A stretch of 64,000 bases of DNA from Dermatophagoides farinae. Taxonomy: Eukaryota; Arthropoda; Arachnida; Sarcoptiformes; Pyroglyphidae. Below, piece after piece: positions 1 to 64,000 of the stretch. Below the pieces are notes generated by a model. The model made no database searches. It worked only from the letters and a program-made list of their open reading frames with translations, and was not told the DNA's origin. Location: NCBI RefSeq assembly GCF_024713945.1, contig NC_134683.1, forward strand, positions 3,597,501-3,661,500, read 5' to 3'. Numbering within the stretch: position 1 is the first letter of the stretch; every line of letters begins with the position of its first letter. The translations under genes were made by a program, and so were the position numbers.

Positions 1-599
1 ACCCAATGCAAACAGATAATGTGATGTAATTGTTTCAGCTTCGCCTGTTTTTGATACCAAAAATAGCTGTGGTAATATGGCTACAGCTTCCAAATAGATT
101 GAAAATGTCCATAATACCTGATAAAATGATATAATAAAATTAGTTGAATTTTTCACCAATCAATCATAATCAATTTTTTTTTTACCTCCATGACAGTAAA
201 TTCATGCCGTATCAATAATGCTAATATAATGGATGGAATAATTAAAAATTCCATACGAAATGTATCATGATTTCGATCATATGTGGCTTTAAATTTAAAA
301 TATATCAAAAAAACTGTTGCCAATGATGAAACAACAAATATAATCTAATGATGATGAAAAAAAAGAAAAATTAAAAATTACTGAATCAATCAACCAGAAC
401 AAAATACCTTCATCAATGTATTATAAGCGGAAATATAATTGGTAAACAAATCAAGATAACGTGTTATGTAGACCACTGTAAATAGTATCTGACTTTTACC
501 AGATATGCCTGAACATGAACGTGTTTTCCATATTTTTAACAATAATATTATAATGGCGGTCAAATGTGCTAGATCGCCGGTTAAACGAAAAATATTCAT
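1..599 (-). CDS. KDELR: ER lumen protein-retaining (KDEL) receptor, 3' end outside window
   Basis: The protein is the seven-helix Golgi/ER receptor that binds KDEL-type C-termini of escaped ER proteins and returns them in COPI vesicles. Coding exons are 408-599, 186-344 and 1-117, all with GT-AG borders and preserved frame, giving 156 of the usual ~212 residues. The start [20 protein letters not shown] and the stretches [30 protein letters not shown] and [14 protein letters not shown] are close to invariant family landmarks. The last helices and the stop lie beyond position 1. Two ER proteins encoded in this window, PDI (KDEL) and FKBP2 (KSDL), are expected cargo. The family match is clear; which paralogue it is cannot be told. 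Confidence 0.95.
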
Positions 600-1207
600 T
601 ATGAATGATGATGATGATAACGATGACGATGATTCTATTTATTGATGAAATGAATGAATGAATATGAAAAAAATAGGCACTATTTGATTAATTTCAACAA
701 AAACAATTTAAAAAAAGAATAATAATATGTAAAAATTCGATCGAAATCAAACAATGTAAAATGAAAATAATGAAATTATAAAGTTGTGTGTATATTGTGT
801 ATGAATACGGCTGTCAGAATGACGTGTAGGTTATTTTTTCCTATTTTGAGAATTATTAATTCACAAACAACCAGTGTATTATACTGCTGCTGCTGCTGCT
901 GCTGCACACACACATACACACTGTCATCATCATCAATTGTAACCAACAAAAAAAAGCATGTATTAATAGGGCACACACACACACACACACACACCATTTT
1001 ATAATTTTCTATTTTTACCGATTTTCGCCACACACACACACACAAACACATACAAAAATGAAACCGTTCGGGTTAAAATGGATTTTATTACGGTAATTTT
1101 TCGAATTTTAAAATTTTCAAATGAATTTTATTTATTTTATATATCACAAATCAAAAATGTGGAAATAAATATAAAATTGTTTATTATTATCTCGATTTGT
1201 TTGGCTA
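600..1207. repeat. Intergenic gap with CTG and CA microsatellites
   Basis: No gene is seen here. The gap separates the KDEL receptor start from the REXO4 stop, both on the minus strand. It holds a (CTG)n run near 884-904 and two (CA)n runs at about 972-995 and 1029-1050. Open frames across these runs are repeat-encoded and not believable. Promoter elements for the KDEL receptor probably lie just above 600 but no motif stands out. Confidence 0.7.
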
Positions 1208-2122
1208 TTATATTTCAGATTTAGATTCCTTGATCATCTTTTTTTTCTTTTTTCGTTTTGAATTAGATGTTAATCGTGATTCCCATTCTTTTTTAAATAA
1301 TGTATATAAACGCATTGTTGCTTGAGCATCAATAATGGAATCATGTTCACCATCCTGTATGGTTACATTTAAATGTACTTGTGCTAATCTTTTCAATGAT
1401 GGTGTACGGCCACAATAATAACGTTTAAAATAGACACTTGTATCACGAATCATTTGTTTTGGATGTGATAGATATAATACACTAAGATCATGATGAACAG
1501 CATGACCAACTAAAATTCTATTATCAATTATTTTGGATACTTCATTTTGTACAGTCTTAAAATCGATAGCATTCTTAAGATGTTCAGGACGAATACCAGA
1601 AACCATTGTACGATAATCGGTCACTTTTTCAATTGGTTTTACATATTTATCATAGATACAATGTCCATATAAATTGACCATTGAAACACGAGCCAATGCT
1701 GAATTACTGCCACCATATCCGGTGCCGACCATTTCACAATCGATGGCCACTGCATTCGTTAGTTCTTTTGATGATTTCTCAAGACATAGATTTGAATTGG
1801 ATGGAAATTGCGTAGCTCGAATCAAATGTGGATCCACACCATCGAACCAGATTTTGTTTTCATTTTCTTGAAGACCAAATTTATTTAAAATTTTTTTAAC
1901 ACTATGATTGCCATTGGTGATATCATTAACTTTTGTATCGACTGTGGTGTTTGTTTTCACACCATTAACAATTGTCTTTTTCGTTATTTTACGTTTACCA
2001 CCACCAACATTGATATTATTTTGATTTTTTCGCAACATTTCCTGATAACGTAATATTTTCCAATTTGGTGATATCTCTTTTTTCTGGTTGGTTTTCATTT
2101 TGTTTTTGTTGTTTGAATTCAA
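1208..2122 (-). CDS. REXO4: REXO4-like 3'-5' RNA exonuclease (DEDDh family)
   Basis: Single-exon gene of 304 residues. The C-terminal half is a DEDDh exonuclease domain: the ExoI motif AIDCEMVG (Asp128, Glu130), the ExoII motif GHAVHHDL and the ExoIII motif HDSIIDAQAT (His260, Asp265) are all present, so the metal-binding and catalytic residues look intact. DCEMVG followed by a GYGGSNSALARVS stretch is typical of REXO4/Rex4p, which trims rRNA precursors in the nucleolus. The N-terminal ~120 residues are basic and low in complexity, and the C-terminus carries a lysine run (about 289-297) that could serve as a nucleolar signal. The start is the first in-frame ATG; TMEM192 lies upstream on the same strand about 250 bp away. 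Family certain, substrate inferred. Confidence 0.92.
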   Translation of the reverse strand: MNSNNKNKMKTNQKKEISPNWKILRYQEMLRKNQNNINVGGGKRKITKKTIVNGVKTNTTVDTKVNDITNGNHSVKKILNKFGLQENENKIWFDGVDPHLIRATQFPSNSNLCLEKSSKELTNAVAIDCEMVGTGYGGSNSALARVSMVNLYGHCIYDKYVKPIEKVTDYRTMVSGIRPEHLKNAIDFKTVQNEVSKIIDNRILVGHAVHHDLSVLYLSHPKQMIRDTSVYFKRYYCGRTPSLKRLAQVHLNVTIQDGEHDSIIDAQATMRLYTLFKKEWESRLTSNSKRKKKKKMIKESKSEI

Positions 2123-2373
2123 AATTTAAACCACAAAATGTAAATACAAAAATCAGTGCCAAGTTCGACACGCTGGCTAAACACGTGACTATCATTATAA
2201 TGATGTTGGTTATAATCGATTGTATCGATACAAAGATTATATGTGAATTTTTTTTAATGTAATTTTTACGAAAACAAAAAATTTTTTTTTTCTATAAAAT
2301 AATGGAACCATAATATAGATTCAATTGAATGACCGAAATAAAAATGAAATAGAATGTTTATCGAAATTGATTA

Positions 2374-3316
2374 TTAATTAGTATCTCTATTTGTAGCCGT
2401 CGATGACGATGTTTCAGGTGGATTATCTCCATTCTGATTATTATTGGTCGCTTTGTATAGTAATTCTCTTAAATGCGAATTCTGTAATTTGAGATTATAG
2501 ATCAAATCGGCTTGATTTTCCAATAAATCCTCCAGGAATGATGACGATCTGATATTGAAATTAATTATAAAAAAACAAGGCCAAAAAAAAATTCCAAAAA
2601 ACATACCGAATTGCCACTTGGTTAAGACCATCCGAAGTTAAACGTCTTGATGGATCATCAACACAAAAAACATCCGGTGGATTACGGCTACGACGAAATT
2701 TAATCTCATGATAAATGTGTATATGAATATTGATCAATATCGGAATGGATGCAATGGAAATTATTATTTCGGCTGCATGAATTGGTTTTAAATGTACGCC
2801 AAATATTTCTATACGATCCGAATGATTAAATATGACCGTACTGATTAACAATACACCATTGGCTAAATGCAGAATAAAACTAGTGAATAGTATATGTTTT
2901 TTAACTTTTGTATGATGATTATTATAGCCAAGTATACGTAATCTTCGATAATAAATATTTTTTAAATAATATTTTATCATTAAACTAAGAAGCCAAAGAA
3001 TAATCTGTGAATATATGGTTAGATTATAGGAATTTAATAGATTAATTTTTGTTTCTTGTTCTTCATGCCATGCTGAATTGATGAAATTATGTTGTTCCAA
3101 TGGAAATACAAAACTTAATATCCAATTAATGATCTACAATTATTATGGGGTGAACAAAAATAATTACAAATTACAAAAGAATTTCCAAAATAAACTTACA
3201 ATAATAATAGCATGCAATATAAGCAAAATGATCACTTTAATATTATTCGTTTTACGATGAATAGCATACAAATCATTATTGTATGGTAAAGTTAATATTT
3301 GTAGATCATCATCCAT
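2374..3316 (-). CDS. TMEM192: TMEM192-like lysosomal membrane protein
   Basis: Three coding exons (3200-3316, 2607-3133, 2374-2548) splice in frame to 272 residues; human TMEM192 has 271. TMEM192 is a four-helix lysosomal/late endosomal membrane protein that dimerises, of uncertain function. Hydrophobic segments occur near residues 28-50, in the exon-2 stretch IILWLLSLMIKYYL, then in HILFTSFILHLANGVLLIS and AAEIIISIASIPILINI. After the last helix come IKFRRSRNPPDVF and a C-terminal coiled coil (FLEDLLENQADLIYNLKLQN), which matches the human layout where an EEIVEKQGDTIEYLK helix follows the last membrane span. No known lysosomal sorting motif was checked. Identification rests on length, topology and these matches. 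Confidence 0.8.
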
Positions 3317-6161
3317 TTTGAATGATTCGATGATTCAATGTCTACAGACTGATGATGGAAATGAATGATTTATTTAAATGATGATGATTCGATAAGATAC
3401 AATGATGTATCTACGTCTTAAATAATATCCTGTATATTTGTAATTTGACATCAGATATTGAATGTCAATGCTACATAGCAGCTGCTTGCTTTGCAAAAAA
3501 AAAAAAATCCAAACAATAAACAAAAAAAAAACAATTTAAAACGGCTATGAGTGACAAGAGATGGTGGCTAGAATCGCGATACAATCGATTATTTTAGCTA
3601 TAAAAGAAAAAATTCCATCAATTTTAATCGATTTTTATTTATCATTTTTTTTGCTGTTAATCAATAGAGATAAAATTCACACTGCATTACTGATGATGAT
3701 TGGCAAGAAAAATAGTGGTTGATAATCGTATCAACAAAAAAAATCATGTGAATCATCATTTTTCAAACATTATTCAGAATAAAAAAATTGGGCAACATTG
3801 TGCCTGCAAAAATTGCATTCAACATCGAAAGTAGGATGTCGAATGCGGGTTTTTTTTCAACAGGATGTTAGCAAAACTAAACTCACTTAAATCAGATCAT
3901 CGTTTAGTTATGTCTCCTGGATGAGGACCAAGAAGTACTACCAATACAAACAGAGTGATTTTTTTAAAATCATGAACATTTTATATTACTGTTTTTTTTG
4001 ATAAATAATTCACATTATTATTTTCGACACTGTTCATAGATGTCGTTGTTGATGTAAAATTTAAAATGATATTTGATTTTTGAAAAAAAATTTGTATAAA
4101 AATTTACCACCAAAAATTAATATATATCAACAGGTTTATAATCTATATAGATGATGATGATGATGATGGTTATTTATAATCAATATCAGTGATTCTCAAC
4201 CACTGTGCTGCGGCACGAAATTCTAAAATTATGCCGCCAAATTTTAGATTGACCATTTTGATTTTTAAACTTTTCTTTATATTTGTGTGCCGCAACAAAA
4301 AAAAAATGTTGAGAATCACTGAATCTATATGATATGATATGATTTGAATCATAAAAAAAAACCGAAAAACTTTTTCCATATAAAAATAGAGAATTTTGCT
4401 GATGATAAAATAAAATTAAAAAAAAAATCCGTTATAATGGTAAAAACCCTTGCAGTTTTTTTTATTTAATTGAAATTAAATTAAATCAAAACTATTTGGG
4501 AAACAACAATGACAACAACACTACATAAACGCATCTAATAACTTGTTGCACTTTGGCATCATCATCAAACAAAAATAGATATCTATCAATCACATCATCA
4601 TATCACAATCATATATCGTTCCTGTTTATATATGTTCATTTATTATATTATGGAAAAATAATAATTTGAATCAAAAAATCTGTATGCAGACAGATAATAT
4701 TCGATAATAATTTTTCGTTTTTCGTTTTTTGTTTTTTTTTTCTATTGGTTAATCAAATATTCAAGATTCGCTGACACACTAATACATGGAAATAAAATAA
4801 AAAAAAATGGTCGTCGTTATATGATGGTAGTTGTTGTTGTCAGTGTTTTTTTTTATTCAATGTTATCGTTAATCACTTATAATCGTCGACGACGACGACG
4901 GCGATAAATGTTGTCATTGGTCGTTGTAGTTTATGATAAAAACATTTTTTTTTTTTTTTGATAATGATGGCGATAATGGTGTAATGGTAAAATTATCATC
5001 ATCATCATCACTTTATCCCTTTATTTTTATTGATGATAAATAATTTGAGTAGGTTGGTTTTTCTCTTTCTCTCTAGCGTTTTGATATTTTGGTTATGATG
5101 ATGATGATGATGATACCAGCAACAAACAAATAAACAAAACGAAAACATCGACATCATCCTATGCCATCACTGTCGTCGTCGTCGTCGTTGTCGCCATCGT
5201 TGTTATTATTGTCGTTATATTTTCCTGTAATTCAATCAAATTATTATCGTGATTTGTAATAATTAATGACGTAGGTGAGCAATTTTTTTTCTTTTCTTAA
5301 ATTTTTTTTTTGTTAAAACTCATTATTTACAATAATAACGGAATTTTTATTTTTTTCTCCATGATTCATTGAATGTGATTATCACAAGATTATCGATTAT
5401 AATCGATTGTGTGTGTGTGTGTTGATTTGATTGATTGGAAGATCCTATGTGTAGGATTAAAGAAATCCAATTTTTTTCAGTTTAATAATAACAAATGAAC
5501 TATGATGATGATGATGATGAGATGCTATAATGTGTGTGTTTTGTTTGTGTGATTTTCCAAAAACAAACATTTTTTTTTTATTCGATACAACTACATTTTT
5601 TGCCTGTGTGTGTGTGTCTGTGTTGAGCCACTTGTTATTTCACAACCCAAAATAATACAGAAAGATACGTTAGATTAACAAAACAAAAAAAAACATGAAT
5701 TCTTCAAATTGAAATAAAAAGAATCATCACAATTCTTCCCGCCATCACCAAATGAATACACGCGTGACTGTTTTTGATTCGATTCGAATCGTTTTTTTTC
5801 TGATTTAATCATCTGTTTCGAAACAGGCAAACGAATAATATCCGGCCAAATTTTTTTTTCTACGACTTGATTTGACAAATTTTTTTTTGTTGCCGAAAAT
5901 TATTACATAAATGACGTTTATTGTCGATATATGTTTTTGTTTTCTCATTAGAAAAGTGACAAAATAAAACAAAACAGCTAAATTTATCACTATATATCAA
6001 TGAATTGAATTTCGAATAACATTTGATTTCGAATGAATTTATTGTGACAACAATATCCATATATACAGACAACAAACCAAAGAAAAAAAAATCATTGATC
6101 AAATGTTACATAAATCTAAATATATCAACAACAACAACAACAATTTTCTCAAAATAACGAT
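3317..6161. other. Gene-free gap between TMEM192 and Mondo
   Basis: The two flanking genes diverge, so both promoters should lie here. The DNA is AT-rich with many (ATG)n/(CAT)n, (GTC)n and (TG)n runs (for example near 5095-5120, 5170-5195, 5405-5425, 5500-5520). The one recognisable unit is the hAT-like miniature element at 4187-4321. No frame longer than ~80 codons looks like a protein. The stretch before 6162 is probably the Mondo 5' untranslated region, including an (ACA)n run at about 6127-6141. Confidence 0.6.
4187..4321. mobile_element. hAT-like miniature inverted-repeat element (MITE)
   Basis: A 135-bp unit whose ends are inverted repeats: 5' CAGTGATTCTCAAC and 3' GTTGAGAATCACTG, a perfect 14-bp match. 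A second conserved inverted block, TGCGGCAC / GTGCCGCA, sits further in on each side. It is flanked by aatcaatat (4178-4186) and aatctatat (4322-4330), which match at 8 of 9 bases and look like a target-site duplication. CAGTG-type ends with a TTCTCAAC continuation and a subterminal CCGC motif are typical of non-autonomous hAT elements in animals. There is no coding capacity. The copy is small, GC-richer at its ends than its surroundings, and could have been moved only by a transposase encoded elsewhere. Confidence 0.75.
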
Positions 6162-9100
6162 ATGTATCCATCATCATCATCATCATCATCAATGACAACG
6201 ACAACAACAATATATTCATCAATATCACCAACTAATGAACCATTATTAATGGTCAACAATACGAATAAAATGGATAATAATCAATTTAATACAATGACCA
6301 ATATGGCCAATATCAATGATGGTTGTATGATTAATGTCAATTCTATTAGACGAATTAAACCATCACCGAAAACGACAAAAGAAAATCGTATTCATAGTGG
6401 TCATTTTATGGTATCTGAAATTGATGAAAATGAAGATAATGAAACCAAAATTGAAAATGATGATCATGATGTATCATTAACCAACAACAACAACAACAAC
6501 AGCAACAACAACAATGCTAACAACGGCATTAATCAAGCCCAACAACAACAATCATACCCATCATCTATATCAATGTCATTAATGGAACAAAAATTAGTGA
6601 CAAAAACAAAAACATATCGTATAAGAAAATCAACAACAACAACAAGAATAGTTTCTATTGATCAATCATTATGGAAATTATTTCAATGTATGACATTAGC
6701 ATATGATGATGATATTACATCACCAAAATGGAAAACATTTAAAGGTTTAAAGATGAATATCAAGGATAAAATACGATTAAACAATATTATATGGCGTGCT
6801 TGGCATATTCAATGTAAGTTTTTATTGATGATGATTTGTTAATCTTAAATAAATGTTTCCATTATTTTTCCAGACATTTCTGGACGTAAACCAGGTGTAT
6901 GTCAATTTTCTTCGAATATCGACACTGAACGACATAAGAAAACGGAAGCTATATTATTAGAGGGAAAATATTGGAAAAGACGTGCCGATGTTGTTAAAGC
7001 TGAATATAATAAATGGCGACTTTATTATCAACATCTTTCACGTTCAGTAGCTGCAGCTTTTTCCAGCAATAATCTTGGTTCTAATGCATCACGAATGGTT
7101 AGTATTGAATAAGTCTTCTTCATTTGTATAATTATTAATCGTATTTTTTTCAAATTCCAATTTCTAGTTACCATATGATTGGGAGAATAATCTACCAAGA
7201 TGGAGTAATAATCTAAGTTTGGATTCACTTTTTACCTGTTCACCATCCATATCATCGGCAGCGTTCAATTCTTCATCTTCAATCATTGGATGTCCATCGA
7301 CAATTAATACAGGCAATAATTTGACTAATAATAACAACAATAACCAGGCTATGATTAGTCAAAATAATCAAAATGGCACTATGCAAATATTTAACGATAA
7401 TATACCATCAATACCATATACAAATTATTTTGATTATGCAAGTTCTCGGGAAATCGGTAATGTCGTTTTTTTGCTGATGATTTCTTTCCTTCATCAACTA
7501 TATCCAAAAAAAATTTAGCTCGTTCCGGTATGGGTGCTGATTTTATGCAACCTGGTTTGGAACAATTACAACCAAATATTGATTTTATTGATACATTTGA
7601 ACAAGATTTTTTCCCATTACGTGGTCAACCAACACTATCAACTGTACCAGAAGAAACGGAACCAGGATACAAAGAGGTTAGACTAATTTTTTATTTTATT
7701 TTATTCAATTGAATTAACAATTGATTTGTCAAAATAGCCACAAGAAGATCTTTTAGATTCTCTATTCAATTCTTGTCCAACTACCTCAACGAATAGTAAC
7801 AATAACAATAATGATTTGTCACCGAAATCTTTGCAAGATAATAACTATTGTCAATTTGCTTCGGCCAATAATTCACCAAATCAGCAAATTAATCAACAAC
7901 CATTGACGGCTGTTTATAATCCAAATAATTATGGGCAACCAATTTTCAATATAAATCAACCACAACAACAACTAGTACAATCATCATATAAAATGGAATT
8001 TGAATCGACAATGAATACATCGAATAATGGGACATCATCATTATTCCCTTTTCATTCTAACAAACTAATACAACAACAGCAACAAGAATCAAATCGTCAA
8101 TTGATTCAAATGTCCGCAAATAATTCAATCAATTATAATCCAATGAATTTTGCATTTAATCCATCAAATACGAATGATAATACGGCGACCATTATGACCA
8201 CCAATCAACAAATAAATCCTATAACAATGCCACTAAAAAAGTTGATACCAAATTCATCACAACAACAATCACCACAATCATCATCAACATCACCAATCAT
8301 GAATCTGGACTTGAAAGAATTAAAGAATCAAGCACTTTCATTATCTTGTAAAAATATATCACAACTACAGAATTCCATTAGCACTGGTGATGGAACTTTA
8401 TCATCATCATCCTCATCATATCAAATAGCTAATGAACCGAATACATTGTCCAATATTGGACGTTCTTTATCATTACCATTAGATTGTGGCATTCAAATTC
8501 CGCCACAACAACAATCATTGAATCATAATAAAAAATTCATCAAATCCATACAACAACAACAACAACAGGTAACTGGACCGATCATTTCATCAATGATAAA
8601 TACATCAGCACACAATGAAACATCATCATTCACAAATGTCCAAATGGTACCAGCGACAAATCTGACAATTCATAAACATCAACAACAACAGCAACAACAA
8701 CAACAACATACATTCGTACAGAATCAACTATCGCCATCTTCATCATCATCATCACCACCACAATCATCCATAGCAACAGCAGCAGCAGCATTCGATCTAT
8801 CAAATTCGTCACATTCACAGATGAATAGAAAATTTCCATTAATAAATAATGGTAAAAAACCATATAGTATAAATCCACGTAGGAATATAGATAGTAATAA
8901 TAATTTTAAGATAAGAAATCCATTGCTAAAGAATCATACTACAGCAACAGGTTCATCGTCATCATCATCATTATCATCAACTCTTGGTTCATTGGATTAT
9001 AGTTGTTTCAAAGATCGAATCCTAAATGGTCCGGTGAATAAATATTTTCTTGCGAATAATAATAATAATAATACAAGTCCAACACATGATGAAATGATGA

Positions 9101-10081
9101 CTACGATGGCATCATTTGGTTCATATTCATTTCCAGCTAATACTATAAGCTTTATTGGTCGAAATGAACATGAACATCGAAATCTACATAGAGAACATAG
9201 AGAACGAAGAAGAGTTTGCCATATAAATGCTGAACAAAAACGTCGTTGTAATATTAAAAATGGTTTCGATACTTTACGTAGCCTATTACCATCATTGGCA
9301 CAGAATTCAAATACGAAAATAAGCAAAGCAGCTATGCTACACAAAGCAGCCGACTATATTCGAGTGTTGAAGAATGAAAAATTTGAACAACAAAAAGAAT
9401 ATGAATTACTCAAACAACAGATTGATAATCTCAATCATGTCATCAGGTATCAATCAAATAAATCATGATTCTAATTATTTCATTATTGTATTATTCAGCA
9501 TATTTCAGAATCAGTTACCAACCACTGGTTTACCAATTGCTGATGGCCCTAGAATTGGTCGTCTTAAAGAACAATATATACAATACGTAAGACAGAAAAC
9601 GAATCAAAATTGGAAATTCTGGATCGTAAGTACAAATGATTAAATAGCATTTATCTGTATATTATCTTTTCTTGTTTGTTTGCAGTTCAGCATAATAATG
9701 GAATCATTATTAGATTCATATTGTAGACAAATAGCAACAAATAATTTTGATGAATTGTGTAAAACATTATTTCGTTGGCTTGATCAAGGCTGTAGTTTAG
9801 TTGTACTACGAAAAGGTAAATGAATTGAATTGAATTGAATTTTTTTCATATATTTTAATCATTATCATCATTATTATTAATAAATCATAGATGTACTAAA
9901 TTCATTAAGATTCGTATCAACATCTACAAATATTTTGACCAATCCAGAATTATTACATGATGAAATTATACAGGCAATATCAATGACAACACAAACAACA
10001 ACAACAACAACAACGACAACAATGAATGAAAATAAACTACAAGGACGAATATTGCCCGAACAATCATCATCAAATGATTGA
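6162..10081 (+). CDS. Mondo: Mondo (MLXIP/ChREBP family) bHLH-leucine zipper glucose-response factor
   Basis: Eight coding exons (6162-6813, 6874-7097, 7168-7456, 7519-7676, 7738-9447, 9509-9625, 9686-9815, 9891-10081) give 1156 residues. Mondo proteins pair with Mlx, bind ChoRE/E-box sites and activate sugar-response and lipogenic genes when glucose-6-phosphate rises. Seen directly: the Mondo conserved region IHSGHFMVS near residue 77; the TSPKWKTFKGLK...DKIRLNNIIWRAWHIQY block near 185-220, followed by KPGVCQF and LLEGKYWKRR; a long Gln/Asn/Ser-rich middle; a bHLH from about residue 930 with basic region HINAEQKRRCNIK; a leucine zipper; and the C-terminal cytoplasmic-localisation block with QNWKFWIFSIIMESLLDSYC. 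Donors include GTTAGT and GTTAGA. The gene converges on AKAP1. A single family member is expected in arthropods. Confidence 0.93.
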
Positions 10082-10937
10082 TTATAACCGGATTTTATTT
10101 TTTATTTTTTTTACAATACAAACGGTAACCTAATTACGAACATTCGGGCTTATGAACAACAAATTGATCATTTCCAACGAAAAAAAAACGAATATAGAAT
10201 CAACTTATGGTGATCATTTCTTAGCTGTTAAATATAAACTGATGATAATAAATTGTAATAAAACATTAAAAATTTATTAATTTTTTCGTGGTGAAATATG
10301 TTTAATTTTGATCAAGAAAAAGAAGAGTGAAAATTCAATCAAATTTTTTTTTTTTGAAATGAGAAAATAATTCAGATTGGTAGAATGTATGTGTGTGTGT
10401 GTGTGTGTGTTGTTCAAACATTGCATCCAACGTTTTTTTTTAGAAAAAAAAGAAAAATTACTATATATACGAGAGCAGCAAATGTGTGAAAAAAAAAGAA
10501 AGAAAGAAAAAAAAACGAAATAAAACTACAGAAACCACAATGAAAAATGAGATGAATGATATAAGAATTCGTTTTTTTTGTGGTGGTAAAATTGAATATT
10601 TTGAAGAAGACTAATTAATTAATTGGTAGAGCTATAATGTTGTATATATTGGAAGAAAAAAAAGTTGATCAAATTTTTTTTTACAAATTAATTTTTTTTT
10701 TTTAAATACATCAACTTAATGATGATGATAATGATGACGATGGACAATAAATGAAATGAGAATGTGGATTAATATAGATGACTGTGTGTGTGTGTGTGTC
10801 TGTGGTCGTGGTGGATTGATTGATGATGAATTTTTCATGGACATTTGTTTTTTTTAGAGGCAACAAAAAAAACATAAAAAAGGGAAAAAATGTTGAGCAA
10901 TCATTTTTTTGACGACCACAAAAAGGGACCAGATTTT
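10082..10937. other. Convergent 3' region between Mondo and AKAP1
   Basis: Both genes end here, so the stretch should carry two 3' untranslated regions. An AATAAA-like cluster is seen near 10247-10264 on the plus strand, suitable for Mondo polyadenylation. A (TG)n run lies at about 10388-10410 and a (GT)n run at 10783-10799, with several poly-A/poly-T tracts. No independent gene is visible. Confidence 0.5.
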
Positions 10938-13900
10938 TTAATGACCAGATGATGGCCAATATGGTTGTTGCATTGATGAATGTGATGCTAAATTTGATGA
11001 AGATGGTGTTTTGTTAATTGTTGTCGTCATCGTTGTCGATGATGGTGTATTGATAATGTATTGAGCATGGCCACGATTGACCAATTCATCAGCAATATCA
11101 ATCCACTATAATAATAATGCATGGATTGATTATTCGAAAAATTTGAAATGAATACACTCAAACTTACCGTTTTATTTTCACCGTTTTTATATAGATTAAC
11201 ACATGGTATACCTGTTTCATCGAAATTTTCAATAAATGCATAAATCACTTGTCCTTTAGCTAATTCTTCAAAACATGCATTCGCTTGTGCTGTCCAACCT
11301 GTTTCTACTACAAAAAAAAATTTGACCATGATCTTTAGCTTTTGAGAAATTTTCGTTTTACACTTACCATCTATTGGTATCACACGTGATAAACGACATT
11401 CTGATGCTTGAAATGGTAAACGTAAAAAATGACAATGTATAGCACGTAATGTATCAACCGGTACATTCAATGCTTCACCACCATAATCAATAAAAGTTAG
11501 ATCACATTCTTGTCTAGATTCATGAACATATTTAACCGATGCACGATACCATCCTTCAGCTGTAGGTGCAGCACAAACAAGACCTTCTTTCACTTGTGGA
11601 ATGGGTGGTGTATCACCATTTGAATAATTTTCTTTCATTTCATGATCCATAGTACTCAACATTGGATATGATGGATGTGTTGGTTGTTGTAGATAAAAAT
11701 GGCTAGCATCAATTGTACAGGATAATACTACTTCGGTCATTACACCGACCGGTAGTGATAGCTAGATATAGAATATAGAAATTGTTCAATAAACAAAAAA
11801 AAATATCAACATCTGATGCTTTTTCATATTATACCTGACAAGAAGCTGTTAATGCCACTGTTGGTGTGATTGGAAAATGATTATAATCCACATTTGGATA
11901 AGTTTCCACGGGGAAACGAGTTTTAATCAAATTTAATGCCTGAAAAACATTAGGTCTGGGACCTAATTAGAAAATTGTGGATTGATTATAGAATCGATGA
12001 TTTCATATTTTTTTGTTAGTATATTTACCATAGATGGTACAAATATTTGTCGTTCCATTATAAGGCTCAATAATAATCTGCGTATTTGTCGACAATTTAA
12101 TTGGATTTATAAATCTTCCTTTACGGCCAATAAGAAATCCACAAAGATCAGTCGGTATACGGAAATTATATTGTATACAATGTTGACTATCCATCGGTAT
12201 AGTATCAAATATTGATGGCATCGGAGGATAAGCAACATTATCATTGATTGTTGTTGTTGATGGATACCAAGAATTTTCTGCAGCAGCCATAGCTTCTGTA
12301 ATTTTATCATTAATAGGCACTGTAGTAGCTGATGTTGATGATGGATCAATTGTTGTTGTTTCAAGCAAACAGCTTCCTTTACCACTATCATTTGATTCCT
12401 TTTAAAAGGAAGATGAAATTCAAAGTAAAAATTAAAATAAAAAGTTGGTAATAATCATTAACTTACCTGACTTTGATCGTCACAGCTATTATTACTACTA
12501 TTAGGATCAGTAACTTGTTGCTGATCTCGCTGCTGCTGCTGCTGTTGTTGTTGTTGTTGATCATCACTGTTTGGTGTTAAAGAAAGATCCGGATAATTTT
12601 GGTAAATATCAGTGTCATCATTTTCATCTTTTATTGATAGCTGTTGTGATGGATCATCAGTATAATCATCAATTTTCGCTGATTTTGAATGATTATCATT
12701 ATTTGCATTTTCAACATTTTCAGCAATTATTTTTGATTCACAATTTTGTTGAAAATCATTTTGTTGATGATCATTTTTATCGACTACCATTGTTTTTGAA
12801 TCACAATTATTTGTTGATGTTATAGTTGCTGTTGATGATGACGATGATGATAATACGATTTGAGCAAATGTTTGTCGTTGTTGTTGACCAATAGAATTTG
12901 TATCTTTATTATGATCACACATTTTTTTATTGTCGGTTTGATCGTCATCAAAAGCGCTCATTTTTGCCATCAAATTCGATGATGTGTTCACTGTTGTTGT
13001 TGTTGTAGTCGTCGCCATCATCAATGGTGGCATTTTCTTATTACCATTACTGTCGTCTTTGGATTGATGATTTGTAGCAGAATCATCAATATGGCTAACA
13101 GGAAGATTGCACCCATCACCATCATTATCATCAATGATTGTATCCAAATCATTATCACTTTCTTCACTACTTGAGACATTTTTCTTATCAATCGATTCGA
13201 TATTTTTATCATTGTTACTGTTAGTAGCATTGTTAAGCTCATTCTGGTTGTTATCATCATCAATATCATCATCATTGGATTTTGGCTCATTCAATTTATT
13301 GTTGGCTACTGTTGATGACTTTTGATTTATTTCATCATCATCATTGTTGTATTTATCAACATTATCATTATTATCCTGAGTTAACGAATCAATTTCTGAA
13401 CATGATTTGATTGTTTCATTATCATCATCAATATCATTTTTCGATTTGATTATTTGTTTACCATCATCATTAGCATCATCATCATCATCATTGTTATTAA
13501 TTTTGTTTTGGACACCACCACCATCAATTTCATCGGTTGTTTTCAATACGGATCGAACGGTATCATCATCATCAATCATAATGATTTCTTTAGTATTATC
13601 GGCTGATGATGATGATGATGTTGATTTGGGTGAACAATTTTTAAATATTGAAAAATTTGATGAATTTTCATGATCGTCAGCATTAATAGCAGTATTGAAT
13701 GAATAATTTTTCAGATGCATTTTCTTAGCTGTATATTCGTCTTCGTCAATACTAGTAAATGATAAACTTGTACTACTAACACTGTCGTTATTCAAATTTA
13801 AATCTTCTTCTTCAGCGTCGTTGTCGTCGTTTTTGATTGATTCAATTACTAGAAATATAGTTAAATTAATTAATGTTTAAAAGAATATAAATGATTAATA

Positions 13901-14397
13901 TACAAACTTTTGATCAAATCTTTGTCATAGAATTCTGGTTGTTGTTGTTGTTGAATTTGATCTTTATTATTACTATTATCGATCGAATTGCCTATATCGA
14001 CAGATATCGGTGATGATGATGAACATGGAATCTTATTATTATCATCCAAATGTTTATCAATGTTTGAATGATGATTTGAATCAAATGTTTGAACACTTTG
14101 TTGTTCAACAATATTCTTCGGTTGATGCTGTTGTTGTTGATGATGGTCTTGTTGTGTTTGGTAATTATTATTAACAGATATGATGGTGGTTGTGGTGGTG
14201 GTCTGCTTTGGTTGTTGTTCACTGTGTTTATCGTCATCAACAACAGATTGTTTTGATTTTTTTGAATTTTTTCGATTCTTCGATGATGATGGCGATGATG
14301 ATGATGATGATTGCCAATAATAAATTGCTGCTAATGTGATGGCCAATAATGAAACACTACAGGCTAACACTACGGCACGATCAGTTAAGGCCATCAA
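10938..14397 (-). CDS. AKAP1: AKAP1-like mitochondrial A-kinase anchor protein with KH and Tudor domains
   Basis: Seven coding exons (13908-14397, 12467-13848, 12029-12398, 11835-11962, 11368-11761, 11168-11307, 10938-11105) give 1023 residues. AKAP1 sits on the mitochondrial outer membrane, tethers PKA and holds mRNAs for local translation. Seen: an N-terminal hydrophobic anchor (about residues 8-28, VVLACSVSLLAITLAAIYYW); a ~650-residue Asp/Asn/Ser-rich disordered region; a KH domain near 700-770 with the GFLIGRKG nucleic-acid loop; and an extended Tudor domain near 800-920 containing VCAAPTAEGWYRA and FIDYGG. This anchor-KH-Tudor order is specific to AKAP1. The PKA-binding amphipathic helix is not obvious. 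The acceptor at 11308 is a tandem TAGTAG that could add or drop one residue. Confidence 0.9.
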
Positions 14398-16576
14398 TGG
14401 TAAGAAATGAATGAAACGATTTTTCGTTTGGTTTCAATCAATCGAAAAAAAAAAAATTTTATTTATTTATTTATTTTTTTTTTTTTTTTGATGAAAAAGA
14501 TGAACTGATGAATTCAATTGCAAGAAAGAAAGAAAAAAATAAGATTTTAATATTCACAGAAAAAAAATTCACAAATAAAATCAATCAATCAATCAATCGA
14601 TCAATCTAAACATTCGCTTTTTTTTTGCTTTTTTTACATAATTCGAACTTTTTTTTCAAAGAAAATTTCCAAACAATTTTTGTGAGAAAAATTTATAATT
14701 CAATTTTGTTGTTTTTTTTCATCTCAAGACACAACATACATACACACGCCGGAAAAAAATTCGGTTTCTAGCAAAAAAAGAACGTTTTTTTTTCTTTATC
14801 AAAAAAAATGTGTTTCTCTCTCGATGTTTGTGTGTGTGTGTGTGTGTGTGGTATTGGCACATTTTACAACCACCACCACCATCATGATGATGATGATCAG
14901 AGAATGTTCATAATGATGATGATGATGGTGGAGGCAACCAAATTAAAATGAATTCACATTTCTACTATTCATGAATGGAATGATGGTAAATGTGGAAATA
15001 TATTATGAAAACAACAACAAAAAAACTGGTTTTTGTTGCCAGAAAATTTTTTTTTTCCCGACTCTCAATGATGATAATAATGATGATGATGATACTTACT
15101 CATACACACACACACACACACACACGAATATCGAGTGTATCAATGTTGTTGTTTTTGTTGTATCAACCGTAAAAACCGAAACAAAAACAACAATATATAC
15201 CGATAATATCAGAAAAATAACCGCAAGTAATGAAAAAAAAAAATTAGGATTCTTATTGTATTCTATGACGGGCGCCACTATCGAACGAAATTATTTAATT
15301 TCGCAATTTGATCATTATCGTCACATATCTATGTTACGTTTTTTTTTTGGTCTCGAAAAAATGAAACTGATTGATACGATGATGATTTCGAATTCGAATA
15401 TTCTCATTGTGTTTGTGTGTGTGTGTGGGTGTGCATTCGAAAACATTTGCCGAATGAAAAAAAAAAATTTGAATGTCAAATGGTTTTGCATGACATTCAA
15501 ACAAAACAAAACAAACAACAAAAACATTAAGCTTACCTTTTTTTTCTCAGATAATCAATTATATCAGATGTGATGATTTTCGAATATTATTGAATGGAAA
15601 AAAAACGAATTATAGGTGTTTTTTTTTTGGTGTTTCTCTGATTTTCTATTTTCTTTTTTTTACAGTTTAATGTGGATTTATTATTCTTTCATTATCATTA
15701 TTATTCATATATCTATGGAAACAAAACAATTATAATCATGTAGATCAAATCATGAAAAAACCAACAATCAAAATCAAAAAATATTATAATTTTGTTTGAT
15801 ATAATCCAAAACAACGTGTGAGATTTGCTTTGCAATCTATAAAATACACACACATGTACATGAACAACACAAACAATAAATATAAAGACAACAGCAAAAA
15901 AAAAAAATAGGAAAGAGAAAGTAGTAGATGTGAAAATTGGCTCAACCAAAAAAAAAAAAAAAAAAAACGCTTAGAACTTGTTGATGATGACAAAAAAAAA
16001 TTTTTTTGTTGATGAAATTACAACGCGTTTATATGATATATATATATATATTGTGTTGTGTTGTGTAAAAATGAATAGAATGATAATGTTGTGTGTGTGT
16101 GTGTGTATGTGTGAAGCAACAGATAGGATGTATGTATGATGCATGGATTTTTTTTTTTTGTCCGTATAATTTTGATGATGATGATACCGGCTTATATTTT
16201 TTTTTTCTTTCTTTTCTTTTAATGAAGAAAATGTGCTCTGATTGCGTTTATTGTTCAATACGCATGTGTATTTAATAATTTAGAAATGAATTTAATTCAC
16301 GTGTATCTTGTCTGATTTACTGCAGTAAAACATTCATATTCTGTTTGTGCTCATTTTTTTTTTTTTTGGTGAAGAATGTGAATATACAAGAATGGTACTG
16401 ACATCTAGTTTTTAATAAATACACAATGTTTGTTTAATATATCGACAATAGATGGCGTTTGACGTAGAAGAATGGATTTTTTATTTTTGTTTTAAAAAAT
16501 TTTTATTTATTTATTTATTTTTTGTTCCGAAATCAACAAAAGATAAATATAACTACAAGAATAATATTTTATATAT
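14398..16576. repeat. Microsatellite-rich gap between AKAP1 and NDUFA7
   Basis: This holds the AKAP1 promoter side and the 3' side of NDUFA7. It contains (TG)n at about 14828-14850, (CA)n at 15103-15124, (TG)n near 15409-15431 and 16091-16108, (TA)n near 16039-16051 and several poly-A/T tracts of 10 or more. A 200-codon plus-strand frame at 14971-15573 runs through two of these repeats, is rich in Lys, Asn, Phe and TH repeats and has no family features, so I do not call it a gene. Confidence 0.6.
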
Positions 16577-17003
16577 TTAATCCCAACGATGAACATGACC
16601 AGGTGTTGGCGGTAGATTAGATTTAGAATCACCAATCTGTTTTGGTGATTGTAATGTTTGTGGTGGTAAAACAGAACGTCGTGCATCTCGATTTACATAA
16701 TAATTATCAAATGCTTTATGTGCTACACCTTGATTCAAATCCGGTTTTGGATATGGTCTATGTATGATTATTGTCAAATAAAAAAAAATGATTGAAATCC
16801 TAAAATAATAATTCAAAAACACACATACCTTGGTGATAGTTGATCTTGAAATCGATTTTGATTATTCCATGTACGCTAAACATAAATCATCATATATATC
16901 CAATGATAAACATTAACAAATTCGAAATAATTGAAAAAATACTTACACCCAATAATAAGGCACGAAAAAATTGTAATGGTTTACTAATATCTCTTTGATA
17001 CAT
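16577..17003 (-). CDS. NDUFA7: NADH dehydrogenase (complex I) subunit A7 (B14.5a)
   Basis: Three coding exons (16947-17003, 16829-16875, 16577-16757) give 94 residues, against 113 in human. This is a small accessory subunit at the matrix arm of respiratory complex I. The match lies in NRFQDQLSPRPYPKPDLNQG followed by HKAFDNYYVNRDARRSVLPP; the human protein has NNYYCTRDGRRESVPPS at the same place, including the hallmark NYY..RD.RR spacing. The C-terminus is short and ends HRW-D, comparable to the human KRWE. The N-terminus is basic, as in the family. The gene is small and easily missed; the confidence comes from the NYY-RDxRR core and the compatible exon phases. Confidence 0.85.
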
Positions 17004-17282
17004 TTTTTTCAGAATTGAATTTATTCACAAAAAAAAATTATGAAATATCAACAACAACAAATCATTGAGCTTGAAAATGTCCTTTTTCGAACAATAACAA
17101 TGACTACAAAAACGCCATCTATCGTAATTTATATAAAAAAAATTTATTCATTTGAATATAAAATAATTTTTGCAACAAAAAAAAAAATTTGAAAAATACA
17201 GAAAAAAATGGAATAGAAAAATTGATCAGTAGGAAATTAATAATTGTTATTATGATGATATGTAAGACAATTATTATCATTA

Positions 17283-18898
17283 TTAACTTTGATGGACACG
17301 ATGATCATTATTTAGATTGATATGTTCATCACGGCGAAGTTTCCATTCAACAATGACAAATGTTAATGTTCCTATTGATGCAAATATTGCCAATATAGCT
17401 AATTGTATATAAAGATTAAAATATGGTGTATAGAAAAATGCACAGGCACATGCGATTGATTGGAAAAATTTAAATAATGCAAATGCCGGTGCACTATTAT
17501 CGGCATATAATGTTCCTAATATTGACATACATTGTGTACAATAACATGAATCAGCGAAACCTAGTAAAAATCCAGATATTAAAGCAATTGTAAGGCTAAA
17601 AAAATGAATAAAAAATGATGATAAAAATTAGTTATTCAATGTAATGATGGAAAAACACTCACTTTGGATCAATGTAAGCGGATTTTTTTACCGTTTCCGA
17701 AATGGTTGAATCAGGTGGAAAATTGATTAAAATCAATAGAAAAGAAACCATATGAATAAAATAGCCCAATACAATGATTGGATCACGTCCCCAACGAACT
17801 GTTTTTGAACCAAGAATACCGAATATAAGACCACCAACAATTTCACCAATACCAATAAGCATGCCGGCAAGACCGACATATTTTTTTGCATTACCACCAT
17901 CTTTATCCAGGCTATTGATACGTCCTAATGCAGTGGTGAAAACACCACTATAAAAACTAAGTTCAATACCAGTATACCAGAATGTAATACATAACAGGAT
18001 CATTCTACGGGTACTCAACAATGCAAATGATTCCTCTATAAATTTCAAGCGAAAACAAACAAAAAAAAATTCATCATCAATTAATAATAATCGTTGTATT
18101 TTTACCCAATCAACTTACTTATCGATTCAATAATATTGAATGAACCAGATGATTCGATTGATTCCTGTGATTGTAAAGATTTTGGTGAACCCAAAAAAAA
18201 CATTGTAACAATACCTATTGAACCAACAATCGATAATACAATATATGTAATTGTTCTTGTTGAATGTGGTATATCTTCACCGGTCATATCTTTGAAATAA
18301 ACAAAAACAAATATATTTCCAAATAGAAGACTACATTGAAATAATGTCCAAAATAAGCCACTATTACGTCCAATTGTTTTTTCTGTTGAACAAACGGTTA
18401 GATAATAACCTTGAGCAGTCCATAAGATTGCGGCACCAAAACCAACAATCATTGATACAATATAAAGAAGCCATGCTTGTGGCCATAGAAAATTGGCTAC
18501 AAATAAGCTACAAAAAAATAATAACAAAATGACATCATTCATCAGACAATCAATATGAAAATGAATATAGAAACTTACATATAGGTTATACCGGAAACAA
18601 TCATCGATATACGAGCACCAAATAATTTAACGAATGCCGGTGCAATCCAATTGACAAGACTAAATATTAAATAAATAAGACACATACTGACAAATGTATT
18701 GGCACCATATTGATCTTTTCCATATTCATGATTGATACTATCGATCATTGGGCCCTAAAATAAAAAATGATTTTTTAATTTAAAATTTAAAACACCTGAA
18801 AATGAAATTACCTGAATGAATCCATTCGTTTGAAATGCTGTGAATAAAAACATAAACGAAAGACCCAATACAAACACGTTGATTAGATCACGATCCAT
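17283..18898 (-). CDS. MFSD11: MFSD11 / UNC93-like major facilitator protein
   Basis: Five coding exons (18812-18898, 18579-18754, 18119-18507, 17663-18035, 17283-17595) give 445 residues; human MFSD11 has 449. It is a 12-helix membrane protein of the UNC93 branch of the major facilitator superfamily, with no established substrate. Landmarks: FMFLFTAFQTNG in helix 1, the ILWTAQGYYLTVC...IGRNSGLFW block in helices 4-5, YTGIELSFYSGVF in helix 7, GIGEIVGGLIFG in helix 8, GFADSCYCTQ in helix 10 and LYADNSAPAFALFKFFQS in helix 11. Each has a direct human counterpart. It lies upstream of NDUFA7 on the same strand, about 280 bp away, with no sign of cotranscription. Confidence 0.93.
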
Positions 18899-20007
18899 TT
18901 TTTTTGTTAATTTCCACCCTTTAATGTTTGTTATATACTATTGATTGATTGATTGAATTCGATATATCAATATAAATTTCCGTAACCAACGTTGTGGTCG
19001 TTGTCGTTGTTATTGTTGTCGTATCAATTAAATAAATGAGATCTGTAAAAATATAAATAAAACCATAAGTAATGATGATAAAAAGAAAAAAATTTTGATT
19101 TAAGATTTATCAATTAAATAATGAAAATGAAATGAAAAAAAAAACAAAGTGCGACATCATTCAATCAATCAATCAATCAATCAAAAAAAAAAAAAAAAAA
19201 AAAATGGCCAATGATTGAGTGTTGTCTAATGGAATGAAAATCATCATCATCATCCATATGATTGATGACAAGGATCCACGAATATCCAAGGAAACAACAA
19301 CAATATACAAATATTTAAAATCATTTTGTATACAATTGATTTGATTTAATAAATGAAAAATTAATTAATTAATTTAAAAAGAGATAAGATAAGATAGTCA
19401 CATCAGGAATATAAAAATCAAACGGAAAAAAAAATTTTTTTAGAAAATACCCCTTGTTGTTATTTATTGCACATGTAACGATAACGAAATTTTGACATTT
19501 AGGCAGCATTTAGGGTAGTAGTAGTAGTAATAATAGTAATGAATTTCAAAATGAGATTGGAAATTCGAATCTCGAATCGCAGATCATTTGGAATGTACAC
19601 ACACACACACACAGATTTTATCAGATGAAAAAATTGACAGGGCCACGCCAACAAAATCAAATATTTCGACGAAAAAAAATACAGTGATTAAAGAAAGAGA
19701 AAGAAAAAAAAAGATGCTTGAATCAAAAAAAAAAGCTGTTTATTTATCATCAAAACGAAATATTCAATTTTCCCTGTTGTTTTTGTTGTTGTTGTTGTTG
19801 TTGCATTCGACGATGATGATAGTGGTTGGTTGTTGATCAACAAACTCCCCACAAAATAAGTTAATAGCGCATGTCAGATATGATGATGATTTAAAAAATT
19901 TAAAATGTGTCGAAATAAAATTTTAAAAATATAATCAATAATCAATAATTTGATTGAATCGGTTTATAAATCATGTATATTGTGTGTGGTGCCAATTATT
20001 GATATGA
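18899..20007. other. Gap upstream of MFSD11, downstream of the macrodomain gene
   Basis: No gene seen. The stretch contains an (AATC)n run near 19163-19182 followed by a poly-A tract, a (TAG)n run near 19516-19527, (CA)n at 19597-19613 and (GTT)n at 19778-19802. It should include the MFSD11 promoter (left part) and the 3' untranslated region of the macrodomain gene (right part). Confidence 0.5.
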
Positions 20008-21094
20008 TTATTTGTCGATTAATGGAAAATATTCTCCAATTAAACGATTATAAATGTCAATATCTTTTTCGAGAAATAAACAGAATATTATTCGATCAAT
20101 TGATTGAAGATTTGATGGATTTTCCAACCATTTTCGTATAGTATCCAATGCAATATTAGCTGCATTTTCATTTGGATAACCAAATATTCCAGTAGATATA
20201 CATGGAAATGCAATTGAACGTAATTGATTATCACGTAACATATCCAATGCATGTTGATAACAACTTGCGAGTAGGTCAGGTTTCTCTCCAATTGGGCCAA
20301 CACAATGGATTATATCTATGATGTTCAAAATAAATTTTTTCAGACAAAAAAATGACAGACTTAATTACTATATATAAAGAAAGACAAATATGGATTATCA
20401 TTGCAAAAATACTTACATTTTGCTGGTAAACGATATCCACCTGTCATTTTACAATCACCTGTATGACAGCCATTCAATGTACGACATTCAGCCTGTAAAT
20501 CCTCATATCCGGCAGCACGATGAATGAAACCATCAACTAGCCATTATTATCATCATGTGATATATTAATTTGTAATCCACAATAGAAAAAAAAAACAAAA
20601 CTAACCTCCACCACCACCAGCTAATTGTTGATTAGCAGCATTAACAATAGCATCGATCTCCAATGTTGTTATATCGCCATTAAACAATGATAAACGATCA
20701 TTCATTTCGGCCATTGGCTTATATTTATTGCATACATTCATTGTTGCTGATGTTGTTTGTGATTTTGATTGTTCAGACCATTTTGGTATCTGATTTAATT
20801 GTACATAATTCTCACCACATTTATAATGTGTACGTTTTTCATTTATTGCCATGGAAAGAAATTTATCTAATTTACATTGATAATATTGTATTAGTGTTGT
20901 TGTTGGATCGATTTTCATCATGTTTTTTTTGCGTCAAACAAATCAAACATGATGACGATTAAGAAAAATTCACACTAACCTTTAGTCGATTGAAAACTAG
21001 CCATTGTTCGTTGTGATTGTTGAGTGAGTGTTGTCAAAACTAAATTAAGACCAATTTTAAATGATAATAATGGAATGACCATACGATTAATCAT
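20008..21094 (-). CDS. MACROD: MACROD1/2-type macrodomain mono-ADP-ribosyl hydrolase
   Basis: Four coding exons (20980-21094, 20606-20866, 20417-20536, 20008-20315) give 267 residues. MacroD enzymes remove ADP-ribose from acidic residues and deacetylate O-acetyl-ADP-ribose. The macrodomain runs from about residue 90: [20 protein letters not shown], then the glycine loop [40 protein letters not shown] and [20 protein letters not shown]. The catalytic-loop Asn-Ala-Ala-Asn and GGGGVD residues are intact. The N-terminus from 21094 reads like a mitochondrial presequence (hydrophobic, Arg/Lys/Thr, no acids in the first ~35 residues), which would favour a MACROD1-like location; a second in-frame Met in exon 1 would give a shorter cytosolic form. 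The exon 1-2 junction uses the only AG upstream of the [12 protein letters not shown] segment. Confidence 0.9.
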
Positions 21095-22149
21095 TATCAA
21101 ATCAAATGAATCAGCTGATGATGGAACCAAAAGAAAACAACGAATCGAACAATCAAATCAATAGATTGACTCAATCATGACCATCGTTCGATAGATGGCA
21201 GTAGCCACATTAACAACAACAAAAAAAAAAAATTTTTTCATTTAAACGCGGTTAAAATATTTTTTGACAATGACATGCTCGGAATTTTATTGTTTTTTTT
21301 TGGGGGGGATTTTGAAACAAAAAAAAATGAGGAAATATTTTTGTATGATGCAAACAAAAAAAAGTTTCGCGCATGGATTGGATGTGTTTACGGGTGTTAG
21401 GAATTGGGGGTTTAAAATATTGCAGGCACACAGATGCTATAGGAAAAAAACATCGAATTGTGTTTGTGTGTGTTAGCCGAACCCAACAGAATTTATAGAA
21501 TGATTCTATTGTGCGTGTGTGTGTGTGTGTGTGTGTGTATATGGACAGGACATGTTATATATTATTGTTGTCTATGTATGAAAAAAACATCAATGTCACT
21601 TGAATGGATGTTTAAAGAGAGAATCTGATGGCCACTAAGTGAGAAATGGGTTGGGGGGATGTGTGTGTGTGTGTGTGTGTGTTTACAACCAGAATTTGAT
21701 GTGTGTGTGTGTGTGTGTGTGTGTGTTTGTCTGTGTTGCCTACGACGAACCAAACGAAAATAAATAGAGAATATGGGTAAACAAAAAAAAACATTTAACG
21801 ATCCAAATGACTATGTGTTCATTGAATTGATTGAATAGAATGAATTCAGTGTCTCTATAGAAATATATCATCATTCCATTCCATTAACACAAATTAAATA
21901 GATTTACACATGCACATCAACATTATCGATTTGACAATCGATTGAATTTAATAATAATAAAAAAAAGAATTGGAAAAAAACCAACAACCAAAACGAAATT
22001 GAATCTTGTGACAATGAAAAGCCATCATCATCTCTATTATCATTGTAAGATGGAGAAATTTGAAAATCATCAAATTCATTGATTCATAAATTTTTCGAAT
22101 AAAACAAAACAAAAAAAAACGACCCTTCTTTTTTCAACAAAAAAAAAAG
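21095..22149. repeat. Gap with long TG repeats between macrodomain gene and Nmdar2
   Basis: The flanking genes diverge, so both promoters are expected here. Three (TG)n blocks lie at about 21514-21539, 21661-21682 and 21701-21726. Frames through these blocks are repeat artefacts. No other feature is recognised. Confidence 0.6.
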
Positions 22150-25100
22150 ATGATGATGCTCAAATTAATCAGACACCGCCCATCATCATATACCTATAGT
22201 AGTAGTAATAATAATAGTAGTTTGATACTATTGCTATCGATGACAATTTTTATCTTTTCATTAATCATCATCATAATCATACCGAATATTGATGGTTCAT
22301 CAAATTATCATAATAATCATCGATCATCATTAATGAATGCACAAAAAATAACATTCGGTGCTATACTGCCCAAAACATCGTTGATCACATTACAGCGACA
22401 ATATTATAAGGTAAAAAAGTTCATTTTTGTATCAGAGAAAATGAATTGATTGAAAAAAAATAAATTTTTTTTCCAGCGCCTTCAAGATTCTGTTGAATCA
22501 TTAATGAAAAGTCGTAATCGTCATGAGAAAAAAATTGAATCTATAAATGAAAAATATAATTTTACAAATTATTATCAAATAACACAGGCTCAAGTTGTGC
22601 CATTATCGTTGGATCCAAATCCAACGGAAATTTTGAATAGTATTTGTAATCAATTATTAGTGAAAAATGTATCGACAATATTGTATATGACCAATTCAGA
22701 AATATGGGGTAGTAATGCTGCATCGGCACAATATCTATTACAATTGACCAGTTATTTAGGCATACCGGTTATTGCATGGAATGCCGATAATATTGGTCTT
22801 GATCAACAGCAAAGTGTTCATTCACGTATATTACAATTGGCACCATCAATGGAACATCAAGCATCAGCAATGTTAAGTATTTTACGTCGTTATTCATGGC
22901 ATACATTTTCAATTATAACCAGTAAAATTGGTGGCTATGATCATTTTATACGTGCATTACGTGATCAAACATTATCGATAAATGATTATAGTTTCACTAT
23001 ATTGGATATAATTACTGTACAACGAACGAATCGTGATGAAATTGTTGAAGAATTACGTCCACTTTCATTTAGTGAAGCAAGAGTCATATTGTTGTATTCA
23101 AATAAACGTGAAGCACAGGATATATTTGCTGCTGCTGATCAATTGAATATGACTACAAAGAATTATATGTGGATTGTAACACAAAGTGTACTTGGACCAA
23201 GAGCCGGATATGCACCGGGTGAATTTCCTACCGGTATTCTAGGTAATAATTGACAGTAATTTATCTCTTTCTTTTTGACATGTTTTTCATTTTTTTTTGC
23301 AGGAGTACATTTCAATACGACACATGAAAAATTATTGGAAGAAATTGAATTAGCTGTAACCATATTTGGACACGGTTTAGAATTATTGGTCAACACTAAC
23401 AATGATAGTAATGTATTGAATTTAAATAGTGCCATTAATTGTAATTCATCGGCCAATATTAAATGGACAACGGGTGAACAATTATTTTAGTATGTTTTTC
23501 TTTTTTGTTGACTTGAATCATTTGAATTAATTGATTGATTTTTTTTGCATTTCAAATAGTTTTCTACGTAATGTAACAATCAAAAGTAAATCGGGTAAAC
23601 CATCGGTTGAATTCAATCTGGATGGTACACTTAAATATGTTGAATTGGATATAATGAATTTGAATAATATGGCCATTTGGGATAAGATTGGTACATGGAC
23701 TGAAGATGGTATAGAAATCAAAGATATAACATGGCCAGAAAATTCTCCAGTACCACCGATAGGTATACCAGAAAAATTTAGCCTAAAAGTAAGCTGGTTA
23801 GAAGAACCACCATTTGTTAATTTTGTGCCTCCCGATAATGAAACCGGTGAATGTCGTATGAGTCGTGCTGTACCATGTAAATATACACTTGTTAATATCG
23901 TCGATAATAGGTTAGTAGTGGTTTTACGATTTCAAAATTTGACCATTTGAAATTTAATTAATTATTTGTCTTCAAAGTACATCAAATGGATGCTGTGCTG
24001 GTTTCTGTATCGATTTGTTACAAAAATTTGCCAATGATCTTAAATTTACCTATGAATTAGTTCGTGTTGAAGATGGTGCATGGGGTATACTGAATGTAAG
24101 TCTTTTTCTTATGATGAGAATCGGAAAAAAAGTTGACTAAAATTCTTGAATAAAATTCAAGAATGGAACCTGGAATGGTTTAATTGCAGAATTGCTTAAT
24201 CATAAAGCCGATATGGTTGTTACATCGATCAAAATTAATTCTGATCGACAAGCATTTGTTGATTTTACCGTACCATTTCTGGAAACTGGTATCGCTATAG
24301 CCGTTGCAAAACGTACCGGTATTATTTCACCAAAAGCATTTCTAGGTAAAATGAGATAAAAATTGTGAAATTTTTAAAATTTGTCAATTTTTACAAATAC
24401 CTTTTTTTGATATATTGTAGAACCATTCGATGTAATATCATGGATCATGATATTGTTGGTCAGCATACAAATAGCTGCATTTGCTATTTTCCTATTCGAA
24501 TGGCTAAGTCCATCCGGTTATGATATGGCAATGAGACCACCAAAAGGTCAGTTTTGATTTGTTGAAAAATTTACTTTTCATTCATCGATTGTTGTTTGTT
24601 TTTAGATCATAAATTTTCATTATTCCGTACCTATTGGCTAGTTTGGGCCATTCTATTTGGAGCTGCCGTACCTGTAGATTGTCCAAAAGGATATACAGCA
24701 AGGTATTTTGATGTTTGTGATTCTGGTTTTGTATTCTTGAGTAATCGGATTTTTTTCGCACATTTCAGATTTATGGCCAATACATGGGCTACATTTGCTG
24801 TCGTATTTCTTGCCATTTATACTGCTAATCTGGCAGCATTTATGATTACACGTGAAGAATATCATGATTTTACCGGTATTGAGGATAAAAAATTGGCCAA
24901 TCCACATCTAAGTGAACCACCATTAAAATTCGGCACCATACCATTCGGTAATACGGAAGCAGTATTGAAATTGAATAAACCAAAAATGTATCATTATATG
25001 GCACCATTTAATCGTTCATCAAGTAAAAATGGTGTTACAGCTGTTAAAAAAGGGTTCGTTTGTTGTTGTTCGATTTAGAAAAAAAATTCAAATTTTTCTA

Positions 25101-25894
25101 TTCACTTATAGAGAATTGGATGCATTCATCTATGATGCCGTAGTATTGGATTATCTGGTCGGTGAAGATAATGATTGTGGCCTATTGACCGTCGGTAGTT
25201 GGTATGCTATGACTGGATATGGCTTTGCTATGCCAAAAAATTCAAAATATTTGGAAAAATTCAATAAAAAAATGATTGAATATCGTGAAAGTGGTGATTT
25301 GGAACGGCTTCGTCGTTATTGGTTTCAAGGTGCATGTAAATCACAGAAAAATAAACGAAACATGAGTAAACCATTGGATATTAATCAATTTATGAGTGCA
25401 TTCCTTTTGCTTGGCTGTGGTATCCTGTTGACAGTCATATTATTGGCACTTGAACATCTTTATTTTAGTTATTGTCGCCGTTATTTGGCTAAAACGGAAA
25501 AAGCCGATTGCTTTGCACTAGTTAGCCTTGTAAGTGATTTCAGATTTCATATTCACAATGTTGTTGAATTTTAATTGAATTATTATCATTTTAGAGTTTG
25601 GCCAGATCATTAAAATTGAATCAAAAAGATCAAGATATTTGTGATCGTGATTGGTATGTATGTGATAATGTTGAATGTGAACATCGACGACGGAAAATAT
25701 TGAAAGAATTGACTATTCAACGATATCGTATACGTGAATTGGAACGATCATTTAATCGACCATTTAATGATAGAAATGATTATCCATCAAAATCGATTGA
25801 TCAAAAATATCATCATGATCATGATAAAAATGATAATGATGGCGATGATGATGATGATGATAATGTTGGTGGTGGTGGTGATCATAATCAATGA
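22150..25894 (+). CDS. Nmdar2: NMDA-type ionotropic glutamate receptor subunit 2
   Basis: Eleven coding exons (22150-22410, 22477-23242, 23303-23489, 23560-23910, 23978-24095, 24162-24345, 24421-24546, 24606-24702, 24769-25053, 25112-25529, 25595-25894) give 1030 residues. It forms glutamate-gated cation channels with NMDA subunit 1 at synapses. Seen: an N-terminal hydrophobic signal; an amino-terminal domain to ~residue 400; S1 with [22 protein letters not shown] and VEDGAWG; M1 ([21 protein letters not shown]); the M2 pore loop [14 protein letters not shown]3 with [16 protein letters not shown]2 with [14 protein letters not shown] and [12 protein letters not shown]; and M4. [10 protein letters not shown] and [24 protein letters not shown] place it with insect Nmdar2 rather than subunit 1. 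The pore N-site residue is Gly (24659-24661), see findings. The cytoplasmic tail is short and ends in an Asp- and Gly-rich run. Confidence 0.94.
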
Positions 25895-26307
25895 ATGAAC
25901 AAACAACAATGATCAATTATAGCATCCATTCATTATATATTATAATAATAAATGTATAGATAATCATTATATTATTACTGTTTAAACACTTATCATATAT
26001 AAATTATTATTATTATTATTCGTCAATTAAAATCAATCATTTATCAATTATCAATTAATTTATAATAAAATAATAACAAGAATGTTTAAAATTGATCGAA
26101 AATCGACAATTTCAAAAAAAAATATCGTTCGAAAGAAACAATCGATTGTTCATATTAATCGACATATCGTATATATCGCACACAAACACACACTGTTTTT
26201 TTGTTGTTGGTTGAGTTGTCACATTTGAATTTTCTGACGTCAAGTATTTTTTTTTTCCATTAAATTAAGTAAATTTGAATATAATAACAAAGGATTGAAA
26301 AAAGAAA
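25895..26307. other. Short gap between Nmdar2 and FKBP2
   Basis: This holds the Nmdar2 3' untranslated region, with AATAAA-like signals near 25945-25951 and 26063-26068, and the FKBP2 promoter. The only motif that stands out is the perfect ATF/CRE-type octamer annotated separately at 26235-26242. Confidence 0.5.
26235..26242. promoter_or_regulatory. ATF/CRE consensus octamer upstream of FKBP2
   Basis: TGACGTCA, a perfect palindromic CREB/ATF site, lies 66 bp before the FKBP2 start codon in otherwise AT-rich DNA. FKBP2 is an ER chaperone known in other animals to respond to ER stress, so an ATF-class site here is plausible. Function is an inference; there is no expression evidence. Confidence 0.35.
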
Positions 26308-26851
26308 ATGTCTATCAATCGGAAATCGATTACAACTGCTCAAATCATCATTATTTTATTTTTATCCATTGTGTTCATTACTGTACATTGTAATAATAAT
26401 AATAATGATAAAAAAGTGACCAAATTACAGATTGGTATCAAAAAACGTGTCGATGATTGTCAACGTCGTGCATCAAAAGGCGATATATTACATATTCATT
26501 ATCGGGTAAATTTATTTGTCATTCGAAAATGAAAAAAAAAAAAATTTCAATCATCCACTTTTCCATTCATTCATTCATTACACACAGGGAACATTACATT
26601 CAACTGGCGCTGAATTTGATAGTTCATATAAACGTGGAACACCATTGAAATTTACATTAGGTGCTGGTCAAGTAATTGCCGGTTGGGATCAAGGAATGTT
26701 AGGTATTTGTGTTGGTGAAAAACGAAAATTAGTCATACCATCTGATCTTGCATATGGTTCCACTGGTTCACCACCAACAATACCACCAGATTCATCATTA
26801 ATATTTGAAGTTGAATGTATTCAGATTGAAAATCGTAAATCAGATCTATAA
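26308..26851 (+). CDS. FKBP2: FKBP2-like ER peptidyl-prolyl isomerase
   Basis: Two coding exons (26308-26505, 26588-26851) give 153 residues. FKBP2 (FKBP13) is a lumenal ER prolyl isomerase. Seen: an N-terminal signal peptide (about residues 10-29, [18 protein letters not shown]); [20 protein letters not shown], whose Cys pairs with a later Cys in the family; and the FKBP domain with [45 protein letters not shown] and the FEVECIQI strand. The active-site Tyr, Asp, Val-Ile, Trp and Tyr positions are kept. The C-terminus RKSDL is a variant ER-retrieval signal, comparable to the RTEL of human FKBP2. The start is the only Met before the signal peptide. Confidence 0.93.
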
Positions 26852-27563
26852 GAAACAAAAAAATCAAGCTCCAGAATCACCATCATTATTATCATATAAA
26901 TGTGATATTCAATCGAATCAAATTTTTAATCTGTATGTGTGTGTGTGTGTATGTTTGTTTATTTCAGCATGTTTTTTTTCAATTCATAAATAAAAAATAA
27001 AAATAAAAATCTAGATTATCATCATCTACTAATAATAATACACATGGTCATTTGTCACAATAATATTAAATCGAATCGAATTAGTGTTGTTGTTGTTGTT
27101 GGTTATAGAATTTTTGTAAAATAAAATGCAAATAAAATCATCAGGAAAACGAATGACGAGGGAGATTGGTGGTGGTTAAAAGAATTTAAAAAAAAAAACA
27201 AATTTCAAGATAGAATGATAAAATTCATGCTGCTGTGTAATGTGTGTGTGTGTGTAGAATGAGATAAGGTAAATGCTGAGAGAGAGAAAAAAAACAGAAC
27301 AATTTATATGATGATTGAAGCACAATACACATCCACCTCGGGTTTTTTTTTTGGTTGTCAGTTGACCATCATGACGAGAGGGATGTGTAAAATAATTTGT
27401 AGATATAGAAAAAAAAACTGACTGATCAATCGAATGTTGTCAGCGTTGAATAATAATAATAATTAGTAGTAGTAGTAGTAGAGAATTCGATGATTAAAAT
27501 CGCAAAAAGAAGAAAAAAAAATTTGAAATCAAATTGATTAACGTATTATTATCATTATTATTA
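26852..27563. other. Convergent 3' region between FKBP2 and drk
   Basis: Both genes end here. AATAAA signals lie near 26988-27006 on the plus strand. There is a (TG)n run near 27240-27254, an AG-rich patch near 27281-27289 and a (TAG)n run near 27465-27480. No independent gene is seen. Confidence 0.5.
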
Positions 27564-29511
<1,948 letters not shown>

Positions 29512-32500
29512 TTAAAACAAATTAGTGATGGTGGTGGATTTGTTCAATAATGCTTGTTGAAGAAACAATAAATAATGAAAATCACGTTTACATTGATGAT
29601 AACCATACAATGATCGACATGTTTCCACTTGACATGGATGTTTTGATGAATTTGATTTGAAAATATGATTCCAATCAAATTGCATACAATGACAACATTG
29701 TTGTTCATAGTTTTTCAATTTAAATCGAACATTTCTAATTGAATCCATTATTTGAATTAATGGTTCCAAATAATCGTTTGTTGTTAAAATTCGCCGCTGC
29801 TGCTGCTGCTGCCAATAATCATTATTCATCATTAAATTGAATTCTTCTTGATGATTTTGTTGTAATTGTTGCATTAATTGTTGACCAACCATTAGGTTTT
29901 GTCTATTTCGTTTATTCCGTATTCGACATTCTTCATACCAACCATTTAGACATTTTTGTGATTGTCGAAATATTGAATCCAATACTCGAATCATTGGAAC
30001 AATGATTGCACTTCTAATATAATAATCACCATTCAATCGAAGTGTTTCATCAGCCAATAAATCGAATGGTTGTCTAACTAGATCGGCTATTCTTCGTTTT
30101 TCATCACCATCATCGATGACAACATAAGCAACACGTTCCTTGATTTTGGGTTCATCACGTGGATCAATTTGCATTCGTTTTCGAGCAATAATACAAGCAG
30201 GTATTACATCACCATTACGATAATTTTTAAGTCCGGCAAATTGTCTTGCAAAAATAAAATCCGATAATTGACTAATACGACCAGATAGGATACGATCGAA
30301 TTGATGTTGAAGATATGGTTTCAATGATTCAACATTACCATTCGAATCGAATAAAATACGAATACATCGTTCCATTATTTTACCGGTCAATGGACATCCA
30401 TCACGACGTATGGTTTCAATACCTTTGGCATCGAATCTTGCCTGATCTGTGGCCGAATCATATGCATAACCACAATAACGTTTTTTTGCCATAATGATAC
30501 AAGGTTGATAGATTTTTTCCAATTTCAAACAAATTGGATATGGCTGTCGACGATTAATTTCGGTTATGAAAAAATTTGCCATTTCAAATGCAGCCGATAA
30601 AGAATGACCTGGAAACGATATGAATACTGAATCAGTATCACCATAGATAACTTTAACTTTTGATCCACTTTTTTGACCCCATTGATTAATGAATGTAATC
30701 ACCTCTTCTAATGTTTGTCTTCCTTTCGATACAATCGAATCGGCTATTTCAATACAAGGCATACGACCAGAAAAATTGGCCGATGTATAACCATAGGTAA
30801 CATTCGATATTAATTTCATTGCCAATTGTGAATTATCCAATTCATTTAGTAACGCCTGTAATCGTTTACGTTCTGATCGAGATAATTCAGGATTTTTTAA
30901 TTTTCGATCAACATTTTTCAATTCTCGTTTAATCAATATTCTTGTATTGAGTATTTCTTCCAACATTTTTGGTAATATTCCTTGTCGAACATTACGTCGA
31001 ACAAATACGACTCCATTTTCAGATATATGAATCTGATCATCTGATAATCCATCTAATATTTGTTGTTGATTCTTAAGTTTGTAACATCCAAACGTATCGT
31101 CCTTACTGTTGGAAATTGAAATTAATTTAATGGATTCATATTGATCATTCACAGAACATACCTGATGATATTTTGTAATCGACCTAAACAAGTACTATAA
31201 CAATAATTATGTGCAATAATTAACGATGGATAAAGTGATTGAAAATCAAGAATAGCAACCGGTTCTAAATGTATACGAATATCCGGTTCATATATTAATG
31301 ATATATATTGTGGTGCACGTTGAAGACGTATAAAATGTTTGGAAAAACGTAATGGTAAATAATTTGCTTGACGACACAATGGTAATAACATTGATTCAAC
31401 ACGAAATTGTGTTCCACGTTCGATGACATCCAAAAATGGCATACCAAACGCACAGGAAAGATCAAATGTACGACGTATATAATTCAAATGATTCAATATA
31501 CGCATTGAACCAAGTGTTCGTTGTAGATAATATTCTAGAATCAAATCGCTTGCAGATTCCCATAGCTGTCCTAATGATTCGTTGGATAATTTTGACATTG
31601 TCATACCGAATAAATGATGATAAACATTTTCAATAGTATATGATCGTAAAGCCAATTCATGTCGTAATAGATGCCATGTATTTAGAACGATACGTCCGAC
31701 TAGTGATGGTGATTCATTTTGGCCACCAGCAGAATTACCTTTTGATTGAAATGTATTGATCACACGTGAAAACATTGGTCCAATTTGAAAACCAAGTATA
31801 ATTGCACGTTGAAGAAGATAACCCCAGGATTGTGTATCGACCACATAGCCAAGAACAATGTCCGGATCCGATTGTTGAACATAACGTGAGAAACGAAAAA
31901 ATAAATCCAATTCAGATTGCACATAATCAATGTTTATTGATCGATTTTTCCAATTCAAACAATGTTCAACATTTTTGACATCGGGTTTGTCAACGATGAT
32001 GGCAGCCATGTACGGTTTTTGTGCCGATGATGAATCATGAATGGATTCCCAATGTATGGTGAACATGATCATTTGTATGGGGTCATAATTTGGATCAGGT
32101 GTTAAATTCGAACGAATACGTGCATGTAATTCCATGGACATTATGGTTAAATGTGGATATTGAATCCATTCGAAATGATTTGATCGAATCGATAATTCAT
32201 TCGATTTTGTCATTTCGAATTGATTAGAATCATTCATTAAACTTGAATTCATCGTATGAACGGTGGTAGAAAAGCTATTGGCCATCATCATTAGATTACT
32301 GTCGGTGATAAGATTGTCCAATTGAATATCCTGAATAGCTGGATTTTTATCAAATGGATTACGTCGTTTCCTTCGTAATCGTTGATTCTGGAAGTGAGAT
32401 TTTCGGTACATTGCATTTGTTTTTAAAATGTAATTTCAACGGACAACTTGTTGATTTAGGCCTGTTGATATCTGTATCTGTATCTGTTTCGAGTATTGGA

Positions 32501-33940
32501 TTTGACAGCCGATATGTTTTTAGACGTGATTTTAATTTTTCCATATAATCAGAAGTACGATGGAATGTATTGATTTTTCTTTCAATCGATTCGAACATTT
32601 CATGTTTGGTATCAGTATTCGAAATAGTGGTCAAATGTGAACGTTCCATTATTAATGGAATATTTCCAGGACTCTTATCCATAAATTTTAATATCGGAAA
32701 ATTACCGGATTGTGGATTTAAACGTGGTGCACATACAATGCCTTTCTGAAATTGTTTTGGATCGAAATGAATTTGTTTACCATTGAATAGATAATAGTTA
32801 ACATCTTCAGAATCAGTTGGACCATCCAATTGTGGAATATTTGGATTTATATCGAATATATGATGTCTTTTCAATTGAAATTGATGACTACTATAATGAA
32901 TTGAATTTCTACTTTGCAATACATTTAATAGTGATTGAAATTCTTCTGGTGATGATCGTTGAAATTGTCGATTCCATAAACTGATAATACCCGGCATTGA
33001 TGGATTGAATAGTTCATTTGATGGAAACAATGGTTGACGTTCGACAATCATAATATCATCGGCCAATGCATCACATTCAAATTGACATGTACTCGTTATG
33101 ATTAGATCATTATAGGATAAAATTTTGGCAACCGTTGTGAATTGTCGATCACGAATACAATCAATATCTTCATAGACATTTGAAGATCGATGTTTACGAA
33201 ACGTAATTTGTTTAAATGTTAATGTATTCAGATAGACATGTCGATCAATGTAGAATTGAAGAAGAAATTCAAGAAAATTATAGCAAACAAATTTATAGCC
33301 ATTAATCATACCGGATTCAAGTGAATTTTTTGCTCTATGAAATCAAAAAAAATTCGAGATTGATGATGACGAAAATTCCAATATTAAATACAATATATAC
33401 TTACTGATTGGCCATCCAATAGGTGGTAAAATAAATTCGATAAAATGTTTCTGGCCGATCATGATATCCATAGAATGAACTGTGTGAGAAAAAAAATCAA
33501 ATTAATCGAAAGAATTCATCTCATTTTTTAAAAAAACAAAACTTTATTTACAATGAATCATGTGGTTCAACATTGATAATCTGTATTTCATCTTGTGATC
33601 GTGAATCAACAAATTGACTCAATGAATTTTCTAAATCTTTGACAAACACATCCAGAATGGCCGTGTGATCTACTGTCGATTCTTTCGTCGATTCAATTCG
33701 ATAACATTCGAATAGATCTTCACGACGAATAGTTAGATGAGGAAAATGTTGATGAATATGAATGCAGGTGGATATTCCATCATCGGTTGTGCCAAACACT
33801 CGAATGATGGTGGCTAAATTAATATTACGTTTTCGAAAACTGGAATAGGTTTCATCCAAAACTAGATCCGGTTTCGTAATGTATGAATCAATGTGAAAAA
33901 ATGTGATACGAAAACAATTATGACCATGTATGATGTTCAT
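29512..33940 (-). CDS. REV3L: DNA polymerase zeta catalytic subunit (REV3L), compact form
   Basis: Coding exons 33552-33940, 33405-33479, 32410-33334, 31162-32330 and 29512-31105 give about 1383 residues. REV3 is the B-family polymerase that extends past DNA lesions with REV7. Seen: N-terminal IIRVFGTTDDGISTCIHIHQHFPHL and SFYGYHDRPETFYRIY; the degenerate exonuclease-like region; polymerase motif A DFQSLYPSLIIAHN; motif B region LISNVTYGYTSANFSGRMP; motif C YGDTDSVF; and KKRYCGYAYD...FDAKGIETIRRD. Size is near yeast Rev3 (~1500) and far from vertebrate REV3L (~3100), because the long disordered region is missing. The CysB-type cluster (CCHC, then CQVETC) is present but no CysA zinc motif is seen. 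The exon 3-4 junction is uncertain (see findings). It diverges from RNPS1 with about 70 bp between start codons. Confidence 0.92.
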
Positions 33941-34011
33941 GATTGATGATGAAATTATTTTTGTTCAAAATTCCAACAAAATATAAAATTTGGAATTTGG
34001 ATACAGTCTTT

Positions 34012-35102
34012 ATGAATGTATCATATATCGAGTTTTATGCATGCATGCATGTGATACAAAAGCGGTATCAAAATTGCATCTTTCAATTGTCATTCTTTTT
34101 TTTGGATCCGAATTATAATTTGAAAACTAATATAAAATGTTTGTAGAATTTTCTGTCAAATTTTATTTATTTATTATTCTAATTAAATTCATTTTTTTTG
34201 TACACACAGGGGTAGTACGACAGCTTTGAAAGAATCGAAAGATGGAATAAAAGGTCGAAAACGAAGCCGAAGTATTAGCTCACGATCCAGTGGCAGGTAA
34301 GTTGGATTTTAGATTTTAAAAAAAATATTTACAAATTTTAAATGCCCGATTCACCAATAGTTCCAGAAGCCGTTCACGTAGTAGTTCTGCTTCTTCTCGA
34401 TCAAGTTCAAGTGGATCATCAAGTCGTAGTTCTAGTTCACGATCCGTTTCTTCACGTTCATCACATTCATCCAGTTCGAAAAGTTCGGGATATCGTCGCC
34501 GTTATCATCGTGATCGTGGCGATTCACCAAGAGATCGTCGTGGTGCCCCACCACCGCCATCATCATCATCATCGAAAAAACGTGGTCCATCACCAATACC
34601 ACCATCATCGGTTTTCACTCGACTTTACATTGGACGTTTAACTCGTAATGTCAATCGAGATCATTTGCATGAAATCTTCAGTGCTTTTGGCAAAGTTATC
34701 TGCGTTGATTTGCCAATGGATCGTATGCATAGCCATTTAAATCGTGGCTTCGCTTATGTTGAATATGAGAACGCTGATGATGCAGTTAAAGCTGTAAAAT
34801 ATATGGATGGTGGCCAGATTGATGGCCAGGAAATCAGTGCATCCAAAATTGATCTACAAAAAATGCGAGGTCATCCACCACCACCACGTGGTGGAGGCGG
34901 GAGAAATTCCGGATGGCGACCAAATTCATCACCACCAAATCGTGGCCGACGACGATCACCGCCACCACCATCACGTAGATCACCACCACATTCAAGACGA
35001 CGATCTCGTAGTCGTAGTCGTACTCCACCACCGCCACCACCACCCATACGTGATAGTCGTCGTCGTCGTTCATCACGATCAAGTTCTGGATCATCTCGTT
35101 AA
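34012..35102 (+). CDS. RNPS1: RNPS1, exon-junction/ASAP complex RNA-binding protein
   Basis: Exons 34210-34296 and 34361-35102 are secure; a first exon 34012-34064 is tentative because its phase and GT donor fit, while no in-frame ATG exists in exon 2. Total about 293 residues. RNPS1 joins the exon-junction complex and ASAP complex in the nucleus and affects splicing and mRNA surveillance. Seen: a long Arg/Ser-rich N-terminus, then an RRM (FTRLYIGRLTRNVNRDHLHEIF, HLNRGFAYVEYENADDA) with the RNPS1-specific IGRLTRNV and MDGGQIDGQEI stretches, then an Arg/Pro/Ser-rich tail ending in RSSSGSSR. The start is the weak point; an alternative small first exon ending in the same phase at the nearby GTGATA donor is possible. 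Confidence 0.9.
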
Positions 35103-35343
35103 TCCATCATAACCCACCACACACCAGCACCGAAAAAAACAATTTAGAAAAATGCACAGAATTTATTTTGACTATAAAAAAAATAATTTTCATCATCATC
35201 ATCATCATCCTTATATTCAGCTTTTTATTTAGAAAGTATATAAAAATGTCTGTATACAAAATGATGAAAAAAAAACGAAGACAACCAATTTTCATTTCAG
35301 TCCACATTTAATTCATAATATATAAAAGCATCGTCGTCATCTT

Positions 35344-37548
35344 TTATAGTTCATCTTTCAGATTTTCTTTATCCAATTCTTCTTCTTCGACCACTTCCTA
35401 TATTTGAAAAATTAAAAAAAAATGATGATGAAATGTATTAATAATCAATAAATGATAATCTTTTTTTTGTGAAAATCATTGGAAATTTTTTTTTTTTTTT
35501 TGAAGCCGATTTTTGTTTCAACGTAATGGATAAAAGAAACATCACATAGACGCACAAGCAGCATATACACACATATATAGAGAATAGATCAACATAACAT
35601 ATCTAACCTCAAGTGGTGGACTAGCACCTTTGCTACCACCAGATTCAATAAATTCCGAAAGGCCTTGTAATGTTCTTTCACCATTAAAATCGACAATCTA
35701 TAGATTCGTTATCATTAAATCATAAAATTGGGTAATTGTTATGGGGGAAAAAGGAGGATGGAAAACAAAACGAAAAAAAAGAGAAAAAAAAACTTAGTCA
35801 TGCAAATGAAACGATACATGTACCGAATCTGGAGCGGCACGTCCATAATCGCCGCCCGTTTCGATGAATTTTGAAATGCCTTCCAAAGTACGTTCACCGT
35901 TATATTCAATTACCTAAAACGAGGTTAAATAATTTGAAAAAAAAATTTACAAAATAAAAATGTGATGAATATGAATATGAATACCTCATTTGTATCACGT
36001 TTATAAAGTTTAAATGTTGGATATGATGCAATTTTCGTATGTTCAAGCTCATTAGCTGTAGCATCCATTTTTGTAATCAAAACATTTTGATTATCTTTAT
36101 ATTTTTCACCTAATTGTTCATAAACAGGTGCCAAATTTTTACAATGTCCACACCATGGTGCATAAAATTCCACTAATACATCTTTTTCTTTATCAAATGC
36201 AACCGAATCAAAATTATCAGATACAAGAATTTTTACTGGATTTTTATCCCAATCTTCTGGTAATTCTTGTGAAAGTAAATGTTGCTATAAAAAATAAAAT
36301 AAAAAACATTAGGTAATGATTAAGAAAAACGCCATGACAAAATTTACCTTGATTTTACCATCCAAAACACCGGCAACAAAATCTTTAATTGATTGTTCGT
36401 TGAAATCATTTGTTTCTGGTTTGAATTTAGTCATTTCATCTTCCAAACGAATCAAACGCATTGATGGAACCTGTTCTTTTTGAATGCCGAAAAATTCCAT
36501 AATCTTTTCATGTTCATCATCATCGGCGTTCAATATGACGAAAAGAACTTTTCCTTTATATGATTTGGCAGCTGAACGATAGGTTTCAATTTTTTTCTCA
36601 TAATCATCATCTTTTTGACTGATGAATAATAGTAGATGTGATTTGATTTCACCGCCAAAAATTTTCTTTGCAGTCTATACATTGATGAGATTGATGAAAA
36701 TTTTTGAAATAATTTTGTTTTAAGAATTTCACTTACATCGTGATTAAATTCAACGGCCAACGGCAATGAATTGGCAGCGATAAATAATTTAAGATTATCT
36801 ACACTATATTCACCATCAAAATCATTGCGATTTTCATCGAATTTTTTGAATAATACAACACGTTCACCATCCTCAGTAATGGCCAATGATTCGGCAACAG
36901 ATTTATCCGTAATCAATGCAAATGGAATGGCATCATTTTCTGCGGCTACTTCTAGATACAATTTTGCATTTGCACTATCCTTATCGGGAAAATAACCAAC
37001 GACAACAACTTCTTGACTATCACGGAATTTCGCTGCATCTTCAGCTGTTGTGAGATCTTGAGCTGGTGGACCAGTCTTTTTCTTCAACCATTTAATAATA
37101 CCTTCAGCCGTACGATCACCATTATAATCGATTGGTTTACCATTGCGGAAAAATTTCAATGTAGGATAACCACGTACATCATAATTTTCAGCGAGATCGG
37201 TTTCTTTTGTTGCATCTACTTTGGCAAGAAGAATTTCAGATTTTTCTGCTGCCAATTCAGTTGCCGCTTTAGCATATTCCGGTGCCAATGATTTACAATG
37301 AACACACCATGGAGCATCTAAAAAAAAATTAAATAAAATTAATAAAAATTCAATCAAAAAAACAAAAAAATCATTTCCATACAAAATTCTACAAGAATGG
37401 CCGGTATAGCTATAGCATCATTGAAATTATCATTATTCAAAACGAGTACATTTTCTTCACGTTCGATATCATCGACTGAACCACCATTGACAGTTGTTTG
37501 TATTATGGCCACCACAAGGGCTAAAATTACAAATGATTTTGTCATCAT
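35344..37548 (-). CDS. PDI: Protein disulfide isomerase (P4HB type) with two alternative versions of one exon
   Basis: Coding exons 37383-37548, 36737-37317, 36348-36674, 35985-36284, then 35824-35913 or 35608-35697, then 35344-35397; with one alternative exon the product has 505 residues (human 508). It forms and shuffles disulfides in the ER lumen. Seen: signal peptide [20 protein letters not shown]; domain a with active site WCVHCK; domains b and b'; domain a' with canonical WCGHCK and the [10 protein letters not shown] strand; an acidic tail and the retrieval signal KDEL. The first active site has Val where almost all PDIs have Gly (CGHC). The two 90-nt exons encode homologous versions of the end of domain a' (YNGERTLEG versus FNGERTLQG). 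A GCCACGT site at 37908-37914 may mediate stress control. Confidence 0.95.
35608..35697 (-). CDS. PDI: Alternative exon B of PDI (duplicate of exon at 35824-35913)
   Basis: This 90-nt phase-0 exon starts [12 protein letters not shown] and ends GASPPLE. It aligns without gaps to the 90-nt exon at 35824-35913 ([12 protein letters not shown] ... RAAPDS), with about half of residues identical and most changes conservative. Acceptor CTATAG and donor GTTAGA flank it. Both versions can splice from 35985 to the KDEL exon at 35397 in the same frame, which is the signature of a tandem exon duplication used as alternative cassettes. Confidence 0.85.
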
Positions 37549-38751
37549 TTAATATTCACAAAAAAAATAAACGTGATCCAATCGATTCGATATATATTAA
37601 TTAAATTAATTTATGGTAAAAAAAATTGGAAGAAATACACAGCCAAAGATGATGACAACGTTTTTGGCAACAATGATGACGATAGGTTCGAAAAAAAAAA
37701 TTATTTTGTCTACCAAATCATCAATCAACACAGGAATGAATAAAACACAATTATAATTGAAGCTACACACACACACATAGACAATTTTGATTTTTAAAAA
37801 TGAATTGAATGTGTGGAGATTTAAATCATCAACAACCAATAATCAACTAATCGACAAATAAAAAACAGTAGTAGATGATGAAAATATAAAAGACCAAACC
37901 TTATGAAACGTGGCATTAAAACATCAGTGCGATTTTTTTTTTTTTTTTTTTTTGGTTTTGATTGTTACTGTGTATGGCTCTATAGCGAAAAAGTTGGTTG
38001 ACAAGTCACGATATATACAGGAATTTTGAACGCCTCCTAACGGCAATAATTGGAAAATTTTCTGTTGTTCAATGATGATGATGATGATGATGATTCGAAA
38101 TATTAAATTTAATGAATGAAATTATCATCCATTGTCGATAGACGGCAGAATGTGTATACACGCCATGCGCATATACAAACATAATCATTGATCATTTTCA
38201 AATTTCATCGATAATCACCATTTTTACCTGATGATATTTTTCTCATTGATCAATGATCATCATCATCATCATCACCACATACGTATTACAAATGTACTTA
38301 TAATGATGAATATATATAAACCTTGACAATCAATCATCCATGGATTTTGAGCATTAATTTTTTTTTTTTGTTTCTTGAGAAAAAATTATTATTATTTATC
38401 ACATTAATAAATGAAATTTTTATTTCTTCCATCTCTTTTTTTTTGTTGTTGCTTATGAATAATCTTGGAATGTATCAGAATATGAAATACAAAACAATCA
38501 AACAAACAAAGAAACAAAACAAAAACAGAAAAAGAAACAGTTTGACATTGACAATCTGGAAATATATGAAAATTGTATGAATGAAATTTTTTTTGTTTTG
38601 TTTGTTTGATGTAAGTGTAAGTGTAAGTGTTACAGGTAAAAATAGTAAATATATCATATCAATATAGCAGATATTTTAACTATTTTTTTTTTGTTTTACC
38701 CAAATAGAATCCAAGTTAAAATAAAATGAATGAATTATGGATTGGTGATTA
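37549..38751. other. Gap between PDI promoter and the ePHD gene 3' end
   Basis: The PDI 5' region is at the left and the 3' end of the TCF20-like gene at the right. A GCCACGT motif is seen (minus strand, 37908-37914). There are (CAT)n/(ATG)n runs near 38072-38092 and 38261-38273, a long poly-T at 37930-37952 and an (AGTGTA)n run near 38611-38629. No gene recognised. Confidence 0.5.
37908..37914 (-). promoter_or_regulatory. Possible XBP1/UPR-type site upstream of PDI
   Basis: GCCACGT on the minus strand lies about 360 bp before the PDI start codon. The ACGT core preceded by GCC resembles XBP1/ERSE half sites that drive chaperone genes. GC-containing words of this kind are rare in the local AT-rich background, but a 7-mer alone is weak evidence. 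Confidence 0.25.
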
Positions 38752-41700
38752 TTATTCATCATGATGACCATTATCAACATCAACATTATTATTATTATTA
38801 TCATTATCTTCTTGAGCTTGATTAATTACTGTTGATGATCGTTGTTGTTGTGGATTATCAAATGGTTCAAAATCTTTAGTCATTATTATTCGACGTTTCT
38901 AATTTACAAGAAAAAAAAATAAATAAAAATCAATTAAAATTTCATTGTGAATTTTAAAACTAACCTTATGCTTTGAGCAACTAAGTATGAATTTTTCTTC
39001 ATCCAGATCACAGTCTATTTTTGATATTTAGAAATGAAATATTTTTTTCCGATTAGTTGGAATGGAAAATTTCTTTGAACAAAAAAAAATACCTTTTTCC
39101 TTGGCGCATAAATAATGTAATGGTGACATTTGACAATTTTTAAATATACAACCCAATGTAGCTCCAGGCAGTTTACATTTGGTACATATCTTAATTGGAC
39201 AAAAAATAAAATCCAAATTCATTCACATTTGATTATTCAAAAAAAAAACTTGTTGTTGACACAAACTTACATGATCAAAAGATTCGATAATGGCTGGTTC
39301 AAGATTACGAATTTTCATTCCTTCAACATATACACTAGTTGACCATACAATACAATCTTCATGTATCCATACTTCCATTGGTTGATCATTATTATTGGTT
39401 TTATGATTTTGGATCGATTGTTCAATCGTTTCATTCATATTACCATTTTTATTATTTTTATTATCCATTGTCGTTGTTATCGTCGTATCACCATTATTGA
39501 CAAGTTGTTGTTCAGCTGTTCGTTTACGTAATGATCTTCTTTCATGGTTTATTGTTTTATTATTATCATCATCATTCATATTAGTATGGTCATTTAAATC
39601 TGAAAATAATCGTTGTAATCGTTGATGATCCGATTGAATATAATAAGGGCCATATAATTCACCTAATCCTTTATAATTTGATGGTTTTTGACATAGAATA
39701 CAATACCATTTCTGTTGTACATTATTATTATTTTGATTTATTTGTAAATTATTTTTTCGACGATTCAAAGATGATAACCATATTGATGATGATGTTCTTT
39801 TTGATTTTTGTTCTGAATCATTATTGATTGATTTATGAGAATTATTCACAATAGAATATCTTGCATTACAATTATCATGTTGTTGAGAATTATTCGCAGA
39901 TTTTGTATCATTTGATTTATCAATACGAACAACAGGACCAACTATTTTTTTCCGTTTACTAGCCAATGGTAATGGATGTTCTACATTCGATTCGAATTCA
40001 AATTGATCATCCTTGTTATTATTACTGTTATTATGATGATTCCAATTATCATGAACATCAAACGATAGATTAGTATTAATACCAATATCGATAAACATAG
40101 ATGATTTTCGTTTTTTCATCATTCGATTCGGATCGATTAATTGATTATTGGAAGCATTTGTGGTTGTGGTAACAGCTGTAGCTACAGTTGTAATTCTAGG
40201 ATTCGATGTTGAAATAGAGGCAGCAGTAGCAGCAACAGCATGTTCTAAACTTCGACGATTTTTACTACCAAATGGTCGGCCACGTTTCTTTTTGATTATA
40301 CCATCCGGTATTGTACAACCGGACATCTGAAATGGTAACATTTGTTGTTGTTGATGGTGTGGATGTTGCTGCTGCTGCTGTTGAGACCAAGATGAAGATG
40401 TTGATCGTGTCATTGGATAATTATTCATCGTGGAACTATTGTTATTATTATTATAAGATGATTGATTACTATCAATCATCGGTGTAAATGATCGATTTGA
40501 ACTAGCTGATGATTGATTTTCTGACCACCACGATGATTTTGGTGTTTGTATTGAATTTGAATTTGAAAAATTACGAAATTCTATCTGCTGTTGCTGTGTT
40601 GATTGTTGTTGTTGATTATTGCTGTTGTTATTTGATTTCCAATTATTAGGTGTTGAACATTGACTACTACTCATACCACCATAAACGGATGAGGATTGTC
40701 CATCCGATGTTGTAGTGGCCGAATCATTTGATTTAATTGAATCACGTGATGATGATGTTTCGATTGAACCACATCGATATGAATGATTAGAATGATCATG
40801 TGTTTGATCAGTTTGTAGTCCAGTAATGTTCGTTGTAGTCCTTGTTTTATTTTTTAATTTTTGATTACGATTTGGTGATTCACAATCATCCAATGGATTA
40901 CTATCTAATGGAAAATTTTTACTGTTTTTCCTACCAATTTGATTGCCATTTTTATTCGAAAATCGAATTAAATTTGTTCGATTGGAATTATTTCCATCAT
41001 TGGAATTTTTACTATTGTTAACTTCAATTGGAGACCGTTCTGTTGGTGTGTGTGGTGGTGGCGGTGAATTTGATGCTGACGATGATGGTGATAATGAATT
41101 TTTGGCCATAGGTGAAAATTCTGGTACCACCATCATTGAAGATGTTGATATGGATGGATTATTGCTGTTGATGTTACCATAAGAAGATTGTGGATGTTGT
41201 AATTGTGTTGCTGACAAACGATTCTGATCTAGATTGTAATAGGTTGGATAATTGTTGATAGTATTATTTGTATCGATGATCGTACCATCTAATGATGATG
41301 AAGATGATGATGAATGACTACCATTACCAGAACCGCAAACATTCATTTGCTGTTGCTGCGTATCGTTCATAGTAACTATTGCCGTTTCATATTGCTGTTG
41401 TTGTTGATGTGAATGTATTGTTGTACGTAGATGATCACTTCCATTGGATGGTTGTGATGATATTGGTGAAGAAATGGATGGATCTATTTGTACCATTTTT
41501 TGTAATGATTGTAATGGATTTATTCCACTGCTATTATTATTATTCATCATCATCATTGATCCTTGTTGCTGTTGATGCTGTTGCTGAGGATGATGATGAT
41601 GACCGGAAGAATTAATCATTGTATGATTTGTAAATTGTTTACCACTATTTGATGATGATGATGATGAGGAAGAATCCGATGATGGCATAACATTATGATT

Positions 41701-42772
41701 ATGTGGTGATGAATGGAACGGATGTGATGTTGGTGTTGATGATGAAGAAGATGATGATGATGAAGATGATGGTGGTGGTGGTGGTGGTGGTAATGTAGGT
41801 GGTTGTAATGGTTGTATTGGTGATGGTGTATTATTATTCGATGGTGATAATCTTGTCCAATGATTGGAATTTGTTGTCGTTGTTTTATTATTATTATTAT
41901 TTACATTTGCAGGATAACAATGAGGTGATGATGATGATAGTGGTGATGGCGGCGGTAATGTTTGTGAATCACATGGCCAATAACCTATACCTGAAGATGT
42001 TTGATGATGTTGTTTAGTAGTTGTATTTATAGTAGTAGCTGAAGTAGTTTGGATGGTATGATTACGATTATTATTCATCATGGTTAGGTTATTTGAAACT
42101 AAAGGATATGGTTGCATGTTTCGTATACACGGATTTGGATAGATATTTTGTGATGATGATGATTGAGATTGATGTTGTGGATGATGTTCCAAACTAGCTA
42201 ATGGTGGACCATGTGGATATGTTTGATGATAATGCTGATGATGTGGATGATGCATAGAAACATGATTATGATGTGGATGATGTTGTTGAGCCATCGATGG
42301 TGATGATGATGATAAATTTGGATTATCCGTATAATGATGTAATGATGATGGAACATCGTTTCCATTAGTTGTATAATGAATGTTTGTTGTTGAGCTTGAA
42401 TATGGATCACCATCATTCATATCAGATCGAAATGATGGTGATGTTGGTAGTGATGGTAGTGGTGGTGGTGGTAATGGATATGTAGGCCCATATGAATTGG
42501 ATGCCTAGAAATTATTTAATTTAATTATCAATGGAAATTATCATGATCCAAAAAAAAAACATTACCATCATATGATTGGCATAGATTGATGGTCGATTCG
42601 ATGATGATGATCCAGCATAGATATCGTTCGATAATGGACCTATGTGTATGTATATGGTGAAACGAAAATCATTGTGTGTTTGAAACAAAATAATATTACA
42701 CTTACCCGAATAATCCAATTGTGTAGTGACTATCGGACTATGCATCGAATATGATGATGATGATGATGACAT
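38752..42772 (-). CDS. TCF20/RAI1-like extended-PHD nuclear protein with AT-hook
   Basis: Six coding exons (42706-42772, 42566-42639, 39271-42504, 39093-39189, 38965-39014, 38752-38898) give about 1222 residues. The first ~800 are Ser/Gln/Asn/His/Pro-rich and disordered. An AT-hook-like KKKRGRPFGSKNRR lies near 41040-40260 in the middle of the long exon (about 40260-40300). The C-terminus is an extended PHD finger: WYCILCQKPSNYKGLGELYGPYY, then VWIHEDCIVWSTSVYVEG, then ICTKCKLPGATLGCIFKNC, then PLHYLCAKEKGCDLDEEKF and LSCSKHK. This order and spacing match TCF20/RAI1 proteins, which bind nucleosomes and regulate transcription. An insert of roughly 70-80 Asn/Thr-rich residues separates the first zinc ligands from the HEDC block. 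The family call is moderate; orthology to TCF20 versus RAI1 cannot be decided. Confidence 0.75.
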
Positions 42773-45700
42773 TTGATTGGCTATGATGATTCAAGAATCG
42801 GTAAATAAAAATTTTAGATTCCAAAATCTAAAAAATTATTCAATCAACAAAAAAAAATTATTTGTTTGAAAAGTTGAAAAAATTTAAATTTCACATCATC
42901 ATCATCATCATCATTCAATTTAAATTATTTTTTTTTATTTGATTAAAACCGGATGATGATGATGTTGGAATACGAAACGAAAGAAAAAAAACCACTTTAA
43001 CCACAAATGCAAATCAACATTATCAAACAAATGAATTCCTCGTATTAGAATTCGAATCATCAATGATCACGATCAAACATCATTATCATCAATGTTGAGA
43101 GTAAAGGTTTTCTATACTCTTTGTTGTTGTGGCTGTAGTTGATGATGATGATGATGCTGGCTTTTGTTGACTAGATGGATTCAGGAATTCACAATTAAAA
43201 AAAAACTACATAGGAATGCGTCTCTCACATGATCACACACACAGTGTATGGATCTTGAAGAATTAGATACCCTACGATGATGCTATTTTTGAGCGTATAA
43301 ACAACATCAATTCAATATATTCAGCAAACGAAAAATTCTGTAAATGTTCTATGTCTCGATTTGATAGTAGCAGTTTGATATTGAAAAAAATCGATATATA
43401 TTCAACGGGAAAAGGAATGGAAAAAACCGGTGACCATACACACACACACACACACAATATTCTTGCTATAGGAAGTAAAGTGAGTGGTTTGTATGAAAGG
43501 AGCCGCATCAATTTGGATCATCATCATGCGCATCCACCATAATACCATCAGAGTTTACTTACCATTTATTTTATCCAGTGTGTGTGTGTGTGTGTGGAAC
43601 CCTACAAGATATTTTTCAACAGTACAGCCACAGTATATAAGCAGAAACAATGATGATAAGGGTATCTGGTGGTATTCATTCATTCATTCGTTCGAACAAA
43701 CAAAAATACGATGCTACATATAGTGATGCATTGCAATCATTCATTCATTATTGGGAAGAATGTTCCTAATGATGATGATGATGATGGTGATGAGGATTTT
43801 CTTCAAACCAAACCAAACCAAACAAAAAAAAAAACGATTCTATTGGCCAGACCAAATTATACTATACCCAGAATCTGGGTGCATGTTTGTTTGGCTGGTT
43901 CGCTATACACACACATACACACAGAACTATTGGCCAGACCAATTATTCTCGCATCTAACTATGACTGTGGGGGGTGGAATGAATGCTATTTTTTATGAAT
44001 AAAGGCAAAAAAATCGTGCTTCAATGAACCGTAGTCGTTGTTGTCGTCAGTAGTTTTCCTGATGCTATAATAATTTGTCAAATTTGGCGTTGAGACAAAA
44101 TGATCCAGGCTATTGTGTCAGAATATAACAAAATCGTTTGAAAATAAGTGACAAACAACAAAACAGATAAGAGGGAAGAACAGGAAATTGCAGTGAATGG
44201 CGTGGTGGTGGAGGTGGTGGTAGGATTTGTATTAATAAGTCAATTTTGGACTTCTAGACGATTTGATCCGATTGGAAATTTTTTGAAAATTCCCATCAAT
44301 ATCAACCATGAGTTGTCATAAAAAGGTTGCCCAACCATTCGATTTAATTTGAATTTTGAAAGAAATTTCGATTGAATTTCGACATGGGGGTAGGATTAGA
44401 AGAAGTGGAACTGGCATTTCAATTCGTGATTGAATAATAATAATAATAATAATGACCCCCAAAATACATTGATTCTTGATTCGATTCTTTTTTTTTCTTT
44501 CCTTTTCGATTGGTTTGGTAGAATTTCTTTTTCTTTTTCGTCAATGGTCAAGCAATTGAATGGTTAACTTCTAAAAAGGCAGGATTCACATACACAAAAT
44601 AAAGTACACATTTGTATGATTTATAATGTAATGAAGCGCAAAAGAATTTTTTTTTTTTTTTGGATTTTTTTTTCATTTGATTCAAAATTGACAAATTCTT
44701 ATCTTATTGTTAGATGTTTTTTGGAATCTATTGGAATATTAGATGTTCGAATCAAATGGAAACAAAAAGATGAGCAATTTCTATTTCGACAGTTTTAATT
44801 CATAAAATCAAAAAAAAAACGTTGGATATAATGTAATCGAGTTAAAATTGCCGTTTTCGAAATTAAGCTTATGTGGAATTTTATTGCTATCGTTGTTGCT
44901 GTTGTTGTTGTTGTAGATTATAGATCCTTACAATTTTTTTTTCATTTGGAATTATAATAGTCATATAATATATATACAGTATATGATCTTCAGACAAATT
45001 CTGTTTCCTGTTTTTTTTTTGTTCTAGAGACATTTTTTTCAGTAATACCAAAAAAAAGAGACTTATAGTGAAAAAAAAACCAGTGTGTGTGTGTTTTCTT
45101 GGTACAACAACAAGCTCTTTTTTTTGTTGGCTACCGATGTTTTCATCTCATCTCTATCACTCAATGGCTTTATACCATTCACTCAACTACTTTGTTCATT
45201 TCTTTTCAGTTTTTTTTTCTTCTATTTTCATCTTAATCCCGGCTTATTAAACTTGATGTGTGTGTGTGTGTGTGTATATGTGGAATCAAATGAAATTGTA
45301 CTTTCAATGGTCTCTATAATGGCTGGTGTGTGTATGTTTGGGTTTCGATGGATGGATGTCTCCATTTGATTTTCTTCTTTCAAATTCTCAACCATATATC
45401 TCGATTAAAAATATATCAACCATATATATAGTGAGAGAGAGAGAGACCAGAAACCATGGGTGTTTCAATATATCATCGTATGTGTTCCTGAAAAAGAAAA
45501 TAGTGGGGAAAAGGGGAACTACTCATCTACTAAACAAATCTTCCCCCCCCCAAATTCACCATCAACATCATCATCATGATCAAATCCTGTCAAAGACAGC
45601 CTAATTCTATTCGTCATCAAAATGGCTTATAGAATGGCTATTTCGAAACACAAGCTTTTCCAAAATATACACACTATATATATATAGACATAGTAATGGT

Positions 45701-48700
45701 CAAAATCATTGAGATTGAACATTGAATTGTGATGTGGTCTTCATTTTTAATCTGACATTTTTTTTTCTCTTCTCTGCTGATGAAATTTGTTGTTGATGAT
45801 GATCAAAATTAATAAAGCGTGTGTATCTGTGTGTATGTGTGTGTAATATTAATATGAAAATTCATCAAGTGAATCCATCATCATCATCAACATGATCATC
45901 CATTCAGATATAATGAGAAGAACGCGCCAAAAAAAAAAATATTTTGATAGCATTTCAAATTGAAATTACAATAGTATAGTGTAGTAGTATGTAGAAAAAA
46001 TGAAATTCTTTGACTATCACCAATACACAATCAACTACCAGAGTTTCAGAATAATATCTCCGAAAAAAAAATCGAGAATTCAAGTGTTTGAAACATGATG
46101 ACATCAGCTGCTATTTCAACATACAAACACACATAGACCAAATTTTCAAATTCTGGTTCTCTTCATGAATGCACACACACACACACACACACATAGTAAA
46201 CCAAATTATCCTGCAAAATGATGAACGGAAAAGAAAATCTGATTAACCAAAACAACAATAACATCAACAGAAGCAGCAGCCCTTGCCATTGACAATGTGA
46301 ATACAACACACACACACACAAACACACACACACGAACACAAGCATCGCTTTTTTCTTGTTGCCAGACACTTTTTCATTTTTCTATCCATTATATAACCCA
46401 GAAAACCGAGGGGATGAAATAATAATAGTGGTGGTGGTGGTGGTGATGATAGGTTTTGGTACAACAAATTTGACTGCCAAAAAAAAAGAAAGAAAATTAC
46501 TACAGACTTCACTACTACTTGATCACTACATCTGATTCTGATCCAGTGTGTGTGTGTGTGTGATGTGATGTTTTGGTATACACACTCTTTTCATTATACA
46601 ACAACAATGTGATGGTTCCCCCTCTTTTTTTTTTTTTTGGTTCATTCATTCATTCATCCATCCATCCATCCATCCATTCGATTTAACACCACATGCACAC
46701 ACACACACACACACATAGAATATTCTATCATCTTGATCAATTCTCTCTGCTGGATTCATTCATTTCATTTCAGAATACTAAACACACATACACACACATT
46801 GACGCGACAGCCGTTAATATGCCTCATCATTTTGCTTTCTCTATTTCTCTCAAATTAGCCAGTTGATTGAAGGAGTGATAGAGAAGCTTCCGATTTGGCC
46901 TGGCATTTTCTCTACTATCATTGTCGAGTGATAACCCTGGTCTCATTTACTCAATTTGAAACCAATTGTCAGCCTGTATGTGTGTGTGTGTTCAAGTAAA
47001 CTAAACACCCGAAAGAATAGAAAAAAAGGCCATAGTTCCAGGCCGCGAGATACAAATAACCAAAAAGTGGAAGTCGACGAAAAAAAAATTCGATTTGAAG
47101 GCGCCAAAAAAACGAACTAATAACAACAACAACCGATATATATATATTTGGACCAAAAAAAAGAAGTAATAGACCAATAGAACAGGGGATCAATAAAGAT
47201 TCTGTGGATGAATAGATGGATGGAAGTGGATGGCTTAAATTCAGAATTGAATGAATAAAAGAAAGAGAGAGAGAGAGAGAAAGAGACATGGCTAGAATAA
47301 AGGGGATGAGTGGGACTTACTTGATTCTTAGTTTTGTTGTTGTTGTTGATCGTCTACAATCTTTACTCAAAGAAAAAGAAAAATAAATGATGGCACTCTG
47401 TTTTTTTTTTTTGCATCGAAACAACAATCCAATCGAGTGTATGTAATATGCCAATTTCATGATATGAAAGAATGTTTTGGCTAGAATTCTTTCACTAATT
47501 CATTCACAATTTCGAACGTGTCCATTTCATAAAGAGTGAGTGAGTGAGTGAGTGAGTTAGAGAGAGAGAGAGAGAGAAAGAGGCATTGGCGCCGATTTTG
47601 ACATAGGCCATTTATTTTCCCGTTTTTTTTTCTTTGGGGTATAAATAGCCGGAATAGATAAAGTAATGATGGGTGAATTGACGCGTTCTGGTGGGGTGGG
47701 GGGTAATAACGACTGTGTTAGTATTTACCCAAATTGCACTTATCCATTTTCATTCAATTTGTTTATACCGAATATTTAGTATAGTAGAGTAAAAGTAAAG
47801 TACACAAGATAGCAATTCTCGCTCGCTCTCTCTCGATGATGATGATGATGATCAATTGAACAGCAGAATTTTTTTTTTCATTCATTCGTTTGTTTGTTTG
47901 TTCATTCGGCCCAAGGCAACCAAGAGAAAAAAAAATGAAGAGAATCCAATGTTATTTGGTTTCGATTCTGTTGTTCATTCTCAATTGTTGTTGAATGCAA
48001 ACCAAATTCTGAAACTTATAATAATAAAAAACAAGTTATTATATTTTACCACTGGTCTCTATCATTATATAACTGAACGAGTGGGTGATGATGAGGGGTA
48101 ACCGATAATGATCCATTAATGTAGCATCATCATCGACAGCATTGTCCAGAATGGGCAATTCAAATTATCAATGATTACATATAATACAAAAGCACACACA
48201 CACACACACACTTGATGCATTGTATTTTGGAGACAAATCACTGGCAGTAGGCACAATAATAACGACAACGACAACGACAATCCATTCTCAATGGTCAATT
48301 TTTAGCCATTAGTCATTATATAATGGAAAAACCGATTCTCGTTTTATAAATTATCTTGGGTGATATATACACACACACATTCATATAGACATGTACGATA
48401 AAAGCTATTACACATTTGATCATTGCTGCTGTCAATATATATGTCGTTTGCCTACAACCCCCCCCACCACTCTATGAAGAATCTCTCTCGGGATTGTTTA
48501 GATAGATTGAGATAGAGAGAGAGAAAGAGAAATGGGATAGTTGCATTCAAACATTTCGAGTATATTCTGTAATATCTGATTGGTCTTGTTTGTATATTTT
48601 TTCATTCGGTAGCTTGTTTGTCCGAAATTCTACAATGGCCAATAAAATTGGGATTGATGATGATGATGATGATGATGGAGAGAGTAAACTTTTGATGGTT

Positions 48701-49013
48701 TGCTTTTATATTATATATAAAAAAATAAATGTCACATTCGAATAATTTAGGGTGATGTGTTCGTGTATATAAAGCCGGATAATTTATTCTGTTAATAAAC
48801 ACTTGTAAATAACAGTGGACAATAACAGATTTTGTCAACGATGATGATGATGACCAAGATGATTTGATAAATTCGAATTTATTTGAGCAAAAATCAAACA
48901 ATTATTGATATTGATGATGATTAGAAATTGATATCGATATAATTTTCTATGGTTGTTGATTTTAGATTTTTTGAATTATTAATTTTTTTTTACATATACA
49001 TTATTATTATTAT
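42773..49013. repeat. 6.2-kb microsatellite-rich intergenic region
   Basis: This is the longest gene-free stretch. It should include the promoter of the ePHD gene (left) and the 3' side of the nicotinic subunit (right). Tracts include (CA)n at 43437-43456, (TG)n at 43578-43595, (GT)n at 45256-45275, (CA)n at 46172-46193 and 46305-46333, (GTG)n near 46430-46444, (CATC)n near 46655-46677, (CA)n near 46697-46713, (GA)n near 47264-47279, (GTGA)n at 47534-47555 and (CA)n at 48193-48209. A short direct repeat, tattggccagacca, occurs at 43841-43854 and 43928-43941. No frame has family features. Confidence 0.6.
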
Positions 49014-51312
49014 TCAATGATTTGAACCAACTTTACTAAACAATACATCTATTGGTTGTTTAAAACTATAAAGGCTAGGTGCACGTAATATGATTAATGC
49101 AGCACCACTAATACAGCTTATGGTGAATATCCATAAGAATAGACGATCCAATACCATGGCTACAAATTTCCAATCATCTTCAATCTGTAATTGAAATTTT
49201 TTAGAATAAATGAAAAAAAAGGATTATGATTTATTATGAATTAATAATACATTTTATTACCTGTAAATATTTATCCAGATTACGTTTATGTTGTGATAGG
49301 AATTGAATCCTTGTTGTTAATCGTCGTAGATTTGGACTAATCGAATATTCTTCAGCTGAATTCGAATCATCTGATTTACTTTGATCTGCTATTTGTACAT
49401 CATCATGTAATTCATCATTTATCATATCAATATTGGGTGGATAAAGTGGTTGTGGTGATTTTATTCGTTGATCATTTGCCAAACATTTTTCCGGAATAAT
49501 CGTAAATTCATTTGATTCGAATGAAGTCAAACTATTACTTCTTCGTCGTTGTTGTTGTTGTTGTTGATGATGATGTTTTGAAATGTATGGAGAATTATTG
49601 AATGAATAAAAATCATCCATCATTGGTCCATTACGTGCATTTTGTTCATCATTTCGTTGTTCCATATCAGATTGTACTGCTGTTATATCATCATCTTCTT
49701 CATTTGCATCTTGTGGTCTTTGCATACATAGATATTTTGGCAGAATTTGTATGAATACTTTTTTCACCCATGGTGCCATTCGATGTGTTGATGGTGAACG
49801 AAAATTTACATTCAATACAGCTATTGTTGCCACACTGGATAATGTTAACAGAATCATTGTGAATAAAAGATAACGGCCAAGTAATGGTACTGTTAAACTT
49901 GTTGGTGGAATAATTTCGGCCAATAATAAAAAAAACACTACCAACGAAAGCATAATTGATATGGAAAGGCTAACTTTTTCACCTGAATCCGATGGAAGAT
50001 AAAATACTAAAATTGAAAGACATGATATTGCAACACATGGTATGATCAGATTAAATGTATAGAATAATGTTTTCCGACGTAATGTTAAATTGAATGTAAT
50101 ATCAATATATGGTGTATCGCAACAGCTAAACAAAACAAAACAAAAAAAAAATTTTTAATAGAATCCATTCAATGAATGATTGTAATACAAACCTGTAAAA
50201 AATGACTTTACGACGAGCCGGTACAGCCATTAAATCCCATTCAACACTTAGATAGAAACTGCTTAAATCCATACCCATTTCAACTACTGGATCATCATTT
50301 TTTTCATGGATATGTCTTAGATCAATCTATATATTATCAATGAATGTAAGTTTTTTTTTCGTTCAAAATTCATCATCATTTTAATTAATTACCGTATAGC
50401 CATCATATGTCCAGCTACCGAATTTCATGAAACAAGTCTGTTCATCAAATGGAAAATATTCGACATCAATTTCACATGAACTTTTGTAGATTGCCGGTGG
50501 TTTCTTTTGTCGAATAGATTTGAAATTTTTTTTGGATCAATTGGATTGAATTGCATGCAATCAAAAGAATTCTTACCCAAATTACAAGACCATCTGAATG
50601 AAGTATTGCTTTGGTCATGATGGTTATCTCGTAATTACCATCAGCATTATTGTATAATACGATATCTATGATCATTTCAAAGTTCAAGCATTATTAGATT
50701 ATTGAATACAAATCAACAACAATAACAACAACAGAAAATACCTGGTAACCAAATTTGTTCGGATGGAACATGCAATTTTGTGACACCACCATAATCTTCT
50801 GGTTCCCATTTTAATTTATAATCAATCCATCTTTGTTCGACAAATACATTTGTTGTCATGATCTGATTTTTTAGATTCTATTTGTTGAAAATAAATTGTT
50901 TTCAAATTGTTTTGGTTTGTATTTAAAAAAAAAATTCAATTCATATATGATGATACTTACAACATCAATCAATTGTGATAATCGAAGACCCATTTTCACT
51001 ACTAAACGATCAGAATTATTGCCCTTTGAAATTAATCATAATCAATATTGTTATATGTTCGAATTTTTTTTTCTTTGACAAAAAAAAAACAAAAACTTAC
51101 CAATGGTCGAATAATACTATTGTATCCATTGATTAGATCATCATATAATCGTTTTGCCTGTAATTTGAAATTTTTTTTTTTTTTTTATTTCAATTTCAGA
51201 TGAACAAACATATTTATATGATACATACATCTGGATTGGTCATTACATTTATTGGACATGTACAAATTATCATCAATAATAATATGGATTGATTGGATAG
51301 AATTATCATCAT
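49014..51312 (-). CDS. nAChRalpha: Nicotinic acetylcholine receptor alpha-type subunit (first of a divergent pair)
   Basis: Nine coding exons (51229-51312, 51101-51157, 50961-51023, 50742-50877, 50577-50665, 50393-50503, 50193-50326, 49261-50125, 49014-49184) give 569 residues. It is a Cys-loop, acetylcholine-gated cation channel subunit of the nervous system. Seen: an N-terminal signal; [41 protein letters not shown]; the Cys-loop [15 protein letters not shown]; loop B GSWTYDG; loop C with adjacent cysteines [10 protein letters not shown] that define an alpha subunit; M1-M3 ([32 protein letters not shown]); a long Gln/Ser cytoplasmic loop; and M4 after [19 protein letters not shown]. It is divergent from a second alpha gene starting 345 bp away. 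Several acceptors use AAG. Confidence 0.94.
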
Positions 51313-51656
51313 TTTTGGTTTGTGGCTATCGAATTTCTGTTAAATGATAAATTTCAAAGTCACGAAATGGAATGGAATATTGAACTTTTTGTTTATTTTT
51401 TTTTGAGCAGAATGACAAAATAAACATTTGAGACACGGATGAATGAATAGATGCTATTGAAACGGATACAGAATTCAGCACGCATGTCCACATCAATGTC
51501 CGCATCCATTATTATTGTATGTTTTTTTTTTTTTTTGGTTAGAATCCTGGATCCTGGACCATATAGCTGCTGGATGTCAAACCGATTTGTTCTTTGTTGA
51601 TTGAGACAATTTTGTTTTTAAAAGAAAAAAATGTAAATAATCATAATAATTCGAAA
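51313..51656. promoter_or_regulatory. Shared divergent promoter region of two nicotinic alpha genes
   Basis: The two start codons face away from each other with 344 bp between them, so both core promoters must lie here or in upstream non-coding exons. It is AT-rich, includes a poly-T run at 51523-51537, and shows no clear TATA or Initiator consensus that I would defend. Confidence 0.5.
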
Positions 51657-54531
51657 ATGCAGCCATTATTCAATTGTTGTTGGCTACGAAAAAATTTAGC
51701 CATCATTATTATTATCATTGTATTGCTCAACATTTTCATACGACAAATTGATGCCAATTCAGGTAATTTATTCGATTGATTAATTAATCATAATTAATTA
51801 ATTTCTAATCAAATCAATCTTATAGATGGAAAAAGATTATATGATGATCTATTATCTAGCTATAATCGACTAGTACGTCCTGTTAGTAATAATTCGCAAA
51901 GTTTAAAGGTCAAACTTGGATTAAAGCTAACTCAATTAATCGATGTGGTATGTACAAACAAACAAGTTAAACAAACAATTAATTAATTTTTGGATTAATT
52001 TAATTTTCAAATGACAATCATTTTATAGAATCTAAAGAATCAAATGATGACCACAAACGTATGGGTAACACAAGAATGGTTTGATCATAAACTTAAATGG
52101 GATCCAGAAGAATATGGCGGTGTACGACAATTATATGTACCATCTGAACAGATATGGCTACCAGGTATATATAATGATATTTGAATGAATTAGAATTTTT
52201 AATTAATTAATATTATCATGTATCTACAGATATTGTATTGTACAATAATGGTGATGGTAATTACGAGATAACCATCATGACTAAAGCAATTATTGTAAGT
52301 TTAATTTTTGGAAAATCGAATGTTTCTAAAAAATATCATTCTATTTCTAGCATTATAATGGTCGTGTTGTATGGAATCCACCTGCAATCTATAAAAGTTC
52401 ATGTAATATTGATATCAGTTATTTTCCATTCGATTATCAAGAATGTACAATGAAATTTGGTAGCTGGACATATAGTGGTAATGATGTAGATTTAATCCAT
52501 TTAAATGAAGGTAATGGTACCGATCTTTTGGAATATGGTATCGATTTATCAGAATTTTATCTAAATGTTGAATGGGATATAATGCGTGTACCGGCATTAC
52601 GTAAAGTTATTAAATATACTTGTTGTCCACAATTCTATCCGGATATAACATTCAATATAACATTACGACGGAAAACATTATTCTATACGATCAATCTGAT
52701 TATTCCATGTGTATTGATATCATGTCTTTCAATTCTGGTATTTTATATGCCATCAGATTCCGGTGAAAAGGTTACATTATCAGTATCGATACTTTTATCG
52801 CTCAGTTTCTTTCTTCTTGTTTTGATTGAAATCATTCCATCAACTTCATTAGTCATACCATTGATTGGTAAATATCTTATATTTACAATGGTATTAGTAA
52901 CCCTTTCGGTCATTGTCACCATATTGGTAATGAATATTCATTTTCGTTCACCATCTACACATCGAATGGTATGGATGGAATTTTTTCTTTCTATTTTTTT
53001 TTCATTTATTAATTCATTATTATTTACAGTCACCATGGATACGAAAAACATTCATTCATACATTACCTAGATGGTTATTGATGAAATCACCACAATTTAA
53101 ACTAGAATTACCGGATACTGAAAAGAAAAATTTACAACAGCCATTGCAACATCAAGAACAACAGAATAAAAGAAATACAACAATACAATCACCACAGCCA
53201 CCACCACCAATCGATTGGAATCAATCAATTGATTCAACATTTGATAATGGCTATAATCTAATGGTTACAAATCATCCATCATCATCGATGATGAAAACAC
53301 GTGAACCACATTATTGTTATCCAAGAAAAATTGATCAAATCATATTGAATGCAATATTCATTGCTCATCATATTGATAATGCTGATGAATATAAAAGTGT
53401 ATGTGTTACATATTAATTAACATTCTAAGATTTTTAAGGGGGATAGGAACTGTAGAGGGCGCAAAAAAAACGCATTTTTTGTTAAATGATTGCTCTTCAA
53501 TGAAACGTCCGAAGTTTTTGAAACTTACTTATGTAATTATTTAGGGTCCCTAGAATAATTTAACATAAACAAAAAATAAAAAATATTTATACATCAATAT
53601 GAAACAATCAGTTGAAAATCAGCTGTACAAAAAACATGGTCCGCGTGATATCTTAAGAACCGTAGCTCAGAATTTGATGAAATTTTCAGGAATTATGGAC
53701 AGAATTAGCGGCTATCGTGAGTGACTAAATCATGGCTCACAACCGGATATTATGGCGGATATTAGCCTGAATGTGAAGAAAAAAACTGTTAATTTTTCAA
53801 CCCTAAGTTTCAATTGGCCCAAAAATGCCCTTCTCCTTTTAGATATATAACGATTTAGTCACTCACGATAACCACTAATCCTGTCCATAATTCCCGAAAA
53901 TTTCATCAAATTCCGAGCTACGGTTCTTAAGATATCACGCCGACCATGCTTTTTGCACAACTGATTTTCAACTGATTGTTTCATATTGATGTATAAATAT
54001 TTTTTATTTTTTGTTTATGTTAAATTATTCTAGGACTCCAAAATAATTAAATAGGTAAATTTCAAAAATTTCGGACGTTTCATTAAAGAGCAATCATTTA
54101 ACAAAAAATGTGTTTTTTTTGCGCCCTCTATACTTCCTATCCCCCTTAATTTTCATTTTCATCATTAATAATAATTATTCTTTCTACATTTCTAGAATCA
54201 AGAAGATTGGAAATACGTATCAATGGTATTGGATCGATTATTTCTTTGGATATTTACATTAGCCTGTATAATCGGTACTGGTGGTATATTTATGGTTGCA
54301 CCATCCATATATGATCTAGGTAAATGGGTTAAAATCAAACAAAACAAAACAAAACAAAAAAAGAAAGAAAAAGATAAGCGATTCAATTTATTCTGTATAT
54401 AATAATTTTTTTTGGCTCTTGATTTTCATTTTTTTTTTGTTTTGTTTTTTGTTTGTTTGTTTTTATGTTTTATGTAACCAGATGTACCATTGGATATTCA
54501 AATGTCAACTATTGTCAAGAGTCAATTCTAA
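51657..54531 (+). CDS. nAChRalpha: Nicotinic acetylcholine receptor alpha-type subunit (second of a divergent pair)
   Basis: Eight coding exons (51657-51762, 51826-51947, 52029-52164, 52230-52294, 52351-52968, 53030-53398, 54196-54319, 54482-54531) give 529 residues. Seen: signal/anchor [47 protein letters not shown]; Cys-loop [24 protein letters not shown]; loop C with adjacent cysteines [11 protein letters not shown]1 ([15 protein letters not shown]); M2 ([19 protein letters not shown]); M3; a Pro/Gln-rich cytoplasmic loop; and M4 ([14 protein letters not shown]). M2-M3 is less canonical than the neighbour ([10 protein letters not shown]). Junctions match the partner gene, except that the segment encoded by exons 2 and 3 there is one exon here and exons 6-7 and part of 8 are fused. 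Intron 6 (53399-54195) carries a fold-back element. Confidence 0.94.
53437..54146. mobile_element. Fold-back (long terminal inverted repeat) DNA transposon relic
   Basis: The unit is a 710-bp near-palindrome inside an intron of the plus-strand nicotinic gene. Its left arm (53437 to about 53729) is matched in inverted orientation by the right arm (about 53852 to 54146), with a ~120-bp unpaired centre. The arms look roughly 90-95% identical by eye; for example GATATCTTAAGAACCGTAGCTC and its complement occur on the two sides. Ends are GGGGGATAGGAA and TTCCTATCCCCC, flanked by TTAA on both sides, so either a TTAA or a TA target duplication is possible. No transposase is encoded. Similar arms suggest recent formation or gene conversion. 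A foldback MITE of a piggyBac-like or mariner-like family is the best guess. Confidence 0.8.
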
Positions 54532-54937
54532 ATCATCATCATTATTAGAAATAGCAACAACAAAAAAAATGAAGAAAAAAGAATATGAATGAATAAAATT
54601 GTAAATGAATGAAAAAATTAATTTTTCTGTCTTTAAATAGTGTGCATATGCGTGTGTTTTCATAAAGTATGTGTATGTATTATGTAATGATTGAAAAAAA
54701 AATAATAATTGTATTTGTAATTTGGTTATCTAAATAATAAAATTAATTATGAATCATGTAAATGGTTGATAAATGATTGATTCAAAATTAAGACTCAAAA
54801 TTAGCAATGAATGAATGAATGATGATAAATATGAGAAAAAAGAATACGATGATTTTGTGTGTAAGTGTGCCATTGATGCAAATTTTTTTTTTTTTTTTTT
54901 TGGGAGGGGGGGAAAATGAAATGCTTCTTCATTTGAT
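54532..54937. other. Convergent 3' region between nicotinic gene and SRSF2-like gene
   Basis: Both genes end here. AATAAA-type signals occur near 54591-54596 and 54735-54741. A poly-T run at 54885-54901 followed by a G-run (ggaggggggg) sits just beyond the SRSF2-like stop. No gene seen. Confidence 0.5.
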
Positions 54938-56045
54938 TCAATTGGTTGCATCATCATCATCATCATCATAATTGTTGTTCGTTTCGGAGCGTTTTCTATC
55001 ATCACCGTCATCGTCTTTGTTCGGGACATCATTTGAATCTTCATTCGATTCTCGACTATGATCATCTGAATCATGATGTTGGCCATGTTTATCATTCGAT
55101 CCTTCTTTATCCGAACCATTATAACGATCATCATTACCATCACGGTGATTTTCATATGATTTTCGATCATCACCACTTGAACTATTACGATCATCATTTT
55201 TTCTTCTTTCTTCACCATCGCTAGTTGAATTCGAACGTGCACGTGGTGGTGATATCTTTTCACTGCGATCTGATTCTGCAGAACTAACTGATCTTGATCG
55301 ATGTCTTGATGGTGTTGAACTTTTCGAGCGGCTATATCGTCTGCTATTTCGACCATAACTGCGGCTACGGCTTCGTCTCCTCCTAAATCAATAAACAAAA
55401 TAATGGGATTTATTATTGATCAATGAAAAATGTGTCAATCACTTACCGATCGGGGGTCCGAGATCGTCGTTTAGAACGATATTCAGTGCGTTTACGTTGT
55501 CGGCTATTTGGACGGGCATATTTAGCCATTTGTATACTAAGTACTCGGCCATCAAGACGTTCACCATCGAGTTTACGCATCGCTTCTTCAGCATCTCGTT
55601 TACGATAATAACGTACAAATGCAAATCCGCGTGTCATATATGAATCAGGATATCTCGGTACATAAATATCTCCCAATTCGCCATATCTAGAAAAAAGTCT
55701 TTTCAACTGACTAACAGTGGTTCTATGAGTTATATTGTCAACTTTGAGCGAAATCATACCCTCAATACGAGGAGGGCCTTGTCCTTTTGTACTGAACTCA
55801 TTATTCTCCGATTCCGTATAACGAGATGATCGTTTTGAACCTCGATGACTGCTGCTGCTATGATATGATCGATCTCGATCGCGACTACGGCTGCGGCTAT
55901 AACTACGACTTCTGCTACGCTTACGACTATCATCACGACTACGATGATGTCGATTTGATGATGATCGATGTCTGCTTTCACGGCTTCGTTCTCTACGGTT
56001 CCGGTCACGGTCCCGGTTACCAGTTTCGATTACCGGACTAGACAT
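54938..56045 (-). CDS. SRSF2-type SR splicing factor with RS domains on both sides of the RRM
   Basis: Two coding exons (55447-56045, 54938-55382) give 347 residues. The RRM (about residues 96-178) is SRSF2/SC35-like: MISLKVDNITHRTTVSQLKR, then YMTRGFAFVRYYRKRDAEEA with RNP1 RGFAFVRY, then LDGRVLSIQMAKYARP. SR proteins of this class bind exonic enhancers and promote spliceosome assembly in the nucleus. Unlike SRSF2, which starts at the RRM, this protein has ~90 residues of Arg/Ser dipeptides before it (RSRSRSYSRSRSRDRDRS) as well as an RS region after it, then an acidic Asp/Asn/Ser tail. The layout therefore resembles Tra2, while the RRM is SRSF2-like. Frame across the intron was checked through to the TGA. 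Confidence 0.85.
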
Positions 56046-56913
56046 TCTTTTTATCTGCCTCAGGTTTTTTGTTTTTTGATTTTTGTTTGTCTTGTTACTT
56101 TTGAGCTCTCAGCTTGATTCTGCTACAGCAAAAAATATTCTGCTTTTTTCTGTTGTGAATATGAATTGATAGAAAATCAACAGCAGATCAAATATTGAAA
56201 AAAAAAATTATCGAATGATGCTGTCAAAATTGAATGTTAAATATCATTCAATGAAAATTTTGTTCTATAAATACAATTCCTAAACAATAGCTTTCCTTCG
56301 ATACTGCGACGAGAGTGCTTCCGATGATGATCGTAAACAAAATGATGATAATATTGATGGTCTCAACATTTGATCAACAAATCGAATGAATTAGCAGCCA
56401 GCAATAACCAAATCTATTGATCAATTCGAAATGATTAAAGGAATAGTGAAGGGAAAAACACAGATTTTTGAGGATAAAATAATTAAAATTTTCAACACTT
56501 ACCAATAAAATCAATTAATTTTATGGAATGGTATTTTTTAATTTTCAGATTGAAATTCTGGAATAAATTTCAAAAACAAAAAACAAAATTTTATATTGCG
56601 AGTGAAGTTGATAACACGGTGTGGTGTATTGAAATCACAATGCTGAATATTTTTTTTTAGCGACGACTGCAGTCCCAGCTTGTTGGCAGTATCATCATAA
56701 TTTTTATTTAGGTTGATGATTTGCCAGCAGCATCAATTTTTTTTTTTTTTTGAATATCTATTCATAGACAACGTTTTTGTAAAAATTTCTGGAATATTTC
56801 TTATATAATACATGGAACTTTTTCTCAATTTATAAATATTTTTTACCGAATATATTCGCGCCATTTTAAATTGAAAAAAAAAAATTCCAATTCCAATCAT
56901 AAATGAAAAAAAA
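56046..56913. other. Divergent gap between SRSF2-like and RAD51-paralogue genes
   Basis: Both promoters are expected here. The sequence is AT-rich with poly-A/T runs. A CACGG-type word occurs near 56615 and a GCGACGAC patch near 56660. No gene or repeat family recognised. Confidence 0.5.
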
Positions 56914-57878
56914 ATGGATGATTCTAAACATTCTGATGAAATTGATGATCAATCAATGAATGCAATTCAACTTATGGCCATGAATCATTCAGAAATTCAA
57001 CGTTGGATCATTGAAAATTATTCAAATAAATCAATTAGTTCAAGAAATAAATTATATGAGGTATAATCAATATTTATATCTAATGGATTTCTGATTAATT
57101 TTAATCAATAGCGTATGGTTCAAACACGACAATCATATATCGATAGTATGATGAAATCACATCCATTTCAATGCTCAAATTTATCGCCAATCAAATGCCG
57201 TCTTCCAAGGTAATAAATGTTTGTATGATTGTTTTTAATCTCTGATAAATTGAATTTATAAATTTTAGATTGAACAAATTTTTCCAATCAATTCGTCCAT
57301 CATCAATTATATGCATAACGGGTGATTCAAATACGGGAAAATCGATGCTCGCCACATCGATTGCAATTGATTGTGTATCAATATCCAAACGAAAAGTATT
57401 GTTTATCGATTCCGATTTGTCATTGACTAATGATCGTTTACGTTTATTGCATTCAAATTTGGATGATCTTAATTCATTGATTCAAATTTATCCTATATTT
57501 GAAATAAATCAGCTATACAATCTATTTGAAATGATCGATCAAGATGAACAATTACATCGATCAGTATTGATAATTGATTCATTCAATTGTTTCATATGGG
57601 CAAGTAAACATTCGAATTGTTCACGAGAATCATTTATAGCACGATTGTTATATGCAATCGAATCAATTACACGTAAATGTTATTTAACTACTATCATTAC
57701 AAGATTGAACAATCGATTTGATCATTCACTTCATTTGGATATTGATATTACATTAAAAAATGGTTATGACGATGATGATCATATTATTGCGGAAATTATA
57801 ACAAAAAATACATGGCCACGATCAAAATTTGATATTGAATTTCATATTGATAAAGATCTTTGTCATCCAGAGTGGTGA
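56914..57878 (+). CDS. RAD51 paralogue, probably RAD51D-like
   Basis: Three coding exons (56914-57060, 57112-57209, 57269-57878) give 284 residues. The core is a RecA-type ATPase: Walker A GDSNTGKS near residue 92, KVLFIDSDLSLTNDRLRLL, and Walker B SVLIIDSFNCF. RAD51 paralogues help load RAD51 on single-stranded DNA in recombination repair. In human RAD51D the equivalent segments are [20 protein letters not shown] and VVVVDSVTAV, and the end is TGFQEMVDIGTWG; here the C-terminus is SKFDIEFHIDKDLCH. XRCC2 is the other candidate given the short length. Its stop codon is only 12 bp from the stop of METTL16 on the opposite strand. Confidence 0.6.
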
Positions 57879-57890
57879 TTTGTTTTAATT

Positions 57891-59443
57891 TTATGTTAAT
57901 TTATTTTTAAAATATTGTAACAATTCATATGTGGCCGATTTGTTCTGTGACATTTCTTTTGTTTCCATTTTGATCACAATATCCTGTTTATCACGTTTGA
58001 TTATCAATGAACAATGTAATAAATATGTTAGATTTACTTTACATAATTCATTTGATTGAGAGAATTTTTTCAAATTCTGACCATCACCATTATTCTGATG
58101 ATCATCTAATGGCCGTTTACCGGTGGCGATAAAAACATCTGTATCTATATGCATCGTTTTCATTGATTCTTGTAATAATTTTTCTCTTCGTTTACGGCGT
58201 TGATTTTTCCAATTTGCTTCATTCGATTTAATATCAAATTCGATTCGTTTATTCAGTTTGATCATCTGAAATTGTTCGATATGTAAATCATTTAATAATA
58301 AATTTTCAATAAAATTGCCAATAGATTGGATATCGTAATCACAACATTTCATATTTGGATTCAGATAATGTATCAATGGTTTTGATTTTAAATGAATTAT
58401 TTTAGGTGAATTAGCTAATTGGTATCGATCATCAAAAGTCCATGCTAATGCCCATCGTTTTGTATTACCTTGACATAATTCAGTATGGGCAAAGCTGGCC
58501 AATGTTTTATTTTCAATCATATCTTTAAGCAAACATTTCAATTCAAGAAATGTTTTCTTTCTGCCAATCATCACCGTATAAAGATCGATTAATTTTTTAG
58601 TATGAAAACTTTCATCCATAATTTGTTTGATGAATGCAAGTTCACCACCATCACAAATAGCTTCATCAGTGGATGCAGAATTTATTTTTCGCCAATGAAA
58701 TGATGTTTTATGGCCATTTGGTTTCGTAGCAATATCTTCAAATGAATCATTGAACATATCATCGAAAAACGGTGGATTAGTCATTACAAAAGTGAAATGA
58801 CAATTTTGTACGAGATGTTTGAAGATTGTATCAATATTATGATTATCATAAACTATATATGAAATGAGAAAAAAAATTCAAATTCATGAATCGAAATGAA
58901 AAAAAAAACTTTACACTCACTTGTGATTCTATTATTCAAATTATTATTTTGAACATTTTTATTAGCATAATCCAAATTAATTGGATCAATTTCAGTGGCA
59001 ATAAATCTCCATTCAGGATTTAAAGTTGTTGCTAATAATGGAAAAATGGCACACGAACCAGTACCAATATCGATCGCTTTGATTTGATAACATAAACGAC
59101 AATGTTCAAGAAGATCTTCGATCCAAAGAATATAATTCAAACGCATAGGCAATGTTGGTACCAGTCTTTGTTCGGGTATTTGAACATTTAAATGAAAATC
59201 TTTTTTCAATAATGTTTGTGTTAATGATCGTAATGCACCAATATCACCATAATCAATATGAACTTTTCCTTTTTCATCACGATAAACATGATTAGCAAAA
59301 TCAGAATATTCACGAGCCAATTGTTCATAAACAGGTTTTTGGCGGTAAATATTACGAGGATGCATAAATTGATTGAAAGCCATTTGAAATCGTTGTTGTT
59401 GTGGTTGTTGCTTCGGATGAAATTTAGAATAAAAACATGTCAT
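57891..59443 (-). CDS. METTL16: METTL16-like U6 snRNA N6-adenosine methyltransferase
   Basis: Two coding exons (58921-59443, 57891-58852) give 494 residues. METTL16 methylates A43 of U6 snRNA and hairpins of the SAM synthetase mRNA. Seen: the family N-terminus MAFNQFMHPRNIY; DYGDIGALRSLTQTLLKKDF; IPEQRLVPTLPMRLNYILWIEDLL; the SAM-binding motif AIDIGTGSCAIFPLL; the acidic ATEIDP; the catalytic tetrapeptide NPPF; GGELAFIKQIM; and TELCQGNTKRWALAWTF. The C-terminal part is more divergent, as in other invertebrates. The longest frame starts at 59443 (MTCFYSK), but homology to MALSKSMHARNRY of human METTL16 favours the internal Met at 59383. It diverges from the U1-C gene. Confidence 0.93.
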
Positions 59444-59622
59444 ATTTGTCGGGCACACGTTTTACCACGTTTTTTTTTATTCGTGTACACTACCAAATAT
59501 ATATATTTGAGTATACTCATTAGTTTGTGCGTGTATTTTGTGTCTGTGTATCATCATCATCATCAATCGAACACATTGATTTTTGACATTTTCATCAATC
59601 TCTATACAAAAATCATTGAAAA
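59444..59622. promoter_or_regulatory. Bidirectional promoter region of METTL16 and U1-C
   Basis: Only about 180 bp separate the two divergent start codons. It includes a repeated CACGT word (59455-59459 and 59466-59470), a (TA)n patch near 59497-59506 and a (CAT)n run at 59550-59561. No TATA box is defended. Shared regulation is an inference from spacing. Confidence 0.5.
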
Positions 59623-60321
59623 ATGCCCAAGTAAGTTGAAAATGAAAACAATTGTTCATGTGATAATTATATTCATTCTTTTTTGTTTTGTTTAGATATT
59701 ATTGCGATTATTGTGATACATTTCTTACACATGATTCGGTGAGTGACAACCATTTTGATTTATAAAAAAAAACAATTGAATCTAAATTATTATTATTTTA
59801 TTAGCCATCAGTACGTAAAACTCATTGTAATGGACGAAAACATAAGGAAAATGTTCGATTTTATTATCAAAAATGGATGGAAGAACAAGCACAGAATTTA
59901 ATTGATGTGACAAGTAAGTTTTTTTTTTAGTAAGTCCAAATATTAACACAATCGAATTAATTCTGATATTTTTCGTAACCGAAATATAGCTGCCGCATTT
60001 AAAGCTAATAAAGCTTTAGTACCACCAGCTGCATTAGCAGCTATGCGGCCACCAAATGCACCACCAATACTTCCACCACAAGGATTACCGCCTGGTGCAC
60101 GATTTCCACCACCGCCGATTCCAATTCCACCGGGCCGTTTACCATTATTACCAAATGTTCCACCAGGTGCTCCTCCACCTCCGCAAGGTGTACCACCATT
60201 TATACCGAATGTTCCACATGGTGCCCCACCACCTCCGCCAGGTGTACCACCATTAATGCAAAATATTCCACCTGGTGCTCCACCGCCTCCTCCAGGTGTA
60301 CCACCATTAATGCTAATGTAG
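59623..60321 (+). CDS. SNRPC: U1 small nuclear ribonucleoprotein C
   Basis: Four coding exons (59623-59630, 59696-59738, 59805-59913, 59990-60321) give 163 residues; human has 159. U1-C stabilises pairing of U1 snRNA with the 5' splice site. The first exon encodes only MPK minus one base. Seen: the matrin-type C2H2 zinc finger [20 protein letters not shown] followed by [18 protein letters not shown], which is nearly invariant, then [15 protein letters not shown], then a Pro/Gly/Met-rich tail made of imperfect ~18-residue repeats ([15 protein letters not shown]). The finger cysteines and histidines are all present. Downstream lies a triplicated 31-bp unit that carries AATAAA. Confidence 0.97.
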
Positions 60322-60365
60322 GGGGGTCTCCCCTTTCTAGGCTATGATTGTATTGTAAAACGTGT

Positions 60366-60462
60366 ATTTAAAATACGAAATAAAAGAACAGTTTATATTT
60401 AAAATACGAAATAAAAGAACAGTTTATATTTAAAATACGAAATAAATAAAAAAACAGTTTAT
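60366..60462 (+). repeat. Three tandem 31-35 bp units carrying poly(A)-signal hexamers
   Basis: Two identical 31-bp copies (60366-60396, 60397-60427) and a third slightly longer one (60428-60462) lie directly after the U1-C stop codon. Each unit contains AATAAA (CGAAATAAA...). They would give the U1-C transcript three near-identical polyadenylation signals. The repeat ends about 20 bp before the LTR fragment. Confidence 0.8.
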
Positions 60463-60481
60463 CATTTTTTTGCTTTTTAAG

Positions 60482-60911
60482 TGACTAGTGCTGCCACGTG
60501 CGGTAACGTTCTTTGTGAACGTGGCGAGCGAGGGAGAAGAAAAACAACGGATGTGGTGCTCGCGTTTGGCGTGTTGGTTTTTGTTCGTGAGCCAGAGTGT
60601 ATCCAATTTAAATATTATCACCTTTCATATTTTGTTGTTATTCATCACACATTTGGTGTTGTACTTGGTCAACAAATAACAAACAATTATTTTATTAGAT
60701 TATTGTTTGAAACATATAAATATGAATGATTGCGAAAAATTAATATTAATATTAATATTAATTATTATTAAAGTTTTTATTGTGTGAAATTTATTTGTAT
60801 TTCAATATTTGCTCTACTACATTTGGTAGCAGAGCGTGGTTCAACAAAACCATGGAACAACAAAAAATGACTGAAAATATAGTACAAGTTTTGCCGCAAT
60901 TAACATCAACA
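60482..60911 (+). mobile_element. LTR retrotransposon fragment (Ty1/copia type by primer site), fossil
   Basis: Parts seen: a probable 5' LTR of about 340 bp (60482-60823, TG...CA ends), a primer-binding site TGGTAGCAGAGCGTGG right after it (from about 60826) that is complementary to the 3' end of initiator Met-tRNA, and the first ~20 codons of a gag-like frame from 60852. The LTR start is GC-rich against its background and includes an inverted repeat (ACGTTC / GAACGT). No second LTR or pol-like sequence is present in the window, so the copy is broken, a truncated remnant. Age cannot be judged because there is no LTR pair to compare. Family assignment rests on the tRNA primer type. Confidence 0.6.
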
Positions 60912-61680
60912 CTTGAAATTCGCTTTGAAGGAGAATGTCCTGAGAAGACTTGTTTTGCGAGGATTTCAACAAAGACATTGGCTTTTAGCTAATAAATTTT
61001 TACTGAATCCTCAGACTCAACAAATCTTCGTTGAAGGTGCCATTGATGGTGTCAAGAAGATGAAAACGCACAAGTTCATGGTCTGTATTTCATCAAAAAG
61101 CATTCGGATCATTTAATTGTGAACTTTGAATCCCATTCATTCATTAATGATTTTTTATTTTTTAACAATGATTTTCTTTTGTGATCGGTATTAACGATTG
61201 AAAAAACATGCTCGTCTTTCTCACCGACATTCTCAATCGAAATGGAAAGAAGTGAAAACAAGACACAAGACTATGCGCAGCCAGTTGACTGCTTGGTACG
61301 ACCAATATTTAAGTTTTTGACTTCAAAACCAAAAGATATTGTTTCGTCAACAACTATGAAACCGATTTTGAATATTAAATCTAATGATCGTGATTATCAT
61401 GGAAATAAGAATCGAATTTGCAATGGGCGGAAATTGTTCCGAACCTCTGGTTCTAAACGTGGAGTTTCAAATGATCAAATGGATGAAAATTGACTGATGA
61501 AAATGAGAATAATCAAGTTATTTTGTTTATTAAAAAAAAAATGAAATCAATCAACAATTCTATCAAAAGATTTTGGAGGAATTGGAAATATTGTCGATGA
61601 AGATACAATCAAAGAAGATTGGAATAATTATATTCTTCATTCTTGATAATTCATAATTTAAAAAGTTATTTTTTAAACTT
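60912..61680 (+). pseudogene. Unassigned decayed coding-like DNA after the LTR fragment
   Basis: Short plus-strand frames follow one another here, with codon use that looks protein-like but no complete gene. One (60913-61116) encodes a segment with NPQTQQIFVEGAIDGVKKMK, loosely like the end of an acylphosphatase domain. Another near 61200-61317 encodes SKWKEVKTRHKTMRSQLTAW, and the one at 61242-61493 overlaps it in a different frame. I cannot name a family with confidence. It may be host gene debris or captured sequence linked to the neighbouring element. Confidence 0.25.
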
Positions 61681-62179
61681 TTATCAATTAAATATTGTAT
61701 ATTTAAAATAAAAATTAAAATCGGAGGTTAATATGTAACTATGCAATTTATCATTGATTACGCAAACCAACAACAATGAACAAGATAAAAAAAAGATGGA
61801 ATTAGTAGTCGTTCAAAAAGGTAGCTGAATCCATTATGATCAAACATTACGAGATTGTGCATTAATCGTCACAATTAAACGTCTACGAATTCTGCTCGTT
61901 CGTATTCATCATAAAATACACACATACATACACAATATACATTCATTTTCATATACATATGTCGTCATAGGTCATTTATAAATTTATTGATGATGATGAT
62001 GATGATGTTTTAAATTTAATTGTCAATTAGTCATTGGTAAAATAGTATTGAAAATTTAAAACAAAACCAAAACCAAAACCAAAAAATCACGTCAAGTTGT
62101 AATCGAAACTAATAAAGTGATTCAAATTCGAAAAAAAAATTTTTTTTTTCTTCAAATCAAACAACGATGACATGACCAT

Positions 62180-62210
<31 letters not shown>

Positions 62211-62529
62211 ACACAACATTCGAATATAAATATCAATTTCGAATTTGTATGGTTGCCATTTGACAATTTTTTCTCTTTACAATCTTCACAATATTTTTTT
62301 TTTCATCAAATTTTTGATTATTAAAAAGTTATAGAAAATCGTTTTTGTTGAAATTTTTTTTTGTTAATTTTTTTATTATTATTATAATTTCATCCATGTA
62401 TCTGTTCGTTATGTTAGCTTTATTTTGATGACAACTGTGTTTGTCTGTGTGTGTATGTGTGTGTTTATGCATGTATGTATTGACAAAATTTTTAACGATA
62501 GAATTGATTTTGAACAAAATAAAAAAAAA
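61681..62529. other. Gap before Bicaudal-C
   Basis: AT-rich, probably the promoter and 5' untranslated region of the Bicaudal-C gene. It holds (GAT)n at 61986-62007, a (CA)n run at about 62186-62210 and a (TG)n run at 62434-62464. No other feature seen. Confidence 0.5.
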
Positions 62530-64000
62530 ATGATGATGGAATCAAGATCCACCATATTGCAACATCAACAACAACAACAACAACAACCAATGCCGACAAC
62601 ATCATCTATTTCATCATCGATGCTTGTTGGTAGTAAATCTAATTCATCATCATTGATTACGACGACAATGATAACCGATTCTTCACCAAATACAAGCAAT
62701 AGTAGTAGTAGTAGTAGTAGTAATGGTAGTTTAGAATCGGATTCATTATTCTATGAAAAAGATCTTAAAGTGGACAAAAAAATATTGGCTATCATGAATC
62801 AAGGTAAGACCCATAATGTTGTGATTTATATATTTGAATTAATTTTGCATCCGAAATTATACAATCAGGTGGCAATGACTATCATCCATCATTGAGCCAA
62901 TTTCTATCTCGTATATCGATTGAAACAAATTGCCATGTAGATGTATCGAATTCATTAAGAGATCGACAAGGTAATGAAATACCGGTGCTAAAAGTAAGAG
63001 CGTGCAGTCAAAAAAGTTTAGAGGTTGCATCAGCTCTTATTATGGAACGACTGGATCCTCATCGTGACAAAATGACATTCAATATCGACGTGCCCTATAA
63101 TGACCATTCATATATCATTGGTAAAGATGGTACCCGTATTAAACAATTATCTCGTATGACTGGTTGCCATATTCATTTACCTGATTGTAATAAAACTAGC
63201 AATAAAAAATCGAATAAATTATCGATTGCTGGTACGGATTTTACAGCCATTGATAAAGCTCGTGATCAGATTCGAAAATCATTACCATTGAATATTGGAT
63301 TCAAAGCACAGATCAAATCCGGTAAATTTGTCATTATTGATACGGCAAGCGCCGAAGTACAGGCTGTAAAACGAAAATATCGTGTTGATGTAACATTCAC
63401 AAATGTTATTGCCGATACTCGTAATCCAGAAGTGACAATCAATGTTAAAGGTGGACGTGCACAACTGGAAGAAATTGAATCTGCCACTCGTGAACTGTAT
63501 CAATTTGTTACTGAAGAAAAATTGACCAATGATTCACATGTAATGTTTGCAATAACAATTGATGTAAGCCATTCACATCATCAATATGTGAAGGGAAAGA
63601 ATAATTGCAATCTTAAAGTTATACATCAACGTTCCGGTGCCATGATAATATTTCCATCACATGAATCCAATTGTAACCAGGTAATAATACAAAGTAGAAA
63701 TCTTCTATCAACCGTAATGGGATGGCAAGAATTGATGGGCTATCTGCCATTATTATTGTCATTTGATATTAATTTCGATATTAATGGCCATCAATCACAA
63801 TTACAAAAATTGGAAAAAGAATTTGGTGTTGGTATTCGTACACGTGAAAAATTATCGGGCCATGTTTATACGGTTCTGATTAAAACTCAGGAACGTCATT
63901 CGACTTATTTACAGGAGATCCGACAAAGAATCTTGAATTTTAAGTATATGAATGAAAACAATTTAATCAACGAAAACAAAGCCGTCTTGACATTAGCGAC
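62530..64000 (+). CDS. BicC: Bicaudal-C (BICC1) KH-domain RNA-binding protein, 3' end outside window
   Basis: Exons 62530-62803 and 62869 onward stay open to the window edge, giving about 468 residues so far. BicC binds mRNAs through KH domains and recruits CCR4-NOT deadenylase; it patterns embryos and oocytes. Seen: a Ser/Gln/Thr-rich N-terminus; FLSRISIETNCHVDVSN and VRACSQKSLEVASALIM (first KH); then DVPYNDHSYIIGKDGTRIKQLSRMTGCHIHLPDCN, a canonical KH with GKDG loop and the BicC-type HSHVIGK spacing; SIAGTDFTAIDKAR; a KH-like domain; a third KH in which the usual GxxG is YVKGKNNCNL followed by VIHQRSGAMIIFPS; and the LMGYLPLLLSFDI linker shared with BICC1. The SAM domain would lie beyond 64000. 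The start follows homology; an upstream in-frame Met at 62425 is repeat-encoded. Confidence 0.9.

Follow-up and report, generated by a model that had tools for sequence, protein, structure and literature searches.

The window analyzed here, a 64,000-nucleotide stretch of Dermatophagoides farinae contig NC_134683.1, carries on its minus strand a complete PDIA1-type PDI gene, which the spliced reading frame traces from 37548 to 35344 in seven exons, both members of an alternative pair included, with GT-AG introns throughout. Exon 1 (37383..37548, from the spliced reading frame) provides the start codon, an N-terminal signal-like stretch, and the start of the a domain. It is followed by exon 2 (36737..37317), which encodes the a domain with its CVHC site and the b domain, according to the reading frame and to protein and Pfam matches, and by exon 3 (36348..36674), which the reading frame and protein match assign to the b' domain. 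Exon 4 (E4; 35985..36284; reading frame and Pfam) encodes the a' domain with its CGHC site and ends at the duplicated segment that is the subject of this report. The last coding exon (E6; 35344..35397, from the spliced reading frame) supplies 17 residues and the stop codon, with KDEL, the ER-retention signal, directly before the stop. The protein that uses the second version of the duplicated segment (B form) aligns with human PDI (8eoj) in a single continuous match over residues 24-501 (565 bits, E 1.2e-168), compared with 246 bits for the testis PDI-like protein and 238 bits for PDIA3. In the form that uses the first version (A form), Pfam recovers two Thioredoxin domains and one Thioredoxin_6 domain. 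The mite gene has the a-b-b'-a' architecture and is closest in similarity to PDIA1/P4HB.

Several features of the gene and its surroundings deserve separate mention. The active site of the a domain (37292-37309, minus strand) reads WCVHCK in this assembly and not WCGHCK, so that the a and a' sites are CVHC and CGHC, respectively, with the two cysteines kept in both. The other sites listed in PDI-family loci of the same genome are CGHC in seven cases and CHHC in one. The Val in place of Gly may change the redox properties of the site, or it may be an assembly error. Two other PDI-family genes (C7:2184389-2185774 and C18:78355-79635) each occupy a single open frame, of 533 and 528 codons, respectively, in which two matches to thioredoxin fall; unlike the gene studied here, they are apparently intronless in those regions. 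A plus-strand open frame (34320-35102) with RS-rich ends and an RRM-like middle, which we take to resemble the splicing factor RNPS1, lies tail to tail with the PDI gene, about 240 nt separating its end from the stop codon of PDI.

Between E4 and E6 lie two adjacent exons, EA (35824..35913) and EB (35608..35697), which are the first and second versions, respectively, of the end of the a' domain, as judged from the reading frame, Pfam, and peptide comparison. Each has 90 nt (30 residues), phase 0 on both sides, and its own GT-AG acceptor and donor. They are separated by an intron of 126 nt (35698..35823; reading frame and two mechanical intron scans), as against 62 to 71 nt for the four introns preceding EA. 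We assume from the topology of PDIA1 that the exon corresponds to the last strand and helix of the a' domain; it also encodes the linker to the acidic KDEL tail. By itself, exon 4 matches the Pfam Thioredoxin model over positions 2-83 of 103, and the addition of either EA or EB carries the match to position 102. All four combinations (EA, 505 residues; EB, 505; both, 535; neither, 475) are in frame and retain KDEL. The original prediction had called the two exons with these coordinates, lengths, phases, peptides, and splice sites, each joining the a' exon to the KDEL exon in frame to give two 505-residue isoforms, or one of 535 residues with both. Splicing the reading frame reproduces all of this, the products translating through to KDEL. 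The a' domain scores 98.1 bits with EA, 96.3 with EB, 98.3 with both, and 90.9 with neither; since these scores are nearly alike, with the skipping of both exons costing 5 to 7 bits, the Pfam score hardly separates the forms. Given that the combination of EA and EB is in frame and reaches 98.3 bits, double inclusion would not be prevented by mRNA decay, and the Pfam score does not speak against it.

The two exons are clearly homologous. Compared without gaps, they are identical at 15 of 30 residues and at 52 of 90 nt, with 16, 24, and 12 of 30 identities at codon positions 1, 2, and 3, respectively. The agreement is uneven along the exon, with 13 of the first 21 residues identical and only 2 of the last nine, in keeping with the earlier description of a conserved NGERTL-containing core and a divergent last third. 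With EA as the query, 29,375 stop-free 30-residue windows from the 64 kb were ranked by BLOSUM62 score. Apart from EA itself, EB ranks first with 91; the a-domain counterpart of this segment in the same gene reaches 38, and the next window 23. None of 100,000 shuffled EB peptides scored 91 or more against EA. Chance similarity between EA and EB is excluded. When E4, EA, and E6 were joined as a query against the whole genome, in a search that scores best candidates only, EA and EB were the only two among the 24 matches listed to match the exon segment independently, and the remaining matches listed were to thioredoxin-like stretches elsewhere in the query. Scanning other genome contigs turned up a single weak match, to the bacterial record L024 (30% identity), and viral contigs gave none; neither result bears on mites.

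The pattern of substitution speaks to the age of the pair and to the constraint on it. For all 30 codons, pS is 0.76 and pN 0.32; for the first 21 codons, the values are 0.84 and 0.18, and for the last nine, 0.60 and 0.64, indicating that silent sites are saturated, that the folded part is constrained, and that the linker has changed. We simulated neutral decay by freezing EA and letting a copy decay neutrally, a copy being passed as EB-like if it retained the frame, the AG and GT splice dinucleotides, and 13 of the 21 core residues. No copy passed among 16,574 replicates at exactly 52 of 90 nt identity, and, regardless of identity, the fractions passing were 0.080, 0.0010, and 0 at 0.25, 0.5, and 1.0 substitutions per site (20,000 replicates each). 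Over the first 21 residues, EA and EB share 13 identities, EA and human PDI 15, and EB and human PDI 13, so that the two exons are about as divergent from each other as either is from human PDI. These comparisons support an old tandem duplication with long-lasting protein-level constraint on both copies. The tandem exon duplication in a PDI gene that had been predicted at the outset is hence upheld by homology, by pS/pN, and by the neutral simulation.

The existence of two gap-free, constrained versions, each able to complete the a' domain, is best explained if they serve as alternatives; further, the constrained residues are those of a slot in the thioredoxin fold, which argues that EB works in the place of EA. 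We propose that of this old tandem pair most likely one exon is used per transcript, giving two 505-residue ER-resident PDIs. Mutually exclusive use is thus what we infer as the likeliest reading. The two exons are of similar length, keep the frame, have compatible splice sites, and are homologous, and the criteria for predicting mutually exclusive exons given in PMC3228551 (length, phase, splice-site type, homology, and adjacency) are those that EA and EB share. The same source reports that exons outside the mutually exclusive class seldom share these criteria on the Drosophila X chromosome: 90 of 16,180 do when counted per transcript, distributed over 6 of 1,705 genes (PMC3228551). A comparable arrangement is provided by the mutually exclusive exon clusters of muscle myosin heavy chain, which are also described in mites and a tick, with two to three exons per cluster in chelicerates (PMC3912159). 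Like the clusters described there, EA and EB are adjacent, homologous, of similar length and equal phase, and encode the same piece of a folded domain; unlike them, they belong to another gene family and are a predicted pair.

The regular inclusion of both exons, whereby in a PDI of 535 residues a complete a' domain would be followed by 30 additional residues ahead of the KDEL tail, is in our assessment unlikely. It is compatible with the fact that every junction involved is GT-AG and in frame, that the a' domain of such a protein scores as well (98.3 bits) as that with EA alone, and that the intron between the exons is longer than the first four of the gene, with a TTAAT 17 nt from its end. 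That 126-nt intron was also picked as coding-consistent by two mechanical scans, but these recovered few introns otherwise. Covering the window and 28 of 37 loci (the nine others being overlaps with the window or with each other, and the bacterial record L024), they yielded 10 non-overlapping candidates in one case and 42 in the other, 16 of them passing the cut-off. The first recovered one of the five PDI introns tested (that between EA and EB), and the second two of six (intron 3 and that between EA and EB); on account of this low recovery, they were not used to set branch-point rules. Against regular double inclusion stands the consideration that a plain C-terminal extension needs no fold residues, whereas EB keeps 13 of the 21, with pN of 0.18 against pS of 0.84 in that part. 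The argument against constant double inclusion is accordingly one drawn from the presumed fold.

Still less likely is the use of EA and EB as independent cassette exons, whereby transcripts would contain A, B, both, or neither in varying proportions and exclusion would not be strict. All these combinations are in frame with KDEL, and the cis-elements that might enforce exclusion are candidates; however, the form skipping both would have no a' end, that including both would repeat it, and the equal, gap-free length of the exons points to the replacement of one by the other. That one copy is a dead relic never spliced in, presumably EB with its poor acceptor (its pyrimidine tract, at 12 of 25, is the poorest of the gene, and its donor, GTTAGA, departs from GTAAGT), is highly improbable in view of its intact frame and splice sites, the pN/pS pattern, and the 0 of 16,574 neutral replicates at the observed identity, even though some of the less diverged neutral copies do pass (8% with 0.25 substitutions per site, 0.1% with 0.5).

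Returning to the reading in which one exon is used per transcript, we looked at the splice signals for a basis of exclusion. In the 25 nt before its AG, the EB acceptor has 12 pyrimidines, against 16 to 19 in the other five acceptors of the gene. Within the EA-EB intron, pyrimidines are densest in the 20 nt T9CTCT8 (35773..35792, minus strand, read from the sequence), directly preceded by a CTAAG (35793..35797), which by pattern only is a candidate distal branch point for EB, with the branch A 29 nt from the EA donor. No AG occurs between this tract and the EB acceptor, the AG-free gap before EB being 95 nt; such gaps are not rare, 133 of 1,844 on the minus strand being of at least 96 nt. A second candidate, again by pattern only, is the proximal TTAAT (35714..35718), which is 17 nt away from where the intron ends and, at this position, would permit splicing of EA to EB. 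In human clusters, a distance of less than 50 nt between donor and branch point has been taken as potential steric interference and applies to 57 (9%) of them (PMC5740500).

Among known systems, a close parallel is suggested by exons 2 and 3 of alpha-tropomyosin, in which exclusion results from a branch point placed too near the upstream donor. As in that gene, the EA/EB pair has a branch-point pattern and a strong pyrimidine tract near the donor of the upstream exon (29 nt); unlike in that gene, the EB branch point is a candidate pattern, a proximal candidate is available as well, and similar patterns occur elsewhere, with branch-A patterns at positions 28-30 of PDI introns 1, 3, and 4 and at position 30 of the EA-EB intron. 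The CTAAG and the T-rich tract near the EA donor weakly suggest, as a lead, a steric exclusion of the alpha-tropomyosin type. Two other routes to exclusion were considered. The donors show no sign of an incompatibility of U2 and U12 splice sites, all six being GT and none having the U12-type start, as judged by the general consensus for such donors. Exclusion through decay of the double-inclusion mRNA fails because both exons are multiples of three and the 535-residue product is in frame.

RNA secondary structure offers a further lead. The 5' end of EB (nt 3-33; 35665..35695, minus strand) is predicted to form one arm of a long hairpin, the other arm of which lies in the intron after EB (35505..35548). 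The pairing of EB with this downstream intron (z -2.69, reached by 4 of 300 shuffles) is the sole standout among the 11 pairings tested, the second strongest being that of EA with the same intron (z -1.17, 38 of 300 shuffles). Folded locally, the hairpin has a z of -2.98 (0 of 200 shuffles); the signal weakens in larger folds containing it (z -1.70 and -1.73). When 40 shuffles are used, the mean z for the hairpin window is -3.63, a value as low being seen in 2 of the 251 minus-strand windows examined (of 280); with 24 shuffles, its z ranges from -3.2 to -4.3, and 14 of 441 windows from both strands (of 560) reach -2.98 or lower. Only one of 2,665 sampled minus-strand segments, which overlaps the 5' end of EB itself, pairs equally well with 35505-35548, as do four plus-strand segments, two of which are the complement of that stretch. 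As the hairpin was found post hoc among 11 pairings, we treat it as a lead only.

The original prediction had suggested a search for competing RNA structures in the intron, and of these we found none, within the low power afforded by one genome. The three introns that flank EA and EB, paired two by two in search of a docking/selector arrangement, give z values of 0.54, -0.61, and -0.04, not beyond those of shuffles. Likewise, 317 of 2,665 minus-strand segments pair as well as EA does with the segment that partners EB, so that no competition is seen. The likeness to the Dscam-type docking/selector arrangement as presented in PMC6071210 extends to a downstream-intron segment that pairs with EB; the difference is that EA pairs with that segment no better than background.

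Taken together, these signals suggest how the choice might be made. EA would be the default exon, given that its pyrimidine tract is ordinary, that the tract of EB is the poorest of the gene, and that the 5' end of EB can hide in a hairpin. The joining of EA to EB would be disfavored because the best combination of branch pattern and pyrimidine tract available to EB sits 29 nt from the EA donor. If splice signals and hairpin act together, EB would be the regulated form, with EA as the default.

As to what is exchanged, the exon starts at residue 454 of human PDI and includes Arg461 in the NGERTL motif (numbering from the 8eoj alignment), and this loop arginine is kept in both EA and EB. From motif alignment, we take Arg461 to be the a'-domain counterpart of Arg120 in the a domain, with probably the same role. 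For the reaction with glutathione disulfide, it is reported that the second step is modulated by movement of Arg120 (PMC9598436, citing Lappi 2004). Most of the changes that distinguish EA from EB within the folded part are conservative (VI/IV, E/D, Y/F, I/L, and T/S), with E/Q and K/E altering charge, and in the linker, nine residues in each, DYGRAAPDS is replaced by SKGASPPLE with 2 of 9 kept. The conservative nature of most of the former changes and the altered linker together predict a mild change in the kinetics or contacts of the a' site with the fold unchanged; the EA and EB proteins would thus differ mildly in these respects and not in fold. Given that the replaced residues belong to the loop-arginine segment and to the linker preceding the tail, exon choice may as plausibly alter the kinetics of the a' site as tune substrate or partner binding, the effect suggested by the original prediction.

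With respect to binding, human prolyl 4-hydroxylase is described as a complex with an intersubunit disulfide between the alpha subunit and the active-site cysteine of a' (PMC9676403). Two loci of the mite genome match the P4Ha_N domain of such alpha subunits. By analogy with the human disulfide, the presence of these loci makes a partner effect possible, whereby exon choice may affect the contact with prolyl 4-hydroxylase. A more specific proposal is that exon choice swaps the loop-arginine segment and thereby sets PDI kinetics, with exclusion of the alpha-tropomyosin type and a hairpin that keeps EB hidden for as long as it stays closed; in this full form we consider it unlikely. PDI diversity is usually ascribed to paralogues. 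If the pair is used as alternatives, it would constitute a natural experiment on the role of the segment at the end of the a' domain, the loop arginine included, and would provide two PDI forms that could be compared in catalysis and in prolyl 4-hydroxylase binding.

Alternative splicing of the orthologous human gene, P4HB, is on record, with variants that lose domains or parts thereof (PMC7640458). Alternative splicing of the ortholog is what we predict for the mite; the difference is that the human variants described in that account include no exchange of homologous exons. In the fly, l(2)01289, with PDI activity, appears in PMC3827500 with an unclassified sex-biased splicing event. Among the open-licence papers listed in our survey, judged by title and opening of the abstract, none describes mutually exclusive exons in a PDI gene or deals with how this mite gene is spliced. 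EA and EB are probably a new example, in a PDI gene, of a well-known tandem-exon splicing arrangement.

Finally, we note some observations made in the same genome on genes related to allergens. Over query residues 8-118 of 118, the protein encoded by locus L035 shows no difference from the solved allergen Der f 21, and it is on this match that the sequence itself identifies the host as a house dust mite, most likely D. farinae. Two genes of the Blo-t-5 family, one of them Der f 21 (C4:4170433-4171937), are divergently oriented, with about 800 nt between them. Locus L017 is group-2-allergen-like, with Der p 2 as its best match (108 bits), and its greater distance from the solved group-2 proteins indicates that it is probably a paralogue. 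Matches to the papain family (Peptidase_C1) are found on C2, C3, C4, and C5, with in-frame stop codons in 8 of 38; these stops may reflect introns or else disrupted copies within a large family related to allergens.
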